Shown one piece after another: positions 1-64,000 of a DNA stretch of 64,000 nucleotides (positions are counted from its first letter, which is position 1; every line of letters starts with the position of its first letter). Location: the NCBI RefSeq assembly GCF_016599715.1, contig NZ_CP067019.1:1240001-1304000 (forward strand). The letters are read 5' to 3'. This DNA comes from Acinetobacter sp. CS-2 (lineage in GTDB: Bacteria > Pseudomonadota > Gammaproteobacteria > Pseudomonadales > Moraxellaceae). The position numbers and the translations under genes are program-made. The notes beneath the pieces are model-generated. The model did no database searches and was not told where the DNA came from. It was given only the letters and a program-made list of their open reading frames with translations.

Positions 1-1358
1 TGGAACAGGTCATATTGCATCAGCCCCATAATTTGCCCAAAGGCCGGAATATAATTGCCGAGCACGCCATAACGTTTCATCGCCACCAGCGTATCATACA
101 GGCGATGCGGTGAACGGATGATCGCCATAAACAGGGCTTGGTGTTCGGGATTATCGCGATAATCTTGATTAATGCGTTTGGCTGCAAGGGTGAGCAGACG
201 TAAAGTGCGGGCACGGATGCCTTCAATTTCAGGGCGATTTGCCAATAAATAGAAGATTTCCAGGATTGCACTGGGACGTTCCGAGAAAATTTTATGATGC
301 TGTACCGCTAGTTTGCCATCGACCAGTTTGAAATTTTCGTTAATTTCTTCAATTTTACGTTCGTAGTTGGGCAAACGTGGGGTAATCACAGATTCATTAA
401 AGTAAGCCAGCAGCATTTCATTTAAGGTGGATACCTGCTGTGCGCTACGATAATAACGCTTCATGAATTGTTCAATCGGATAATTCGGCGATTTATCTTC
501 TTCACGTGTATAGCCAAACAGGGCCGCAATATCACGCTGATAATCGAACAATAAGCGGTTTTCATCGCGTTTGGTGAGGCGGTGCAGATGATGACGGATT
601 TCCCATAAAAAGCTTTCAGCTTCTTCTAGCACACCCAGTTCGAACTCTGAAATAAAGCCTAAATGCACTAGGTCATAAATACGGTTGACCCGGAAGTGAC
701 GTTTGGCAATCCAGCCAATCTGGTTGATATCGCGGATGCCTCCCGGCGCATTTTTAATGTCCGGTTCCAGATTGCTTTCTGTATTGTTGTGCTGAGCATA
801 GCGCTTTGCCTGCTCATCCATTTTGGCATCAAAAAAGGTTTTATCGGTCCAGGTTTGCGAAACAATACGGCGTGGCCATTTGGCCAAATGCCGGTTACCA
901 CTAATTAAACGCGATTCAATCAGCGCAGTCGCGACGGTCAAATCATTGGTGGCCTGTTCCACACATTCGTAAATGGTGCGTACACTAATACCGGGTTTGA
1001 AATTACCGACATCCCAAAGCGAGGAGATAAAAGTAGAAATCAGTTTTTCCTGCTCGGCAGTAATATCATTTTCCGATAAAATCATGATATCGACATCGGA
1101 ATAAGGCAGCATTTCCCGACGGCCATAACCACCCACGGCAAACAGGCCCAGATCGGTCTGGTCAAGTTCAGCATGTCTCCAGAGAAACTCCAGGGCTTCA
1201 TCAATCAAATGGGAGCGGGCCAGGATAATTTCCCGGATGGACTGTCCATTTTCAAAACTTTCCTGAAGCTGATTTTCAACATCGGTGCGCCATTGATTGA
1301 TCGCCTGAATGTCATGGTTACTTTTAACGTAATTCAGCAGTGGAGAAGTATTGATCAT
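1..1358 (-). CDS. glnD: Bifunctional [protein-PII] uridylyltransferase/uridylyl-removing enzyme GlnD, N-terminal part
   Basis: GlnD uridylylates and deuridylylates PII proteins in response to glutamine and so sets nitrogen status signalling. Reading leftward from the ATG at 1358, the product opens [12 protein letters not shown] and at about residue 75 has the nucleotidyltransferase signature [20 protein letters not shown], with the GG and paired Asp residues of the active site. A helical region follows, including [13 protein letters not shown]. The frame runs open to base 1, so about 452 residues are present and the HD and ACT domains lie outside the window. It starts 31 bases downstream of the purT stop on the same strand, so it may be transcribed with purT. 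No stop or frameshift is seen. Confidence 0.9.
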
Positions 1359-1388
1359 GAACAGTGGTCCGTTAATAAGGTTACAAGT

Positions 1389-2594
1389 TTAGTTTTGTTG
1401 AACACTGACTTGAGACGCAGTCTCTAGTGCAAGTTTACGTGCCTGATCTGTTGTTTCAGCACGTGCAGTTGCGACCCCCATACGACGACGTTTAAAACCT
1501 TCGGGTTTACCAAAAAGGCGTAAATCGGTGTTTGGGTTGGCTAAAGCAAGATTTAAGCCAGAAAAAGACAAATTGCGATCATCAACGCCTGCATAAATGA
1601 CGGCACTGGCTGCAACACTATGACGAGATGTATTTACCGGCAGACCTAAAATGGCACGTGCATGTAATTCAAATTCGCTCTGGAATTGCGATGCAAGGGT
1701 AACAAGCCCTGTGTCATGCGGACGTGGAGATACTTCACTAAACCATACTTTATCGCCTTTGACAAACAGTTCCACGCCGAAAATACCGCAGCCGCCTAAA
1801 GCAGCCGTGACTTTATGTGCAATGCGCTTAGCTTCTTCTAAAGCCACTGGAGTCATGGCCTGAGGTTGCCAGCTTTCGACATAATCGCCAGAGTCCTGAC
1901 GGTGTCCAATCGCGTCGCAGTATTGGGTTTCGATTTCACCTGTTTCAGCATTTTTGGCACGAACTGTGAGCAAGGTAATTTCAAAGTCAAAATCGATTTG
2001 TGATTCCACAATCACTTTACCCTGATTGACCCGGCCACCGGTTTGCGCATATTCCCAGGCCTCATCGACTTCATCAAAGTTCTTAACTCGTGATTGTCCC
2101 TTGCCGGAAGAAGACATTACCGGTTTAACAAAGTTGGGATAGCCAATGTCATCACAGGCTGCACGGAATGATTCAATCGAGTCGGCAAAACGGTAAGCTG
2201 AGCTCGGCAAGCCCAGTTCTTCTGCTGCCAGACGGCGAATGCCTTCGCGGTTCATGGTCAGGTTGACGGCTTTTGCTGAAGGAATCACGGTGGCAATATT
2301 TTGTTGTTCGATTTCAACCAGAACCTGAGTTGCGATGGCTTCAATTTCGGGCACAATCAGATTGGGTTTGATTTTTTCAATCAGTTGTTTGAGTTCTTCG
2401 GCATCTGCCATATTCAAGGTATAAGCATAATGTGCAACTTGCATGGCAGGAGCATGGTCATAACGGTCTGCTGCATGAACTTCTACACCTAAACGTTGCA
2501 GAGAAATCACCACTTCTTTACCAAGCTCTCCTGAACCTAATAACAAAACTTTAAAGGCAGAAGCTTGAAGGGGAGTACCAATAGTCACGCTCAT
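1389..2594 (-). CDS. purT: Formate-dependent phosphoribosylglycinamide formyltransferase (GAR transformylase 2)
   Basis: PurT makes formyl-GAR from GAR, formate and ATP in purine synthesis, an alternative to the folate-dependent PurN. The product is 401 residues, the usual length. The N-terminal segment [20 protein letters not shown] is the family's pre-ATP-grasp fold, followed by an ATP-grasp domain ([45 protein letters not shown]). I chose the ATG at 2594 over one three codons upstream because a GGATGA ribosome site sits 8 bases before it and family members begin near this point. glnD follows closely on the same strand. Confidence 0.95.
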
Positions 2595-2773
2595 GTAAAT
2601 CATCCATGCTTGATTTTATGGACTTTTAGCATAGCAGAACTGATTGGTGAATTAAGCCCGGATTCACATAAAATAATGATATTGTCCAACAATTTTATTT
2701 ATAAAGTGATCTCTAGCCTTAATTTTAACTCCCGCTAAGTCGCCCCTTTAAAAAGAGGAGACTTTTAAAACAC

Positions 2774-3121
2774 TTAGAAGGAAACGGGCAGATAAGTGTA
2801 AATCAAACCATAGGTCAAGGCGGCGGTTAAAGTCGCCGGGACAATCTTCTTAAACTTAAAATAGAGCCCGGTTAAGGTCAGGAAACCTACAAGCATGGCG
2901 AAGCTTTTATTGGGGCTTTCCATCAAGGGGGGGAGAGTTGCCACCACCAGCATGGAACTGATCGCGGCAATGCCAATACTGCCTAAAGCTATTCTGATCC
3001 AGACTGAGCCACGCTTTTGAGAATTTTGCTGATGTTTTTGAATGACATAAAACGGACCAAAACGCGAAGCAAAATTGGCAATGCCGACAATGATCCCGAC
3101 CAGAATAATTTCAAGATTCAT
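2774..3121 (-). CDS. azlD: AzlD-type small subunit of branched-chain amino acid exporter
   Basis: A 115-residue, almost wholly hydrophobic protein with about four membrane segments, typical of AzlD. AzlD works with AzlC to export branched-chain amino acids. The opening MNLEIILVGIIVGIANFASR and the motif RFGPFYV are visible. The ATG at 3121 lies 11 bases inside the end of azlC, a translational-coupling overlap. An upstream in-frame ATG at 3145 would give a longer hydrophilic lead that fits the family less well. Substrate specificity cannot be read from the sequence. Confidence 0.8.
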   Translation of the reverse strand: MNLEIILVGIIVGIANFASRFGPFYVIQKHQQNSQKRGSVWIRIALGSIGIAAISSMLVVATLPPLMESPNKSFAMLVGFLTLTGLYFKFKKIVPATLTAALTYGLIYTYLPVSF

Positions 3122-3866
3122 GGGCTTCTCCCAATGCATCATCATGCTGTTTTAAAACATAGTGTTTAAATAGGCCAGCCAAAATACCGGATAAGATGCC
3201 AATAAAAATGGCTGCTGACAAATTAATGAAATAGCAGGCAATCGCGGAAACAATTAAACAGACCGTGACAATAAAGGTATGTTTCTTTTCAAAGGCAGCG
3301 AGCAGGAAGCTGAGGAATAAGGCTGGCAGCAAGAAATCCAGCGCGGCTTGTAAAAACTGCGGTAAGGCACTGACCTGGTCGGCAAACAATCCACCCAGGA
3401 AAGAACCTAAAGCCCAGGACATCCAGCTAAACAGGCTCAAGCCCAGCATCCAGGACTCTGACCATTCCTGACGGCGTTGTGACAGTTTAATCATGCCCGA
3501 GGCAAACACTTCATCGGTCAGGCCCCAAGCCCAGACGGCAGTTTTCTTTAAATTCAGCTTGTCCTGAATCAGGTTTTGCAAGGCCGGACCGTAAAGTACA
3601 TGACGAATATCTAAAGCAATCACAGTGAGGGCAGTCATCCATATAGATGTACCACTACCCAGTAAAGCCACGACCAGAAACTGGCTGGCACCGGCATACA
3701 TGGAGCAGGATAGAAATAGTGCTTCCCAAGAGCTAAAACCGAACTGGCTGGCCGAAACACCAAAAGCAAATGAAACAGGAAGATAAGTAAAAATAATGGC
3801 TTGGCTGTCTTTAGCACCTTGCCAAAAGCCGGCAGCTTGAACTGGAGGGATTTTGTGCTCAGACAC
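3111..3866 (-). CDS. azlC: AzlC-type large subunit of branched-chain amino acid exporter
   Basis: A 251-residue inner-membrane protein of the AzlC family, which pairs with AzlD. Family features include FTYLPVSFAFGVSASQFGFS near the N-terminus and ALDIRHVLYGPAL in the middle. About six to seven hydrophobic helices are visible. I take the GTG at 3866 as the start because AAAGG lies 7 bases upstream. The longer reading frame from 3938 adds 24 Cys- and His-rich residues unlike the family. The 3' end overlaps azlD, so the two are probably one transcript. Confidence 0.85.
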   Translation of the reverse strand: MSEHKIPPVQAAGFWQGAKDSQAIIFTYLPVSFAFGVSASQFGFSSWEALFLSCSMYAGASQFLVVALLGSGTSIWMTALTVIALDIRHVLYGPALQNLIQDKLNLKKTAVWAWGLTDEVFASGMIKLSQRRQEWSESWMLGLSLFSWMSWALGSFLGGLFADQVSALPQFLQAALDFLLPALFLSFLLAAFEKKHTFIVTVCLIVSAIACYFINLSAAIFIGILSGILAGLFKHYVLKQHDDALGEAHES

Positions 3867-3970
3867 GACACACCTTTGCGGGAGAGTTGAACAACAGGTC
3901 AAATGATGATTGAGTATTGTACTCGAATTCACTAGCATAGTGCCGAATTGTTTATCTAAGCGAGCCTGAT

Positions 3971-4450
3971 ATGAGGATGTTGAAGACGCGTGGAATGCTG
4001 ATTGTTTCTTTATTATGCAGTAGTGTTTTGCTACAGGCTTGTGGAAATGACAGCAATAATGCTGAAAAACCTGAAATTAAGCCGGCACCCAAGCTGACCA
4101 ATGATGCCACCACTTATGCCAACGAAGCCTGGAAATTCATTAATCAGGTGGATGGTTTGGTCTATGCCAAAAAACTGGATGTATTGGAAGAACAGGTCCG
4201 TAAACCTGCACGCAAGCTCAGCACGGATTGGCGCATTAATGTCAAAATGACTGATTCTGTGACTGAAGGTAAATATGCACTCTGCCGTAAAGCCTTGACT
4301 AGTCTGGAAATCTGGGCGCGTGAGACGATGGATCAATCTAGCTCAGTGGCCCAGAAACAGGCCGATTACGAACGTGATAAACAGCAATGTAAGGATGCGA
4401 TTGAGCATCCACAGCTGGGCAATACCGATCCGAAAAAGGTTGGGGTTTAA
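3971..4450 (+). CDS. Putative lipoprotein of unknown function
   Basis: A 159-residue secreted protein. The N-terminus has basic residues, a hydrophobic stretch and a lipobox LLQAC, giving a predicted lipidated Cys at residue 24. The mature part is hydrophilic and probably helical, with a Pro-rich linker just after the lipid site. Two further Cys residues in the C-terminal half could pair. It is divergent from azlC with about 100 bases between the chosen starts, and a good terminator follows. I do not recognise the family. Confidence 0.75.
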   Translation: MRMLKTRGMLIVSLLCSSVLLQACGNDSNNAEKPEIKPAPKLTNDATTYANEAWKFINQVDGLVYAKKLDVLEEQVRKPARKLSTDWRINVKMTDSVTEGKYALCRKALTSLEIWARETMDQSSSVAQKQADYERDKQQCKDAIEHPQLGNTDPKKVGV

Positions 4451-4458
4451 AAAAATCA

Positions 4459-4484
4459 AAACGGGGCAAAGGCCTCGTTTTTTT
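4459..4484 (+). terminator. Intrinsic terminator after the lipoprotein gene
   Basis: An 8-bp stem (AACGGGGC with GCCTCGTT, one G-T pair) around an AAAG-type loop is followed by seven T residues, 9 bases past the stop codon. Confidence 0.8.
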
Positions 4485-4676
4485 ATGCCTTAAATGTCAT
4501 GGTATTTCCTTTTTTGTTATAGTTTTGAAGAATGATTAAGAGAATAAAACGATAATCTGATAAATATATAAAATTATCTTAAAGTGATAAAATATGTATA
4601 ATAATTTGTGTTTTTATGATGAAAAATTCAATTTAATTCTAAATATATTTAACTTTAGTAACGATCAGGAGTAATA

Positions 4677-4856
4677 ATGATGTTAAATAAAGTGTTTTTA
4701 TATATAAGTATAGCTGTTGTTCTAAGCGCTTTGAGTAGTGTTGCCACAGCTGCAGAGCCGCTACAAGCCATCCAGTCATCATCGGACAATGAATATGAAG
4801 TTGCGCCATGCACCAATGGTTTTGATGATGTCAATGTGTGCCAATTACGTTCATAA
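4677..4856 (+). CDS. Small secreted peptide, 59 residues
   Basis: A short reading frame with a strong ribosome site (AGGAG, 6 bases before the ATG). The product opens MMLNKVFLYISIAVVLSALS and has a signal-peptide-like hydrophobic core with a likely cleavage site around ATAA/EP. The mature peptide is about 33 residues, acidic, with two Cys residues about 10 apart that could form a disulfide. It stands alone between a terminator and a convergent Crp-type regulator. I do not recognise it. The ribosome site and clear signal peptide make it more than a chance frame. Confidence 0.55.
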   Translation: MMLNKVFLYISIAVVLSALSSVATAAEPLQAIQSSSDNEYEVAPCTNGFDDVNVCQLRS

Positions 4857-4989
4857 GCACGATGTGTAAAATAAATCCATCATCAGGCAAGTTATTCACC
4901 TGTCATGCTTGGCCATAAAATGGCTTATGCTGCAACGGTATACATCTCTGAATTATTTTCATAGTTTAAAATTTCATTCATCTTCCGAT

Positions 4990-5691
4990 TTAAGTATTGG
5001 GAAAGGCATGCGCGATGCGATGCAGTTCCGCTACATCCAAAATTTCAATTTTCTTAAAAGATACGCACAAAATATTTTGCTGTTCCAACGCTTGTAGTTC
5101 CTGATTGATGGTTTGTCGGGAGCAGGTCAGCATTTGTGCCAGTTGTTCCTGGGATAAATGAATGACATTGTTTTCAATACTTAAATGATTGCCATAGCCA
5201 TTTAAAATAAACATCAGGCGTTGTGCCAAACGCTGGCTGATGCTTTGCGTTTGAATGGAAATCAGTTCTAAAAAAGCAAAGCGCAATTTTTGACTGGTCA
5301 GTTGCGCAATGTGATACCAAAAAACTGGATGTTGTTGCAGCAGGGATTGTAGTGCGGTACTCGGTATATGCAGGAGCAGGCTTTTTTGCGTTGCAATCGC
5401 ATCGTGCGAACGGGGCTGGGCATCCACCAGCGAGATTTCGCCAAACCACATAACCGGTTCAACAATGGCAGCCACCGATTCCTTGCCATGAATGTCAATA
5501 TAACCTAGGCGAACCGCACCTTCTAAAACGGCATAGATCCCATTAAATATATCTCCTGAACGGAAGATGCTTTGTTCCTTGTCAAAACGCTGCTGCACAG
5601 CACAGTTCACAATAAAATCCTTAAATACCGCAGGCAATTGTGCAAACCAGATATTCTGCTCTAAATGTTTAATATAAATGGGTTCGAGCAT
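4990..5691 (-). CDS. Crp/Fnr-family transcriptional regulator
   Basis: A 233-residue regulator. Residues about 30-120 form a cyclic-nucleotide-type beta-barrel (FRSGDIFNGIYAVLEGAVRL, MWFGEISLVDAQPR). A dimerisation helix follows, then a winged helix-turn-helix (IHLSQEQLAQMLTCSRQTIN). No N-terminal Cys cluster is present, so it is not an Fe-S FNR. The effector is unknown. It is divergent from the Mpo1-like gene with about 100 bases between, where it may act on itself or its neighbour; that is inference. Confidence 0.85.
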   Translation of the reverse strand: MLEPIYIKHLEQNIWFAQLPAVFKDFIVNCAVQQRFDKEQSIFRSGDIFNGIYAVLEGAVRLGYIDIHGKESVAAIVEPVMWFGEISLVDAQPRSHDAIATQKSLLLHIPSTALQSLLQQHPVFWYHIAQLTSQKLRFAFLELISIQTQSISQRLAQRLMFILNGYGNHLSIENNVIHLSQEQLAQMLTCSRQTINQELQALEQQNILCVSFKKIEILDVAELHRIAHAFPNT

Positions 5692-5792
5692 TTTTATTCC
5701 TTTTTAATCTGAGTTGTCGGCTAGCTGACAACTTGCCCTGATATTTTTTTATATAGTGAAATGAAAATATAAGTCTAACAAGGAAGACGGTC

Positions 5793-6326
5793 ATGACCAA
5801 ATTAGAACAATTACTGAGCCAGTATGCCGCCTATCATCTGGACCAGAAAAATATTTATACCCATTTTGTGGGTATTCCATTGATTGTATTTTCAATCATG
5901 TGCCTGACTGCACGTGCCGGTGTGGTCACTTCAGGTGTCGAGCTGACGCTGGCTTTAGGATTACTATTGGCAAGTACAGTGTATTATCTCAGTCTGGACC
6001 GCATCTTTGGCCTGATCATGTTGCTTATCTACACGCTTGCTTATCCATCTGCTTATAGGATTGCGCAGCTGGATATGACTGTCTGGTTAAGCATGAGCAT
6101 TGGCATTTTTGTGGTGGGATGGGTATTCCAGTTTGTGGGCCATTTTTATGAAAAGAAAAAACCGGCTTTTATGGATGATGTGATTGGTCTGGCGATCGGC
6201 CCTTTATTTGTCCTGGCTGAAATGGTGTTTATGTTCGGGTTTCGAAAAGGGCTGGAGCAACGCATGCTGGCAGAAGCACGCAAGCAACGTGCTGCAATGG
6301 ATGCCAAGACCGTGAATCTGAACTGA
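5793..6326 (+). CDS. Mpo1-like (DUF962) membrane protein
   Basis: A 177-residue protein with about four membrane helices. The N-terminal segment YAAYHLDQKNIYTHFVGIPL carries the conserved His residues of the DUF962/Mpo1 family. The yeast member is an Fe-dependent dioxygenase acting on 2-hydroxy fatty acids of sphingolipid origin; bacterial roles are unclear. The C-terminal helix is followed by a basic tail. The ribosome site is AAGGAAG. It converges with ychF on a shared hairpin. Confidence 0.8.
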   Translation: MTKLEQLLSQYAAYHLDQKNIYTHFVGIPLIVFSIMCLTARAGVVTSGVELTLALGLLLASTVYYLSLDRIFGLIMLLIYTLAYPSAYRIAQLDMTVWLSMSIGIFVVGWVFQFVGHFYEKKKPAFMDDVIGLAIGPLFVLAEMVFMFGFRKGLEQRMLAEARKQRAAMDAKTVNLN

Positions 6327-6340
6327 AAAAGCTCGAAATA

Positions 6341-6368
6341 AAAAAAGCCAGCATCATGCTGGCTTTTT
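6341..6368. terminator. Bidirectional terminator between the Mpo1-like gene and ychF
   Basis: A near-perfect inverted repeat, AGCCAGCATCATGCTGGCT, is flanked by A residues on the left and T residues on the right, so it can end transcription from both convergent genes. Confidence 0.85.
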
Positions 6369-6394
6369 AAGCTGTTTTGAAACGTCAGAATGGC

Positions 6395-7486
6395 TTAAAC
6401 GTTAAAACGGAAGTGCAGCACGTCACCGTCCTGAACCACGTAAGTCTTACCTTCCAAACGCCATTTACCGGCTTCTTTCGCGCCAGCTTCGCCGTTGTAT
6501 TGTACGAAGTCATCATAAGCAATACATTCAGCGCGGATAAAGCCTTTTTCGAAGTCGGTATGAATCACACCGGCAGCTTGAGGTGCAGTTGCCCCGACTT
6601 TAACGGTCCAGGCACGAACTTCCTGTACGCCAGCAGTAAAGTAAGTCTGTAAGCCAAGCAAGCTGTAACCAGCACGAATCACAATGTTCAGACCTGGTTC
6701 TTCCATGCCCATTGCTTCTAAAAATTCAGCGCGGTCTTCATCTTCAAGCAATGAAATTTCAGCTTCAATCTGGTTGCACAGCGGAACCACAATGGCATTT
6801 TCTTCAGCAGCCAATTTTTTAACCGCTTCCAGATGCGGGTTGTTTTCAAAACCATCTTCAGCCACGTTGGCAATATACATGGTTGGTTTTAAAGTCATTA
6901 AACCGAAACCACGTACCAGTTTGCGTTCATCATCATCCAGATTGGCTGCACGTGCAGGTTTACCTTCATCTAGTAACGGTAAAATTTTGTCCAGAACGGC
7001 TTTAGTGGCAACAGCATCTTTGTCGCCACCTTTTGCAGATTTAGCCAAACGCGTAACCGCTTTGGTCACAGTTTCCAGATCAGCCAGTGCAAGTTCGGTA
7101 TTGATGGTTGCAATATCATCCAGCGGGTCAATTTTTCCGTTTACATGAATCACATTTTCATCTTCAAAACAGCGAACCACGTGTGCAATGGCATCTGTTT
7201 CACGGATGTTGGCCAGGAACTGGTTACCCAAACCTTCACCTTTAGATGCACCTGCAACCAGACCGGCAATATCCACAAATTCCATCGTGGTTGGAAGCAC
7301 GCGTTGTGGTTTAACGATTTCCGCAAGTTTGTCCATGCGCAGGTCAGGTACAGGAACAATACCGGTGTTTGGTTCGATGGTACAGAACGGGAAATTTTCT
7401 GCAGCAATAGCAGCTTTAGTCAATGCATTGAAAAGTGTAGATTTACCAACGTTCGGCAAGCCGACAATACCGCAATTAAAACCCAT
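6395..7486 (-). CDS. ychF: Redox-regulated ATPase YchF (OLA1 type)
   Basis: YchF is an Obg-related P-loop ATPase that binds ribosomes and is linked to oxidative stress control. The product is 363 residues, the family length. It has P-loop GLPNVGKST near residue 9, the switch segment [20 protein letters not shown], a coiled-coil insertion, and the C-terminal TGS domain ending in [14 protein letters not shown]. The ATG at 7486 starts [11 protein letters not shown] as in relatives. An in-frame ATG four codons upstream is less likely. Confidence 0.95.
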
Positions 7487-7599
7487 GAAATGACTCACAA
7501 CGTGTTATTTAAAAATTGCCGCTGATTTTACATGAAAGCCATGACAAAGTCAGGTCATGGCTGGATGCTTTGTTGAAAACTCATAAAATGGATAGGGAT

Positions 7600-8259
7600 T
7601 TAAATTTTGCGTTTATCCAGTTGGCTGGAGATGGAATCGCCCGTGGCCTGAACCAGCATGACCAGAATCACCAGCACGACAATCACGGCAAGCATAATCT
7701 GCATATCAAAACGCTGATAACCATATCGGTAGGCAATATCGCCTAAACCACCTGCGCCAATGGCACCAGCAATCGCCGATGAGTTGATCATGGTCACCAA
7801 AGTCACGGTAAAGCCTGCCACAATCCCGGGCAGCGCTTCAGGTAGCAGCACATGCCAGATGATCTGCTTGCGGTTACAGCCAATCGCTTGGGCGGCTTCA
7901 ATCAGACCCTGATCGACCTCGCGTAAACTGACTTCTGCAATGCGGGCAAAGAAAGGTGTGGCTGCCAAGGTTAAAGGCACTACCGCAGCCCAGACCCCAT
8001 AACTGGTGCCGACAATCCAGCGGGTCAATGGAATGAGTGCTACCATTAAAATTAAAAACGGTACTGAACGGGTAATGTTAACTACCCAGCCTAAAGCGTG
8101 ATTGACGCTTTTGGAAGGATAGATGCCATGTTCGGCAGTACTGACTAAAATGACAGCGATAGGCAAGCCAATGATAAAGGCAACCAGGGCGGATACCCCC
8201 ACCATCAATAAGGTGTCAATGGTGCCGCTAAGTAATAAATCAATGAGCTGGTCGTGCAT
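7600..8259 (-). CDS. metI: Methionine ABC transporter permease MetI
   Basis: A 219-residue inner-membrane permease with about five helices and the coupling motif EAAQAIGCNRKQIIWHVLLP (EAA loop) that contacts the ATPase. It forms the D-/L-methionine importer with MetN and a MetQ-type binding protein. The ATG at 8259 lies 20 bases inside the end of metN with GAGG 9 bases upstream. The longer frame would need a TTG start. It is the last gene of the sulfur cluster running left from 14873. Confidence 0.9.
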   Translation of the reverse strand: MHDQLIDLLLSGTIDTLLMVGVSALVAFIIGLPIAVILVSTAEHGIYPSKSVNHALGWVVNITRSVPFLILMVALIPLTRWIVGTSYGVWAAVVPLTLAATPFFARIAEVSLREVDQGLIEAAQAIGCNRKQIIWHVLLPEALPGIVAGFTVTLVTMINSSAIAGAIGAGGLGDIAYRYGYQRFDMQIMLAVIVVLVILVMLVQATGDSISSQLDKRKI

Positions 8260-9310
8260 AGCCAATGACCTCAATCTGTGCAATGTACTGTTTTAATTTC
8301 TGCTGGAGTAGTGTGGTATCTACATGTAGATCGGGAATTGCCACAATAAAACTGCCAACCAGATGGTTCTGGATGCTATCGATATGACTTTGATAGAGAT
8401 GAACCGATGTTTCAAATTGCTCGAAAATCACTTTCAAATCTGGTGAATGCTGAACACTGGAGGCATAACGTAGTTTTAAAATGCTATGTGAACTGTCGGC
8501 AATAATCTCTGGCGTTAGCGAAAAAGGTAATTCCAGCTGTTCCAGATTCAGAAGTTCCTGGGTAATGTTTTGCTGTGGATTAGAAAAGACTGACCACACT
8601 TCACCCGCTTCAACAATTTCACCATGTTCAATCACCACCACCTGATCGCAAATTTCACGAATGACCTGCATTTCATGAGTAATCAGCACAATGGTGATGC
8701 CGAGTTTCTGATTGATTTCCTTGAGCAGAGACAGCACCACAGAAGTACTTTCCGGGTCCAAGGCCGAGGTGGCTTCGTCACAGAGCAAAATTTCCGGATG
8801 ATTAACCAGCGCCCGGGCAATCCCGACGCGCTGCTTTTGTCCGCCCGATAACTGGGACGGATAGTTGTGTGCCTTGTCACTCAAACCGACCAGTTGCAGG
8901 ACTTCATTGACCCGAGCTTCAATCTCGCCTTTGTTATAGTTGGCGACTTTTAGCGGTAGGGCAACATTTTCCCATACGGTCTTGGCTGACATTAAATTAA
9001 AGTGCTGGAAGATCATGCCAATGCGCTGACGCAACCGGATCAGTTCAGCATGTTTCAGTTCCGCCAGATCCTGCTGGTGAATGTGAATATGTCCTTCGCT
9101 AATCTGCTCCAGACCATTTAACGTACGCAGCAATGAAGATTTGCCTGCGCCACTTTTACCGATAATGCCGAAAATCTTGCCTTCAGGAATATCCAGGTTG
9201 ATGTTCTTCAAAGCATGTACAGATTGTCCTTGTACTTGATAATATTTGTTCAGGTTTCTGATCTTGATATGGGGAACAGAGAAGTCCACCTGTGAACCAA
9301 AACTCACCAT
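8240..9310 (-). CDS. metN: Methionine ABC transporter ATP-binding protein MetN
   Basis: A 356-residue ABC ATPase. It has Walker A GKSGAGKSS, signature LSGGQKQRVGIARAL, Walker B LLCDEATSALD and switch His ITHEMQ. The C-terminal ~80 residues form a NIL domain, which in the family senses methionine and inhibits transport. The ATG at 9310 is preceded by AAGGAGAATAAG; the longer frame lacks support. It lies 10 bases after the first metQ-like gene and overlaps metI. Confidence 0.95.
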   Translation of the reverse strand: MVSFGSQVDFSVPHIKIRNLNKYYQVQGQSVHALKNINLDIPEGKIFGIIGKSGAGKSSLLRTLNGLEQISEGHIHIHQQDLAELKHAELIRLRQRIGMIFQHFNLMSAKTVWENVALPLKVANYNKGEIEARVNEVLQLVGLSDKAHNYPSQLSGGQKQRVGIARALVNHPEILLCDEATSALDPESTSVVLSLLKEINQKLGITIVLITHEMQVIREICDQVVVIEHGEIVEAGEVWSVFSNPQQNITQELLNLEQLELPFSLTPEIIADSSHSILKLRYASSVQHSPDLKVIFEQFETSVHLYQSHIDSIQNHLVGSFIVAIPDLHVDTTLLQQKLKQYIAQIEVIGYARPAH

Positions 9311-9320
9311 CTTATTCTCC

Positions 9321-10157
9321 TTATTTCCAGCCTTCAAACCACATGCCCGTACCAAAATCCCGGTCTAAAATTGTTTTTACTTTTGTAGAATTCTGGAAAG
9401 CTTTGACAAAGGTTTCGAGTTTTTTATCGTGATCGACATAATCTTTTCGGGTCACAAAAAGAATGGCATATTTCTTATCCACCGGATCTAAAAACAAGGC
9501 ACTGTGAGAATCGGCTTTTTTCGCCATATTTAAATAATGAGGAAAACCAAAAATCAAATCTGCATCGTCATAGGCAAGAGCCGTTTGCGGACCTTCTACT
9601 TCTAAAAATTTAAGTTGTTTTGGATTGGCCACAATATCTTGCAGGGTTGACAGCTCATTATGGATATCTTTGATTTGAATCAAACCAGCACGATGCAGCA
9701 AAATCAATGCACGAGCCGAGTTTACAGGATCACTAGGAATCACCACACGTGCATTTTGTGGCAAGGCATCTAAGGATTTATATTGCTTGGAATACAAACC
9801 GACATGGCTGCCACTGCCTATGCCAAAAGCATGTAGGTCATAATGGGTTTTTTTAATCACATTCTTTAAAAACACGCTTTGCTGGAAAAAGTTGGCATCA
9901 ATATCGCCATTTTGTACCGCAACATTCGGAGCCTGCCAGTCTGAAAATTCAACCAGCTTGACATGAATACCGTCTTTCTCTACTTCTTTTGCAACTGTTT
10001 GTAATAGTTCAGCATAAGGTGGGCTAATACCAATCGTCAGGACATTATCCTGTTGCGGGTTTTGCACATAACGATAGGTCATTAATCCTGCAATGATGAC
10101 AACGACAGTGAGACCAATCAGCAGTTTTTTAAGATTCAGTTTGGAAATTTTAGACAT
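9321..10157 (-). CDS. MetQ/NlpA-type substrate-binding protein, copy 1
   Basis: A 278-residue periplasmic binding protein of the MetQ/NlpA family (LTIGISPPYAELLQTVAKEV, LVEFSDWQAPNVAVQNGDID, VEGPQTALAYDDADLIFGFP). It should deliver methionine or a related sulfur compound to MetNI. Oddly, the N-terminal hydrophobic stretch is not followed by a lipobox Cys, so it may be membrane-anchored by an uncleaved segment rather than lipidated. It lies directly upstream of metN. A paralogue of similar length sits immediately upstream. Confidence 0.88.
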   Translation of the reverse strand: MSKISKLNLKKLLIGLTVVVIIAGLMTYRYVQNPQQDNVLTIGISPPYAELLQTVAKEVEKDGIHVKLVEFSDWQAPNVAVQNGDIDANFFQQSVFLKNVIKKTHYDLHAFGIGSGSHVGLYSKQYKSLDALPQNARVVIPSDPVNSARALILLHRAGLIQIKDIHNELSTLQDIVANPKQLKFLEVEGPQTALAYDDADLIFGFPHYLNMAKKADSHSALFLDPVDKKYAILFVTRKDYVDHDKKLETFVKAFQNSTKVKTILDRDFGTGMWFEGWK

Positions 10158-10168
10158 GATTTAAATCC

Positions 10169-10999
10169 TTATTTCCAGCCCGGGAACCAGAGTTTGGCAC
10201 CAAAATCGGCGTCCAACGCCTCTTTCACTTTTGGCGAGTTTTGATAGATCTCGACAAATTTTTTCAGCTTGTCGTTTTTATCTTGGTAATCCTCACGCAC
10301 GGCAAACAGGATGGCATAACGGTTGTCCTTGTTAGAGTCAAATAACAGCGCCTGTTCGGGATCAGCGGTTTTGGCTAAACGCAAGTAGTGCGGATAACCA
10401 AAAGCCAGGTCGGCCTCATCAATTGCACGTGCGGTTTGTGGACCTTCGACTTCAACAAACTGCAAGTTTTTCGGATTGCTTGCGATGTCTTTCAGGTTAG
10501 ACAGATGGTTTTTAGGGTCTTTCAGGGTGATCAGTTTTGCCTGTTGCAATAAAAGTAGAGCACGGCCTTGGTTGACAGGGTCGTTTGGAACCACAACTTT
10601 CGCGCCATCTTTTAACTCATCAAAGCTTTTAATTTTTTTGGAATACAAACCCACATGCGTGGCTGCACCTTTGGCAAAGGCTTTGATCTTAAAGTCGGTT
10701 TCTTTTTTTGCATTGTCTAAAAAGGGTTGATGCTGGAAGAAGTTGGCATCAATATCGCCGTGATTCAGGGTAATGTTGGGGGTATTCCAGTCGGAAAATT
10801 CAACCAGTTTCACATTCAGGCCTTGCTGTTTGGCCTCGACTGCTGCCACCTGTAAAGGCTTGGCAAATGAAGGACTAATACCAATCACCAGTTCATCAGA
10901 AGCTGATTTCTTTTGTTGATTCCAGACCACCAGTCCGATAATCACGGCGGCAATAATCACCCCGATAATGGTCAGTTTGGTTTTTGCTGTTTGTGCCAT
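10169..10999 (-). CDS. MetQ/NlpA-type substrate-binding protein, copy 2
   Basis: A 276-residue paralogue of the next gene, with the same landmarks (ELVIGISPSFAKPLQVAAVE, LVEFSDWNTPNITLNHGDID, VEGPQTARAIDEADLAFGYP). It also has an N-terminal hydrophobic anchor without a lipobox Cys. The ATG at 10999 has GAGG 8 bases upstream. Two binding proteins for one MetNI suggest two substrates, for example methionine and an oxidised or substituted sulfur compound. That is inference from the neighbouring monooxygenase genes. Confidence 0.88.
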   Translation of the reverse strand: MAQTAKTKLTIIGVIIAAVIIGLVVWNQQKKSASDELVIGISPSFAKPLQVAAVEAKQQGLNVKLVEFSDWNTPNITLNHGDIDANFFQHQPFLDNAKKETDFKIKAFAKGAATHVGLYSKKIKSFDELKDGAKVVVPNDPVNQGRALLLLQQAKLITLKDPKNHLSNLKDIASNPKNLQFVEVEGPQTARAIDEADLAFGYPHYLRLAKTADPEQALLFDSNKDNRYAILFAVREDYQDKNDKLKKFVEIYQNSPKVKEALDADFGAKLWFPGWK

Positions 11000-11014
11000 G
11001 TTGCACCTCAAAAT

Positions 11015-12436
11015 TTATGCGGATTGTTTTTGCTTTAAGTTGGAATTCGAAGTTGAGGCGGAGCTTGGACATCGAAATTGCTGAACTGGGTGTGAGGTCG
11101 ACAGTCGATCGCCTTGATTAAACAGTTTGTGTCTTAAACTGCCATGTTCGTAGGCTGTTTTATAACGGCCGCGCTGCTGTAATTCAGGAATCACCAGACG
11201 GATAAAGTCATGGTGTGACTCAGGGGCAACGGTGCGGGTCAGGTTAAAGCCATCAATACCGGTTTCATCGATCAGCTGAATCAGTTTTTCAGTCACAGTG
11301 GCACCACTCCCGACAATCAGGGGATAACGGCCACCCAGCACATGCTGGGCTTTTAAATCATTTTTGCTGATGCGCTGTTCTTTAAATTTATTGTTGACTG
11401 ACGCAATGCTGTTGGTCTTTTGATAAGGAATCGCTTCATCATCGGCAAATTTGGACAGGTCAATGCCGACAGAACTGGAGAAATGTGCCAGACCTGCTTC
11501 AGGACTGGCATAAGAGCGATATTCATCCAGTTTTTGCTGTGCCAGTTCATCGGTTTCCGCAGTCACCACGGTAATGCCGACAAAGATTTTAATATCTTCA
11601 GGATGACGTCCTTGATCGGTAGCTTGCTGCCGAATCTGATCGACCTGCTTTTTGATTTTTGCAGGCTGATCACCGCCAATAAACATGCCTTCCGCATGCT
11701 GGGTGGCAAAGGCCATTCCACGCGGTGAAGCACCGGCCTGAAATAACACCGGTGTGCGCTGAATGGAGGGGGAAACCTGAAATACGCCTTGGCTTTGGTA
11801 AAATTGGCCCTGATGATTGACCTGATGTACTTTGGTAGGATCGGTAAATATCCGGTTTTTCTTGTCTTTTACAACGGCATCATCTTCCCAGGAACCTTCC
11901 CAGAATTTATAGCAAAGTTGTACAAACTCTTCGGCTTGCTCATAGCGCAGGTCATGGTCTTTTAAGCCTTTTTCACCAATTAATCGCTGTGCGCTGTCCA
12001 GATACCCAGTGACAATATTCCAGCCAATACGGCCCTGGGTCAGATGATCCAGACTGGCAAAACGTCGCGCAAATTGATAAGGCGATTCATAACTTAAATT
12101 GACGGTAATACCGAATCCAAGGTTTTTCGTCACCGCTGCCATGGCAGAAACCAGAGTGCTGGGGTCATGACTCGGCAACTGAATTGATTCTTTTAACGTC
12201 AGGTCGATATTGTTTTGATAGACATCATACACCCCGGTAATGTCGGCAATAAATAGGCCGTCAAACAGGCCTTGTTCCAGGGTTTGGGCTAAATCTGTCC
12301 AGTAGCTCAGCTCATTAAAACGCTGCGACTCATCACGCGGATGGGCCCATAATCCGTGATTGATATGGCCGACACAGTTCATATCAAAAGCATTTAACAA
12401 GATTTTTTTTGGTATAGATTGTGATGCCATTGTCAT
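11015..12436 (-). CDS. LLM-class FMNH2-dependent monooxygenase (NtaA/SnaA/DszA type)
   Basis: A 473-residue flavin-dependent monooxygenase of the luciferase-like superfamily, NtaA/SnaA/DszA/SfnG branch. Landmarks are the opening KKILLNAFDMNCVGHINHGL, HPRDESQRF, TQGRIGWNIVTGYLDSAQRL and VLFQAGASPRG. Such enzymes use FMNH2 supplied by a separate reductase to cleave C-S or C-N bonds. The sulfur setting (SfnB-type genes upstream, Met importer downstream) suggests organosulfur use. The last ~35 residues are Ser/Gln-rich and look like a disordered tail. The start overlaps the upstream stop (TAATG). Confidence 0.9.
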   Translation of the reverse strand: MTMASQSIPKKILLNAFDMNCVGHINHGLWAHPRDESQRFNELSYWTDLAQTLEQGLFDGLFIADITGVYDVYQNNIDLTLKESIQLPSHDPSTLVSAMAAVTKNLGFGITVNLSYESPYQFARRFASLDHLTQGRIGWNIVTGYLDSAQRLIGEKGLKDHDLRYEQAEEFVQLCYKFWEGSWEDDAVVKDKKNRIFTDPTKVHQVNHQGQFYQSQGVFQVSPSIQRTPVLFQAGASPRGMAFATQHAEGMFIGGDQPAKIKKQVDQIRQQATDQGRHPEDIKIFVGITVVTAETDELAQQKLDEYRSYASPEAGLAHFSSSVGIDLSKFADDEAIPYQKTNSIASVNNKFKEQRISKNDLKAQHVLGGRYPLIVGSGATVTEKLIQLIDETGIDGFNLTRTVAPESHHDFIRLVIPELQQRGRYKTAYEHGSLRHKLFNQGDRLSTSHPVQQFRCPSSASTSNSNLKQKQSA

Positions 12437-13659
12437 TACAATGTCCCCCGACGCGGTGGCAATACGCCATTTAAAATATGATTGGCAATGAAATAATATT
12501 TCCAGCGCGAAGCATCATGCAGCGTGTGCACGCGGGCATTGCGCCAGAAGCGGTCCAGACCATCTTCGCGCTGGCTACCACGGCTACCGGCCAGTTCAAT
12601 CAGTTTTGAAGAGGCTTTGAGTGCAGTTTCGGTACTGTGTGCACGTACTTTGGCCACATCTAACGATGCTTTGGCGATATTTTCTGCGGTCGGTGCAGGT
12701 CTGGCGGCATCAATTGAACGGGCGGCCTGTTTCAGTAAAACTTCAGAGGCACGCACATCGGCTACAATCCGTCCCAGTTCGAACTTTGTCAGTGGGTCAT
12801 CTGTGGCTTGATCTACGCCAGAATCAATCCACGGACGGGCCTGACGCACACGGTTTAAAGTTTCTTCAAAGGCGGCACGGGCAATTCCGGTTTCAATAGA
12901 GGCATGCAGCAATTGCGCAAATGGACCCGAGATGGTTGGCTCTGAATAGGCAATATCAAATGGCACCACATCTTCAGCCAGCACTTGCACATTATTGAAT
13001 TTCACTGTGCCGCTGCCTGTGGTACGTTGCCCGAAACCACTCCAGTCATCGATTAAAGTCAAACCTTGGCTATTACGCGGAACAAAAGCCAGGAACTGCT
13101 GATCCTGTTCATTGACCACCAGTGTGGGAATGCGATGGGCAAATAAACTGCCGGTGCAATAAAACTTTTCACCATTAATCACATAGCCCTGATCAGTTTT
13201 GCGTATCGCGGTTTGGCGTTGTGCAGCGGTTTTGGTTTTAAACTCGGCAAGGGCATTGCCAAAGCGGGCACCTTTTAACACTTCAGCATAGAGTTTCTGT
13301 TTTTGCTGTTCGGTGCCGCTATTACGCAGAATCTCCAATCCATAAAAATGGTTTTGCGGAATCTGTCCAATGGAACCATCTACACCACTCATCAGTGCAA
13401 TCACTTGCGCTACGGTATAGCTAGAGACCTCTGCACCACCATACTGTTTTGGGACGGTAATGGCCCAGAGTCCAGACTGACTATAAGCTTCAATTTCTGC
13501 AAAAGGCAGAATGCGCTCGGCATCGCGCTGAATGGCTCCAGCTTTGAACTGTTCCGCTAGATTGCGTGCAATTTCCAGCGCTTCTGCATCGGATTGAATA
13601 ATATGTGCATGCGCCAATTGCTCTGAATTAAATGAAATAATATTTTGATATGAAGTCAT
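12436..13659 (-). CDS. SfnB-family acyl-CoA dehydrogenase-like flavoenzyme, copy 1
   Basis: A 407-residue protein of the acyl-CoA dehydrogenase fold (FAEIEAYSQSGLWAITVPKQ, GFGQRTTGSGTVKFNNVQVL, AGSRGSQREDGLDRFWRNAR). It matches the SfnB group of sulfur-acquisition oxidoreductases, linked to dimethylsulfone and other organosulfur use. These likely act as flavin-dependent monooxygenases rather than dehydrogenases. It sits between a second copy (11 bases upstream) and the LLM monooxygenase (stop and start overlap). Substrate unknown. Confidence 0.88.
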   Translation of the reverse strand: MTSYQNIISFNSEQLAHAHIIQSDAEALEIARNLAEQFKAGAIQRDAERILPFAEIEAYSQSGLWAITVPKQYGGAEVSSYTVAQVIALMSGVDGSIGQIPQNHFYGLEILRNSGTEQQKQKLYAEVLKGARFGNALAEFKTKTAAQRQTAIRKTDQGYVINGEKFYCTGSLFAHRIPTLVVNEQDQQFLAFVPRNSQGLTLIDDWSGFGQRTTGSGTVKFNNVQVLAEDVVPFDIAYSEPTISGPFAQLLHASIETGIARAAFEETLNRVRQARPWIDSGVDQATDDPLTKFELGRIVADVRASEVLLKQAARSIDAARPAPTAENIAKASLDVAKVRAHSTETALKASSKLIELAGSRGSQREDGLDRFWRNARVHTLHDASRWKYYFIANHILNGVLPPRRGTL

Positions 13660-13670
13660 GAGCGATGTCC

Positions 13671-14873
13671 TTAAATCCAGGCGTGGCGGGCAGGGAGTGT
13701 GTGATTGAGGTAATAATCCCCAAGCGCATGTAGCTTCCAGCGCACCGGATCATGCAAGGTATGCACACGGGCATTGCGCCAGTGCTGGTCCAGGTTGTGC
13801 TGACTCAGGCTGGAACGGCTACCGCCAAGTTCCAGTAATTTTTCAGAAATGTGCAGTGCAGCATCATTGGCATAAATCTTCGCTTCAGCGACTAAAATAG
13901 AGGCTTTGGCCGCCTGTTCATCAGTGACTGATTGCAGCTGATCCAGTTCATCCAGATATTCAGCTGCTTCATCAAGCAGCAAAATGGCAGCATCCAATAG
14001 CACCGCAGACTTGCCGACTTCCTGCAAGGTATAGTGTTCAAAGCTGGCTTTTTCCACTTGTGCATCGACAATCGGGCGTGCTTTATGCACCGCCGTCACG
14101 GTATCAGCAAAGGCCGCTTCAGCAATACCGACATCAATGGCAACTTGTAATAACTGTGAATACGCGCCGCGGTAATTGGGCTGACTGGAAAGCAGGCGTT
14201 CATCAAAAATTAGCAGTGGATCAACTTCAACATGCTCAAGTCTGACTGTGCCACTTGAAGTGGTGCGCTGTCCAAAACCATTCCAGTTATCAATCACATT
14301 CACGCCTTCAGCCTGAGCATTGACGATAGTCAGTACTACATAACCTTCGGGATGAATAGCTTTAATCGCGAGCCAGTGAGCAAAACTGCTGCCCGTTGAA
14401 TAGAATTTTTCGCCATCGACAAAATAACGCCCATTTTCAAAAGTTAATGTGGTTGCCAGGGTTTTGGTATCTTTGGTATTACGTTCCGGCCCACCATTGG
14501 CTAAGCGTTTACCTTGTAAAATTTCTTGATAAATAAACTGTTTTTGCTGCTCTGTACCCATCATTTGGATCATATTCAGCAGCGCAATCTGATTTTGTGG
14601 GATTTGTCCTACACTGGAATCGGCCTTATTCAGAATGCGGAATACATGTGCCAATGTTTTATTGGAAACGAAAGCACCACCAAATTGCTTTGGAATACGA
14701 ATACCACCTAAGCCTTTCTGGCTGAACAGATCAATTTCAGCAAAAGGCAATAAACGCTGTTGATCACGTTCATTGCGACCTTCCAAAGCAAAATCTGCGA
14801 CATGATACGCAGCATGAATAGCTTCAAGATCGTTTTCAATTACATGAACATTTTCAGAAATTAAACGAGACAT
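13671..14873 (-). CDS. SfnB-family acyl-CoA dehydrogenase-like flavoenzyme, copy 2
   Basis: A 400-residue paralogue of the next gene with the same architecture (LPFAEIDLFSQKGLGGIRIP, GFGQRTTSSGTVRLEHVEV, HWRNARVHTLHDPVRWK). The two share the C-terminal NARVHTLHD motif, so they are clearly related, but they differ along their length and are not a recent duplication. It is the first gene of the leftward sulfur cluster, so the operon promoter should lie in 14874-15254. Confidence 0.88.
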   Translation of the reverse strand: MSRLISENVHVIENDLEAIHAAYHVADFALEGRNERDQQRLLPFAEIDLFSQKGLGGIRIPKQFGGAFVSNKTLAHVFRILNKADSSVGQIPQNQIALLNMIQMMGTEQQKQFIYQEILQGKRLANGGPERNTKDTKTLATTLTFENGRYFVDGEKFYSTGSSFAHWLAIKAIHPEGYVVLTIVNAQAEGVNVIDNWNGFGQRTTSSGTVRLEHVEVDPLLIFDERLLSSQPNYRGAYSQLLQVAIDVGIAEAAFADTVTAVHKARPIVDAQVEKASFEHYTLQEVGKSAVLLDAAILLLDEAAEYLDELDQLQSVTDEQAAKASILVAEAKIYANDAALHISEKLLELGGSRSSLSQHNLDQHWRNARVHTLHDPVRWKLHALGDYYLNHTLPARHAWI

Positions 14874-15254
14874 AATGACACCTTAAATCGATATCAGAAC
14901 GCTACAAGTAATTGAGTTCAAAATTAAGCAATTGCTTTTGCAAAGCTTATGAAAAATCCTGTTTAAGATAAAAACTGCAAGATTTTTATTTATTTTGCAT
15001 ATATTAAGTGTTTAAAAAACAACATGATTTGAATTTTTTTAAACATTTATTTTTTGAAGTTTATGGGTTTATATCTGCTTTAAAGATAATCAAGACAAAA
15101 AAATGTATAAAAATAAAAAACGTATGACTGTTAGCACCAAGATGATATTTTGGATAAAAAGCGCATTGTAATTCCCGGATAGGGTGACTAAAGTATCCGA
15201 CTGAATTAGATGGTTTTGACTTGGCAGAACTAAAAAAATAAAAGCGGAGTTTTT
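14874..15254. other. Intergenic region upstream of the sulfur cluster
   Basis: About 380 AT-rich bases between the divergent SfnB-type and glutathione transferase genes. It must hold promoters for both. No riboswitch or clear repressor site was recognised. A GGAG ribosome site precedes the transferase ATG. Confidence 0.5.
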
Positions 15255-16019
15255 ATGCGAATTTTATACCAGTTTCCTTTATCTCATTTTTGTGAAAAAG
15301 CGCGCTGGTTGCTCGATCATAAAGAATTGGATTATATCGCACAAAATTTGGTGCCCGGTGTACATCGTGCTTTTGCACAGCTAAAAACAGGGCAAAATAA
15401 ATTGCCTATTTTACGTGATCAAGATCTTTGGATTGCCGACTCAACTGAAATAGCCTTATATCTGGATGAGGTATATCCGGAACACTCTTTATTGCGTGCC
15501 GATCCACAACAACGTCACTTGGCTTTGGAAATCAATGGGCTTGCCAACGAACTGGGCAGACATGTGCGCCGTTGGGGGCTTGCCCATACCTTGTCGGAAA
15601 GTGAAGAATCCTTAGATATTTTAATTGGTGAAAAGGGATATCTACGCCAGTTTGAAAAATATTCCAAACCCCTTATCAAAGCCTTACTTTCCAAAGGCTA
15701 TCAACTAAATGCAGACAAGGTGGCCGAATCTAAACAGCAGATGGATAGCATCATCCAGAATTTAAATGCAAGATTGATAGAGAATCATGGGCGTTATTTT
15801 GTCGGTGAACGTCTTGGCCTTGCTGATATTGCGGTCTGTTCGATGCTTGCACCTATTCTGGAAATTCCCGGGACACCTTGGGAAAAAGAACAGGGCGAAA
15901 CTTTATCTGAAGAATTTCGACAGTATAAAGAACATTTAATGGCATTACCCTTGGGACAATATGTGCTGCGTATCTATCACACTGAACGGAATGCACGGGT
16001 CGATTGGCGTGGAGTTTAA
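15255..16019 (+). CDS. Glutathione S-transferase family protein
   Basis: A 254-residue protein with an N-terminal thioredoxin-like GST domain (RILYQFPLSHFCEKARWLLD, NKLPILRDQDLWIADSTEIA, the latter with the Pro and Asp-Ser glutathione-binding motif). A C-terminal all-helical domain follows (ENHGRYFVGERLGLADIAVC). The SHFCEKAR segment puts Ser or Cys at the usual catalytic place. GGAG lies upstream of the ATG. It is divergent from the sulfur cluster, so a link to sulfur or thiol metabolism is possible but not shown. Confidence 0.85.
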   Translation: MRILYQFPLSHFCEKARWLLDHKELDYIAQNLVPGVHRAFAQLKTGQNKLPILRDQDLWIADSTEIALYLDEVYPEHSLLRADPQQRHLALEINGLANELGRHVRRWGLAHTLSESEESLDILIGEKGYLRQFEKYSKPLIKALLSKGYQLNADKVAESKQQMDSIIQNLNARLIENHGRYFVGERLGLADIAVCSMLAPILEIPGTPWEKEQGETLSEEFRQYKEHLMALPLGQYVLRIYHTERNARVDWRGV

Positions 16020-16405
16020 AAGCCAGCGATAATAATACGCACTCTATAGCGCGTATTATTGCAAATCAAATGACTGTATTTTTTTGTTTTGGTCGAACAT
16101 CTTCCTTTTAATCTATTTCTATTCAAATATAAAAGATGAGTGATGATCCGGAGCAGGACACTTGACTGAATGAGTGTTAAATTCGATATAAGTCTTTAAT
16201 ATATAATTAAAATTAACATTGAGTGTTTTTTATTTTTGAGTGGCTCAGGGTACTTTAAGTAGGCGTCAAGATCTTTCTTTATGAGCTGGAAGGCTTATGG
16301 AAAATATTTTCATAATCTTAAAATTTTGTGAAAAATAAATAATTGCTATATCACAAAGCTAATGTAATATTTTGCGTAGCTATCGATTATTGAAAAGAGT
16401 ACAAA
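16020..16405. other. Intergenic region with a hairpin, between the GST and Lrp-type genes
   Basis: About 385 AT-rich bases. An inverted repeat of 10 bp (AATAATACGC with GCGTATTATT, 16031-16060) follows the transferase stop. It lacks a long T run, so it is at best a weak terminator. Nothing else was recognised before the Lrp-type gene. Confidence 0.4.
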
Positions 16406-16876
16406 ATGGAACTAGATCGTTTTGATAAACAGATTCTTGAAATATTGAGTCATGAAGATGTCAACTTAAATGAGCTTTCGGAACGTATTAATCTGTCTGT
16501 GAGTTCGGTTCATCGGCGCATCAAGCATCTGATTGAAGCCAATATCATGACCCATTTAAAGCGTGATATTAACTATGCCAAGCTGGGTTTCAGTTTACAT
16601 GTGCTCTTGCAGGTGTCTTTAAATAAACATGATACGGATACTTTTGCCAAGTTTTTAGAAGAACTGGAAAGCATTCCTGAAGTCATTAAGGCTTTTTTAG
16701 TGACCGGGCAATCCGCCGACTTTATTGTCGAAGTGGTGGCTAAAGATATGGAAAATTATAGTGAAATTCTGTTAAAACGCATCGGTAAAATTGAGCATGT
16801 GGTTGCATTACATTCCAGTTTTGTGATTAAGGAATACAAGGTATTGAATTGTAGTGGCTTACTGAACCGGGTTTGA
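16406..16876 (+). CDS. Lrp/AsnC-family transcriptional regulator
   Basis: A 156-residue regulator with the family layout. The N-terminal winged helix-turn-helix opens MELDRFDKQILEILSHEDV and includes LSERINLSVSSVHRRIKHLI. The RAM ligand-binding domain occupies about residues 68-150. These proteins form dimers and octamers and respond to amino acids. The ligand is unknown. It converges with yebC on a shared terminator. Confidence 0.9.
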   Translation: MELDRFDKQILEILSHEDVNLNELSERINLSVSSVHRRIKHLIEANIMTHLKRDINYAKLGFSLHVLLQVSLNKHDTDTFAKFLEELESIPEVIKAFLVTGQSADFIVEVVAKDMENYSEILLKRIGKIEHVVALHSSFVIKEYKVLNCSGLLNRV

Positions 16877-16925
16877 AATTATAGTTTAGGTAGCAGTTTT
16901 ATATAAAAATGCCTTTAAAGCACAT

Positions 16926-16956
16926 AAAAAAACGCACCATCAGGTGCGTTTTTTTA
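16926..16956. terminator. Bidirectional terminator between the Lrp-type gene and yebC
   Basis: A perfect 7-bp stem, CGCACC plus flanks around ATCA, has A and T runs on both sides. It serves both convergent genes. Confidence 0.88.
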
Positions 16957-16969
16957 TGTGGAAAAAGAA

Positions 16970-17719
16970 TTAATCATCTAATTGAGCTAACACTTCTTCT
17001 GTGAATTCAACGTTGGTATAAACGTTTTGAACATCATCCAGATCTTCAAACATATCAATCATTTTGACGATTTTTTTCGCTTGATCGATATCTGAAATTA
17101 AGGCTTTAGTTGAAGGGTTCATCACAACTTCAGCATTGTCAGATTTAAGACCGGCAGCGGCTAAAGCATCTTGAACTGTACCAAAACTTTCCGGAGTGGT
17201 AATGACCAAGATTTCATCTTCATCAACTTCAATATCTTCAGCACCTGCTTCTAAAGCCACATCCATGATTTGATCTTCTAAAGAAACATCTTCAAAAGTA
17301 ATCTCACCGCGTTTAGTAAACATATAAGCAACTGAGCCAGCAGTACCTAAGTTACCATCAGTTTTAGAGAAACAGTGACGAACATCAGGCACAGTACGGT
17401 TTAAGTTATCAGTCATTGTTTCAATAATAACTGCAACACCTCCTACACCATAACCTTCATAAGTGATTTCTTTTAAATCGGCATTTTCTTCACCGCCAAC
17501 ACCGCGCTGGATTGCACGGTTGATGGTATCACGTGTCATATTTGCGACTAATGCTTTTTCAACGACAGCACGTAAACGTGGGTTAGACGCAACATCACCG
17601 CCGCCTAAACGGGCAGCTGTAACAATTTCACGAATGAATTTTGTGAATACTTTAGCGCGGCTCGCATCTTGTTTTGCTTTACGATGCTTAGTATTAGCCC
17701 ACTTGGAATGACCCGCCAT
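16970..17719 (-). CDS. yebC: YebC/PmpR-family protein
   Basis: A 249-residue protein of the YebC/PmpR family, opening [20 protein letters not shown], followed by [14 protein letters not shown] and [20 protein letters not shown]. Members were annotated as DNA-binding regulators. Some (TACO1 in mitochondria, YebC in bacteria) help ribosomes through proline stretches. Length and domain order are normal. AAGGAG precedes the ATG. Confidence 0.93.
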
Positions 17720-17831
17720 GCGAAATATGCTCCTTGTAGATTGGCCTTATGCCTATCAGATTATGCAAATTCTACCATAAGCCCTTTTTTCTTAGAAAGA
17801 GCTAGATTTTGAGTTTTTAAACAAATAGCAA

Positions 17832-18497
17832 CTAGTTTTTAGGTTCAGGGATCACAATATCCAGTCCAACTTTTTCTCTGTAAAGCTGTTTTAACAAAGC
17901 CAGGTCGTGATTAATTTCTGTTGGATAAATCTTGCCTAAAATACCACCTTCTTTGGTTTGCGAATTGGCATACATTAAAACAATAGGTACACCAGCGGCT
18001 TTGGCAATATACCAAAAACCTGTACGGATGGGCTTTCTAGATTCACCCGTTTTGGCACGGGTCGCTTCAGGTGCAATCACCAGATTGAATTTTTCATTCT
18101 GCTGAAAATGCTCAACCATAAGTGAAACAATATCCTGATTTGCTTTTCGATCAACAGAAATTCCCCCAATAGCTTCTAATAAAGGCTTCATGGGACCTTT
18201 AAATAATTCTTTTTTAATCAGGGTATGAATTTTTATATCATAAATCTGGAATAGTGCCAGTGAAAGCACGGCATCCATCATGGATGTATGTTCAAATCCA
18301 ACAATAACCTGCTTATCTTCAAGTACATCTGGTTCAACATGATATTTCCATCCTGCAAGTTTAAATGCAGATTCACCGATAAATTTTTTTAACATGAATG
18401 TAGGGGATATTTGACTATATGAAAGTTGGCTAATTTCTGCCTGTTCTTGTATGTAGTCAAGTGTTAATGAATTAAAAATAACCAAATGGATACGCAT
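17832..18497 (-). CDS. PlsC-like lysophospholipid/glycerol-phosphate acyltransferase
   Basis: A protein of up to 221 residues with the acyltransferase HX4D motif (EHTSMMDAVLSL), the acceptor block IGGISVDRKANQD and LVIAPEATRAK. It probably acylates a lysophospholipid or related alcohol at the inner membrane. The start is uncertain: the ATG at 18497 lacks a clear ribosome site, and an internal ATG at 18395 (MLKKFIGESAFKLAGWKYHV) would remove 34 residues that look less conserved. It is a single gene. Confidence 0.75.
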   Translation of the reverse strand: MRIHLVIFNSLTLDYIQEQAEISQLSYSQISPTFMLKKFIGESAFKLAGWKYHVEPDVLEDKQVIVGFEHTSMMDAVLSLALFQIYDIKIHTLIKKELFKGPMKPLLEAIGGISVDRKANQDIVSLMVEHFQQNEKFNLVIAPEATRAKTGESRKPIRTGFWYIAKAAGVPIVLMYANSQTKEGGILGKIYPTEINHDLALLKQLYREKVGLDIVIPEPKN

Positions 18498-18698
18498 TAT
18501 ATGATGGATGAAATATGTGTATTAATTGCTTTTATATATTAAATCTTAAGCTTAAAGATTTAATATGTATCAAGTTATATAAAATAAGACTAAATAGTGA
18601 CTATTCAGATGAAAAAATACCTATTAGACTTTTGTCGAAGATAAAATTTTTTAAACACAGGGCGCGATGTGGCCTAGGTTTAATGAGGATTGAAAAGA

Positions 18699-18806
18699 AT
18701 GATGTATGTTTCGACTTTTCTATTAGCATTTTGTTTGTTTATGCTGGTTGTTGTATGGTCTTTAATCGAAATTCGCATTGAAGAGCAAAAAGAACGCAGT
18801 CTTTAG
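18699..18806 (+). CDS. Possible 35-residue membrane microprotein
   Basis: A short frame, MMYVSTFLLAFCLFMLVVVW then a charged tail ending EEQKERSL, reads as one transmembrane helix with a cytoplasmic tail. A purine-rich GAGGATTGAAAAGA stretch lies just upstream. No family is recognised and the ribosome site spacing is not ideal, so support is moderate. Confidence 0.35.
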   Translation: MMYVSTFLLAFCLFMLVVVWSLIEIRIEEQKERSL

Positions 18807-19281
18807 CAGTGATTTGCAGTCGAAGCTGGAAAAATCTTTATAGTTGGATTTTAAAAAATATTTCTTCCCAATCTAAATAAAAATTAAAGTAATACTTTTT
18901 AGGTATAAGATTTTCATCTTTTTCACATGATTTGAATTTCAAAAACGTGAGTGGATGAGGATTTAATTTTTGCATTTTTAAAAAATTATAGTCCACAATC
19001 ATTCATTTAAAAGGTGTTGAATATTTAAAATTGTGTATTAATCATTCTGTTTTTTAAGTTTTACTCTTCTTAATTTATAGGAGTGAAATATTAGCTCTCA
19101 TTTGAATCTTTCAAACACTTACTATAAAGGTTTTTAGCTATAAAACTTACAATCTGTTCACAGGAGGGTGGGGTGGAGTCTAAGGAAAAATAATCCTCCT
19201 TTAAAATATGCTCAGTAATTGTTGTGTTACTGTGCAAGTGAAAGTAAAAGTGCTTGTTTTTTGAAAAAATCTTCGTTAGTA
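18807..19281. other. AT-rich intergenic region
   Basis: About 475 bases without a supported gene. A GGAGG ... CCTCCTTT inverted repeat at about 19162-19202 could be a small RNA 3' end or a weak terminator. Nothing else was recognised. Confidence 0.3.
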
Positions 19282-19309
19282 TTGCCTCGCTTGAACTTGT
19301 TGATATATA
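19282..19309 (+). promoter_or_regulatory. Probable promoter of the tRNA gene
   Basis: TTGCCT and TATATA are separated by 16 bases. The predicted start lies about 10 bases before the tRNA. Confidence 0.45.
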
Positions 19310-19326
19310 ACAAATTCAGCTTATCA

Positions 19327-19403
<77 letters not shown>

Positions 19404-19411
19404 AATAAATC

Positions 19412-19446
19412 AAGCACTTAAGAGTAATTCTCTTGAGTGCTTTTTT
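19412..19446 (+). terminator. Intrinsic terminator of the tRNA
   Basis: A long stem, AAGCACTTAAGAG with CTCTTGAGTGCTT (one mismatch-type pair), ends in six T residues. Confidence 0.85.
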
Positions 19447-19857
19447 AATTCTAAATCCTATGTAAGCAATCAAAAATAAATGGTGTAAGCAGGGTAGGCA
19501 ATAAAAAAGTCTCATTAAGAAGCTTTTATTTCTTAGATAGTCAAAAATTACATATTCATATTATAGTCTTTATTTTTAATAACCTATTGTTTTATATTGC
19601 TTTATTAAGGTTTTTCTAGAAACTAAAATTATTGATTGATTAAAATTTCTTGCCTTTGAGGATAGTCTCGTCTCTTTAGCACTTAAGTGAATTTTATTTT
19701 GTAATTTTCTTAAAAATTAGAGTTAAGTTATTTGAATTATCATAAAAATATGTTAATAAATAACCGTGATCTTTTTTTGATCACTTTGGTGTTTCAGGAT
19801 GAAATATCAGATTATAGAAGCTGAACTTAAAAAATAAACAATGATGGAGTTTAGAAA
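19447..19857. other. AT-rich intergenic region
   Basis: About 410 bases, no supported gene. It probably holds the promoter of the small CxxC protein that follows. Nothing else was recognised. Confidence 0.3.
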
Positions 19858-19971
19858 ATGCTTCAATTACTTATGAAATTATTTTGCTTACATGTGTATG
19901 AGTATGAGCATATGGAAGAGATCGGAGAACATAAAGAATGCAGAAAGTGTGGCATCAATAAACCGCTTTAA
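19858..19971 (+). CDS. DUF1660-like 37-residue CxxC microprotein (chromosomal copy)
   Basis: A short frame with GGAG 9 bases before its ATG. The product begins MLQLLMKLFCLHVYEYEHME and ends with a CRKCG zinc-knuckle pair at residues 28 and 31. A prophage gene at 51147 encodes a protein of the same length with the same MLQLLM-LF-LH start and a C-x-x-C pair at 29/32. That match shows the frame is real. The pattern resembles DUF1660 prophage proteins. A short stem-loop (GTGAGCTTCGGGCTCAC) follows. Function unknown; probably a phage relic or domesticated gene. Confidence 0.65.
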   Translation: MLQLLMKLFCLHVYEYEHMEEIGEHKECRKCGINKPL

Positions 19972-20082
19972 ATGAAACTATGGGGATCATTACAAAGTGA
20001 GCTTCGGGCTCACTTTTTAGTTCTTAGAAACAATTGAAAAAAAGATTAAACTACCAATTTAGACCTATTTGAAATTGTAGTT

Positions 20083-20295
20083 ATGAGCATTGATTTTACT
20101 GCAGATACTTATATTGTCACTGATCAATTAGCAGACACTTTGGTTTGGTTAAGTCATCATCAGGATTGTTTTGATTCGTTCAGTTATGACACTTTTACTC
20201 AGGAGTTGGTGGTTTACCATGCCAATGGAGCAGATATCATTCGTCGGGGAAATTATTTAAATACACGTTATGGCATGTTAATTACCTCGGGTTAA
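20083..20295 (+). CDS. Conserved-looking 70-residue hypothetical protein
   Basis: A compact soluble protein with regular hydrophobic spacing and no Cys cluster or signal. It opens MSIDFTADTYIVTDQLADTL and ends GNYLNTRYGMLITSG. It stands alone and shares a bidirectional terminator with bioB. I do not recognise the family. Confidence 0.6.
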   Translation: MSIDFTADTYIVTDQLADTLVWLSHHQDCFDSFSYDTFTQELVVYHANGADIIRRGNYLNTRYGMLITSG

Positions 20296-20297
20296 AT

Positions 20298-20324
20298 AAA
20301 AAAAGCCCTAAAAGGGCTTTTTTA
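20298..20324. terminator. Bidirectional terminator before bioB
   Basis: AAAAAAGCCC ... GGGCTTTTTT around a four-base loop. It serves both convergent genes. Confidence 0.88.
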
Positions 20325-20337
20325 GAATTTGCTCAGT

Positions 20338-21327
20338 TTAACTAGCCATTGCATCTACAGAGAGTTCTTTGACTGTTGGTTTGGCTTTTTCTGCGATTAA
20401 ACCTAACTTGTTAAATAACTGTCTGTCCTTACCTTCACCGGCATTCGGTGTGGTCAAGAGTTTCTCACCTGAGAAAAGCGAGTTGGCACCTGCCATAAAA
20501 GCCAGTGCCTGATCAGAATCGGACAAAGACTCTCGCCCTGCAGACAGGCGAATATAGCTTTTAGGCATAATAATCCGGGCAACTGCAATGGTACGAATCC
20601 ATTCAGTCACATCTAGTTTTTCCACATCAGCCAGTGGCGTACCTTCAATTGGCACTAGCATATTGATGGGTACTGATTCAGGATGAATCGCTAAAGTCGC
20701 TAACTCATGCAATAAACCAATACGGTCCTGGCTGCTTTCACCCAAACCGACAATTCCGCCACTACACACTTTCATGCCAGCTTGACGGACAAAATCCAGA
20801 GTATTTAAGCGGTCATCAAAGGTACGGGTACTGATCACATTGGAATAATATTCACGTGAGGTATCTAGATTGTGGTTGTAATAGTCTAGCCCTGCATCTT
20901 TTAAACGTTCTGCCTGCGATTGGTTGAGCATGCCTAAAGTCATGCAGGTTTCCAGACCCAAGGATTTTACTTCCCGTACCATTTCCAGTACATAAGGCAT
21001 ATCGCGTTCATGCGGATTACGCCATGCTGCACCCATGCAGAAACGAGATGAACCAGAAGCAAGCGCTTCTTTGGCTTCCTGAATCACTTTATCCACGGCA
21101 ATACGTTTTTCGGCTTCAAGTTTCGAATCATAATGCGCCGATTGTGAACAATACTTACAGTCTTCCGGGCATTTACCTGTTTTGATTGAAAGCAGGGTAC
21201 TGACCTGAATGGTATTTGCAGGAAAGTATTCACGATGAATGCGCTGTGCTTCAAAAACCAGATCTAAAAAAGGTCGGTTATATAAATCCTGAATTTCTTC
21301 TCGTGTCCAGTCATTACGTACATTCAT
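20338..21327 (-). CDS. bioB: Biotin synthase
   Basis: BioB is a radical SAM enzyme that inserts sulfur into dethiobiotin. The radical SAM cluster motif is [19 protein letters not shown], and the second-cluster Cys residues lie in [11 protein letters not shown] and [10 protein letters not shown]. The ATG at 21327 ([16 protein letters not shown]) gives 329 residues, the usual length. A further in-frame ATG at 21372 would add 15 residues not seen in relatives. No other bio genes are in the window, so it is a lone bioB. Confidence 0.95.
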
Positions 21328-21612
21328 TGGTGAAATTCCATAAATATCTTCATTATTACTTTTATCATACATAATTTATGCCAAATCCAAAGGCATAAAC
21401 GACCAAATTTAATAGCATCTAACGATTGATTTTTAAAGTTTATGGTTATTGTAAGATTGTATATTTAGTTGCAAATTGAAGCTGTTTACTATAAATATCA
21501 CTGCAAAGTTTTTTTATTATTTTTATAATTTTGTCCTGATCTGGAGTTTATGTTTTTTATTAAGGCAAAACTTTGTCAGTATCTTGAAATTAAAAAACTG
21601 GAGTAACGGCTG

Positions 21613-22725
21613 TTAATTTTGGCTCAGTATGGAACTGGATTTGGCCAGCTGTTCTTGAATTGCCCAGTCAATATGGACTTGCACAATCTCATCATGCTGG
21701 TCGCGAGTTTGCTTTAAAGTTTCCATAATTTCTGTGGAAAATGGCGCATTGCCCAAACCAATGGCAATATTACGCATAAAGCTTTGGTAACCGGTGCGCC
21801 GTAGTGGACTACCTTCGGTATGGGCTAAAAAAGTCTGTTCATCCCAATGCCATAAGTCCAGTAAACTCACCTGATCTAAACCATGTCGCGGATTAAAATC
21901 TTCAATTGTGGCTTTCTTGGCAAAACTGTTCCAGGGACAAATCAGCTGGCAATCATCACAGCCAAATACACGGTTACCAATCCCACGGCGCAATTCTTCA
22001 GGAATGATGCCTTGATATTCAATGGTCAAATAGGCAATACATTTACGTGCATCCAGCATATAGGGTTCAACAATCGCCTGGGTTGGACAAATATCAATAC
22101 ACGCTGTACAAGAACCGCAGTGCTTGCTGCTTGGACCATCAAAGGGCAAATCCAGCGATGTAAATAGCTCGCCCAGGACAAAAAAAGAACCTGATTTTTT
22201 ATGGATCAGTAAGGTATGTTTTCCGGTCCAGCCCATGCCGGCATTTTCAGCCAAAGATTTTTCAAATATTGGAGCAGAATCAGCAAAGGGACGGGATTCA
22301 AAATCTCCCACTTTTTCCCGAATTTTGCTGGCCAGGGTTTTGAGACGGCCACGCATGGTTTTGTGGTAATCACGGCCACGTGCGTAACGTGCAATGATGG
22401 CGGCATTTGGTTCATCCGGGACATAACGTGGTTTGGGTGTTTCTACCAAGTAGTTCATCCGGACACAGATAATGCTTTTGGTCCCCGGCACCAGTAAAGT
22501 CGGATCGGCCCGTTTTTCCAGATTTTCTTCCAGAAATTTCATGTCGCCGTGATAGCCACGTTTCAAATATTCTTGAAAACGTGGCAATTCTTCTTGAGCA
22601 TCCGGTTTGGCAATGACACAATCACTAAAGCCTAATTGCAATGCCTGGGCTTTAATCCACGCTTTCAGCGCTTCAGGATCGGTTTGATCTAAAGGAATTT
22701 TTTGTGATGCTGTGGAAGAAGCCAT
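21613..22725 (-). CDS. queG: Epoxyqueuosine reductase QueG
   Basis: QueG does the last step of queuosine synthesis in tRNA, reducing epoxyqueuosine with a cobalamin and two [4Fe-4S] clusters. The product is about 370 residues. Cluster motifs are CGSCTACIDICPTQAI and CDDCQLICPWNSFA. The N-terminal half includes the cobalamin-binding region with GRDYHKTMRGRLKTLA. I chose the ATG at 22725 (MASSTASQK). It is divergent from the NAD(P)HX repair gene with only 23 bases between starts, so any promoters must lie within the coding ends. Confidence 0.93.
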   Translation of the reverse strand: MASSTASQKIPLDQTDPEALKAWIKAQALQLGFSDCVIAKPDAQEELPRFQEYLKRGYHGDMKFLEENLEKRADPTLLVPGTKSIICVRMNYLVETPKPRYVPDEPNAAIIARYARGRDYHKTMRGRLKTLASKIREKVGDFESRPFADSAPIFEKSLAENAGMGWTGKHTLLIHKKSGSFFVLGELFTSLDLPFDGPSSKHCGSCTACIDICPTQAIVEPYMLDARKCIAYLTIEYQGIIPEELRRGIGNRVFGCDDCQLICPWNSFAKKATIEDFNPRHGLDQVSLLDLWHWDEQTFLAHTEGSPLRRTGYQSFMRNIAIGLGNAPFSTEIMETLKQTRDQHDEIVQVHIDWAIQEQLAKSSSILSQN

Positions 22726-22748
22726 AATGATATAAAAAAGGAAGAACA

Positions 22749-24227
22749 ATGCCTCAGCAAGTTTACCATAGCCCTGTTTATCATAGCCAAAGTATTCAAG
22801 CCTGGGAGCAACGCTGGTTTGCCCGGCAAAACAGTTCTTATGGCTTAATGCAGCAAGTGGCTTGGAGGATTGCGCAGCGCTTAGTTCCTGTTTTCCAGCA
22901 ACAGAATATACAAAATATTGCAGTGTGCTGTGGGCAGGGCAATAATGCTGGAGATGGTTATCTTACGGCTAAATATTTAAAACAATACGGTTTTGATGTA
23001 GATATTTATGCTGCTGAATTGGGCGCATCCAAAGATTTGCACACTGCCTGTCAGGAGGCAGTAGATGCAGAAATCAACATCTATGCAGGGTTTGTATTTC
23101 AAAAAAAATATGACGCTTATATTGATGCGCTGTTTGGCATTGGTTTAAACCGTGAGCTGGGTGCAGACTGGCAGCAGATCATTCAAGGAATTAATGCTCA
23201 AACAGGTCTGAAAATCGCCATTGATATTCCAAGCGGCTTACACGCCAATAGCGGTCAGCCCTTACCAAGTGCCATCAAGGCAGATTACACCTATACCGCG
23301 CTAGGCCTAAAGGCAGGACTTTTTACCGGTCAAGGCAAAGAGTTTGCCGGACAGGTAGAGGTGATTTCCCTCATTCCTGCCGATGCCGAATTACAGCCCA
23401 TTGCCCAGCTTTCGCCAAGGTCTATTTCTTTGCCACAGCGTGAGGCTTTTGGTCATAAAGGCAGTTATGGCCATGTGCTGGTGGTAGGTGGTCATGAAAA
23501 TATGGGCGGCGCAGTGATGATGGCGGCAGAATCGGCGTTTAGTGCGGGTGCAGGTAAAGTCACCATTATCTGCCATGAAAAACATCACACTGCAATTTTG
23601 GCCCGTGCACCGAATATTATGCTGCGTGATATCAATGCCTTGACCAAAGCGGAGATTCAGCAGCTTTTAGATCATGTTGATGCGGTGAGTTTCGGGATGG
23701 GACTTGGCCGTGACAGCTGGTCGGAACAGCAATATTTTAAATGGTTCCCTAAAATCAATGCCGCCGAACATTTACAGGTCGTGCTGGATGCAGATGCATT
23801 GTGGTTTCTAGCCGAGCATCCAGAAGCATTAAAATCGGATACTTATGCCACACCGCATCCGGGTGAAGCAGCAAAATTGTTAGCTTGCTCGGTAAAAGAA
23901 GTTGAAAGCGACCGGATAGCCGCCATTCATCAACTTCAGGAAAAATATGCCGGACAATGGGTACTGAAAGGTTCTGGTAGTCTGATTCTGCAAGATCAGC
24001 TGTGGATTTGTACTGCTGGCAATGCAGGCATGGGAACTGGCGGTATGGGCGATGTATTGGCCGGTATGACTGCCAGCTTAAAAGCCCAGTTTGCCGGGAA
24101 AATCCAGCTGCATGAAATTGTAACTTTGCATGCCTTGGCGGGGGATTGGCTGGCGGAGCAAGGCATACGCGGTTTACAGGCCCATTATATGCATGCAGCA
24201 ATTTATCATGTGGTGAACCAAGGATAG
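22749..24227 (+). CDS. nnr: Bifunctional NAD(P)H-hydrate epimerase/dehydratase
   Basis: A 492-residue fusion that repairs hydrated NAD(P)H. The N-terminal YjeF_N epimerase (about 1-210) has VCCGQGNNAGDGYLTAKYL and ALFGIGLNRELG. The C-terminal dehydratase (ADP-dependent, ribokinase-like) has GHKGSYGHVLVVGG, LDADALWFLA and GTGGMGDVLAGM with the catalytic Asp. AAGGAAG precedes the ATG. The acylphosphatase gene follows 5 bases after the stop. Confidence 0.95.
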   Translation: MPQQVYHSPVYHSQSIQAWEQRWFARQNSSYGLMQQVAWRIAQRLVPVFQQQNIQNIAVCCGQGNNAGDGYLTAKYLKQYGFDVDIYAAELGASKDLHTACQEAVDAEINIYAGFVFQKKYDAYIDALFGIGLNRELGADWQQIIQGINAQTGLKIAIDIPSGLHANSGQPLPSAIKADYTYTALGLKAGLFTGQGKEFAGQVEVISLIPADAELQPIAQLSPRSISLPQREAFGHKGSYGHVLVVGGHENMGGAVMMAAESAFSAGAGKVTIICHEKHHTAILARAPNIMLRDINALTKAEIQQLLDHVDAVSFGMGLGRDSWSEQQYFKWFPKINAAEHLQVVLDADALWFLAEHPEALKSDTYATPHPGEAAKLLACSVKEVESDRIAAIHQLQEKYAGQWVLKGSGSLILQDQLWICTAGNAGMGTGGMGDVLAGMTASLKAQFAGKIQLHEIVTLHALAGDWLAEQGIRGLQAHYMHAAIYHVVNQG

Positions 24228-24232
24228 GGTCA

Positions 24233-24487
24233 ATGAATAGGGCAGTTAAACTGATTATTCAGGGCAAGGTTCAAGGTGTCGGTTATCGTCGTGGGCTTGC
24301 ACAGCAGGTTGAAGAATTAGAGTTGAAAGGTTATGTGAAAAATCTCTCCACTGGTGAAGTGGAGGCCATGGTTGGCGGTGATGAACTGACTATTCAGGAG
24401 CTTTTGCAACGAAGTTGGCTAGGACCGAGTCGGGCAGAAGTTTCACGAATTATTCAAACACACCAGCCCAGCCAGATTCGAATCTGA
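24233..24487 (+). CDS. Acylphosphatase
   Basis: An 84-residue protein of the acylphosphatase family, which hydrolyses acyl phosphates. Both signatures are present: GKVQGVGYR with catalytic Arg19, and GYVKNLSTGEVEAMVGG with catalytic Asn37. The ATG at 24233 follows AAGGATAGGGTCA. It lies directly after the NAD(P)HX repair gene and is probably co-transcribed as a second metabolite-repair function. Confidence 0.9.
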   Translation: MNRAVKLIIQGKVQGVGYRRGLAQQVEELELKGYVKNLSTGEVEAMVGGDELTIQELLQRSWLGPSRAEVSRIIQTHQPSQIRI

Positions 24488-24548
24488 AAGATTTTAAAAT
24501 ATTGTATTAAATGGAAACTTGACCAGAATAATGATCTAAGAGGGAAAG

Positions 24549-24875
24549 ATGGATAAATATCTGATAGTGGCTATAGTCGTGATCGTATGTATATTCATCG
24601 TCATTTATACGCAGCGCGCTGATACGGGTACGGCGAGCAGATCATTTAAAGACATTGTGCAAAAAGAATTTAGCCCATATAAAGTTATTGAAAGAAATGG
24701 TGTGATTGTTATCGGTGAGCACAATAGGCATGATCAGTTCGAAGAACGAATCTTGATTCGAATTGATCCAAACCAAAAAAAGAACATCAGGAACTTTGGA
24801 CAGAGAATAACTTTTACCTATAGCAAGCAACCCTCGATCCGGGAAATGCGTCAGGATTTTGCACCTTATCTTTAA
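24549..24875 (+). CDS. Membrane-anchored hypothetical protein
   Basis: A 108-residue protein with an N-terminal signal-anchor (LIVAIVVIVCIFIVIY) and a soluble, charged, mostly beta C-terminal domain. AGAGGGAAAG precedes the ATG. It converges on ruvC with 6 bases between stops. I do not recognise it. Confidence 0.6.
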   Translation: MDKYLIVAIVVIVCIFIVIYTQRADTGTASRSFKDIVQKEFSPYKVIERNGVIVIGEHNRHDQFEERILIRIDPNQKKNIRNFGQRITFTYSKQPSIREMRQDFAPYL

Positions 24876-24881
24876 ACATGC

Positions 24882-25427
24882 TTAACGTCTTCTACCGCTG
24901 TAACGGCTACGACCACGGGCCATACCCCCTAAAGCATTCAGCACCGCCATTTTACTCATGCTGCCTGAAGCATGGGCATGACAAATCGCAGCAGCCAGGG
25001 CATCGGCAGCATCCTGCTGTGGTTTGATGCTTAAATTTAAAATCCGCATCACCATCATTTGTACCTGCTCTTTATCTGCTGCGCCATAACCGACCACAGA
25101 CTGCTTGATTTGACGGGCAGTATATTCGGCTACCTGTAAATCCAGATTTACCAAGGCAGCAATGGCTGCGCCACGGGCTTGTCCCAGCTTTAAAGCAGAG
25201 TCCGGGTTTTGTGCCATAAACACCTGTTCGACTGCGGCTTCGGTAGGGCCATGAAATTTAACAATCCGTTCCACACCTGCAAAAATCCGTTTCAAGCGTT
25301 CAGGCATTTCCGGGGTTTCGGTACGAATGGTTCCTGCATCTACAAATGTTAATTTTTGCCCATCTTTTTCGATAATGCCATAACCTGTTAAGCGTGAACC
25401 GGGGTCAATACCGATAATTAATGACAT
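24882..25427 (-). CDS. ruvC: Holliday junction resolvase RuvC
   Basis: RuvC cuts Holliday junctions with RuvAB. The product is 181 residues. It has the RNase H-fold acidic residues: Asp7 in [13 protein letters not shown], the Glu in [11 protein letters not shown], and the late Asp pair in [13 protein letters not shown]. Lys and Arg residues at the C-terminus ([13 protein letters not shown]) form a basic tail. ruvAB are not adjacent. It is distinct from the phage RuvC-like gene at 49013. Confidence 0.95.
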
Positions 25428-25549
25428 GCAAAGCCTTTAAAAATAAAATAATGCCCATATTGTTACATAAGCGTAGCAAAAAAGCTTGATAGTGATTAAG
25501 CAGTTAATGACTACACCTTATTCATTTTGTTGAGATTAGATTAATTTTC

Positions 25550-26125
25550 ATGAAATTATTTCTTATTGTACTGGTTGGCTTAATCCTGGAAGTTTTTGTC
25601 TGGATTGGCGTGGGTGACCTCGTCGGCAGCATGTGGTACGTATTTTTCTGGTTTGTGATTGCCTTCTTTATCGGGATGAACCTGATTCGTAAATATTCAG
25701 CGGGTTTAATGCCACAAATGCAGCAAATGCAAATGGGACAAATGAGTGGCGATCCTGCATTGACCAATAATTTGCCTAAAATTCTGGCCGGTTTTTTCCT
25801 GCTTATTCCAGGCTTAATTACCGATGTTTTGGCATTGTTAATTTTGATTCCGGGCGTTCAGAATGCCTTTAAAAATGTCATGATGAAAACCATGGCCAAA
25901 CGTCAGCAAGCGATGATGGATAAAATGATGGGTGGCATGATGGGCAACATGAATGGCATGGGCGGTGATGCTCAAGGGCAAAACCCATTTGCAGATTTAA
26001 TGCGTCAAATGCAAGACATGCAGCAAGGCGGTTCACAGCGTCGCGATTCCAGCATCATTGATGGTGAAGCACGTGAAGTGACACCAGAAGCGAAAAAAAT
26101 TGAAATGAAAGATGTTAAAAAATAA
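25550..26125 (+). CDS. fxsA: FxsA-family membrane protein
   Basis: A 191-residue protein of the FxsA family. In E. coli this protein relieves F-plasmid exclusion of phage T7 when overproduced. Two to three membrane segments fill residues 1-110 (VGLILEVFVWIGVGDLVGS, AGFFLLIPGLITDVLALLIL). A Met/Gln/Gly-rich cytoplasmic region (MMGGMMGNMNGMGG) and a charged tail follow. The Met-rich stretch is longer than in many relatives. A terminator follows. Confidence 0.85.
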   Translation: MKLFLIVLVGLILEVFVWIGVGDLVGSMWYVFFWFVIAFFIGMNLIRKYSAGLMPQMQQMQMGQMSGDPALTNNLPKILAGFFLLIPGLITDVLALLILIPGVQNAFKNVMMKTMAKRQQAMMDKMMGGMMGNMNGMGGDAQGQNPFADLMRQMQDMQQGGSQRRDSSIIDGEAREVTPEAKKIEMKDVKK

Positions 26126-26145
26126 TTTTTAAAATGACATTTTTT

Positions 26146-26172
26146 AGCCGAATCATCATGCTTCGGCTTTTT
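26146..26172 (+). terminator. Intrinsic terminator after fxsA
   Basis: AGCCGAA paired with TTCGGCT is followed by six T residues. Confidence 0.85.
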
Positions 26173-26269
26173 TATGTTCTGAATTTTTATCTAAATTATT
26201 TAAAGCTGCCATCATGCAAAAAATTGAACAGGCGATATAATACGTTTTTTAAAAATCTCCACTATTTCT

Positions 26270-26911
26270 ATGTCACTGCTTTTGACCATTTGTGCACTGC
26301 ATTTTGTTGCACAGCTTAGCCCGGGACCTGATGTTTTATTGATTGCCAGAAGTTCAGCATCGACCTCAAGAGCCAATACATTAAAGATTATTTTGGGTAT
26401 TTCAGTCGGCATTCTGGTTTGGGTGGTGCTGACTTTGCTGGGTTTCACTGTGCTGGTTGAACAATTTCCATGGATACAACAGATTTTAATGTTGGTTGGT
26501 GGACTGTTTCTGGCACGGATGGGCTGGGCCATGCTGAATGGCGGTTTAAAAACCCTTAAACAGCACACCGGCATAGAGACGGATGGTCAACAAGTTGCGA
26601 CAGCAGATGCGCAAAATTATTTTTTATCGGGATTGTTGACCAATCTATCCAATCCTAAAACGCTGATTTATTTTAGTAGTGTCTTTTCTTTGGCCTTAAG
26701 TTCTTCAGCTTCAAGCCATTTAAAAACACAGCTGGCCATTATTATTCCGATACAAACCTTTTTGGTCTTTACTTTACTGATGCTGATTTTGTCCATGCCA
26801 AAAATTAAAACGGCCTATCAGCGTTCTGGTAGTTATATTGATGTGGTTTCGGGCGGGTTATTTCTGATTTTTGCCATCTGGTTATGGTATGACGTATTTG
26901 CCATGTTTTAA
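26270..26911 (+). CDS. LysE/RhtB-family amino acid exporter
   Basis: A 213-residue, six-helix inner-membrane protein of the LysE/RhtB family. The N-terminal signature HFVAQLSPGPDVLLIARSS is clear, with FLSGLLTNLSNPKTLIYFSS in the middle. Substrate (amino acid or homoserine lactone type) cannot be assigned. Its last 4 bases overlap the stop end of a convergent small gene. Confidence 0.9.
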   Translation: MSLLLTICALHFVAQLSPGPDVLLIARSSASTSRANTLKIILGISVGILVWVVLTLLGFTVLVEQFPWIQQILMLVGGLFLARMGWAMLNGGLKTLKQHTGIETDGQQVATADAQNYFLSGLLTNLSNPKTLIYFSSVFSLALSSSASSHLKTQLAIIIPIQTFLVFTLLMLILSMPKIKTAYQRSGSYIDVVSGGLFLIFAIWLWYDVFAMF

Positions 26912-27096
26912 TGCTCTTTGCTGATATCATCAGTCGCAGGAGTAGATGAGGGAGCAGGGGATATGACTTCCTCATTTTTTTGTGGCTGTACATAACGGTT
27001 GGGTTTTAAGGTCGCTTCTGTATTTTCTGAACCTTTATAGCTACGGCTACGGTTGGCACGTTCGCGTAAGCCGCCTTTTTTAATCAGTTGAACCAT
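26908..27096 (-). CDS. Basic, low-complexity 62-residue hypothetical protein
   Basis: A small hydrophilic protein, Arg/Lys-rich at the N-terminus (KKGGLRERANRSRSYKGSE) and Pro/Ser-rich at the C-terminus, probably disordered. A strong GGAGG lies 4 bases before the ATG, which argues for translation. It is convergent with, and overlaps by 4 bases, the LysE-type gene. Function unknown. Confidence 0.6.
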   Translation of the reverse strand: MVQLIKKGGLRERANRSRSYKGSENTEATLKPNRYVQPQKNEEVISPAPSSTPATDDISKEH

Positions 27097-27197
27097 AAAT
27101 CCTCCAAGTCATTTACTGCTATTTTACTAAAAATATGAGTATATGGGGGTAGAATCAAATACCCAGATTTAAGGGTGATTTATTTCCATTATAAATA

Positions 27198-28054
27198 GAG
27201 TCTGTTGACATTTACTGTTCACAATTAAACCTATAAAGGTAGCCATAAAAATATACAGGCTAAAGCAACAGAACTTTGATAATTTCTTTTGAGCTTGTCA
27301 TATCGAGTAGCTATTCCTCTAAATTGCTTTAATCTACAAAACATATTCTCAACTAAATGTCTGATTTTATATAAATACCAGTCCATATGATCATTGTTTG
27401 ACTGGCTGTTTGCTTTCTTTGGTCTATTGGCCTTTGCTCCTGTTTTTCTAATCTGTTCACGTAAGGGGTCTGAATCATAGCCTTTATCTGCGCATACCAC
27501 TTCTGTCTATTTTAAATCTAATGTTGCTATTAAATCAGGTGCAACTTTGATGTCATGTGTAGTGCCATCGGTAATCATGAAATCAATAGGATTGCCATGT
27601 GAATCAACAATCAAATGTATTTTTGAGGAGTTTCCTCCTACACTTTTAGAAATGGATTGATTCGCTATACCGGCAGAATGTTGATGAGCACGTACGTGAG
27701 AGCCATCAATAAAAATCCACTCCATATCGGGGCATGATGCTAATAATTTGAATAATATAAGTAACTTACCACTGCTTGACCAACGATTAAAACGTTTGAA
27801 AATAGAGTTTGATTGACCGAAATAGGAAGGAATATCTCGCCACGGACAGCCTGTTCTGATTCTATGGAGAATAGCTTCAATAAAATTACGTAAATTTGAG
27901 TTGTGATGAATAGATAAATTACGCAAAATAGCTTTCAACTTTTGCCAGTGTTGATCTGTCAGCATGGTACGAGGCATAGCGAATAGTAAGGTTGGGTTTG
28001 GCGATTTGATTTTACTACTTCGCTATTTTTTATACTAAAAGTGTCAACACACCC
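27198..28054 (-). mobile_element. IS5-family insertion sequence (IS427-like), 857 bp
   Basis: Imperfect terminal inverted repeats start GAGTCTGTTGACATTTACTG on the left and GGGTGTGTTGACACTTTTAG at the right end read inward (14 of 20 identical). A TA dinucleotide flanks both ends (27196-27197 and 28055-28056), the expected short duplication of this group. The size fits. The transposase frame inside is broken by an in-frame TAG. It sits in intergenic DNA and breaks no recognisable gene. Confidence 0.85.
27231..27977 (-). pseudogene. IS5-family transposase interrupted by an in-frame amber codon
   Basis: The first part (27977-27507) opens MPRTMLTDQHWQKLKAILRN and contains the first catalytic Asp in WIFIDGSHVRAHQH. 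The second part (27500-27231) has VCADKGYDSDP with the second Asp and LVENMFCRLKQFRGIATRYD with the Glu. Both parts are in the same frame, split only by TAG at 27509-27507 between LDLK and TEVVCADKG. Relatives usually read through here with Gln, Lys or similar, so a C-to-T change in CAG is the simplest explanation. The IS427 group also uses programmed frameshifting, but none is needed here. Transposase activity would need amber readthrough. Confidence 0.8.
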
Positions 28055-28267
28055 TAGAATTTCTTTATTTTGAGGGTTTATAATTTTTATAGAAATTAGT
28101 AGGTTAATTGGGCTTTGATAATATTTTGGCTTGGGCAGCTTTATTTGTGACTCAATAGGCTTGTATCACAAAAAATACTGGCCTAATATTTTATTAAAAC
28201 GCCAGTCCATAAGCGCTAAGGGTGGAAAATAAAAACAAAAATAGTAGAAAGTGGTAGGAGTATACTT

Positions 28268-28501
28268 ATGTTATATCAATATCATTGTGCCTGTTGTAAC
28301 AAGGTTGTTGAATCAACCGAAAAAAAGTGTACAAATTGCGGTTCACATAATATTAAAAGTCCATACGGTTTCTGGATTTTTTGTATTTTAACCTGCCTGG
28401 CAGCCGTGATTTTCTTTAAAATGGTCCAGGTTTATTTACAGGATCATCAAGATGTTCCTGTGCAACCTTCGGTACTTGAAGTGATTAGTACCCGACAATA
28501 A
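28268..28501 (+). CDS. Zinc-ribbon membrane microprotein, 77 residues
   Basis: The N-terminus has two CxxC pairs (CACC and CTNC, residues about 7-23) forming a zinc ribbon. One transmembrane helix (FWIFCILTCLAAVIFF) and a short tail follow. AGGAG lies 7 bases before the ATG. It stands between the IS element and the YdhR-like gene. Family not recognised beyond the zinc-ribbon plus TM layout. Confidence 0.65.
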   Translation: MLYQYHCACCNKVVESTEKKCTNCGSHNIKSPYGFWIFCILTCLAAVIFFKMVQVYLQDHQDVPVQPSVLEVISTRQ

Positions 28502-28570
28502 CAGGATTCAGTTTGAAGGATTGAAAAAATCCTGATTTTTAATGGTCAGGATTTTTAGTGTGGATCAATT

Positions 28571-28882
28571 TTAGATGTTTAAAAAGTCTGCCTGATTGAT
28601 GGTAGACAGAGGTTGATTTACTTCAAAAATTTTTCCACGAATATTATCGATGCCAAAACTTTGCAGACGTGCAGTGTGCATGTGTAAGTATTTTTCTGCA
28701 TTGGCTTGGTTGTCAAATAAATAGATGCCGCCCGCTTCCTTGGTGGCACTATTTTCTGTCCATATTTTCCATAGCAAGCCATCTTCCTGATTAATGCTTT
28801 CGGCAAGTTGTTGATAGGCTTGACTCATTTCCTCGCCAAATGGACCTTGAGAAGGGAAGTCAACTTGAAGAATAATAGCCAC
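28571..28882 (-). CDS. YdhR-like putative monooxygenase
   Basis: A 103-residue dimeric alpha/beta-barrel-type protein matching YdhR (ILQVDFPSQGPFGEEM, GLLWKIWTENSATKEAGGIY, LFDNQANAEKYL). YdhR was proposed from structure to be a cofactor-free monooxygenase; its substrate is unknown. The start is GTG at 28882 with AGGA upstream. Confidence 0.8.
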   Translation of the reverse strand: MAIILQVDFPSQGPFGEEMSQAYQQLAESINQEDGLLWKIWTENSATKEAGGIYLFDNQANAEKYLHMHTARLQSFGIDNIRGKIFEVNQPLSTINQADFLNI

Positions 28883-28955
28883 GTTTTTATCCTATGCCAT
28901 AAAATGATGATTGATCATAACATTTTAGGCTTTGCTATATTATTTTAAAGCAGAA

Positions 28956-28986
28956 ATAAAAAAGCCCACAAGAATGTGGGCTTTTT
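28956..28986. terminator. Terminator of metK
   Basis: AAAAAAGCCCACA, loop AGAA, TGTGGGCTTTTT. It follows metK on the minus strand and could also end transcripts from the left. Confidence 0.85.
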
Positions 28987-28996
28987 GATGGAAAAA

Positions 28997-30163
28997 TTAC
29001 AGTCCGGCAGAGGCTTTAAGCGCTTCGACTTTATCGGTTTTTTCCCAGGTAAATGCAGTATCTGAACCTTGACGGCCAAAGTGACCATAAGCAGCAGTTT
29101 GCTTGTACATCGGTTGAATCAGGTCTAACATGCGGGTAATACCATATGGGCGCAAGTCAAAGTGTTCACGAACCAATTGAATAATGAATTCTTCAGGCAC
29201 TTTTGCAGTATTAAATGTATTGATTGAAATTGAAGTTGGCTCAGCAACACCAATCGCATAAGACACCTGAATTTCACACTTGTCAGCCAGGCCAGCTGCA
29301 ACGATGTTTTTCGCAACATAACGACCTGCATAAGCAGCAGAACGGTCAACTTTAGATGGGTCTTTACCAGAGAAAGCACCACCACCATGACGTGCCATAC
29401 CGCCGTAAGTATCGACAATAATTTTACGGCCAGTCAGACCACAGTCACCTACAGGACCACCAATCACAAACATACCGGTAGGGTTGATGTGGAATTTGGT
29501 GTCTGCATGGAACATTTCTGCAGGAATGATTTTCTTCACGATTTCTTCAATCACAGCTTCTTTCAAGTTGGCTTGTGAAATTTCAGGATCGTGTTGGGTA
29601 GAAAGTACCACAGCATCCAGACGGACAGGCATGCCATTTTCATAGGCAAAAGTGACCTGACTTTTCGCATCTGGACGTAACCATGGTAACGAGCCATTAC
29701 GACGTAGCTCAGCCTGTTTTTCCATCAAGCGGTGTGCATATGAAATTGGAGCTGGCATTAACACGTCAGTTTCACGGCTGGCATAACCAAACATCAAGCC
29801 CTGGTCACCGGCGCCCTGATCTTCAGGTTTTTGGCGGTCTACACCCTGAGCAATTTCAGGAGATTGCTTACCAATCATGTTGATCACGGCACAGGTTGAA
29901 CCGTCGAAACCGAGGTCAGAGTGGTGGTAACCAATACCATTTACGGTTTGACGTACGATTGCTTCAAAGTCAACATTTGCAGTTGTTGTGATTTCACCGG
30001 CAAGTACTACCGCACCCGTTTTTACAAGCGTTTCACAAGCAACCCGTGCATAAGGGTCTTCTTTTAAGATTGCATCCAAAATAGCGTCACTGATTTGGTC
30101 AGCCATTTTATCCGGATGGCCTTCGCTTACAGATTCCGAGGTAAATACAGCGTACTCGCGCAT
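28997..30163 (-). CDS. metK: S-adenosylmethionine synthetase
   Basis: MetK makes SAM from methionine and ATP. The product is 388 residues from the ATG at 30163 ([19 protein letters not shown]). Motifs include the ATP-binding [12 protein letters not shown] and the P-loop-like [19 protein letters not shown]. An ATG four codons upstream is less likely by comparison with relatives. TAGGA lies just before the start. It acts downstream of the methionine import genes in the same window but is not adjacent to them. Confidence 0.97.
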
Positions 30164-30637
30164 AAGTCCTATCACAGTTAATTCAAAAGACGCAATATGT
30201 TACATCGAGTTGGACTTTTGGGCCAGTTCTAGACGATAAAAATGGATGAATTTATTTCAATTCAATGACTTTTTAATTGATATGGGCATCTAAAAAACTG
30301 ATAAGTCGTTAAAAATGAGCCTGAAACAGTAATTTTGCTTATAACAAAAATTTGCTTAAGCAAATATTTAATCCTTGCTTCAAAAGCATTTCTGTTTAAT
30401 CAAAAACGATTATAAATATATTTAATGGTTTAAAAATTTATATATATTATTGTTATATATTAACTTCGACAAAAAATCATTTTGAAAAAAGCCTGAGGGG
30501 ATGAAACTTCATAAAAGTGAAGCGATAAAGTTAAGAGGAATTAAATTTTTCAGTTAGTTTTGTTTAAAGTGAATCAAATTCATTTTTGAGACTTGTGAAT
30601 GTTTATTCATCAATTGGGTAAGGCCAAAAAAATTTAA
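30164..30637. other. AT-rich region upstream of metK
   Basis: About 470 bases up to the IS1595-type element. It should hold the metK promoter. I see no SAM riboswitch and no supported gene. Confidence 0.4.
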
Positions 30638-31348
30638 GGGGCTGTAGTAGATTAGCTTTGTGATAATCTATTTTTATGAAGATAACTCGATGTAAATTAA
30701 ATAAAAAAAACTCAAAAAAACTACTAGAGTTTTTTGTCGCTGAAGTTACAGCTCGAACTGCTGCCGATTTGCTTGGTATACAATCCAATTCTGCAGCACT
30801 ATTCTACAAGAAGATTCGCGAAGTCGTTATGTATCATCTTGACCAAGATGCCTTAGAAGTTTTTCAAGGGCATATTGAATTAGATGAGAGTTATTTTGGT
30901 GGAGTTCGCAAAGGAAAGCGTGGAAGAGGTGCAGCTGGCAAAGTGATTGTCTTTGGATTACTTAAACGTAATGGTAAAGTTTATACGATCATCGTTCCTG
31001 ATACCAAATCAAGCACATTAATGCCTGTAATATCTAAGAAAATCAATCCAGACAGCATAGTTTATACAGATCATTGGCATAGTTATAATGCTTTGGATAT
31101 CGATGGCTTTAGCCATCATCGCATCAATCATTCAAGCCATTTTGCTGATGGTCAAAATCATATCAATGGCATCGAAAACTTCTGGAATCAGGCTAAAAGA
31201 TTACTTAGAAAATACAATGGTATTGACCGAAATGCCTTTCCATTGTTTATTAAAGAATGTGAATTTAGGTTTAACTATGGCAGTCCAAAACAACAACTTA
31301 AAACACTATTAAATTGGACAGAAATTTAATCTTATCTACTACAGCCCC
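30638..31348 (+). mobile_element. IS1595-family (IS1016-type) insertion sequence, 711 bp, intact
   Basis: The ends are inverted repeats starting GGGGCTGTAGTAGAT, with 17 of the first 18 bases shared. They are flanked by a perfect 8-bp direct repeat AAATTTAA (30630-30637 and 31349-31356), the expected target duplication. One uninterrupted transposase gene lies inside. Intact ends, gene and duplication point to a recent insertion, in intergenic DNA between metK and tkt. Confidence 0.93.
30676..31329 (+). CDS. IS1595-family transposase
   Basis: A 217-residue DDE-type transposase of the ISXO2-like/IS1595 group. Catalytic residues lie in ELDESYFGGVRKGKRGRG (first Asp), VYTDHWHSYN (second Asp) and HINGIENFWNQAKRLL (the family's His-x-x-x-Glu variant of the last acidic site). 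The N-terminal HTH is short, with no separate zinc ribbon, as in the IS1016 subgroup. The frame is complete, so the element is probably active. Confidence 0.92.
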   Translation: MKITRCKLNKKNSKKLLEFFVAEVTARTAADLLGIQSNSAALFYKKIREVVMYHLDQDALEVFQGHIELDESYFGGVRKGKRGRGAAGKVIVFGLLKRNGKVYTIIVPDTKSSTLMPVISKKINPDSIVYTDHWHSYNALDIDGFSHHRINHSSHFADGQNHINGIENFWNQAKRLLRKYNGIDRNAFPLFIKECEFRFNYGSPKQQLKTLLNWTEI

Positions 31349-31796
31349 AAATTTAATTTACCCTGCAATTCTGTAGTGGGCATTTATCAAAGAATAAGCA
31401 ATAAAATGATTCTGTATATTCTGTACATGAGGAAAAGCTTTAAAGCCTATATTCAATAACAAAGTAGAGGTTTTTCATCATTGTTGGATCTTCTTGATTT
31501 TTCCCACATGAAGAAATAAAAGAACTGGTGAAAAAACATTCTCATGCAATTAATAATCGTTAAAATGTCATCTATAAATTTTAGATTAAATAAGCCAAGG
31601 TATTTACTCATGCGCTAAGTCGCTGCAAATGATGTGAAATTGAGCTTTGCCTGCATTAAAATATGTCCAGTGGTGAATAAATGCCGAAATGTTAGCTATT
31701 AGACTTTACCCCTTGCTGTTTTTTTAAGACAATATAGCCAGCTTTGAATTTTCCTATTCATCATATTCTTTAAACGATTTAGTTGGACTCTGACCT
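31349..31796. other. Intergenic region upstream of tkt
   Basis: About 450 bases with no supported gene. It presumably holds the tkt promoter. The first 8 bases are the right target duplication of the IS. Confidence 0.35.
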
Positions 31797-33785
31797 ATGA
31801 CAACCCCGCTTAACGAACGTCGTATTGCAAACGCAATTCGTGTATTGGCAATGGATGCTGTGCAAAAAGCAAATTCAGGACATCCAGGTGCTCCGATGGG
31901 GATGGCAGACATCGCTGATGTCGTTTGGCGCGAATTTTTAAATCACAATCCGCAAAACCCGCAATGGGCCAACCGTGACCGTTTTGTATTGTCTAACGGC
32001 CATGGCTCTATGTTGCAATATGCACTATTGCATTTGACCGGTTATGATCTTTCTATTGAAGATTTAAAATCTTTCCGCCAGTTACATTCTAAAACCCCAG
32101 GTCACCCTGAATTAGGTTATGCACCAGGGATTGAAACCACGACTGGTCCATTAGGTCAGGGTATTGCCAATGCGGTTGGTTTTGCGCTGGCTGAAAAAAC
32201 TTTGGCTGCTCAATTTAACAAAGATGACATCAAGGTTGTTGACCATTTCACTTACTGTTTCCTGGGTGATGGCTGCTTGATGGAAGGTGTTTCTCACGAA
32301 GCATGTTCACTGGCGGGTACTTTGGGTCTGGGTAAACTTGTCGTTTATTACGATGACAACGGCATTTCTATTGATGGTGAAGTAGAAGGCTGGTTCTCTG
32401 ACGATACAGAACAACGTTTCCACGCTTATGGTTGGCAAGTGATTAAAGTGGATGGTCACGATAGCGATGCGATCCGTCAAGCAACTGTTGCAGCAAAAGC
32501 TGAAACGGCTAAACCGACTTTAATTATCTGTAAAACAATTATTGGCCTGGGTTCACCAAACAAACAAGGTAAAGAAGATTGTCATGGTGCACCACTGGGT
32601 AATGACGAAATCGCCTTGACGCGTGAAGCTTTGGGTTGGACTGAAGGTCCATTCGAAATTCCTGCTGACGTTTATGCAGCTTGGGATGCCAAAGACAAAG
32701 GTGCTCAATCTGAATCCGCATGGAATGAAACTTTTGCTGCATATGCTGCAAAATACCCAACTGAAGCAGCTGAACTTAAACGTCGTTTAAGCGGTGAATT
32801 ACCGGCTGATTTTGTCGCTAAAGCAGATGCTTATATTGCTGAAGTGAATGCAAAAGCAGAAACTATTGCGACTCGTAAAGCCAGTCAAAATGCACTTCAG
32901 GCACTTGTACCATTATTACCAGAAGTTCTGGGCGGTTCTGCTGACTTGGCAGGTTCAAACCTGACCTTGTGGAAAGGTGCGCAAGGCGTACAAGACAATC
33001 CGGCGGGTAACTATGTTCACTACGGTGTACGTGAATTTGGTATGACTGCAATTGCCAATGGTGTAGCACTTCACGGTGGTTTCATCCCTTACGTTGCAAC
33101 ATTCCTAATGTTCATGGAATACGCGCGTAATGCAGTACGTATGTCTGCATTGATGAAACAGCGTGTGATTCATGTCTATACCCATGACTCAATCGGTCTG
33201 GGTGAAGATGGTCCTACGCATCAACCGGTAGAACAGATTGCCTCTTTACGTGGTACACCAAACTTAAATACCTGGCGTCCATGTGACACTGTAGAAGCTT
33301 CTATTTCATGGAAATCTGCATTGTTACGTAGTGAAGGTCCTACAGCGTTAATTTTCTCTCGTCAAAACCTGCCTTTCCAGACCCGTACTCAAGCACAAAT
33401 TGAGAATGTTGCTAAAGGCGGTTATGTGCTGGCTGAAGAAAAAGGCGAATTAAAAGCGATTATTATTGCGACTGGTTCTGAAGTTTCATTGGCGATGGAA
33501 GCATATGCACAGCTTGATGGGGTACGTGTAGTGTCTATGCCATGTGCTGAAGAGTTCGTGAAACAGGATGCTGCTTACCGTGAAGCGGTTCTTCCATCTC
33601 ATATTCGTGCGCGTGTCGCAGTTGAAGCTGCGCATGTAGATTACTGGTGGAAATTCGTGGGTCTAGATGGTCGCGTGATCGGTATGACCACTTATGGCGA
33701 ATCTGCGCCTGCAAAAGATTTGTTCCAATACTTCGGTATTACCACTGAAGCGGTTGTTGCAGCAGTAAAAGACATTACCGCTTAA
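31797..33785 (+). CDS. tkt: Transketolase
   Basis: A 662-residue thiamine diphosphate enzyme of the pentose phosphate pathway that moves two-carbon units between sugar phosphates. It has [19 protein letters not shown], the ThDP/Mg motif [13 protein letters not shown] with a downstream Asn (DDNGISIDG), and [17 protein letters not shown] in the Pyr domain. Length and domain order are normal. A terminator follows 20 bases on. Confidence 0.97.
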
Positions 33786-33805
33786 TCAATTCGATTAGTA
33801 GGTTA

Positions 33806-33836
33806 AAAAGACGCCCCAGTAAAAGGGGCGTTTTTC
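33806..33836 (+). terminator. Intrinsic terminator after tkt
   Basis: ACGCCCC, loop AGTAAA, GGGGCGT, then T residues. Confidence 0.88.
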
Positions 33837-33945
33837 ATTGAAGAAATAACGATTTGTAACGAATGATTTAAACGTCTAGGTTTAAAATTAATTCATTCAT
33901 ACAGTATTCAGCCCGGAGTGCATGATTGCCCCAAGTGAGGAAAAT

Positions 33946-34161
33946 ATGAGCCTTTATGATCAGATTAATGATGAAATTGTCCTGATGGATGCTGGTGAAC
34001 AGAAATGGATTGGTGCAGACCTCGAACTTGATGCCATGGTTGCTGTGGAACTCATGCTGCAAGACTTGCAGGAAGACAAGGTGATCAAGATCCGCCGTAA
34101 GAATCATGAAAAGCATAGCGGTTTAAAGCAAATCGACCGTATTTTGGTTGAAAAGTTATAA
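33946..34161 (+). CDS. Conserved-looking 71-residue hypothetical protein
   Basis: A small acidic-then-basic soluble protein (MSLYDQINDEIVLMDAGEQK to the C-terminal IDRILVEKL). The ATG at 33946 has GAGG 7 bases upstream; a longer frame from 33922 is less likely. It is a single gene bounded by terminators. I do not recognise it. Confidence 0.6.
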   Translation: MSLYDQINDEIVLMDAGEQKWIGADLELDAMVAVELMLQDLQEDKVIKIRRKNHEKHSGLKQIDRILVEKL

Positions 34162-34177
34162 AGATGAAACATCTTGA

Positions 34178-34201
34178 ACAAGCCCCAATGGGGGCTTTTA
34201 T
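34178..34201 (+). terminator. Intrinsic terminator
   Basis: AAGCCCC, loop AAT, GGGGCTT, then T-rich sequence after the 71-residue protein gene. Confidence 0.75.
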
Positions 34202-34202
34202 T

Positions 34203-34531
34203 ATTTTGGACATTTAAAAATGTGAACAGTTACGAATAGACGGGCTGTACTTTTCATTACTTGATCATGATTTTTATAAACTGTATATTTTTGTATTAAA
34301 TATTTAATAAAAACAAGACAGAAGCAACAAAGCCATAAAATTGCAGATCAGGGTTTAAAATAATTTATGATGATGATCAATATATTAAGATGAGGTGACT
34401 ACATCATTTCATTTATGGAGCTAGATAACGGGTAATTGTTCTATTCTTGCAACATATCGTTTTATCTATATCGGTGAATTAAGATAAGAAAGGTATAGAC
34501 TAATAACCATTCTAAAGCGAGATAACGACAC
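34203..34531. other. AT-rich region upstream of yceI
   Basis: About 330 bases with no supported gene. It probably contains the yceI promoter; no specific site was recognised. Confidence 0.35.
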
Positions 34532-35110
34532 ATGAATTTCAAAGCAATAACTTTAGGTTTGGCGGTTGCATCGGTAGCAACATTGTCTTTGGCAAAACCT
34601 GTGACTTACCAAATTGATCCAACCCATACAGCGACTGTATTTACCTGGAACCATTTTGGTTTTTCTACCCCATCTGCAAACTTTAGTGATATTCAAGGTA
34701 CCATTAACGTAGATAATGCAAAACCTGCAAATTCATCTGTGAATGTGACTATTCCTTTATCGAGTTTAAATACCAATGTAAAAGCATTGGATGAGCATTT
34801 AAAAACAGCAGATTTTTTTGATGCAGCCAAATATCCTAACATCACTTTTAAAAGTACCAAGGTTCAAGCTTTAGGTAAAAACAAATACAAAATCACGGGT
34901 AACCTGACCGTGAAAGATGTAACTAAGCCGGTAGTTTTGGATGCAGTGTTAAATAAGCAGGGTGTACATCCAATGACTAAAGCAGAGGCTATTGGTTTCA
35001 ATGCAACGACTTCATTCAACCGGTCAGCATTTGGCGTAGGGGCTTATGTACCAAATGTGGGTGATAAAATCACGGTAAACATTACCACTGAAGCATCAGT
35101 AGCAAAGTAA
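34532..35110 (+). CDS. yceI: YceI-family periplasmic lipocalin-like protein
   Basis: A 192-residue secreted protein. The signal peptide (ITLGLAVASVATLSLA) has likely cleavage before KPVTYQIDP. The mature part has YceI landmarks YQIDPTHTATVFTWNHFGFS, LDEHLKTADFFDAAKYPNIT and GFNATTSFNRSAFGV. Family members bind long isoprenoids such as polyprenyl pyrophosphate or ubiquinone precursors. The gene and its terminator are intact beside the prophage end. Confidence 0.92.
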   Translation: MNFKAITLGLAVASVATLSLAKPVTYQIDPTHTATVFTWNHFGFSTPSANFSDIQGTINVDNAKPANSSVNVTIPLSSLNTNVKALDEHLKTADFFDAAKYPNITFKSTKVQALGKNKYKITGNLTVKDVTKPVVLDAVLNKQGVHPMTKAEAIGFNATTSFNRSAFGVGAYVPNVGDKITVNITTEASVAK

Positions 35111-35139
35111 TATATTAAATTACAATTACTTAACAGGAT

Positions 35140-35166
35140 TAGCCACTTTCTATAGGTGGCTTTTCT
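35140..35166 (+). terminator. Intrinsic terminator after yceI
   Basis: AGCCAC, loop TTTCTATAG, GTGGCT, then TTTTCTATTTT. It marks the end of the host unit before the prophage. Confidence 0.75.
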
Positions 35167-35260
35167 ATTTTAAAAATTCACAAAATAGGATTAATTGTCA
35201 CAGTTTTTACAGCATAATTGGTATTATTGTTAGCAATCTACACCAAATCTGCACCAAGAA
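35167..35260. other. Probable prophage left end (attL region)
   Basis: The phage-host junction should lie between the yceI terminator and the integrase start. The stretch contains an ATTGTTAGCAAT palindrome and two CACCAA repeats just before the integrase. The core cannot be defined because the right end of the prophage is outside the window. Confidence 0.35.
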
Positions 35261-36280
35261 ATGAAGATACCAAAGCCCATCCAGCGAGGGTCGAGCTGGC
35301 GCATTACCGTGACTTATCAAAAGCAAAGGTACTCATGTACTCGTGATACCGCAAAAGAGTGTGAGGACTGGGCAGCAATAAAACTGCTTGAGCTTAAAAC
35401 TGGTCGAGCAAATGTCGAAAATGGAATTAAGCCGGCATTTCCATTTAAGCAACTTTGTGAAAAGTATTATTCCGAACATGGCAGCAAATTAAAGTCGGCA
35501 CACATTATTCGAAATAAGCTGGATAATTTGGAGCGCATCACTGGCGAACTAGCCACAAAATCTATTCATGACTTTCATCCGAATGATATTGTCAGGTGGA
35601 GAAATAAGCGTGTACTTGAGGTACAAAGCAGCACAGCATTACGCGAGTTCGCCATGTTTTCATCAATATTCAGTTATGCACAAAAAGAGCTATTCCTGAT
35701 TGAGAACAATGTCTGGAAAACAGTTGTAAAGCCATTCAAAGGAAAACCAAGGAATCAACGAGTATATCCTGAGAATGTAGAGCAGCTGCTGGATCGTCTG
35801 AAGTGGGACCAAAATACAAGACCAATCAAAGTTATTCACTATGTTGCATGGTCCATACTTTTTGCACTGGAAACAGCTATGCGAAAGGGCGAGATACTAG
35901 CAATGACCAGGGGGGATATTAGGGAAGGATTTATCCATTTACCCATGACTAAAAATGGCGAATCTCGAAACGTTCCGCTGTCTACTGAGGCAAAAAGACT
36001 TTTATCCTTAATACCGGAAGATCAGAAAATTATTGTGCCGGTAGGTGAGAAGTCATTTAGGCGGACGTTTTATCGTGTGCGTGGTGAGGTAGGTCTGGAT
36101 CATATCAACTTCCACGACACACGCCATGAAGCGATTACAAGAATGGTAAAGGTTCGCAAGTTGCCAGTGGAGATACTAGCGAAGATTACAGGCCATAAAA
36201 CAATTGGCATCCTGATTAATACTTACTATAACCCGGATGCACAAGACTTGGTGGAGATGTTCAATAACACCGAGAGTTAA
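35261..36280 (+). CDS. Tyrosine-type phage integrase
   Basis: A 339-residue tyrosine recombinase. The N-terminal part (TYQKQRYSCTRDTAKECEDW) resembles the arm-binding/AP2-like segment. The catalytic set is the Arg of ETAMRKGEI, His-x-x-Arg in HDTRHEAITR, the His of GHKTIGILINTYYNP and its Tyr. It should insert and, with an excisionase, excise the prophage. No clear ribosome site precedes the ATG. It points into the prophage and its 3' end overlaps the convergent HTH gene by 4 bases. Confidence 0.93.
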   Translation: MKIPKPIQRGSSWRITVTYQKQRYSCTRDTAKECEDWAAIKLLELKTGRANVENGIKPAFPFKQLCEKYYSEHGSKLKSAHIIRNKLDNLERITGELATKSIHDFHPNDIVRWRNKRVLEVQSSTALREFAMFSSIFSYAQKELFLIENNVWKTVVKPFKGKPRNQRVYPENVEQLLDRLKWDQNTRPIKVIHYVAWSILFALETAMRKGEILAMTRGDIREGFIHLPMTKNGESRNVPLSTEAKRLLSLIPEDQKIIVPVGEKSFRRTFYRVRGEVGLDHINFHDTRHEAITRMVKVRKLPVEILAKITGHKTIGILINTYYNPDAQDLVEMFNNTES

Positions 36281-36561
36281 TTAACTCTCGGTCTGCCTTT
36301 TCTTACTTTTTGGGTGAGCAGGGTATGGGCAAGTTTTGGATTGTAGAGTGACTTGCCTTCAGTACCTTGATTAATGCTGATCAGCCTGTCACGGATAGTG
36401 TTCACACTAAGGTTATAAATTCTTGCCAAGTGTGCAGCTGTCACCAGTTGCACATCAACTTCTTTCAATTCCTTAACAATCCCACCACCAATGTTTTGAC
36501 CAAGCATAATTGATGGCGGTGTATCAGACTCAAGAATAACAGCGTATTTAAATGCACCCAT
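36277..36561 (-). CDS. Small HTH protein at the integrase end, possible excisionase
   Basis: A 94-residue protein with a helix-turn-helix-like stretch (VTAAHLARIYNLSVNTIRDR) and a basic C-terminus (TQKVRKGRPRVN). It is the last gene of the leftward early operon and faces the integrase, where excisionases often lie. That role is inference. The ATG at 36561 overlaps the upstream stop (TGATG) with GGAGG upstream. Confidence 0.6.
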   Translation of the reverse strand: MGAFKYAVILESDTPPSIMLGQNIGGGIVKELKEVDVQLVTAAHLARIYNLSVNTIRDRLISINQGTEGKSLYNPKLAHTLLTQKVRKGRPRVN

Positions 36562-36896
36562 CAACCCACCTCCAATCTTTTACCTGCTTTGATTTCCGAA
36601 TCCGTGGCATGAGAAAACCATTTTTTGGGATAACAATAGACTTTACCTTTTTTGCACTTCACAACAATATTTTTCCCTATTGTTGTTTCGTATTTAAAAA
36701 TCCTTGTTTCCTTAGCATTGCATCTTGAAACAACCAAATCGCCATCTTCAAAAATATTGTGCTGGCGGCGGTATTCAAGCATGTGTTCGCGCAATCCCTG
36801 AGCATTCATAATAAAATCAATGTTGGGTTGGTTTAAAATATCCTTGCACTTTTCATAACCGCCAAAATCGCTGATCACTCTTTCATAGAACTTCAT
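36561..36896 (-). CDS. Prophage early hypothetical protein
   Basis: A 111-residue protein with mixed alpha/beta character and a basic middle. It ends with SHATDSEIKAGKRL, a motif with a relative in the gene at 37099 (PATDEEIKTGSRI), so the two early proteins share a C-terminal module. GGGAGG precedes the ATG, which overlaps the upstream stop by 4 bases. Function unknown. Confidence 0.6.
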   Translation of the reverse strand: MKFYERVISDFGGYEKCKDILNQPNIDFIMNAQGLREHMLEYRRQHNIFEDGDLVVSRCNAKETRIFKYETTIGKNIVVKCKKGKVYCYPKKWFSHATDSEIKAGKRLEVG

Positions 36897-37102
36897 GGCA
36901 CCTCCCTTAAACTTTTCAAAACTTCAAAAGGCAACTTCACATCAACACTGGCTTCGTCATTTCGCATCCAAAAATCAACAGCGATATGATAAAGCGCAGA
37001 TACCTGCTCAGCCGTAAGCGTTTTGACTGTGCCAGTTTTACTAATTACATGCGGAGCCAAGTCTTCAGCAAAGTCTTTTGCGATTTCTAGAATCTCAGTC
37101 AT
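36893..37102 (-). CDS. Prophage early hypothetical protein, 69 residues
   Basis: A small acidic helical protein (MTEILEIAKDFAEDLAPHVI). AAGGA lies upstream of the ATG and both ends overlap neighbours by ATGA junctions, showing translational coupling. Not recognised. Confidence 0.55.
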   Translation of the reverse strand: MTEILEIAKDFAEDLAPHVISKTGTVKTLTAEQVSALYHIAVDFWMRNDEASVDVKLPFEVLKSLREVP

Positions 37103-37401
37103 TGTTTTAATCCTTGCTTAATGCGACTGCCGGTCTTAATTTCTTCATCGGTAGCGGGGTCTTTAAGTTGAATAATCACAGGACCGTCACGAAAGTCACT
37201 GGACACCATCTGTCCATCTAATTGCTTGCGTTCTCTCATTGTTAAATTGCGCCATTTCGCGATACACCAACTGCCTTTAAGAATCCCAATTGGCATATCC
37301 ATGCACATTGATCCATAGCTATAGCCATGATCTTGCAACCATTTTCTAGCAGCATTCACAGCACTAAAATCACCAGTTTGATTAAATTCGATTTCAGTCA
37401 T
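37099..37401 (-). CDS. Prophage early hypothetical protein, 100 residues
   Basis: A soluble protein with WCIAKWRNLTMRERKQLDGQ in the middle. The C-terminal PATDEEIKTGSRIKQGLKQ resembles the end of the 36561 protein. It begins MTEIEFNQTG and overlaps its neighbours at both ends. Function unknown. Confidence 0.6.
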   Translation of the reverse strand: MTEIEFNQTGDFSAVNAARKWLQDHGYSYGSMCMDMPIGILKGSWCIAKWRNLTMRERKQLDGQMVSSDFRDGPVIIQLKDPATDEEIKTGSRIKQGLKQ

Positions 37402-37587
37402 TGGCTGGCTCCAAATCAGGGTATTTGATTAAATCCATCAAGTACGCGTCAGTTTCACAGGTTGGACAACCATCGTGGATTTCACCTGTATCTTGATCAA
37501 CAAGGTTTTGCTCAAGATCATAATCACTTTCAAATCCAAGTCCGCAGTTGGTGCAACGAATTGTAATTTCAGTCATTGGCTGGCTCC
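37391..37587. repeat. 22-bp direct repeats bounding the 60-residue gene
   Basis: Identical 22-base copies at 37391-37412 and 37566-37587, exactly 175 bases apart. On the minus strand each encodes the last residues EPAND and stop of one gene and the first codons MTEI of the next. Recombination between them would remove the small zinc-ribbon gene cleanly. Confidence 0.8.
37394..37576 (-). CDS. Zinc-ribbon-like 60-residue prophage protein
   Basis: MTEITIRCTNCGLGFES followed later by CPTC gives two CxxC pairs, a likely zinc ribbon. The start at 37576 is internal to a longer open frame, but the upstream part is only a shadow of the DUF551 gene. The gene is bounded by a 22-bp direct repeat covering the end of one gene and the start of the next at both sides. 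Confidence 0.6.
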   Translation of the reverse strand: MTEITIRCTNCGLGFESDYDLEQNLVDQDTGEIHDGCPTCETDAYLMDLIKYPDLEPAND

Positions 37588-37922
37588 TGTGTTTCAACTG
37601 CCATCCAATGGGTAACTTCCACAGGTTCCTCATATTCATGCCCTGTGTCTGACTCAATATACCCTTGCAAAAATTCACCACCCTTAAACACACAATGCTT
37701 AATAGCATCAAAAGCAATTACATCTTGACCATCTATTGGTAGTTTATTCTCAACAGAAACCCATCCCGGCACCGCTTGGGCTTTGGCTGCTTTCCATCCA
37801 ACGTATGCGTAATCCCTGCGAGTTATCGCACCCTCATCGCCTTGGTTTGCTAAGTTATCAATGCCAAGGTATTCTTTTTTAAACCAAGCCTTAAAACACT
37901 TCTCTTTCTTTTCAATATCCAT
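37569..37922 (-). CDS. DUF551 domain-containing prophage protein
   Basis: A 117-residue protein. The C-terminal half carries the DUF551 pattern (GWVSVENKLPIDGQDVIAFD, then VTHWMAV). The N-terminal part includes AYVGWKAAKAQA, also common in this group. Widespread in phages; function unknown. The ATG at 37922 has AGGGTGA upstream. Confidence 0.75.
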   Translation of the reverse strand: MDIEKKEKCFKAWFKKEYLGIDNLANQGDEGAITRRDYAYVGWKAAKAQAVPGWVSVENKLPIDGQDVIAFDAIKHCVFKGGEFLQGYIESDTGHEYEEPVEVTHWMAVETQEPAND

Positions 37923-37926
37923 CACT

Positions 37927-38292
37927 TCACCCTAATACTTGAAAATTGTGGTGTTTTAAATTGATAGCTGTCATTTTTGTACAATGCTGACAGCGTGTTC
38001 TTGATCGCCTTTTAAGCTCTGCTTCATCCTCTTTTAGTCGTTCACGCTGCTCGTTTATGTCCTTTTGTATCCGAGCAAAATAACCAACTGAATCTTTAAT
38101 CCATAAAACTGGATTTACCTTTGCTCCGCATTTTTTGCACAATAACTCAAGAGACTTGGTATCGATTTCAACAATCATGTGCTGGCATTTTTTCGAGTTG
38201 ATTCGAGGAAATTCCAGAACATTGTTCTCAGTATCAATAACTGTATGTTCCTGGAAAGGGTATTTGTAGTTTGGCTTTACCGGCTCATCCAT
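37927..38292 (-). CDS. Prophage protein with two CxxC pairs and a coiled coil
   Basis: A 121-residue protein with CKKC and CQHC pairs about 45 residues apart and a charged helical stretch (IQKDINEQRERLKEDEAELK) between them. This reads as a zinc-clasped coiled coil. Unknown function. GAGG lies upstream, and the ATG shares a base with the upstream stop. Confidence 0.6.
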   Translation of the reverse strand: MDEPVKPNYKYPFQEHTVIDTENNVLEFPRINSKKCQHMIVEIDTKSLELLCKKCGAKVNPVLWIKDSVGYFARIQKDINEQRERLKEDEAELKRRSRTRCQHCTKMTAINLKHHNFQVLG

Positions 38293-38714
38293 CACGCCAC
38301 CTCAACTTTCAAAACGTACTTTTTACCGCCACTGGTGAACTCAACCGCTTCGCCTTTTCCAAGCAGGTAATGCCCAATGGCTTCCAAATTTTTTGAGCTC
38401 AAACCTGTTTTGGCTCTTGCTCTGCGGCGGTCACACTCAAGACAGATATTTGATTTCACAGATCGCTCTGAAGTACCGCACGATCTGCATGGCGCAACCG
38501 GCTTATAGCTTTTTAAACCTTGCTTTTCAGCACGTGTACGCAAAATGTGATTCTGGTGACTATTAGGTCTTTCAGCACTTTGCAAAACAGTATCTGCATT
38601 GCAGTAATTAAACTCGGCTTTATTGGTATTTACGGCCGGCTTAATCTCACCACCATTTGCCACAAATTTTGCGACTGCTTCTGAGTAGTCAGGTTTGATT
38701 TGAGTTCCAATCAT
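38292..38714 (-). CDS. Zinc-finger-like prophage protein
   Basis: A 140-residue protein with CRSCG and CLECDRRRARAK, forming a four-Cys finger with a basic patch that may bind nucleic acid. A C-terminal beta segment (GEAVEFTSGGKKYVLKVEVA) follows. Start and stop abut the neighbours. Not recognised by name. Confidence 0.6.
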   Translation of the reverse strand: MIGTQIKPDYSEAVAKFVANGGEIKPAVNTNKAEFNYCNADTVLQSAERPNSHQNHILRTRAEKQGLKSYKPVAPCRSCGTSERSVKSNICLECDRRRARAKTGLSSKNLEAIGHYLLGKGEAVEFTSGGKKYVLKVEVA

Positions 38715-39028
38715 TACGCCACCTTCGCCAAATTATTCATCATCACAGCCTTGCGAAATTTGCCAGCCATGGCCCATTTCAAGTCATCAACAAAGCTTTT
38801 TCCATTGTTGAAATACTGCTTTAAAAACACTTCATAACGCCCGGACAAATAATCATCCAGATCATAAAATTCCTTTACCTCATGGCGCTCGAAATGGATC
38901 ACGCCACGCTTTGTTGACCCTTTGCACTCTTTAGTGATAACCATCAGGTTCTTTTTGAGTGTAATTTTGTGACCGCCTCGATCTAGCCATTCAATGAAAG
39001 CTGGCGAAATACTGTTGGGTAGTCTCAT
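38714..39028 (-). CDS. Prophage early hypothetical protein, 104 residues
   Basis: MRLPNSISPAFIEWLDRGGH opens a soluble basic protein. I start at 39028 (GGGAGTG upstream) because the upstream part of the open frame is a shadow of the Gp157-like gene. Function unknown. Confidence 0.6.
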   Translation of the reverse strand: MRLPNSISPAFIEWLDRGGHKITLKKNLMVITKECKGSTKRGVIHFERHEVKEFYDLDDYLSGRYEVFLKQYFNNGKSFVDDLKWAMAGKFRKAVMMNNLAKVA

Positions 39029-39044
39029 GCTGCTTTCACTCCCT

Positions 39045-39557
39045 TTACTTGAATGCCAGACGTTGTGTGCGGACAAATTCAACACCCTCACACTCAAGAG
39101 ATTCACGGCTTTGAAGTAAGGCGCGTTTATCCACCTCAACCACAGTCTTTTCCTTTTTAAATTCAGAAGGAATCTTACCCTCATCTTTAACAACGACTGA
39201 CCAAGGATTTTGGCGAACCTTTACAGACAAAACCGGATCTTTGATTTCCTCCACACCAAAGGTCAGCATTTGCTGCAATAGCAGATTGCTTAGATAGCCA
39301 GCGGTCTGATCTAACTTTTTAGCCTTGTCTGCAATCCGCTTGGACTCGGCAGCAATCATTTTGCTTTCAAGCTCTAACTGGTGGACATACTTAGCAACAT
39401 TCTTTGCTTTTTCTTTCCAGTTTTCCTCAGTGCCTACCATATCCATAAGCAATTCCTGAACTTGATTGCTGTTTGGGTCCGCACCTTCAGCAAGCAGCTC
39501 CTGAATATTTTCAATTTTTACAGCTAACTCAGTGCCAAATTCATATAAAGTTGTCAT
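39045..39557 (-). CDS. Siphovirus Gp157-family protein
   Basis: A 170-residue protein matching the Gp157 family: MTTLYEFGTELAVKIENIQE, a central long helix (KNVAKYVHQLELESKMIAAE) and a C-terminal beta part (VKVRQNPWSVVV). In Streptococcus phage Sfi21 a homologue was linked to phage resistance. In many phages it sits beside recombination genes, as here. GGGGAGG precedes the ATG. Confidence 0.8.
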   Translation of the reverse strand: MTTLYEFGTELAVKIENIQELLAEGADPNSNQVQELLMDMVGTEENWKEKAKNVAKYVHQLELESKMIAAESKRIADKAKKLDQTAGYLSNLLLQQMLTFGVEEIKDPVLSVKVRQNPWSVVVKDEGKIPSEFKKEKTVVEVDKRALLQSRESLECEGVEFVRTQRLAFK

Positions 39558-39618
39558 AATCATCCTCCCCAGGATTGAGGGCTGACTAAGCCCTCAGTTC
39601 TTTTTATTTATATATGAT

Positions 39619-40290
39619 TCAAAATGGTAGATCGTCATCTAAGTCAGCAGGTTGAGCCGCCTTTGGCTGATTGCCATATCCTGTATTTTGTGGCTGTGCA
39701 TATCCACTAGGTTGAGCGCCATTCGACTGACGAGTTGCGTCACCCATCGCAAGCAAACGCTCAAGGGCTTTAGGTAATAGCTCCGGTGTTGTTTTGCGCT
39801 CCAATACCTCTTTGGCCATCAACTCACTTTCAGCATTAAATGAAGCGAAAAAGTTCATTTGGTGGCGTTGTTGTCCTTGGCCATTAAGATAATTTTCACG
39901 CTGCAATAATAATCCGATACGTTTGCCTGCCATTTCTGGTGCAACAACACAAGTTTTCTTAACTTTTTGACTAATTTCATAGTCCCATTTTTCCAACTGC
40001 TGATCAGTAGGAGTGAGTGATCGAACTCCGCAGCATGCTAATAAGGCGTTGACCTTGTGAGTGCCAGATAATGGGTTGCCGTCCTTGCTAACAGTCCAAA
40101 TTGTAAAAGTGCTATATTCTTTTGAGTCGGTTTCAAAGTTCACCTCAAAGCCTTGTGCGCCATTTTTTGAAGTGATGAACTCCATCGACTTAATAACCCC
40201 GACATATTTGCCAGTCTGTTCGATACGACCGCCAGCGTCCGCTTGTTTAGCTGATTCAGTATTTAGTGTGAATTGTTGATAAGTAGTCAT
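39619..40290 (-). CDS. DUF669-like/SSB-tailed single-strand DNA-binding candidate
   Basis: A 223-residue protein. The N-terminal ~150 residues are OB-like beta-rich sequence (GGRIEQTGKYVGVIKSMEFI). A Gln/Pro/Gly-rich linker then leads to an acidic tip, DLDDDLPF, the classic SSB C-terminal peptide that recruits repair proteins. It resembles DUF669-type phage SSBs. Placed between the Gp157-like and Sak4-like genes it likely works in strand annealing; that is inference. Confidence 0.75.
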   Translation of the reverse strand: MTTYQQFTLNTESAKQADAGGRIEQTGKYVGVIKSMEFITSKNGAQGFEVNFETDSKEYSTFTIWTVSKDGNPLSGTHKVNALLACCGVRSLTPTDQQLEKWDYEISQKVKKTCVVAPEMAGKRIGLLLQRENYLNGQGQQRHQMNFFASFNAESELMAKEVLERKTTPELLPKALERLLAMGDATRQSNGAQPSGYAQPQNTGYGNQPKAAQPADLDDDLPF

Positions 40291-40300
40291 GATTTATTCC

Positions 40301-40963
40301 TTATGCTTCAGTTGCTTGGTTGGTTTCAGTTGTCAGTCCGTAGTATTCACAGATGGCCTTATCAACTGCGTTTAGATCATTCTCGACATGCTCGTTTTCG
40401 AACAAGCCGATAGGGGATTTCACTGTGTTATGACCATTGTTTTTGGTCATGAAAACGTGCTGCTCATTAATGATTGCTGTCTGTAGGCAGATTGTAACCA
40501 TGCCTTCCAGGGTGATTTTTTCATCCAGCATCTTGCCAATGGTTTTAATCTTTGTTTTCCCTGATTCACTTTCCTCTGTATGGCTCAGGATGTAGACGCG
40601 CTTGTCATCTGCAAGCTGGGCAGCAGTTGTAAATATTTCCCATGTGCTGCGACCGATCTCGGTAAATTTTGCAAAGCCTGTTTCCTGGCTTCTGCGCATG
40701 TATTCGTTCGCCATGACGTACTGATAGTCATCAATCACAATGATTGGGCGGGTTGATTTGTTCATGATTGCCATGATTTGCTGCGGATTGTCTGTAACCA
40801 CAATCGAACCACCTTCTTTAGTAAGCGGCTTCCAGTCAGCAGATCTGAACGGCAGTGGTTTTTTAACCACCTGGATTAATAGCACTTCACTTGGGTTTAG
40901 ATTGCGAAGGCTTGTTGATTTACCAGTACCAGACTGGCCTAAAATTAATGTTGCTATACTCAT
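40301..40963 (-). CDS. Sak4-like RecA-fold ATPase
   Basis: A 220-residue AAA-type ATPase with Walker A GQSGTGKST at residues 9-17 and Walker B PIIVIDDYQYV near 75. It lacks RecA's long C-terminal region and fits the Sak4/AAA_24 phage single-strand annealing ATPases, which act with a phage SSB. The SSB-tailed gene is the next gene downstream, 10 bases on. Confidence 0.78.
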   Translation of the reverse strand: MSIATLILGQSGTGKSTSLRNLNPSEVLLIQVVKKPLPFRSADWKPLTKEGGSIVVTDNPQQIMAIMNKSTRPIIVIDDYQYVMANEYMRRSQETGFAKFTEIGRSTWEIFTTAAQLADDKRVYILSHTEESESGKTKIKTIGKMLDEKITLEGMVTICLQTAIINEQHVFMTKNNGHNTVKSPIGLFENEHVENDLNAVDKAICEYYGLTTETNQATEA

Positions 40964-41002
40964 TATTCAGTCCTCAGTATTCAGTATTGATCGTTGGCAG
41001 CC

Positions 41003-41380
41003 TTAAGCCACCATCCCCATTTCAAATTTTTCAACCGCATCCTCTTCAAGCCATTCATTCAACTCATAAACCTGAGATTCAGTTAGAATGAAATGCAAGC
41101 CTGCTGGTGTTTCTTCAAAGTCAGATCGAGTGACCAAAGCCAAAGTTTTGTTGTCTACTTCAAGCTTGGTGTAATCCACATCACGGCCAGATTCAGGGTG
41201 AAATTGCTGTTCCATATACATTGAATCCGTCAATTCAACCGCTTTGATTTCACAATCAATGGATTGGTTGCCGACCATGAAAGAGAACTGCACGTTGTCT
41301 GCATCAACCTCGATACGTGATGAGATTGAAAGCAGCGGAAAACACGGAGCAAACAATTCAGGTTTAGTTTGAGCGTTCAT
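41003..41380 (-). CDS. Prophage early hypothetical protein, 125 residues
   Basis: A mostly beta acidic protein starting MNAQTKPELFAPCFPLLSIS at 41380, with GGAGG upstream. The longer open frame is a shadow of the gene before it. Not recognised. Confidence 0.6.
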   Translation of the reverse strand: MNAQTKPELFAPCFPLLSISSRIEVDADNVQFSFMVGNQSIDCEIKAVELTDSMYMEQQFHPESGRDVDYTKLEVDNKTLALVTRSDFEETPAGLHFILTESQVYELNEWLEEDAVEKFEMGMVA

Positions 41381-41642
41381 GGTTTGCCTCCATCTGAAAC
41401 TTAACCGCCTGCACTGCCTGACGATCCACATCATCTGAACAACTACGAACTGCAAAAGGTGTTGCCAAAATTGGCGAACTAAAAACCACTACTGCAATCA
41501 CGTCACGCATAAAAGCTTTGAGCTTATTGCGTTTATTCGCCCGAGCAATCTGTTCACTAGAAGGCGGCTGCTGGTAAAGAATCCCTGTTGATGGGATATG
41601 GCCAAACTCTGGGGTTTGACTGTGGGAAGGTGTTTGGTTCAT
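41364..41642 (-). CDS. First gene of the leftward early operon, membrane-anchored
   Basis: A 92-residue protein. A Pro/Ser/Gln-rich N-terminus is followed by a basic patch (ARANKRNKLKAFMRD) and one transmembrane stretch (VIAVVVFSSPILATPFAV), then a hydrophilic tail. It is the first gene after the leftward promoter, the position where lambda places N, but nothing suggests an antiterminator. Its ribosome site is weak. Confidence 0.55.
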   Translation of the reverse strand: MNQTPSHSQTPEFGHIPSTGILYQQPPSSEQIARANKRNKLKAFMRDVIAVVVFSSPILATPFAVRSCSDDVDRQAVQAVKFQMEANHERSN

Positions 41643-41662
41643 ACTTATCTCACTCTTTGAGT

Positions 41663-41697
41663 AAAAGTCCCGTCGGTCGAATGTCAGGGACTTTTTT
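41663..41697. terminator. Hairpin in the leftward leader
   Basis: AAAAGTCCC pairs with GGGACTTTT around a 15-base loop. It lies between the leftward promoter and the first gene. On the plus strand six T follow; on the minus strand only four. It may act as an attenuator of the early operon. Confidence 0.5.
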
Positions 41698-41714
41698 GTT
41701 ATCTGGTGAAATTT

Positions 41715-41742
41715 AGTTTACCAAAGGAAACTTCAAAGTCAA
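41715..41742 (-). promoter_or_regulatory. Leftward early promoter (PL-like)
   Basis: On the minus strand TTGACT and TAAACT are separated by 16 bases. The first operator copy (41716-41731) overlaps the -10 box, so repressor bound there would block it. Confidence 0.65.
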
Positions 41743-41785
41743 CAATAAAGTTTATTAAAAGAAACTTATTTTTATATTTGGAAAC
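41716..41785. promoter_or_regulatory. Left operator cluster (three 16-bp sites)
   Basis: Copies are GTTTACCAAAGGAAAC (41716-41731), GTTTATTAAAAGAAAC (41750-41765) and TTTTATATTTGGAAAC (41770-41785, first base off). Each is a partial palindrome with GTTT and AAAC ends, the same pattern as at the repressor-cro junction. Confidence 0.75.
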
Positions 41786-41802
41786 TTGTATGTTTTAATA
41801 GA

Positions 41803-41829
41803 CAAAAGAAAACCCACCGCTGGGGTGGG
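41803..41829 (-). terminator. Terminator of the repressor-linked operon
   Basis: On the minus strand CCCACC, loop, GGTGGG, then TTTTCTTTTG follows the protease gene stop. It separates the lysogenic unit from the leftward promoter. Confidence 0.75.
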
Positions 41830-41862
41830 TTAAAAGTATTTACTAGATATCAATAACAATAA

Positions 41863-42846
41863 TTATTCATTTGCAGCTTGTGGAAGCTCTGACTCTTGAT
41901 CACTTCTACTTGAATCATACTCTGCTTCGATTTCGCTGCTTCCTGAATCAATTTGCTCACCTGGGTTTTCTCCTCCGCATTCTGGATTATCATTTGCTTG
42001 TAATCCTGAGGTAGATGGTAAGTCGGCATTTTGTTGTTCATTTTCAGTGTTCTCTAAAAAGAGGTTTGCATTCATGACTAGATTATGGTCATTTCCATTT
42101 TCAAAGGCAATGACCAAGTCTTGTATTTTGGTTAATATTTTTATCTCTTCATGTGTGTTTGGTTTTCGAACATTTTTAAACAGTTCTTTTAATTCTTTTC
42201 TATCAATAACAAAACCATGTGATGAATAAGATAATAACAACTTACCTAAAGCATTAGATTTCAATATCTTGTATTTTTCATTTAGCCTCTTACCGTACTC
42301 ATATGCAATAAAGTTTGCACGTTGTATTTCACCCATTCGAATAGGATCGATTTGTGAGTAAATTGGAGAAAGGAGGTTAGATGTTAAATTGGTTGCAACT
42401 TCCGCAGCTAATTTTGTAGAAACCCTACCGCCCATTCTGACGTCAATTAAAGTCTCTCTGAATATTTTGACCGCTTCAGTTTTTAGAGCTTCAAATGCTT
42501 GAGGTAAATCAAGACCAGAAGTTTTTTCACCTAATTCAGAAGATTTATTTAATTGTATATCTAAAGGGCCTAGCTCACCTTTGTCGTCTACTATTAATTC
42601 ATTTGCACCAATACAAATTAATGTACCTGCAGATTTACAATAGGAAGGAATTAGCACACTAAAACCATCTTCATAATAGTGCTGTAAAGCTCTACCAATA
42701 CGATAGCCTGCATCAGGATCTCCACCAGGTGTAACTAAAATCAAACATGCTTTTTTCTTATTAGATGACTTACCGATTTCTGTAATGCGATCATACCCAG
42801 ATCTTGAAATATCAGCCATATATAAGATGTAATCAATATCACCCAC
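41863..42846 (-). CDS. Clp-fold serine protease (SDH/SppA-like), in the rexA/B position
   Basis: A 327-residue protein. Residues about 30-105 have the Clp/crotonase-fold serine protease layout: LILVTPGGDPDAGYRIGRAL (oxyanion Gly-Gly), nucleophile Ser72 in SYCKSAGTLICIGANELIVD, and GELGPLDIQ. This matches the SDH-protease group related to SppA. A helical domain follows. The last ~70 residues are acidic, Ser/Asn/Gln-rich and probably disordered. There is no signal peptide, so it is cytosolic. The start is GTG at 42846 with GGAGA upstream. Gaps and strand suggest co-transcription with the repressor. A role in superinfection exclusion or host control is inference. Confidence 0.78.
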   Translation of the reverse strand: MGDIDYILYMADISRSGYDRITEIGKSSNKKKACLILVTPGGDPDAGYRIGRALQHYYEDGFSVLIPSYCKSAGTLICIGANELIVDDKGELGPLDIQLNKSSELGEKTSGLDLPQAFEALKTEAVKIFRETLIDVRMGGRVSTKLAAEVATNLTSNLLSPIYSQIDPIRMGEIQRANFIAYEYGKRLNEKYKILKSNALGKLLLSYSSHGFVIDRKELKELFKNVRKPNTHEEIKILTKIQDLVIAFENGNDHNLVMNANLFLENTENEQQNADLPSTSGLQANDNPECGGENPGEQIDSGSSEIEAEYDSSRSDQESELPQAANE

Positions 42847-42897
42847 TAATTATTCTCCACCCGATCTGTTCTAAAGGCTGCGTCGGATTCGCAGTTT

Positions 42898-43341
42898 TTA
42901 AATAGATTCAATATCATCAAAATACTTATTAACAGAATGAACCCACTCAGGTATAGATTCAAAATTTTCAAGTTTTGGAGTTTCACCAAACATAGCAATT
43001 ATGTTTTGTGACAACGGGTATTTGATATTTCTTTTTTTAGCTAAAGCTGCCACATATTCATCAAATGATTCAAAGTCAGCAATTCTTGGATGATACTTAT
43101 TTTTTATCAAGCGCTTATATGTGAAAACATAGACAAATAGTGAAATAATTACCGCAAGAAAAGATTCACCCGAACCATTTGATCCAATAAATGTTAAAAG
43201 CGACATAAATATAAAAACAGCAATATACTGCCAACGTGCTTTTTTTATATCTTTTAAAGTTATATTTTTACTTAATGCATAGTGAATTAAAGGTATGCAT
43301 GAAATAATAAAAATATTAGTAATAAAACGAATAGAATCCAT
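42898..43341 (-). CDS. Membrane protein downstream of the repressor, in the rexA/B position
   Basis: A 147-residue protein with three to four membrane helices in residues 1-75 (FITNIFIISCIPLIHYALS, YIAVFIFMSLLTFIG, FLAVIISLFVYVFTY) and a soluble C-terminal ~70 residues (FESFDEYVAALAKKRNIKYP). GAGGG precedes the ATG. It lies 25 bases after the repressor and 51 before the protease on the same strand. Family not recognised. A partner role with the protease is inferred from position. Confidence 0.7.
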   Translation of the reverse strand: MDSIRFITNIFIISCIPLIHYALSKNITLKDIKKARWQYIAVFIFMSLLTFIGSNGSGESFLAVIISLFVYVFTYKRLIKNKYHPRIADFESFDEYVAALAKKRNIKYPLSQNIIAMFGETPKLENFESIPEWVHSVNKYFDDIESI

Positions 43342-43366
43342 AAACCCTCTTATTTTTAATATATTC

Positions 43367-44110
43367 CTATCCAGCTCGCCAAAATTGACGACCCATAACT
43401 TTAAAATTTAGACCGTTTTGCTCCGATACTTCACGATCTCTGTATTTTGCATTTAAGCTATGCAGGGTGAGTTTCCCGCCTTCCTCTTTGAATATCTGCT
43501 TAATCATTCCTTCACCCTCAAAATAAACAGCATAAATTTCACCATCTACAATTTCAGTTTGAGAGATATCAATACCCACTAGATCGCCATCATGAATAAA
43601 GTCAGTCATGCTGTCGCCCTTGGCTTTAATGATCCTCATACAACTTGGATCAACATGCTTCCTTTGAAAGAATGATGGTGTAAATGGAAACTTCCCATTA
43701 ATAACATCAAAATGAAATTCTATAGATTCACCAACACCACACGAAAAATTAGCTTCCACGACATCAATCCAAATAAACCCATTTTCTGTTTCGTAATCAA
43801 TAACAGTTGGCTTATGCACTTCATCAACATCAAATGAAGCATCACTTTTGCCAGTCAAATTATGCTTATTCATAAACTCTTGCATATTGAAATTATTGAA
43901 GAGCTTTTCTTCTTCACCTGTAAGCAGCCAGTTCTGAGATGTTTTTAATACTGCTGCTAATGCCGGAAGGAATTCTGCCTTGGGTGTATTTGTTCCGGCT
44001 ACCCATTTAGATACAGCTCCTTTTGTGGCTCCGGTTGCCTCAATTATTGCTGTTTGTCGAAGACCAAGCTCTTTCATTCTTTGAATTATACGGTCGCTAA
44101 TAGTGGTCAT
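43367..44110 (-). CDS. CI/LexA-type phage repressor
   Basis: A 247-residue lysogeny repressor. The N-terminal HTH (LRQTAIIEATGATKGAVSKW) binds operators. The C-terminal S24 domain has a cleavage site Cys124-Gly125 (FSCGVGES), nucleophile Ser167 (KGDSMTDFIHDGDLVGID) and Lys204. It should self-cleave with RecA on DNA damage and induce the phage. GAGGG precedes the ATG. An operator at 44130 overlaps its own promoter region, so autoregulation is likely. Confidence 0.93.
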   Translation of the reverse strand: MTTISDRIIQRMKELGLRQTAIIEATGATKGAVSKWVAGTNTPKAEFLPALAAVLKTSQNWLLTGEEEKLFNNFNMQEFMNKHNLTGKSDASFDVDEVHKPTVIDYETENGFIWIDVVEANFSCGVGESIEFHFDVINGKFPFTPSFFQRKHVDPSCMRIIKAKGDSMTDFIHDGDLVGIDISQTEIVDGEIYAVYFEGEGMIKQIFKEEGGKLTLHSLNAKYRDREVSEQNGLNFKVMGRQFWRAG

Positions 44111-44129
44111 ACAAAATCCCTCATTTCCT

Positions 44130-44211
44130 GTTTCCTATAGTAAACAAGCACCTTGATATATGAATAAACTTATGGTTTACTAATGGAAACTATTAGTTTA
44201 TAAAGGTAAAC
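44130..44211. promoter_or_regulatory. Right operator cluster (three 16-bp sites)
   Basis: GTTTCCTATAGTAAAC (44130-44145), GTTTACTAATGGAAAC (44175-44190) and GTTTATAAAGGTAAAC (44196-44211). All are near-palindromes with GTTT and AAAC ends. The middle one overlaps the rightward -10 box. The last ends one base before the cro start codon. The first is placed to control the repressor gene. Confidence 0.82.
44153..44181 (+). promoter_or_regulatory. Rightward early promoter (PR-like)
   Basis: TTGATA and TTTACT are 17 bases apart, upstream of the Cro-like gene. The second right operator covers the -10 box. Confidence 0.55.
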
Positions 44212-44212
44212 C

Positions 44213-44401
44213 ATGACTGTTGATGAGCTAAAACTTCATTACGGAGTTAAAACCGATTCTGAACTCGCTCAGAAGGTCGGATACACCAAGGGCGCTGTTA
44301 GTAAATGGCGAAGCAAGGGCATATCCCTAGAAACCCAAGCTTTATTGCAACTAAAAACAAAAGGGAAGGTTAAGGCCAATCTACAAGCTTTAACTGCATA
44401 G
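44213..44401 (+). CDS. Cro-like (YdaS-type) HTH protein
   Basis: A 62-residue protein, almost all HTH: VKTDSELAQKVGYTKGAVSK. The recognition helix TKGAVSKW equals that of the divergent repressor, consistent with both reading the same operators. AAAGG lies 6 bases before the ATG. It is first in the rightward early unit. Confidence 0.88.
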   Translation: MTVDELKLHYGVKTDSELAQKVGYTKGAVSKWRSKGISLETQALLQLKTKGKVKANLQALTA

Positions 44402-44409
44402 GTGAATTT

Positions 44410-44685
44410 ATGAGTCTTGAAAAGAAATCTACACATGTCCGTTTATCTCCGGAAATCCATGAGCGAGCTAAAACACTCGCTGAAATTAAGGGTAAAGACC
44501 TTGCTCAATATCTGGCGTTTCTTCTTGAAAAAGAAATCGTCGGTGAGTGGCATGTACTTAATTTACAAGCAAAATCCTTTGAGCGCTTGGGATTAAAAGC
44601 TTTAGTGCGGGATATCTCTACTGAGGTGAGCTTCGGAGAGGGACTGGAAGGGATTAACGAGAATTTAGGCAAAGAAAAAGCCTGA
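44410..44685 (+). CDS. Ribbon-helix-helix-like protein in the cII position
   Basis: A 91-residue protein whose first ~45 residues (THVRLSPEIHERAKTLAEIK) look like a ribbon-helix-helix DNA-binding fold, followed by a helical tail. It follows cro by 8 bases. It occupies lambda's cII slot but is not a CII homologue. A stem (GCCTGAT with ATCAGGC) lies across its stop and may attenuate the unit. Confidence 0.6.
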   Translation: MSLEKKSTHVRLSPEIHERAKTLAEIKGKDLAQYLAFLLEKEIVGEWHVLNLQAKSFERLGLKALVRDISTEVSFGEGLEGINENLGKEKA

Positions 44686-44729
44686 TGGGAAAGATCAGGC
44701 TTCATGTTCTTTAAACGAGGTAAATCATT

Positions 44730-44888
44730 TTGAACTATCAAATTTTAGCAGAAATTGAACTAAATCGAAAGATAAGTTTGCTTCAAAAAGCCGCTGAAAA
44801 TTACGCACTAAATCGAACACTTGAAAACTCAATGGCACTCGCTAGAGCTAAGGCTGCGTTGTGTGCTTTTGTGATGGAGGGTGTTTGA
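44730..44888 (+). CDS. Small helical prophage protein, 52 residues
   Basis: A frame from TTG at 44730 with GAGG 9 bases upstream, reading MNYQILAEIELNRKISLLQK and continuing as amphipathic helix. Its stop overlaps the start of the O-like gene (TGATG), which suggests coupling. Unknown function. Confidence 0.5.
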   Translation: MNYQILAEIELNRKISLLQKAAENYALNRTLENSMALARAKAALCAFVMEGV

Positions 44889-45724
44889 TGAGCGCATTAA
44901 AAATTCAACCTTTGGATAATGTTGACATTCATCCAAGCACAGCAAAAAGGAATGAGCATAAAGCTATGTCCAAAAAGGAAGATGGTTATACACCATTGCC
45001 TAATTTTGTTTGTGATGAAGGGTATTTGGCTGCTTTAAGCGGTGAAGCCATCAAGTGCCTTGTTTTGCTAAATAGGCATATCAAAGGATTCCGTGAAGAT
45101 AATAAATCGATTGGCGAATCTTTAATTTTGAAATTGGCTGGCTTTAAGGATAAGCGAACTGTTCGCAAAGCTATGTCAGATTTAGCAAAATTCAACCTTG
45201 TAAAAATCACAAAAACTTTGGGTAAAGCGACAACATATGAGGTCACTTTTGAGGATAGATTATCTATTGAACTAGTAACATCAAATGATACTGGTACATC
45301 AAAAGTAGTTACATCAAATGTACCTAGACTAGTAACATCAAATGATACTGGAACTAGTAACATCAAATGTCACTCTGTAAAAGAAAAGAAAATAAACTTA
45401 AAAGAAAGGGATCAAGAAAACCCAATCGATGAAGTTATGAATATCTGGAAACCAGACTTGCATCAGCTCAATTCGTGGATGCAAAGATCAGGCTTACCGA
45501 AAATCAATCAAACTCAGGTTGATGAATTACTTCTTGAAGTCAACCCTCACTACGAAAACAAAATCCGCACTGGTGCAGTAACCAGCACTCAGATGTATTC
45601 AAACTTCGTGAAGTGGATTAAGCGTGACAACAAACTTGTTGAAAAACTCATGCAGCAGGCTGCATCTGCAAATGCTCAACCAGTAATCCCTCAAGACTAT
45701 CAATCTGACATGGGGGATTGGTAA
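44888..45724 (+). CDS. O-like phage replication initiator
   Basis: A 278-residue protein. Residues about 35-125 form a winged-helix like phage RepO N-terminal domains (LPNFVCDEGYLAALSGEAIK, FKDKRTVRKAMSDLAKFNLV). A repetitive linker (LVTSNDTGTS twice) follows. The C-terminal ~80 residues (WKPDLHQLNSWMQRSGLPKI) resemble the DnaT-type DNA-binding domain. It should bind the iterons within its own gene and load the helicase encoded next. The ATG at 44888 overlaps the upstream stop. Confidence 0.85.
   Translation: MSALKIQPLDNVDIHPSTAKRNEHKAMSKKEDGYTPLPNFVCDEGYLAALSGEAIKCLVLLNRHIKGFREDNKSIGESLILKLAGFKDKRTVRKAMSDLAKFNLVKITKTLGKATTYEVTFEDRLSIELVTSNDTGTSKVVTSNVPRLVTSNDTGTSNIKCHSVKEKKINLKERDQENPIDEVMNIWKPDLHQLNSWMQRSGLPKINQTQVDELLLEVNPHYENKIRTGAVTSTQMYSNFVKWIKRDNKLVEKLMQQAASANAQPVIPQDYQSDMGDW
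45271..45375 (+). repeat. Iteron array inside the O-like gene, candidate phage origin
   Basis: Four copies share the core GTAACATCAAATG (one has GTTACATCAAATG), with core starts at 45275, 45308, 45332 and 45357. Copies one and three are identical over 24 bases. A degenerate copy (GTACATCAAAAG) lies at 45294. A purine-rich, AT-rich stretch follows at about 45376-45415. This is the lambda layout: iterons then an AT-rich segment within O. Confidence 0.75.
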
Positions 45725-47058
45725 TGTCGAATATTCACAATTTATCAATCGAGCAATGTGTTCTTGTTGCTTTGATGACTGTCCAAAATTCACTTGAAAC
45801 CGTGATGAATGATCTGGATGCAGAATGTTTTTACGCTGAACGACACAAGGCAATTTTCAACGCCATCACCGACCTGTCGAACGAAAACAAACCGTATGAC
45901 GTAGTGTTTGTTGAACAAAAGCTGATTGAAACAAAACATCATGAATTGGTCGGTGGCACTGAATACTTGATGCGCATGTTCACCGAATCACCAAGCTCGT
46001 TCTACAGCCTGGAATCATATGTTGCTGAACTCAACAAGTTTAAATCACACCGTGAAGTTGAACAGATCGGCCAAAGCATCCAGGAGAAGGCGAAGGACCT
46101 AACCGTACCTGATATTCACAATGCTGCTGAAAACATCCTGAGTGGGTCAAACACAAGCGACAAGGCTGAGAAATCCAGTTTTACGTTTGAGGAAGCTTTG
46201 AAGCGTGCCGGTGAACAGTTAATCCAGAAAGCTGAAGCCAAAGCAAGTAAGCAATACACCGGCGTTAAGTTCAACCTGCCTCATTTGGACAACGTAGTGG
46301 GCACCATTCAGCGCGGACACTTCTGCGTGATCGGCGGTAGACCCGGATCAGGAAAATCGACTCTGGCGCAAATGGTGGCGATTCAGACCGCTATGCAATT
46401 CCGTGAAGCGGTATTGGTGGTATCGGCTGAGATGGATGTAGAGACATTCACGAACCGTTGTATCTCCGCATTGACCCATATTCCGTATGACAACATTCAC
46501 AATGCTGAATTGTACGACGGCATGATGAGAGACTTCGCTAATGCCCAGGAGCGTTTTAACAAGCTACCGATCCATATCGAAGATAAGCAAAAACCAACCA
46601 TTGCAGAGATTCACTCTTATGCACGCAAGGCCAAGCGCAACTACAAAAAATTGGGCTGCATCATTATTGATTACTTGCAGCTTGTGCGTGACCCAACCAA
46701 GAAAGACCGCTATCAGGAAGTCAGCTCAATCAGTCGTGACCTCAAGGCCATGGCCAAAGAGTTTGATTGCCCAGTAATCGCACTGGCACAGCTCAACCGT
46801 GAATCAGAAAAAGGAAAACGTCCAAAGCCGAGCGATTTAAAAGAGTCAGGCCAGATCGAGCAGGATGCAGATCAGATTTTGTTGGTTCATCCAATTATGA
46901 ACAGTGATGACGAAATGCCAAGCGGTGTGACTGAAATCATTATCGGCAAGAACCGTCATGGCAAGAAGGGTGTGGTCCGGGTTGTGGACCGTTTGGATAT
47001 CTGCCGTTTTTCTTCGATTCGTAGTGATGAGGAACAAGGCTTAGGGGGTGGGGTGTGA
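45724..47058 (+). CDS. DnaB-type replicative helicase
   Basis: A 444-residue helicase. The N-terminal DnaB domain opens MSNIHNLSIEQCVLVALMTV. The RecA-like domain has Walker A GGRPGSGKST near residue 205, Walker B CIIIDYLQLV, and the arginine-finger region GKNRHGKKGVV. It should be loaded by the O-like protein and removes the need for host DnaB recruitment. The start overlaps the O stop (TAATG). Confidence 0.93.
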   Translation: MSNIHNLSIEQCVLVALMTVQNSLETVMNDLDAECFYAERHKAIFNAITDLSNENKPYDVVFVEQKLIETKHHELVGGTEYLMRMFTESPSSFYSLESYVAELNKFKSHREVEQIGQSIQEKAKDLTVPDIHNAAENILSGSNTSDKAEKSSFTFEEALKRAGEQLIQKAEAKASKQYTGVKFNLPHLDNVVGTIQRGHFCVIGGRPGSGKSTLAQMVAIQTAMQFREAVLVVSAEMDVETFTNRCISALTHIPYDNIHNAELYDGMMRDFANAQERFNKLPIHIEDKQKPTIAEIHSYARKAKRNYKKLGCIIIDYLQLVRDPTKKDRYQEVSSISRDLKAMAKEFDCPVIALAQLNRESEKGKRPKPSDLKESGQIEQDADQILLVHPIMNSDDEMPSGVTEIIIGKNRHGKKGVVRVVDRLDICRFSSIRSDEEQGLGGGV

Positions 47059-47717
47059 AGAATAGATTTTATTTACGTTCACCGCATGGCAATACCGGAT
47101 CAAACATGGTTTTTCATGCGATTGATGGCAAGGGCTATACCTCAAATTTAGATTTAGCTCATGTTTACACATTGGAAGAAGCACAAAAGGAGTGGGAATT
47201 AGCTCGTGATGGTGAATACCCAATTTCCGCAGATCATATTGATTCACTGAGCATCTGGAAGATAGATCACCAGTATTTACCATCAAAATCAGACTTAAGC
47301 CCATCTGATAAATATGTGCTTTTTATTAAAGGCATCTGGGATGGAAACGATGTTTACTGGAGCGATTTGAATGGTAATAAATCAACCAATTTTTTACATG
47401 CTCAAATAATTGGACGCACAGCTGCTGAGTGCATTAACCACAATGATTATGTAGTGGTGCCTTTTGAATTGGCAGATAAGAAAAAACGTCGGACATTTAA
47501 TTTTGCTTTGCTTAATCATAGAAAAATGATGATTGCAGCAGGCTTAAGAACTCCAGAACGCATAAAGAAATCATGTCGTAGAGTCATAAACCCAATGACC
47601 CGATTTAACTGCCCAACATGCGGAAAAATTAACTGGCAACACAATCCATATGATTTTGATGGATGTAAGCATTGTGATGAAGGGATGCATATTTCTTTTC
47701 AGTGGGGTGCCGCATGA
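47055..47717 (+). CDS. Prophage hypothetical protein with C-terminal zinc ribbon
   Basis: A 220-residue protein from GTG at 47055. The N-terminal part is alpha/beta (DLAHVYTLEEAQKEWELARD). A basic stretch leads to a zinc ribbon (CPTCGKINW and CKHCDEG). It overlaps dnaB by 4 bases. Not recognised. Confidence 0.6.
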   Translation: MKNRFYLRSPHGNTGSNMVFHAIDGKGYTSNLDLAHVYTLEEAQKEWELARDGEYPISADHIDSLSIWKIDHQYLPSKSDLSPSDKYVLFIKGIWDGNDVYWSDLNGNKSTNFLHAQIIGRTAAECINHNDYVVVPFELADKKKRRTFNFALLNHRKMMIAAGLRTPERIKKSCRRVINPMTRFNCPTCGKINWQHNPYDFDGCKHCDEGMHISFQWGAA

Positions 47718-47830
47718 AACACCCATTAGACGATAAAACAATCCTACTCATCTGCCTTATTGCTTTGATTTGCTTGTGTGCATTGGCGAGTGGATCTGAA
47801 AGTAAAAACTTTGTGCTGGGGTGGGTATGA
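47714..47830 (+). CDS. 38-residue membrane microprotein
   Basis: MKHPLDDKTILLICLIALIC opens a single hydrophobic helix followed by a short polar tail. It starts 4 bases inside the upstream gene and its stop overlaps the next start (ATGA), so it sits in a coupled chain. Unknown. Confidence 0.5.
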   Translation: MKHPLDDKTILLICLIALICLCALASGSESKNFVLGWV

Positions 47831-48264
47831 ACGAAATCATTCAACAACGAATTGAGTTTGTGCAAGCGGGCAAAGACATCACTTATGCACAGTTAATCGC
47901 TAAGCGTAATTTGCGTGAAGAACTTGAAACCGAAATGGAGAAGTATTTAGCGCGTGGTGGGAGGGTTGAAACACTCAAGGGTACTGAGTTTGTACCACGC
48001 CCACCGCGCAAACAAACCAAAATCAAAGGGCATGCGTCAAAGTCCCAGGTGGTGAAAATCAGAAATTGGGTGAATGCAGTAAGCACCACCCCAACCAGGC
48101 GCGAACAACTTTCAAGAACTACAGGAATTCATATTAATCGCGTTCGATCACTGCTTGCACCACCAGCAACACATGGTGCACGGATGACACAAAGTGAGTT
48201 TTCTTTGTTCATGGAGGCGATTCCATTCATCGAAAGACAAGAAGCGCAAAAGGATGCGGCATGA
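47827..48264 (+). CDS. Basic DNA-binding-like prophage protein
   Basis: A 145-residue protein with a helical N-terminus, a basic linker (RPPRKQTKIKGHASKSQ) and a C-terminal HTH-like part (RREQLSRTTGIHINRVRSLL). It may bind nucleic acid. ATGA overlaps at both ends. Family not recognised. Confidence 0.6.
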   Translation: MNEIIQQRIEFVQAGKDITYAQLIAKRNLREELETEMEKYLARGGRVETLKGTEFVPRPPRKQTKIKGHASKSQVVKIRNWVNAVSTTPTRREQLSRTTGIHINRVRSLLAPPATHGARMTQSEFSLFMEAIPFIERQEAQKDAA

Positions 48265-48458
48265 GCACCGAAGCAGATAAAACTTATATCAATCTCATGA
48301 TTTTAAGGACTTTAGCAACAACAAAAGGGCGTATCTCAGTTAAGCGGATACATAACGAAATTGAGCCAAAAGTGGGCCTGACTGTTCGAAGCATACAGCG
48401 GTATCTGGTTGGGCTGGAATATTGGGGTTTAGTGAAGGGTGATGGTGAATGCCCTTAA
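48261..48458 (+). CDS. Small winged-helix protein
   Basis: A 65-residue protein that is almost entirely a winged helix-turn-helix (ISVKRIHNEIEPKVGLTVRS, then IQRYLVGLEYWGLVKG). It overlaps the upstream stop by 4 bases. Probably a regulator or accessory DNA-binding protein. Confidence 0.6.
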   Translation: MSTEADKTYINLMILRTLATTKGRISVKRIHNEIEPKVGLTVRSIQRYLVGLEYWGLVKGDGECP

Positions 48459-48520
48459 GGATTCTCTCTAACATTGCAGGCAATAGAGTTACTAACCGAT
48501 ATGGCGCAAGGAGTAGCCAC

Positions 48521-48682
48521 ATGCAAAACCACGACTTAAAAATACTACGGGACAAGATCAACGGCTCAATTCCACATGATGAAGATGAGATGGAGCTTCA
48601 AGAACAATGGAATCAGGTGCATGCGGAGTTGGAAGCGTTGAAGGCTGAGGATGAACGGAATTATGTGGAGTGTGGGCGATGA
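48521..48682 (+). CDS. Small acidic prophage protein, 53 residues
   Basis: MQNHDLKILRDKINGSIPHD begins at 48521 with AAGGAG 8 bases upstream. A longer frame from 48449 lacks such a site. The C-terminal half is a charged helix. Unknown. Confidence 0.5.
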   Translation: MQNHDLKILRDKINGSIPHDEDEMELQEQWNQVHAELEALKAEDERNYVECGR

Positions 48683-49020
48683 GTGATTTTGAAAAGTGGT
48701 TTGTAGACCAGGATTTCTACACAAACATGCGGTTTACTTATGGCGAAAATTTATTTCATAAAGACTTGGGTGTTTATCGGATACTACCAGTTCAGATGGC
48801 GTTTAAGGCTTGGGAGGATCAAAAAGCCAAGCTCAACAACATGGAAGCTTGTTATATCGGGGTGAAGAAGCAGGTTGAGGCTGTTTCACAAGTGCTTTGC
48901 GAGCTTAAGGAATCTCTAAAGGATTTTCGGGAAATGGATTTATACGACAAGGGGTATCGAGTTACCACTGAGTATGTAATTGCTGATTTAGAACAAGCCC
49001 TGCGAGGTGCCAATGACTGA
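48679..49020 (+). CDS. Prophage hypothetical protein, 113 residues
   Basis: Opens MSDFEKWFVDQDFYTNMRFT and ends with a helical ~60-residue part. The FEKWF start and AFKAW segment recur in many phage nin-region proteins, but no function is known. The ATG overlaps the upstream stop. Confidence 0.6.
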   Translation: MSDFEKWFVDQDFYTNMRFTYGENLFHKDLGVYRILPVQMAFKAWEDQKAKLNNMEACYIGVKKQVEAVSQVLCELKESLKDFREMDLYDKGYRVTTEYVIADLEQALRGAND

Positions 49021-49444
49021 CCTGATTATCGGCATTGATCCAGACCTAGAAAAATCAGGGGTGGCTATTCTTAGCCAATCCCTTGAGCTTAAAAATTTAA
49101 CATTTTCTGAAACTGTGGAGTTATTCCGCAGTCAGCAAGACCAAATCAAGAAAGTTGTCATTGAGGCTGGATGGGAAAATAAGAAGTCTAATTTTCATAG
49201 TCGTGTAGGACAGCATAAGAGCGTCGGAGAGCGAATTGCCAAGAATGTAGGGGAAAACCATGCGACAGGTAAATTACTGGCTGAAATGGCGAAATCGTGC
49301 GGTTTGGCGGTGGTACTGGTGAAGCCTTCACGCTCAAAAGTGGATTCAAAGGAATTTAATCGTATTACGGGTTGGCAGGGCAGAACGAATCAAGAGCAGC
49401 GTGATGCGGCAATGTTGCTAATTTCAGAAATTAAGCGAGGGTGA
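49013..49444 (+). CDS. RuvC-like phage nuclease
   Basis: A 143-residue RNase H-fold protein with the first acidic residue in LIIGIDPDLEKSGVAIL, a Glu in VVIEAGWEN and the late Asp in RDAAMLLISE. This is the phage RuvC-like resolvase pattern and may resolve branched DNA before packaging, in the role Rap plays in lambda. The ATG lies 8 bases inside the previous gene with GAGG upstream. It is distinct from host RuvC at 24882. Confidence 0.75.
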   Translation: MTDLIIGIDPDLEKSGVAILSQSLELKNLTFSETVELFRSQQDQIKKVVIEAGWENKKSNFHSRVGQHKSVGERIAKNVGENHATGKLLAEMAKSCGLAVVLVKPSRSKVDSKEFNRITGWQGRTNQEQRDAAMLLISEIKRG

Positions 49445-49445
49445 G

Positions 49446-50123
49446 ATGGCTTTAGTAAAAATTTGGGATAAAGAAATTAAAGGGAAATTGTGGGCTGTTG
49501 GGGATATTCATGGCTGCTACAACCTGCTTATGACTCGACTTAAAGAAATTGGTTTTGATTTTGAAAATGATTTGTTAGTTGCGGTTGGTGATCTGGTGGA
49601 TCGTGGAATTCAAAACATTCAGTGTGTTGAGTTGTTATCCAAGCCATGGTTTACGTCAGTGCGCGGTAATCATGAGGATTTATGTATTGGTGGACTGCAT
49701 AACGAATCCTATAAGCGCTGTCATGTGGCGAATGGTGGTGAGTGGTTTTATATGCTGGATGGGCAGGCGATGTACAACATTGCAAAAACCTTCGCTGAGT
49801 TACCAGTGGTTTTAGAGATCAGTCACAACGGTAAAAAGTTCGGATTTGTTCATGGGCACATTGAGCAGAACAATTGGGATGAATTCAAAGAGACTTTCAC
49901 TCAAGAGCTAACAGCATTCCGCGATCCATCTGAGTTGGCCATGTGGGGACGTGACCGGCTGGACGAAGATAAAAAGCAATATACCCATGTGTCCGGCATT
50001 GATGCGGTAATCATGGGGCACACAGTCACTCAAAAACCTTGTAAGCGTGACAACTGTTACTGGATTGATACCGGTGCAGTTCATTGGGGAACAATGACAA
50101 TTTTAGACTTGAGTTTGATTTAA
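49446..50123 (+). CDS. NinI-like serine/threonine phosphatase
   Basis: A 225-residue metallophosphoesterase like lambda phosphatase (NinI). It has WAVGDIHGCYN, VAVGDLVDRGIQN, VRGNHED, the distal His in GFVHGHIEQN and MGHTVTQ. These bind two metals. Lambda's enzyme dephosphorylates Ser/Thr/His in vitro, but its role in infection is unclear. Confidence 0.9.
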   Translation: MALVKIWDKEIKGKLWAVGDIHGCYNLLMTRLKEIGFDFENDLLVAVGDLVDRGIQNIQCVELLSKPWFTSVRGNHEDLCIGGLHNESYKRCHVANGGEWFYMLDGQAMYNIAKTFAELPVVLEISHNGKKFGFVHGHIEQNNWDEFKETFTQELTAFRDPSELAMWGRDRLDEDKKQYTHVSGIDAVIMGHTVTQKPCKRDNCYWIDTGAVHWGTMTILDLSLI

Positions 50124-50135
50124 GAGGGCAATGGG

Positions 50136-50576
50136 ATGAATGCAGCGGTTAAAACACAAGTAATGGATTGGTCAAAATTTACAGCTGAAGAATGGTTAAA
50201 GCAGTACGGTGCATACATTCAAACCTGTCGCATGAAGTCTGGGAATGAGCCGGATAGTCTTGGGGTGAATCAGATCTACTGGCTGATCTGTGAAAACAAT
50301 AAAGGTGTGGCACCACGCAAGGATCAGATCATTTGCAAGATTGATGATTTTGAAGCGGAGCATGTGCGGAAGATCATCATTGAAGTGAGGCAATCAAAAC
50401 TGATTTGTGATTCGGCTAAGGTGGCTGTTCAGCTGTTTATTGAGAAGAATGTGAGAGGGATGTCAGACCGAAAGATGGAAGATGAATTTAAATTAGGCCG
50501 GAATGTTTTAAGAAATATGATTTATGCCGGGAAGTTTTACCTAGCTGGTCACGATAAACGATTACGCATTGATTAG
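50136..50576 (+). CDS. Q-position protein, candidate late antiterminator
   Basis: A 146-residue protein with helical, HTH-like C-terminal part (RGMSDRKMEDEFKLGRNVLR). It lies last in the early rightward unit, directly before a strong promoter followed by a terminator, as lambda Q does. The family is not recognised by sequence. The assignment rests on position and on the terminators scattered through the late genes. Confidence 0.5.
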   Translation: MNAAVKTQVMDWSKFTAEEWLKQYGAYIQTCRMKSGNEPDSLGVNQIYWLICENNKGVAPRKDQIICKIDDFEAEHVRKIIIEVRQSKLICDSAKVAVQLFIEKNVRGMSDRKMEDEFKLGRNVLRNMIYAGKFYLAGHDKRLRID

Positions 50577-50579
50577 TAT

Positions 50580-50608
50580 TTGACTGGCATGCCGAGATAT
50601 GGCATATT
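50580..50608 (+). promoter_or_regulatory. Late promoter (pR'-like)
   Basis: TTGACT and CATATT are 17 bases apart, four bases after the Q-position gene, with GGCATGCC between the boxes. Confidence 0.55.
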
Positions 50609-50653
50609 TGTGTTACAGTCGACGCAGTGTAAGTAAATTGCTGTGTTAGATAG

Positions 50654-50680
50654 AAAGCTCGCCAAATGGTGGGCTTTTTT
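50654..50680 (+). terminator. Terminator close to the late promoter
   Basis: AAAGCTCGCC, loop AAAT, GGTGGGCTTT (two G-T pairs), six T. It would end short leader RNAs unless antiterminated. Confidence 0.75.
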
Positions 50681-51146
50681 AATGCCTGCAAAAAGCCAAT
50701 TTGCAGAACATGCCTTGAGTAAATGCCTAGATGTTTTAGGCAATTCCAGTTAGGGTTTGGCAACCCGACCTAAAGAGGATTGAAAGCAAGTAAAGCAGAC
50801 CGTGCATGTTAGGTTTGTGTGATTGTGAGTAGCGGTAGATCAGTTGCCGAGCTGATTAATATCGTAATCTAAGGCAAGGGTGTGGCAGATCACCACATCC
50901 TTTTTATGCCCTGAGAAATGCCTGTGTAAGCAATATCAGGGCACCTATGGCGGTTTTCTTATTCGTAGTGGTTTAAGATTAATTACCGCCTCCAGATTAC
51001 TGACAAAATTACCGACATTATTACGGCATGTTTTAGTTAAAAAATAGAATAAATCATTGGTTTTAATAAATAAATTATTGATATTATTTCAGACAGATTT
51101 AGTTATTTTTAGTTATTTCGATTTGCAATGAAATAAGGATATCCGC

Positions 51147-51260
51147 ATGCTCCAATTGTTAATGTGTTTATTCGGCCTGCATGGTGCGATAGAAATCGAT
51201 TACACAGTTGATGATGAAGAAATCAAGGTGTGTCGGGATTGTTTGAAAGAAGTTAAATGA
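51147..51260 (+). CDS. DUF1660-like 37-residue CxxC microprotein (prophage copy)
   Basis: MLQLLMCLFGLHGAIEIDYT followed by a CRDC pair at residues 29 and 32. AAGGA lies upstream. It has the same length and N-terminus as the chromosomal gene at 19858. DUF1660 proteins are common in prophages and have no known role. Confidence 0.7.
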   Translation: MLQLLMCLFGLHGAIEIDYTVDDEEIKVCRDCLKEVK

Positions 51261-51307
51261 ACCCTTGTCACTTCGGTGACTTTAGCCGAACGGATTACGG
51301 CACATAA

Positions 51308-51342
51308 GACCCCACGTGTACTAGGTCATGGTGGGGTTTTTC
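51308..51342 (+). terminator. Intrinsic terminator in the late leader
   Basis: ACCCCAC pairs with GTGGGGT and is followed by TTTTC. A small hairpin GTCACTTCGGTGAC lies shortly upstream. Confidence 0.7.
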
Positions 51343-51361
51343 TTTTCTTATTGGTGGTTAC

Positions 51362-51535
51362 ATGACAGACAAAGTGCAAGCGAAACAAGACTTAGAATTT
51401 TGCAGTGCTGAGCTGTCTAAGTATCAGAATCTTAGTAGATCTGGTTTAAAGCGTCACCAGTTAATGGCGATTGATGAAATCATGATAGGGCTTAAAGAGC
51501 GGATCAAAAATTTACGTACGGTTCTGCATGCGTGA
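51362..51535 (+). CDS. Prophage hypothetical protein, 57 residues
   Basis: MTDKVQAKQDLEFCSAELSK and a basic helical C-terminus. The stop lies inside the start of the next gene (8-base overlap). Unknown. Confidence 0.5.
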   Translation: MTDKVQAKQDLEFCSAELSKYQNLSRSGLKRHQLMAIDEIMIGLKERIKNLRTVLHA

Positions 51536-51803
51536 TTCAAAAAGACTGGCTGAGATTAGAAAGCTTCCGTGTGTAAGGTGTGGTAATCCAAACTCACAAG
51601 CGGCTCACAGTAATTCAGCGAAGCACGGTAAGGGTAGAGGGATAAAAGCAGATGATTCATTTACAGTTCCTTTGTGTCACGTGTGCCATTCTGATTTTGA
51701 TCAATACAAGCTGGGCAATCGGGCAGAGAGTGAAGCCATGTTTGAGAGGTGGCTGGTGAGAGTGGATCGGATGTTGGTGATGGAAGATAAAGAAGTTTTT
51801 TAA
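51528..51803 (+). CDS. HNH-type nuclease-like protein (DUF968/Ref-like)
   Basis: A 91-residue protein with CVRCG, AAHSNSAKHGKGRGIKADD and PLCHVCHSDFDQ. The His-containing beta-hairpin and paired Cys fit the zinc-bound HNH fold seen in Ref and DUF968 phage nucleases. It may cut DNA in recombination or packaging. It overlaps the preceding gene. Confidence 0.75.
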   Translation: MRDSKRLAEIRKLPCVRCGNPNSQAAHSNSAKHGKGRGIKADDSFTVPLCHVCHSDFDQYKLGNRAESEAMFERWLVRVDRMLVMEDKEVF

Positions 51804-51805
51804 CT

Positions 51806-51827
51806 GAGCCATGTGGCTCTTTTTTTT
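51806..51827 (+). terminator. Intrinsic terminator in the late unit
   Basis: GAGCC, loop ATGT, GGCTC, then eight T. Confidence 0.7.
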
Positions 51828-51838
51828 GTGAGAAGAAA

Positions 51839-52273
51839 ATGTCAAAAAAACTATTAGCGCATGCATTGTGTGCATATATCGGAACCAAATCAGTCTTAGC
51901 CACAACCATGACCCGCGGCGAATACAATGAATATCGCGGTTGGCAGATTCCGGAAAATGAAGATCCAGGCGAACAAGGTTATCTGGTTGAATACGTGGAT
52001 GGTGGTAAGCCAAACGATGATCGTCATGCTGGCTATATCTCTTGGTCACCACGTGATGTTTTTGAAAAGTCATATCATCAATCCCAAACGCCAAAAGATC
52101 GAGTGCGTTTAGAGCAGCGTGAACTACATACAAAACTTGATGCACTGGAAAACTTCTTAGATAAGGGTCAGCCAAGTTTTATTAATGATGAGCAGTGGGC
52201 ATTGCTTCAAGAACAGCAAAAGCACATGGACGCATACAACGATGTATTGGTGAAGCGCATCACATTATTTTAA
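51839..52273 (+). CDS. Phage protein with crAss001_48-like C-terminus
   Basis: A 144-residue protein. The N-terminal part has TMTRGEYNEYRGWQIPENED and VEYVDGGKPNDDRH, a pattern seen in many phage accessory proteins. The C-terminal helix-rich part (LENFLDKGQPSFINDEQWAL) resembles the crAss001_48-related family. No function is known. Confidence 0.65.
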   Translation: MSKKLLAHALCAYIGTKSVLATTMTRGEYNEYRGWQIPENEDPGEQGYLVEYVDGGKPNDDRHAGYISWSPRDVFEKSYHQSQTPKDRVRLEQRELHTKLDALENFLDKGQPSFINDEQWALLQEQQKHMDAYNDVLVKRITLF

Positions 52274-52292
52274 GCAGCACGGAGGGTAGGAA

Positions 52293-52787
52293 ATGCAAAA
52301 AGCCGTGTTTCCTATCAACTCCCACGCCGACATCACTAAAGCCATTAATTATATGCACACCAATTACACTCAGGCGATTAATGAGGGTAAGCCGTTAAGG
52401 GTGGTGATTGATCGGAAACAGGATGACAGATCCACTGCACAGAATAGGCTCATGTGGATGTGGCTTGGTCAGATTGAAAGAAAGACTGGTCAGGATAAAG
52501 ATTCACTGCATTATGAGTTTAAGAAGAAATTCCTAATTTATATCTATCGTCGTGATGATCAAGAGTTTGCTGAGACCTGTAATGCGATTGCAACGCTTAA
52601 GCAGAATGAGTGTGAAGAATACAGGGTGATTGCAGAGCAGGTGATAAGACTTTGCAGCACAACAAAATTAAGCGTTAAGCAGATGACCGAGTATTTGAAT
52701 TGTGTGCACGATTTTACTGTGACGAAATTAGGTATTCATTTGACTGTGCCAGATGATTTGAAGTGGGCTTATTACGATGGATGTTGA
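52293..52787 (+). CDS. ninB: NinB-family recombination protein
   Basis: A 164-residue NinB/Orf protein (LRVVIDRKQDDRSTAQNRLM, WMWLGQIERKTGQDKDSLHY). Lambda Orf binds single-stranded DNA and SSB and helps RecBCD-independent recombination. AGG lies upstream. The 3' end overlaps the nuclease-like gene by 11 bases. Confidence 0.88.
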   Translation: MQKAVFPINSHADITKAINYMHTNYTQAINEGKPLRVVIDRKQDDRSTAQNRLMWMWLGQIERKTGQDKDSLHYEFKKKFLIYIYRRDDQEFAETCNAIATLKQNECEEYRVIAEQVIRLCSTTKLSVKQMTEYLNCVHDFTVTKLGIHLTVPDDLKWAYYDGC

Positions 52788-53253
52788 TGATTATTTCTGG
52801 AAAACCAAGAAATGTCCAATTAAAACCAAACCACGTGCTAAGCCTCTACCAAAAGCAAAAGATGCATATTTAGAAGCAGAAGAAGAATTCGAACATGCTT
52901 TAAATGTCTTGGGTATCAAGTACGAAAAGAAATTTCAGTTTAAATCGACCAAGCACTGGCGTTTTGATTTCCACCTGATTGAGCACAGAATTTTAGTTGA
53001 GATTTCAGGTGGACCATGGTCTGGTGGGCGTAAAGGCAAATTAGCGAATAAAGCCTGGAGCATGGATCGTTATGATCATGCTAATGAGATGGGTTTTACC
53101 GTTGTTCGATTAGAGTCAGCCAACAGATACAAGATTGATGAGTTTGGGCCATTACAGATAGAAGCTCAATTCGCATCTCAATGGCTGAAAAATTTGAAGA
53201 GAGAATCACTCAATGGACCAGTTCAGACCATTCCCACCATCGAATCTGATTGA
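52777..53253 (+). CDS. PD-(D/E)XK-type phage endonuclease (DUF559/Vsr-like)
   Basis: A 158-residue protein with a basic N-terminus and a nuclease core, WRFDFHLIEHRILVEISGG, giving Asp ... Glu-x-Ser spacing near that of PD-(D/E)XK enzymes. GRKGKLANKAWSMDRYDHAN and FTVVRLES follow, as in DUF559/Vsr relatives. It likely nicks or cleaves DNA; target unknown. It overlaps ninB and the metallopeptidase gene. Confidence 0.72.
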   Translation: MDVDDYFWKTKKCPIKTKPRAKPLPKAKDAYLEAEEEFEHALNVLGIKYEKKFQFKSTKHWRFDFHLIEHRILVEISGGPWSGGRKGKLANKAWSMDRYDHANEMGFTVVRLESANRYKIDEFGPLQIEAQFASQWLKNLKRESLNGPVQTIPTIESD

Positions 53254-53854
53254 TCAGGCTGAGGAAGAAGAAGCGATTCGCTTGGCACCCGCCGTGGATC
53301 TAAAAGAATGGGTCATTAAAAATTGGCTGACCATTGGTGGTGAACTCCACAACCCGGATCATGACCACATTGCTGAGCTGCTGCACGATGATGAAACCTT
53401 CTTGGCATTTGCTTGGGCTTCATCGGCCGCCGTAGCTAAAAAACGAATGGTGCTGGGTCAATGTGAAAAAGTCATGTTTAACCAGGGCGGGTGGAAGAAG
53501 GCCCGACAAGAACAACAGATGCGTGACTGGTTCGGCTTTGTCCCTCAATACCTGATTACTGTAGATGCGGCATTTTGCGAACAAACTTCAGATCGTGAAT
53601 TTTGTCGTTTGATTGAACATGAGCTTTATCACATCGGTGTTGAACGTGATGCAGATGGTGAAATCATCTACAGCGACCATACCGGTCTACCTAAGCATTA
53701 TTTGGCTGGCCATGATGTGGAAGTGTTCTTCGGTGAAACGAAACGTTGGGGTGCTGATGAGTCTGTTAAACGGCTTCTGGAAATCTCCAAGAATGCGCCG
53801 TTTGTATCTGAAACTAATATTGCCGCGTGCTGTGGGAACTGTGTGATTAATTGA
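53213..53854 (+). CDS. Putative phage metallopeptidase (HExxH)
   Basis: A 213-residue protein with a clear zinc motif HELYH in FCRLIEHELYHIGVERDADG, then a distal His in AGHDVEVFFGE. It matches the putative phage metallopeptidase family. The N-terminus is a long acidic helix. Substrate unknown. It starts 41 bases inside the preceding gene and a terminator abuts its stop. Confidence 0.78.
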   Translation: MDQFRPFPPSNLIDQAEEEEAIRLAPAVDLKEWVIKNWLTIGGELHNPDHDHIAELLHDDETFLAFAWASSAAVAKKRMVLGQCEKVMFNQGGWKKARQEQQMRDWFGFVPQYLITVDAAFCEQTSDREFCRLIEHELYHIGVERDADGEIIYSDHTGLPKHYLAGHDVEVFFGETKRWGADESVKRLLEISKNAPFVSETNIAACCGNCVIN

Positions 53855-53872
53855 GCCTAATGGCTCTTTTTT
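53853..53872 (+). terminator. Intrinsic terminator before the packaging genes
   Basis: GAGCC, loop TAAT, GGCTC, then six T at the metallopeptidase stop. Confidence 0.65.
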
Positions 53873-53911
53873 GGCCTATCTTGCTTTACGTAGCTTTACG
53901 GAGGGGTGGCT

Positions 53912-54433
53912 GTGGCAGCACTTAAAGAGCCTGTAAAAATCTTTATAGTTCAGTCTCTTGCTTGCTTTGAAACCCCTCAACAAGTGGCAGACGCTGTAAA
54001 GCAACAATTTAAGATTGAAATTGAGCGCCAGCAAGTGGCCTTATATGATCCGACCAAATACGCTGGACGAAACTTAAGTAAAAAGTTGAAAGACCTTTTT
54101 GAGAAAACACGGGAAGATTTTAGGTCTAATGTTTATGACATCCCATTAGCCAATAAGGCAGTGCGCCTTAATGAACTCCAGAAAATGTATGGCGACTGGA
54201 ATAAGAATAAAAAAATGAAGCAACTCATCATTAAGCAGATTAAAGATGAGATGCATGGTTATGAACTTCAATTGCTAGATGCACAGCTGAAGCAGCTTGA
54301 GATAGACAAAATTAAGAATGGTGATGGTGAGGGCGCTGATGATCCGACTCCAGTGAAAGTCACAATTCAGGTTGTAGATGCGAGTAAATCAAATGCCGAA
54401 CATCAATCCGACCCTGAATGTACCTCAGGCTAA
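53912..54433 (+). CDS. DUF2280 protein, probable small terminase subunit
   Basis: A 173-residue protein with DUF2280 landmarks: LKEPVKIFIVQSLACFETPQ, then YDPTKYAGRNLSKKLKDLFE, and a central coiled coil. In Acinetobacter and related phages this family precedes terminase large and is taken as its small, DNA-recognising partner. The start is GTG at 53912, set by GGAGG 8 bases upstream. Its end overlaps terminase by 41 bases. Confidence 0.8.
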   Translation: MAALKEPVKIFIVQSLACFETPQQVADAVKQQFKIEIERQQVALYDPTKYAGRNLSKKLKDLFEKTREDFRSNVYDIPLANKAVRLNELQKMYGDWNKNKKMKQLIIKQIKDEMHGYELQLLDAQLKQLEIDKIKNGDGEGADDPTPVKVTIQVVDASKSNAEHQSDPECTSG

Positions 54434-55679
54434 CTTTCTACAGCTGAAAAATAAGTTTCGTGCATTTGTTGCTGGGTTTGGTAGCGGAAAAACTTGGGTT
54501 GGGTGTTCAAGCCTGTGTGATAAGTCTTGGGAATTCCCTAAGGTGCCACTGGGCTACTTTGCTCCAACTTATCCGCAGATCCGGGATATCTTCTTTCCAA
54601 CGATTGATGAGGTGGCATTTGACTGGGGGCTGAAAACCAAAATCTACGAATCGAATAAAGAGGTCGATATCTATTACGGCCGGCAATATCGAAGCACGAT
54701 TATTTGCCGATCTATGGAGAAGCCTCAGACGATTGTAGGTTTTAAGATTGGTCATGCACTGATTGATGAATTGGATGTGATGCCTACCGTTAAGGCACAG
54801 CAAGCATGGCGGAAAATCATTGCTCGTATGCGTTACAAGCAAGCTGGATTGACCAATGGTATTGATGTTGCGACTACACCAGAGGGCTTTAAGTTCACTT
54901 ATGAGCAATTTGTAAAAGAGGCCAATTCAACTCCGGCTAAGCGCGCACTGTACGGAATGATTCAGGCATCTACTTATGACAATGAAGCCAATCTACCGGA
55001 TGATTATATTTCATCACTGTTTGAGTCATATCCACCACAATTGATTTCAGCATATTTAAAAGGTCAATTTGTAAACCTTACTAGTGGTGCGGTTTACCCT
55101 GATTTTGATCGAAAGCTAAATCATACGGATGAAGAAATACGGCCCCATGAGCCTTTAATCATCGGTATGGACTTTAACGTCCTGAAAATGGCAGCTGTGG
55201 TTTATGTGATTCGTGAAGGTAGACCTCTGGCACTGGATGAAATGGTTGGGGTGCGTGATACACCGACTATGGCCACATTGCTTATTGAGCGCTTTCCATT
55301 TCATGAAATGACTGTAATACCGGATGCAGCCGGCCAAGCCAAATCTTCAAAAAATAGCAGTGAATCAGATCATCAGATTTTGAGAGACAAGGGTTTTCGG
55401 GTGGAAGTGAATGGGACAAACCCGGCAATCAAGGATCGTATCAATGCGGTGAATGCCTTGATCTTAAATGGTGAGGGTGAGCGCACATTACTTGTGAATA
55501 CCAATAAATGCCCACGCTTTACCGAAACTTTAGAGCAGCAAATTTACGATGATTTTGGTATGCCGGATAAGAAATCTGGGCTTGACCATGTTGGGGATGC
55601 TGGCGGTTATCCTCTGGTTAAACGATTCCCGATCATTAAGCCGGTTACCCGTATCGATATACCAATGTTTGGATTTTAA
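54393..55679 (+). CDS. Terminase large subunit
   Basis: A 428-residue packaging motor. The ATPase has a Walker A-like FVAGFGSGKTW near residue 30 and Walker B HALIDELDVM near 120. The C-terminal nuclease has IIGMDFNVLKMAAVVYV (first Asp), MTVIPDAAG (second) and SGLDHVGDAGGYPLVKRF (third). It cuts and pumps DNA into heads. Confidence 0.93.
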   Translation: MPNINPTLNVPQANFLQLKNKFRAFVAGFGSGKTWVGCSSLCDKSWEFPKVPLGYFAPTYPQIRDIFFPTIDEVAFDWGLKTKIYESNKEVDIYYGRQYRSTIICRSMEKPQTIVGFKIGHALIDELDVMPTVKAQQAWRKIIARMRYKQAGLTNGIDVATTPEGFKFTYEQFVKEANSTPAKRALYGMIQASTYDNEANLPDDYISSLFESYPPQLISAYLKGQFVNLTSGAVYPDFDRKLNHTDEEIRPHEPLIIGMDFNVLKMAAVVYVIREGRPLALDEMVGVRDTPTMATLLIERFPFHEMTVIPDAAGQAKSSKNSSESDHQILRDKGFRVEVNGTNPAIKDRINAVNALILNGEGERTLLVNTNKCPRFTETLEQQIYDDFGMPDKKSGLDHVGDAGGYPLVKRFPIIKPVTRIDIPMFGF

Positions 55680-55681
55680 TT

Positions 55682-57100
55682 ATGAGCATTACAAACACCC
55701 ATGCTGACTATGATAAGCACATTGCGACTTGGAATAAGTTGGACGATGTTTGTGATGGTCAGGAAGTTATTAAGTCTAAGAAAGAAACATATTTAAAAAA
55801 GCCTGAGTTATTCGATTCAGTTAAAGATCCAGGTGGCAATAAGCGATATGGAGAGTATTTGCATCGGGCCATTTTCCCGGGTGTAACTGGTCGTACATTG
55901 GCAAGTCATATCGGCTTAGCCTTTGGTAAAGCACCGGTATTTAATCGACCGGATGATCTGGAATATCTGGACCGGAATGCAGATGGTGCTGGGCGTTCTA
56001 TTTACCAGGTATCACAGCGTGCAATGCGGCTGATTAATCGCAATTATCGCTGTGGTGTGTATGTAGATCATCCTAATGTAGAACCAAGCCGAAACCGGGC
56101 AGAAGATAAGACCAAAGGTGCTTATCCGATGATTCATATCATCAAAGCATCTGCGGTTGAAGATTGGGATTACATCATTGTTGGCAATCAAAAAAAGCTG
56201 AGCTATGTCAAAATTCATGAAACGGTTAAAGAGCGTGATGGATTTAGCTTGTCCACCATTGAGCAGTATCGATTGCTATGGTTGAAAGTGGTAGACGGTC
56301 GCTTTGTTTATGTGGTTGAAGTCCATAAGAAGAATGAGAAAGGTGACTGGTATTTAGATCAGACATCAACTCCGACTGATTATGACGGCAATACATGGGA
56401 TTACATTCCATTCACTTTCTGTGGTGCTATCGACAACTCAGAAGAAATTGACACAGCACCTTTGTATGAACTGGCCGAGATTGAACTTTCATATTACCGG
56501 AGTTCTGCTGATGTAGAGGAATCTGCATTTATTGTAGGACAACCTACATTGTGCTTTCCAAATATCACGCCAGAACAGTACGCGATGGTGAAAGAGTCGG
56601 GTGCCAGTGTTGGTAGTCGCACCGGTATCCCAACGGATGGTAAGTTTATCCAGGCGGATGAAAACGGTTTGGCATATAAGCGTATGCAAGACAAGTGGGA
56701 CCAGATGAAAGAACTGGGTGCCCGGCTGATTGAGGTTGGGTCTGCCAATAAAACGGCTGAGCAGGCCGGGAATGAAAACTCTATTCAGCATTCAGTCTTG
56801 TCGCTGGTGGCAGCTAACATTTCAGAAGCGATGACCATGGCCCTGCGCTGGTGTGCAAAGTTTGCCTTACCAAATCATGATCTTAAAGTGGATGAGCTGA
56901 GCTTTACGATTGCTCAGGACTTCAATAAGCCGAAATATGATTCAACACGCTCTAAATTGATTTATGAAGCCTGCCTTGCTGGTGAGTTGCCGATGTATGT
57001 TTGGTATCACTACGAGCAGACAGGTACTTTCCCTGAAGATAAATGGGAAGATATCGTGAAGAAAATTGAAAAGCGGAATGATGGCACTGTGGATGCATAA
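55682..57100 (+). CDS. DUF4055 portal protein
   Basis: A 472-residue protein matching DUF4055 portals: KSKKETYLKKPELFDSVKDP, FPGVTGRTLASHIGLAFGKA, SYYRSSADVEESAFIVGQPT. It should form the dodecameric ring at one vertex for DNA entry and exit. It starts 2 bases after terminase and is followed by the MuF-like gene after 2 bases. Confidence 0.88.
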   Translation: MSITNTHADYDKHIATWNKLDDVCDGQEVIKSKKETYLKKPELFDSVKDPGGNKRYGEYLHRAIFPGVTGRTLASHIGLAFGKAPVFNRPDDLEYLDRNADGAGRSIYQVSQRAMRLINRNYRCGVYVDHPNVEPSRNRAEDKTKGAYPMIHIIKASAVEDWDYIIVGNQKKLSYVKIHETVKERDGFSLSTIEQYRLLWLKVVDGRFVYVVEVHKKNEKGDWYLDQTSTPTDYDGNTWDYIPFTFCGAIDNSEEIDTAPLYELAEIELSYYRSSADVEESAFIVGQPTLCFPNITPEQYAMVKESGASVGSRTGIPTDGKFIQADENGLAYKRMQDKWDQMKELGARLIEVGSANKTAEQAGNENSIQHSVLSLVAANISEAMTMALRWCAKFALPNHDLKVDELSFTIAQDFNKPKYDSTRSKLIYEACLAGELPMYVWYHYEQTGTFPEDKWEDIVKKIEKRNDGTVDA

Positions 57101-57102
57101 AT

Positions 57103-58221
57103 ATGAACACATCAGCGCAAAAAGCCTTACTTGATGCGCTGACTCAACATCAGGCATATCTATATCGGGCATCCTCACAGAATGTAAATGATCTGATCAA
57201 AGTTTTTGACAAGTTGTCGAATGAGCAGCTCCTTAAATTTGGTGATTTACTCGAGAACTTAACTGAATCAGAACGCAAAGCCTTACAAGGTCTCAACTTT
57301 TCAAGCAAAGCTAAGGCCAGTCGTAATATTGAGGAAATCAAAGCCACTTTAAACGAGTGGTTTTCTTCATTAAATACCCAGATGTCAGAGATATTTGAAC
57401 AGTCTGCTATTGCCTTGGCTGTATATGAGGCTAGTTATACCATTGCGCTAATGGGCGAAACGCTTCAGGTTGATGGTGAAAAGCTATATCAGAAAGCCAA
57501 AAAGATGCCTTTCTCTGGCGGTCAGCTGGTTGATTACCTGTTTGCTGATATCGCGGAAAATTTACGCAAGAAAGTGGAATACGTCATTCGTGATGGTATT
57601 TCACAAGGCCAGACTAATCAGCAGATTATTAATCGAATTAAGGGGCGAAAGTCACTTGATTATAAAGATGGATTGCTCCAGTCAGAACGTTATGTCATTG
57701 AGCGCCAGGTAAGAACAGCCAGGAGCCATGTATCGAATACATCGTATTTACAGACCTACGAAGCTCTTGGATTTACACATATTAAATTCGTCAGTGTGCT
57801 TGATGGGCGTAGTAGTTTTACGTGTGCAAACCTAGATCAAACCATGTGGAAGATTGATGATCCCAAAATTAGAAGACCTCCACTTCATCCAAATTGCAGA
57901 TCGACGCTGATTGGTGTTGATGCTGATGGAAATCTGGGTGGGGTGCGTCCATTTGTGGCGGACGAGCGGAAAATCAAGAATATCCCCAAAGATGAGCGTG
58001 ATGGCATCATTGGTCAGGTCGAGGCGAATACTAAATTTTCAGATTGGTTTAAGGATCAGGGTGATGATTTTCAGCGCAATTGGTTGGGGAGCACACGCTT
58101 TGAGCTATATAAAAAATCAGACTTTCCAATTGATAAATTTGTTGATCCAATTGGGCGAAAATACACGCTTGATGAGTTGCGAAAAATGGACAAAAAAACC
58201 TTTGAAAACTTAGGTTTATGA
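57103..58221 (+). CDS. MuF/SPP1 gp7-like head morphogenesis protein
   Basis: A 372-residue minor head protein. The MuF core is at about residues 200-270: ARSHVSNTSYLQTYEALGFT, LDGRSSFTC, PPLHPNCRSTLIGVD. It ends LDELRKMDKKTFENLGL. The same ending appears again after the HNH gene (59198), showing that this 3' end was rebuilt by the insertion. The two tails differ in sequence but align without gaps. Confidence 0.88.
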   Translation: MNTSAQKALLDALTQHQAYLYRASSQNVNDLIKVFDKLSNEQLLKFGDLLENLTESERKALQGLNFSSKAKASRNIEEIKATLNEWFSSLNTQMSEIFEQSAIALAVYEASYTIALMGETLQVDGEKLYQKAKKMPFSGGQLVDYLFADIAENLRKKVEYVIRDGISQGQTNQQIINRIKGRKSLDYKDGLLQSERYVIERQVRTARSHVSNTSYLQTYEALGFTHIKFVSVLDGRSSFTCANLDQTMWKIDDPKIRRPPLHPNCRSTLIGVDADGNLGGVRPFVADERKIKNIPKDERDGIIGQVEANTKFSDWFKDQGDDFQRNWLGSTRFELYKKSDFPIDKFVDPIGRKYTLDELRKMDKKTFENLGL

Positions 58222-58229
58222 TGTTTCTG

Positions 58230-58284
58230 TGGTATAATTTTTAGACAAAACAAAACCCCAAAAGACGGCTATCTTAAGGGGTTT
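58230..58284 (+). promoter_or_regulatory. Promoter and leader hairpin of the HNH gene
   Basis: An extended -10 box TGGTATAAT (58230-58238) is followed by an AAAACCCC ... GGGGTTT hairpin (58252-58284). The gene thus has its own promoter within the late operon, and the stem may reduce read-through or protect the RNA. Confidence 0.6.
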
Positions 58285-58317
58285 CTGATCACAACTTATC
58301 TACTTGGAGATAATGTC

Positions 58318-59205
58318 ATGACTGATTCGAATTGTACTTGCAAAACTTGTGGTTCGCAATTTAAACCAGTGAAAGGTAAGCGTAATATTTACTGTGGAAT
58401 GCCTTGCTATCGTGTTGCACAAAAGCGCGGTGATTATATTGGTTCAAAAGGTACTACTAGAAAGCATCAATGTGCACATTGCAATGCCGATGTTTTAGGT
58501 AAATCTAAAAGTAGTAGGCGTAATGGGGCTTTGTCCGAGAATATATTTTGCAACCGTATTTGTTACGATGCTTTCAAGGCAGACTTGAAAAACAAGGTTT
58601 TAAGAAGATGTGCAGGTTGTGATAATGAGATTAGTCGTGCACATGGTCATGGGACTAATGCGAAATATTGCTCTAATGATTGCAAACTAAATCATAAGAA
58701 ATCAAAAGATCGGCACTGTATTTCTTGCGGTGTGTGGTTTAGCTCGCTGAAATGGAATAATACAATTGGGCGTTTGGTTGCTGATAATTTCAGAAAAACA
58801 TGCTCTGAAGAGTGTTATATAAACCAAATCAAAACAAACCAAGAGCGAAAAGACAAAATAAGCCAAGCCTTTCAGGGTGCAAAACACCCTAATTGGCAAG
58901 GTGGCTCGTCTTACATGGAAGCCAATAAGTTTAGAGGCTCTAATTGGCAGGTGATACGCCAGAAAATTATAAAAAGAGATGATTTTAAGTGTATTCAATG
59001 CGGTTTAACCCGTGAGCAACACTATGAAAAATATGGGCGTGACTTATCTGTAAACCATATCAAGCCATTCCATCAATTTGGTGGGAAAAATGAGCTGGCA
59101 AACAAACTAAGTAATTTGGAAACGCTCTGCGATTCATGTCACACAAAGACTGATTGGCAGTATCGAAAATCGAATTCGATTCAACAAATTCTGTGTTTTG
59201 CGTGA
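58318..59205 (+). CDS. HNH homing-type endonuclease with zinc fingers
   Basis: A 295-residue protein. The N-terminal ~190 residues hold several Cys pairs (CTCKTCGSQF, CAHCNADVLG, CAGCDNE, CISCGVWF) that form DNA-binding zinc fingers. The region GAKHPNWQGGSSYMEANKFR and the C-terminal HNH core (FKCIQCGLTREQHY, LSVNHIKPFHQFGG, LETLCDSCHTKTDW) are typical of phage free-standing homing endonucleases. GGAG precedes the ATG. It is inserted at the end of the MuF-like gene. Confidence 0.88.
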   Translation: MTDSNCTCKTCGSQFKPVKGKRNIYCGMPCYRVAQKRGDYIGSKGTTRKHQCAHCNADVLGKSKSSRRNGALSENIFCNRICYDAFKADLKNKVLRRCAGCDNEISRAHGHGTNAKYCSNDCKLNHKKSKDRHCISCGVWFSSLKWNNTIGRLVADNFRKTCSEECYINQIKTNQERKDKISQAFQGAKHPNWQGGSSYMEANKFRGSNWQVIRQKIIKRDDFKCIQCGLTREQHYEKYGRDLSVNHIKPFHQFGGKNELANKLSNLETLCDSCHTKTDWQYRKSNSIQQILCFA

Positions 59206-59251
59206 GCTTAAGGCTTTGGATGAAAAGACGTTTGAGGTGGTGGGGTTATGA
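59198..59251 (+). pseudogene. Orphan copy of the MuF-like gene's 3' end
   Basis: In the frame 59198-59251 the DNA reads LRELKALDEKTFEVVGL and stop. This aligns without gaps to the MuF-like protein end LDELRKMDKKTFENLGL (L, EL, D, KTFE and GL shared). No start codon leads into it. It is the displaced original tail left when the HNH cassette with its own tail was inserted. Confidence 0.8.
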
Positions 59252-59260
59252 AGGTGAAGT

Positions 59261-59356
59261 ATGACTGATGTAATGGGTGCGGTATATCTTTGGCTTTTTA
59301 TTATTGTTGCTGTGGTTTTTTCAATTGGTTTTGCATGTGGAACTTATTTCATATGA
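59261..59356 (+). CDS. 31-residue membrane microprotein
   Basis: MTDVMGAVYLWLFIIVAVVF and a short Gly/Cys end: a single transmembrane helix. AAGGTGAAGT precedes the ATG. Its end overlaps the next tiny frame by 4 bases. Unknown. Confidence 0.45.
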   Translation: MTDVMGAVYLWLFIIVAVVFSIGFACGTYFI

Positions 59357-59415
59357 CTATATCTGAACAGCAAATCATTAATGACTTAATTTTAAAGGCT
59401 TGGACTAAGAAATGA
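59353..59415 (+). CDS. 20-residue peptide frame
   Basis: A short coupled frame (MTISEQQIINDLILKAWTKK) that starts 4 bases inside the previous one and ends 4 bases inside the next. The two ATGA junctions suggest it is translated, but it may serve only as a coupling leader. Confidence 0.3.
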   Translation: MTISEQQIINDLILKAWTKK

Positions 59416-59621
59416 AAGAAATTACGATTCAAGAATATTCAGTGCTAAAGAAAAAACTTGAAGCTGAGATTGCAGGCTTTGTGCAAAATAAAGTTGCAGA
59501 ATTTCAGCATCAAACAGGGATTCAGCCCACAAATATTTATATTTTTACTGAAACCATGAAAGCATTTGGCTTGCCTGATGCGGTTGTAGTTACTAGCAGT
59601 GAAATCGAAACAGATATTTAA
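59412..59621 (+). CDS. Prophage hypothetical protein, 69 residues
   Basis: MKEITIQEYSVLKKKLEAEI opens a helix, followed by an alpha/beta part (TNIYIFTETMKAFGLPDAVV). Unknown. A good terminator follows. Confidence 0.55.
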   Translation: MKEITIQEYSVLKKKLEAEIAGFVQNKVAEFQHQTGIQPTNIYIFTETMKAFGLPDAVVVTSSEIETDI

Positions 59622-59641
59622 AATTTAACCAAATTCAACTT

Positions 59642-59665
59642 AAGCACCCAACCGGGTGCTTTTTT
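59642..59665 (+). terminator. Intrinsic terminator before the scaffold gene
   Basis: AGCACCC, loop AACC, GGGTGCT, then six T. Confidence 0.75.
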
Positions 59666-59737
59666 ATTGCCTGCTGAAAGCGGATGCGGACAGCGTAACG
59701 AGCGGATGCTCATTTTAGAAATAGGGTCGGATGACTT

Positions 59738-60496
59738 ATGAAATTGAAATTAGACGAAAACGGTCATGTAGTGGTTCAAGATGGCAAGCCTGTTTATGTC
59801 CATGATGATGGTAAAGAGGTAGCTTTTGATGCACCGCAGACAGTGGCAACGATTACTCGCCTGAATGGTGAAGCTAAAACTCATCGTGAAGCCAAAGAGC
59901 AATTTGAAGCACAGGCTAAAGCTTTCGAAGGGCTTGACCCTGTAAAGGTAAAAGAGGCGTTAAACATTGTTCAAAACTTGGATGCTAAAAAACTTGTGGA
60001 TGCAGGTGAGGTAGACAAGGTGAAGGCTGAAATTACTGAAGCGTTAAAACAGACCTACGAGCCACAACTCCAAAAACTTACACAAGAACGTGATTCTGTG
60101 CAGCAGCAATTACACAGTGAATTGATTGGCGGTGGTTTTGCTCGTTCTAAGTTCATTCAAGACAACATCGCTGTACCGGTAGACATGATTCAAGCCACGT
60201 TTGGGAAAAACTTCCAGATCGAAAACGGCAAAGTCGTGGCAGTTGGTGCCGATGGTCAAAAAATCTATTCACGCACTCGCCCGGGTGAAATCGCAGACTT
60301 TGATGAGGCCTTGGAAACTTTGGTTGGTGGATACCAGCACAAGGATTCAATTTTAAAAGGTTCTCAAGCTGGTGGCGGTGGGTTCCAGGGTGGTGGTCAA
60401 GGTGGTGGTGCAAAAACAATGACGCGCCAGCAGTTTGAATCTCTTGATCCTGTTGGCCGGGCACAATTCACGCGTGAAGGCGGACAAATTCAATAA
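59738..60496 (+). CDS. Probable head scaffolding protein
   Basis: A 252-residue acidic protein directly before the coat gene. It has a beta N-terminus (MKLKLDENGHVVVQDGKPVY), a long coiled coil (about 45-130) and a Gly-rich segment (GGGGFQGGGQGGGAKT) near the end. Such helical proteins before coat genes act as scaffolds. The N-terminal pattern is like DUF6651-type phage proteins. The scaffold role is inferred. Confidence 0.75.
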   Translation: MKLKLDENGHVVVQDGKPVYVHDDGKEVAFDAPQTVATITRLNGEAKTHREAKEQFEAQAKAFEGLDPVKVKEALNIVQNLDAKKLVDAGEVDKVKAEITEALKQTYEPQLQKLTQERDSVQQQLHSELIGGGFARSKFIQDNIAVPVDMIQATFGKNFQIENGKVVAVGADGQKIYSRTRPGEIADFDEALETLVGGYQHKDSILKGSQAGGGGFQGGGQGGGAKTMTRQQFESLDPVGRAQFTREGGQIQ

Positions 60497-60518
60497 TATT
60501 TTTAATGGAGTTTAGCTT

Positions 60519-61673
60519 ATGGCTAACGATTTAAATGGTTTAATCCCTACGATTTACAATGCGCTCGATACAGTATCACGTGAGCTTGTTGGTATTATTC
60601 CAGCAGTTTCGTCTGATATGACATTTGAGCGTGCAGCAAAAGGCCAGAAGGTGAAATCACCTGTAACCTCTGGTGCAACTGCTACTGACATCACACCAGA
60701 CGTAACGCCACCAGATGATGGGGACCAAAACATTGGTTCTGTCGAAATGGAAATCACTAAAGCACGTCGTGTTCCTGTTCGCTGGAACGGTGAGGAAAAG
60801 CGTGGTCTGGACAACAATGGCGCATCATACAATGTAATCCTGCGTGACCAATTCGCTCAAGGTATGCGTACTCTGGTGAATGAAGTTGAAGCGGATTTGG
60901 CGGCATTACACTTAAAAGCGTCACGCGCAGTTGGTACTGCTGGCACAACTCCTTTTGCAAGTGGTTTAGGCGATACAGCACAAGCACTGAAGTTGCTTAA
61001 AGACAATGGCGCACCAGCATCTGATTTGCAGATGGTAATTGATACTACTGCTGGCGCAAACATGCGTACATTGGCGCAGCTTAATAAGGCGAATGAAGCT
61101 AACGACGATAGCTTGCTGCGTCGTGGTGTATTGCTTGATGTGCATGGTTTTGCGATTCGTGAATCCGCTCAAATCAAATCGCATACAGCCGGTACTGGTG
61201 CATTAGCAACTACTGATACAACAGGTTATGCAGTGGGCGCTAAGGAAATCACGCTTGCGAGTGCTGGCACCGGAACCATCCTTATTGGTGACGCTATTTC
61301 ATTTGCTGGCGACCCTAACAAATATATCGTTGTTGCTGGCGATACGGATGTGTCGAATGGCGGCAAGGTGACTATTGCGGCTCCCGGCTTACGTAAAGCA
61401 ATCCCAGCAGCTGCGACAGCAATCACTGTGACTGCTGGTTCTGTGCGAAACATGGTTTTCCCTCGTTCTGCGATTGCACTGGCAACACGTGCACCTGCAT
61501 TACCGCAACAAGGTGATTCTGCTGTTGACCGTACAATCATCACTGATCCAGTGAGCGGCTTGTCCTTTGAAGTATCTGTATATGCTCAATACCGTCAGGT
61601 GCAATATGAAATTGCGCTGGCATGGGGCTGTGCTGCACTCAAGCCTGAACATCTCGCGATTGTTTTGGGGTAA
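60519..61673 (+). CDS. P22-type major capsid protein
   Basis: A 384-residue coat protein of the P22 coat family (HK97 fold with an inserted I-domain). It has GLIPTIYNALDTVSRELVGI at the N-terminus. An I-domain-like inserted beta segment has KEITLASAGTGTILIGDAIS and KYIVVAGDT. The end has NMVFPRSAIALATRAPALPQ and VQYEIALAWGCAALKPEHLA. A ribosome site precedes the ATG. It forms the icosahedral shell. Confidence 0.88.
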   Translation: MANDLNGLIPTIYNALDTVSRELVGIIPAVSSDMTFERAAKGQKVKSPVTSGATATDITPDVTPPDDGDQNIGSVEMEITKARRVPVRWNGEEKRGLDNNGASYNVILRDQFAQGMRTLVNEVEADLAALHLKASRAVGTAGTTPFASGLGDTAQALKLLKDNGAPASDLQMVIDTTAGANMRTLAQLNKANEANDDSLLRRGVLLDVHGFAIRESAQIKSHTAGTGALATTDTTGYAVGAKEITLASAGTGTILIGDAISFAGDPNKYIVVAGDTDVSNGGKVTIAAPGLRKAIPAAATAITVTAGSVRNMVFPRSAIALATRAPALPQQGDSAVDRTIITDPVSGLSFEVSVYAQYRQVQYEIALAWGCAALKPEHLAIVLG

Positions 61674-61721
61674 GCATTAAATCAAGGACGCTTTGTGCGT
61701 CCTTTGTTTTTGGAGAGCAAC

Positions 61722-61889
61722 ATGCCACAGATGAAAACAGTAAAAGTTAAACCATGGTCAAAAGATCAAGGTAACTATGTATTAATTAATGAATTGGATT
61801 TTGATCCAAAGATTCACGCACTCTATGAAGAAGTAGAGCAAAAAGAGCCAGCCAAACGCTCAACCAGAACTGTAAAACCAACGGAATAA
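61722..61889 (+). CDS. Small head-region protein, 55 residues
   Basis: MPQMKTVKVKPWSKDQGNYV opens a short protein with an acidic/Lys-rich tail. GGAGAGCAAC precedes the ATG at 61722, so the longer frame is unlikely. Its place right after the coat gene is common for small head proteins. Not recognised. Confidence 0.55.
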   Translation: MPQMKTVKVKPWSKDQGNYVLINELDFDPKIHALYEEVEQKEPAKRSTRTVKPTE

Positions 61890-61893
61890 CAAT

Positions 61894-62280
61894 ATGAGCT
61901 TTATTACTCAACAAGACGCTGAAACTATCCTTGGTCTGGACTTTGCGCCTGATGGTGATAAAGCTCGCCTAGTTTTACTTGCAAATACCTGGATGAAAAA
62001 TGAAGTCGGATTCGTTCCAGATCCAATTGATCCACTTTTAAAAGATGCTACATGTGAAATCATCAAAGGCATTCAGGCTAGTGTGATTTATTCGGGTATT
62101 GCTCGGCAGACAACCAGTGAAAGTGTAAAGGCCGATACAGTACAGGTTAGTGAAACATTTGCTGAAGGCAGTCGCGAAATATCAGAGTATGAGCAAATCG
62201 CTAAAGCCCTGATTGATTCGCTTAATCTTGTGAATCCAGACGCTACACAGGGCTTCGGATTTGAGGTGTATCGGGCATGA
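61894..62280 (+). CDS. Head-tail connector (DnaT-like/adaptor) protein
   Basis: A 128-residue helical protein (FITQQDAETILGLDFAPDGD, LANTWMKNEVGFVPDPIDPL). Its place after the coat gene and its helical layout fit head-completion adaptors, which some databases call DnaT-like. The next gene starts in its stop (ATGA). Confidence 0.65.
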   Translation: MSFITQQDAETILGLDFAPDGDKARLVLLANTWMKNEVGFVPDPIDPLLKDATCEIIKGIQASVIYSGIARQTTSESVKADTVQVSETFAEGSREISEYEQIAKALIDSLNLVNPDATQGFGFEVYRA

Positions 62281-62657
62281 TCAATAACAACTATGTGCCG
62301 GAGTGGTTCACCACACCATTTGAGCACATGCGTTACACCCTGGTCAGAAACCAAGATCAACTCGATATTCTATTTGATACTGTAAAAGCACCATTTGAAT
62401 TTTTAGAAGGTGGCGCAGATGCCCGGGTAAACTTTAATGATGACCATGCAATTGTTCAGATTAAAGATTGCGACTGGTGGGATGTAAATCAGATTCATGG
62501 CCTTCTACTTCATGAGGCTGTGCATATCTGGCAAGAGTTAAAGTTAAAAATGGGTGAAGAAAACCCAAGTATCGAGTTTGAAGCTTATTCAATTCAAGCA
62601 CTAGCTCAAGACTTATTTGAGCTTTATGAGCGGAGTGAATGCAGTGATCAAAAATAA
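62277..62657 (+). CDS. Small HExxH-containing prophage protein
   Basis: A 126-residue protein with HEAVH in LLLHEAVHIWQELK, a zinc-metallopeptidase-type motif, and a Glu about 18 residues later (IEFEAYSIQALAQDLFELYE). It sits between connector genes rather than accessory genes. Whether it is catalytic is not known; the motif alone is not proof. Confidence 0.6.
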   Translation: MINNNYVPEWFTTPFEHMRYTLVRNQDQLDILFDTVKAPFEFLEGGADARVNFNDDHAIVQIKDCDWWDVNQIHGLLLHEAVHIWQELKLKMGEENPSIEFEAYSIQALAQDLFELYERSECSDQK

Positions 62658-63021
62658 AATCCAATCCAAGGTTGGTAAGGCATTTGATAAAAAGCTCGGT
62701 GATGCAGTCGATACTTTTACATGTTCCAAAGAAATCCAGTCAGGTAACTTTGATTTTGCAACGCAGACCTATCCGGTGATTACAGTTGAAGCTTATACCG
62801 GACGTGGTGTGCTGTTTGGATCGTACTTAAAAGATATGGTCAAACCGACTGATTATCAGGTGACTGACTGCAAGGCCATTGTGCTACAGAATGAAGTGAC
62901 TCAGGTGCCACAGATTGGTGACGTCTGGACTACCAGTAAGGGCCGGTTTAAGTTGGTAAATATTGGGGTTGATTCAGTAAGTGCTACTTATACAGCTCAA
63001 TTAAGAAAGGTGAGCGCATGA
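62644..63021 (+). CDS. Head-completion/stopper-like protein
   Basis: A ~125-residue beta-rich protein (AKFDK-like start IKNKIQSKVGKAFDKKLGDA, then GDVWTTSKGRFKLVNIGVDS). I favour the GTG at 62644 with GGAG about 8 bases upstream, though ATG at 62626 is possible. It lies in the connector block, so a stopper or neck role is inferred. Confidence 0.55.
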   Translation: MIKNKIQSKVGKAFDKKLGDAVDTFTCSKEIQSGNFDFATQTYPVITVEAYTGRGVLFGSYLKDMVKPTDYQVTDCKAIVLQNEVTQVPQIGDVWTTSKGRFKLVNIGVDSVSATYTAQLRKVSA

Positions 63022-63299
63022 TTTGTATTGATGATCAAAACCTTATACACCAAGCCATGCATACGGATGGCGTTTATCATGTTGATGTAGGGCAGTCCGA
63101 ACCTAGAGTTAAAGAAGTCTTGCTGGATGGCATTAAGTCACCACGTGTAATTTTTTGCGACACAAATAAAGGCTATCTCATAAAGCATAAACAGGCAGTG
63201 GATGGAAATCTTATTGTGGAAAATGGTGATTTTATTTATGAAATAATAATAGGTAAGGTTGAGGTAGTTAAAGATGTCATGGAAAAACAAGCCAACTAA
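63018..63299 (+). CDS. Prophage hypothetical protein in the connector block
   Basis: A 93-residue protein, mostly beta (VYHVDVGQSEPRVKEVLLDG). ATGA overlap with the preceding gene and 26 bases with the next. Unknown. Confidence 0.5.
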   Translation: MICIDDQNLIHQAMHTDGVYHVDVGQSEPRVKEVLLDGIKSPRVIFCDTNKGYLIKHKQAVDGNLIVENGDFIYEIIIGKVEVVKDVMEKQAN

Positions 63300-63648
63300 T
63301 TTTGCACTCAACGTTCTGAAAGATGCAGATGACCACCTTAAAAAGATTGTAGGGGATACGCTACAGCAAGTGATTACTCGATCCCCGGTTATGGATGGTG
63401 AATTTCGAGCATCACATAAAGTCACACTTGATTCTCCGCAAACCACCTATGAGAAAGGCTTTGACTTGTCAGGTGGTACAACCCTAGCGGAAGGCTTAAA
63501 GGTGGCATCTACAGCAAAAATAGGTGGTCTTGTTTATATCCAGACGTTAAGTCCTTATGGCACACGCTTGGAAAATGGTTGGAGTCAGCAAGCGCCTAAT
63601 GGCGTATTTGCTCTAGCGTTTCAATCAGTAGCGAGTAAATACAAATGA
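63274..63648 (+). CDS. HK97 gp10-like tail-completion protein
   Basis: A 124-residue protein. TLQQVITRSPVMDGEFRASH, YIQTLSPYGTRLENGWSQQA and FQSVASKYK fit the minor tail/tail-completion group (HK97 gp10-like). It sits before the tail-terminator-like gene, the usual order. Confidence 0.72.
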   Translation: MSWKNKPTNFALNVLKDADDHLKKIVGDTLQQVITRSPVMDGEFRASHKVTLDSPQTTYEKGFDLSGGTTLAEGLKVASTAKIGGLVYIQTLSPYGTRLENGWSQQAPNGVFALAFQSVASKYK

Positions 63649-64000
63649 TGACACTCCCACAAGTAGAAACCGCAATCTACATAAAGATTGGGCAATTCAC
63701 CTATCCAGATACTACAGTTCGAATTGAGAATCAGCCTTTATTTAATGGTCAGCAATTTGTGCCGCCAATAGATAAACCATGGTGTAAAGTTTTTATACAG
63801 TACGCAGACAGTCAGGTGGCATCTATTGGCAATAGTCCATGTATTCGCGATTACGGCATTATTTCAATTCAATGCTTTACGCCAAAGAACATCGGAACAC
63901 TTGCTATGACCGAATTGTGTAACGCATGGCGCTCGTTCCTGCAATCATTCGGTGTATCTCATCTTGAAGTCTACAAAGTCCACGCACCACAAAGCATGGA
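63645..64000 (+). CDS. Tail terminator-like (DUF4128) protein, cut by the window edge
   Basis: The frame starts at ATG 63645 (ATGA overlap) and runs open to the edge with about 118 residues: MTLPQVETAIYIKIGQFTYP and NQPLFNGQQFVPPIDKPWCK. This pattern fits DUF4128/phage tail-terminator proteins that cap the tail tube. It implies a siphovirus-like long tail to the right. Confidence 0.75.
   Translation, partial: MMTLPQVETAIYIKIGQFTYPDTTVRIENQPLFNGQQFVPPIDKPWCKVFIQYADSQVASIGNSPCIRDYGIISIQCFTPKNIGTLAMTELCNAWRSFLQSFGVSHLEVYKVHAPQSM

Follow-up and report, generated by a model that had tools for sequence, protein, structure and literature searches.

What is encoded in the slot behind the repressor of an Acinetobacter prophage, and could it protect the lysogen? 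In phage lambda, rexA and rexB sit immediately downstream of the repressor gene and in the same orientation. The window analyzed here, a stretch of 64,000 nucleotides from Acinetobacter sp. CS-2 (NZ_CP067019.1, positions 1,240,001 to 1,304,000), carries a membrane protein gene and a serine protease gene in the corresponding place, and an earlier note on this DNA had proposed that the two form an exclusion or defense system in which infection triggers proteolysis at or near the membrane. Here, this proposal is followed up gene by gene.

Gene order behind the repressor

The order, strand and spacing of the genes agree with that description: according to the ORF coordinates (Table 1), 25 bases separate the repressor gene from the membrane gene and 51 bases the membrane gene from the protease gene. 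Its count of two slot genes, in contrast, overlooked a third one of 63 aa that overlaps the protease gene. A terminator had also been placed after the protease. A hairpin with a T-rich tail is indeed found there (41831-41811 on the minus strand), but it is the only one detected in the terminator scan, while shuffled sequence gave a mean of 1.6, so that the hairpin alone is not significant.

Table 1. Features in and around the slot behind the repressor (positions in the window).
Feature	Position	Strand	Basis
CI-like S24/HTH repressor, upstream of the slot	43367-44110	-	Pfam Peptidase_S24 (E 1.8e-21), HTH_3 (E 2.5e-5)
Membrane protein, 147 aa, three hydrophobic segments and soluble tail	42898-43341	-	ORF list, hydropathy
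SDH-type serine protease, ClpP-fold, 327 aa, GTG start, core approximately residues 1-270	41863-42846	-	Pfam PF01972, PHROGs, AlphaFold2, Foldseek
Overlapping small gene, 63 aa, +1 frame, conserved companion of the protease	41850-42041	-	ORF list, homology to L006, family tests
Overlap of 179 nt, encoding both the disordered protease tail and the small protein	41863-42041	-	ORF coordinates, AlphaFold2
Terminator-like hairpin with T-rich tail, 3' of protease and small gene	41811-41831	-	Terminator scan
Conserved 92-aa gene, far edge of the variable slot	41364-41642	-	Relatives found in seven viral contigs (L205-L211), downstream of different cargo

The locus is part of a block of 10,330 bp (window positions 37909-48238) that is 100% identical to approximately 1075824-1086153 of contig G000:C1, i.e. 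to the second prophage of the same genome. This block spans the repressor, the membrane gene, the protease and replication genes, and its flanks differ. The identity probably reflects recent recombination, although it may be an assembly effect. As assembled, one cell harbors two prophages that bear the same repressor.

The protease

With 40.9 bits over residues 27-101, the protease exceeds the cut-off of the Pfam family SDH_protease (PF01972; 31.3 bits), and it stays below that of the NCBIfam equivalog Clp_like_SDH (NF047768; 48 bits, cut-off 250). It also matches phrog_21683 (E 9e-94), to which PHROGs assigns no function, and a PADLOC scan of the protease returned 0 families. Ser72 is embedded in a C-K-S-A-G-T motif and Gly41-Gly42 are present. 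Among 94 aligned proteases, that of the window included, G41, G42, C70, K71, S72 and G74 are identical in every sequence, H210, D96, Y207 and E218 are likewise invariant, and D215 is found in 93. The assignment as an SDH/SppA-like serine protease with Ser72 and a GG motif, which the earlier note had made from the sequence alone, is confirmed.

In the AlphaFold2 model, the mean pLDDT per ten-residue block lies between 82 and 98 up to residue 270, with the exception of residues 101-110 (66). The model contains a helical C-terminal part, and Ser72 begins a helix (residues 72-79), the position expected of a nucleophile, while residues 271-327 average 51-65 and are predicted to be disordered. Foldseek returned 1510-N as the best match (E 4.7e-6), followed by SppA and ClpP, with a probability of 1.00 and hence a ClpP/crotonase-type fold, although the TM-scores among the 50 matches listed are modest (0.24-0.38 by query length) and the rmsd is large. 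In a profile search, the nearest solved relative was again 1510-N of Pyrococcus (E 2.5e-4), with the SAGT motifs aligned. The AlphaFold2 and Foldseek results, together with the identity of S72, H210, D96 and E218 in 94/94 sequences, support a competent fold.

As to the catalytic mechanism, 1510-N employs a Ser97-Lys138 dyad (PMC3795559). In contrast, the family of the window protease has no invariant Lys at a like distance: instead of a Lys about 41 residues after the Ser, as in 1510-N/STOPP, position 110 is Ser in 94/94 sequences. Lys101 was considered as the catalytic base and rejected because it is Lys in 87/94 and absent from 7/94. Judged by conservation, our guess is a Ser-His-acid active site with S72, H210, D96, E218 and D215 as candidate residues.

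A small gene overlapping the protease gene

The overlooked gene lies on the same strand, shifted to the +1 frame, and shares 179 nt with the 3' end of the protease gene. L006, the viral record with the best match to the protease (73% identity), has a matching ORF of 65 aa at the same place, and the two small proteins share 40% identity over 63 residues (E 9e-16); a third matching small ORF occurs in L040. The same overlapping layout is present in the Klebsiella phage record MK422450 and in four E. coli prophage loci. In the five gene tables examined for the phage and the E. coli prophages (L001, L036-L039), the companion gene is not annotated.

The family was surveyed with an alignment of 12 proteases, including that of the window, as the seed, and with the best 80 of 109 loci in genome contigs and the best 80 of 120 in viral contigs. 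After removal of loci below 220 bits and of the window's own duplicates, 171 loci gave 114 representatives at 85% identity, of which 113 were used for the frame test; one with less than 200 nt of downstream sequence was dropped. In the +1 frame, an ORF of 50 aa or more runs across the protease stop codon in 103 of these 113 sampled non-redundant loci and is absent in 10, compared to a presence in 15/113 for the +2 frame. Among 1320 other ORFs of the same loci, such spanning ORFs accompany 37% (+1) and 39% (+2). Synonymous-codon shuffles (200 rounds) retained a +1 ORF in a mean of 71/113 and a maximum of 85/113 loci; this control is weak because the composition of the tail by itself holds the +1 frame open.

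The two reading frames also leave their mark on the substitution pattern. This was assessed with 29 independent pairs, which replaced the 41 partly redundant pairs of a preliminary test; pairs with an overlap of less than 25 codons or with a start missing in either member were excluded. Outside the overlap, the protease follows the usual pattern for codon positions 1, 2 and 3, with 0.148, 0.076 and 0.477 changes per codon, respectively; inside the overlap, the values are 0.306, 0.220 and 0.279 (29 pairs pooled). Third-position changes, which fall on the second position of the small frame, decrease in 25/29 pairs and increase in 4, and first-position changes increase in 29/29.

Moreover, 25/102 small genes have an SD 5-mer in front of their first suitable ATG, as opposed to 69/983 background ATGs, i.e. 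out-of-frame ATGs within protease bodies (p 3e-8). This strict test was preferred over a looser one that took the best of several starts and gave poor separation (94/106 vs 72/106). A leave-cluster-out profile, for which proteases at least 55% identical to the target were removed, small ORFs of more than 95 aa were left out and the underlying alignment was built with all members, ranked the small ORF first in 61/104 loci (median of 158 ORFs per locus; E <0.01 in 32) and lower in 43/104. It replaced a motif that had been written after viewing the sequences and that matched 21/104 small proteins (shuffle mean 2.1, maximum 8). With this profile, the window's own small ORF ranks 20th of 786, and no clear SD precedes it, so that the argument for it comes from the close relatives L006 and L040.

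Taken together, both genes exist, and the small genes are mutually homologous and accompany the protease in many lineages; these comparisons make it almost certain that the overlapping small-gene family is real. A quite different explanation for a companion that is nearly always found in the same +1 frame would be a C-terminal extension of the protease, reached by programmed +1 frameshifting and involving no separate gene. This appears highly improbable, given that SD-ATG starts occur among the small frames, for example AAGGAG six bases 5' of the ATG in L063, L064, L065 and L066, and that the overlap in 8/102 loci comprises merely 8-35 nt, which resembles an ordinary operon junction. It is also at odds with L060, where a +2-frame ORF, which may not belong to the family, begins 4 nt before the end of the protease stop codon.

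Ten small proteins were scanned and gave no convincing match in Pfam or PHROGs; the best hits (Pfam E 0.0026, under the cut-off of that family; PHROGs E 0.084) were considered as evidence of a known family and judged to be chance. The small protein is basic and has a predicted amphipathic helix (hydrophobic moment 1.36 vs 0.98 in shuffles). Fold and family of the protease are known, and its companion gave no match in the libraries searched; in the open-licence PMC literature, no description of this protease family in prophages or of its companion was recognized. With the companion profile, 0/22 more distant SDH loci (L005, L012-L030, L034, L035) were positive, the best nearby ORF among 1067 reaching E 6.9, which points to a companion that is specific to the subfamily of the window protease. 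Some of these generic SDH loci (L005, positions 2285-2488; L013; L023) have an ORF of about 50-70 aa directly 3' of the protease, for which the profile is negative. Possibly, these are a second version of the same arrangement.

Geometry and composition of the overlap

When the start of the small gene is defined as the earliest ATG giving at most 75 aa where available, it lies 160 +/- 24 nt after a conserved core motif of the protease, and the protease stop codon lies 296 +/- 52 nt after this motif. The start of the small gene thus keeps an almost constant distance to the protease core, with the stop codon varying more, and tail length in the protease tracks overlap length (rho 0.85). It looks as if the small gene stayed in place and the protease tail extended into it to a variable degree. 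The AlphaFold2 model of the window protease agrees with this picture, as its confidence falls where the overlap begins: the overlap starts at residue 269 and the predicted disorder covers residues 271-327.

The long acidic tail that the earlier note had described is present, with 20 acidic and 3 basic residues among the 92 that follow residue 235, but from residue 269 onward it largely corresponds to the overlap with the small gene. Across the family, the charge of the tail is negative in 98/114 proteases and that of the small protein positive in 92/104. These opposite charges were set aside as evidence for binding because GAA/GAG runs, read one base later, become AAG/AGA-type codons. Both the acidic tail and the basic small protein can therefore be a product of the genetic code alone.

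The membrane protein

The membrane protein had been described as having three to four helices and a soluble tail. Its hydropathy profile supports three hydrophobic segments, at approximately residues 4-23, 37-56 and 58-78, but no fourth. The soluble tail harbors two similar stretches, FESFDEYVAAL and FESIPEWVHSV. No Pfam family is matched above its cut-off, and the PADLOC matches are weak and partial (best E 6e-4).

In the DNA searched, relatives of this protein occur solely in the genome of the window, which has two identical copies, and in L007/L009. The remaining 113 loci of the non-redundant protease set yielded none; in 12 of these, the upstream sequence is too short for a verdict. The protease, or a distant homologue, is encoded in 3 of 175 genomes of the genus and the membrane protein in 2, and only the genome of the window has both. 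In L006, the repressor is followed by the protease with no membrane gene between them. In L007, the repressor is followed by the membrane gene, and the available sequence of L007 and L009 has no protease match.

Hence, it is very improbable that membrane protein and protease constitute an exclusion pair that acts together at the membrane upon infection, as the earlier note had suggested. The two genes are adjacent and co-oriented with a gap of 51 bases, and they are 100% identical in both prophages of the genome; yet they co-occur in no other genome or contig searched, an outcome that the earlier note had named as grounds for dropping the idea, and each is found without the other in the same slot. 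Since the pairing is unsupported, there is no longer a basis for placing the proteolysis at or near the membrane. The membrane gene rather looks like a separate and optional occupant of the slot.

Cargo of the slot

The gene at the far edge of the slot has relatives in seven viral contigs (L205-L211), which carry different cargo upstream of it. L208 contains an AAA_21 ATPase and a PD-Lambda-5 methylase (PADLOC E 9e-124 for the methylase), L211 a homologue of the Lamassu subunit LmuB (E 1e-87), and L205 an OLD/AAA_21-type ATPase together with a C5 methylase. A weaker case are the GHKL ATPases of L206 and L209 (PADLOC E 2e-4 and 2e-6), proteins of about 650 aa without a clear defense name. L207 harbors an HTH pair, and L210 a GGDEF protein, which does not count as evidence for defense, as well as an ORF judged by eye to be similar to the methylase of L208. 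A repressor was recognized by eye in L206, L207, L209 and partly in L208, and the available sequence of L205, L210 and L211 reaches no recognizable repressor. In this set of contigs, the slot is a hotspot for defense-like cargo.

The slot of related phage contigs thus carries genes that match known models of defense systems, which supports defense, as inferred in the earlier note, as a likely role. The comparison with the position of rexAB likewise holds, as the cargo of the window lies behind the repressor on the same strand and a similar placement recurs in other prophages. In unrelated prophages of E. coli and Proteus, the protease also comes directly after a repressor: a LexA-like one in the lambdoid prophages of E. 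coli, where the annotation of L036 places N next, and a repressor recognized by eye in each of two Proteus records.

Distribution of the protease family

Relatives of the protease occur in several phyla, including 48/5426 E. coli genomes and a contig of Acinetobacter ursingii (L042). Some copies are located at prophage ends. In L031 (3959-4924), the protease directly follows a Zot-domain gene on pMsip02, a 9.8-kb plasmid of Methylovorus that, by its annotation, looks like the genome of a filamentous (inovirus-like) phage. A distant relative is encoded on an E. coli phage-like plasmid (L034, 3905-4900) between the genes for a holin and antiterminator Q, on the opposite strand. Another distant SDH-type protease follows the genes for multiubiquitin, E2, ThiF and DUF6527 in a Methylocystis plasmid operon (L035, 1365-4642); this bacterial ubiquitin-like operon may use the SDH-type protease fold.

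The nearest upstream ORF encodes an S24 repressor in 19/90 loci, a count that took 90 of 105 listed ORFs and in which the repressor of L006 was substituted for the automatic choice. Around the copies in genome contigs (117 neighboring ORFs at 66 loci), no defense-island pattern was seen; the neighbors are scattered and often have housekeeping functions, with IrrE and HTH domains recurring in 4 and 4 of the 117 ORFs. On a quick-method tree, the labels "prophage or viral" and "other" have to switch at least 15 times. It was not used as evidence because the label mostly reflects the collection of origin and the copies in genome contigs may themselves be prophage-borne.

Repressors, IrrE and HTH proteins as neighbors would also fit a regulator of lysogeny, in which protease and small partner would target the switch of their own prophage and assist the adjoining repressor, for example by cutting a repressor, an antirepressor or a CII-like protein. 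A precedent of this kind is Hex of phage 434, whose gene partly overlaps the repressor gene and which prevents autocleavage of the repressor (PMC3564112). Yet, most loci have no repressor as the nearest neighbor, the repressors that do adjoin the protease are of differing types, and defense genes take the place of the cassette in related contigs, all of which makes such a function unlikely.

Proposed role of the cassette

The reading that we prefer, with a probability of about 0.5, is a two-gene cassette of a protease and a small regulator that is carried as cargo of the variable slot behind the prophage repressor and probably acts against phages. The first gene encodes an SDH-type serine protease of the ClpP fold that has no evident membrane segment, and the second a small protein that is basic and has a predicted amphipathic helix. 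This small protein may be a cognate regulator or adaptor that binds the protease and either keeps it inactive or brings substrates to it. In the lysogen, the complex of both proteins would be made from the repressor transcript. Infection by a second phage could then free or direct the protease, which in turn would cut a phage or host protein and halt the infection.

Taken by itself, the defense role stands at roughly even odds on these sequence comparisons. It is supported by the cargo of the slot in related contigs, by the S24 repressor as neighbor in 19/90 loci and by the occurrence in 48/5426 E. coli genomes, and it is weakened by the fact that the protease has no PADLOC match and that the neighbors of the genome-contig copies are scattered. 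The two genes are adjacent and co-directional, as would be required for a toxin-antitoxin-like stability module as well. Here, the protease would act as a toxin that the small protein inhibits, and the main effect would be to stabilize the prophage or plasmid, in line with the presence of two co-directional overlapping genes on phages, on the inovirus-like plasmid (L031) and on chromosomes. This alternative, rather unlikely on the whole, overlaps with the anti-phage cassette because such modules can serve defense. More tentatively, and with odds somewhat short of even, the cassette could represent a widespread, unnamed immune module of prophages and chromosomes in which the protease is obligately tied to an overprinted regulator that senses infection and switches the protease.

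The existence of the companion has practical consequences. A protease tested alone would be half a system that misses its companion, and "removing the tail" of the protease would damage a second gene. If the defense role is true, a protease-effector system is added to a slot known from lambda rexAB, along with a clear example of conserved overlap in which one frame can be disrupted by changes that are silent in the other gene. If the immune-module reading is true, a single stretch of DNA encodes the tail of an enzyme and its controller, the latter being overlooked by current annotation.

Comparison with known systems

Among solved structures, NfeD1b/1510-N (STOPP) is closest to the window protease by profile and fold, and in both cases a partner gene adjoins the protease gene. 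1510-N is a ClpP-type stomatin-specific protease with its partner encoded alongside (PMC3795559). While the partner of 1510-N is stomatin, the small proteins of the window protease family have no stomatin match, with no SPFH domain detected among the 10 small proteins scanned in Pfam. A further difference is that the window protease has no evident membrane segment by hydropathy. With the SDH Clp-fold proteinases (PF01972; NF047768), it shares a ClpP/crotonase-type core, the SAGT nucleophile motif and a score above the Pfam cut-off. It differs from them by a score far under the NF047768 cut-off, by its helical C-terminal part, by the companion gene and by its frequent occurrence in prophages.

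With respect to location, the PD-Lambda-5, Lamassu LmuB, OLD-like and GHKL cargo occupies the same slot beside the conserved edge gene and consists of unrelated proteins. The immunity region of lambda includes the rex genes (PMC11077077), and a RexAB-type pair of P. putida comprises a DNA-binding protein and a membrane effector (PMC12894663). Neither slot protein has a Rex-named match in Pfam, NCBIfam, PADLOC or PHROGs, libraries that may hold no Rex models. The likeness to lambda rexA-rexB lies in the position, next to the repressor and co-oriented with it, whereas the slot of the window is filled by a protease and an overlapping small protein.
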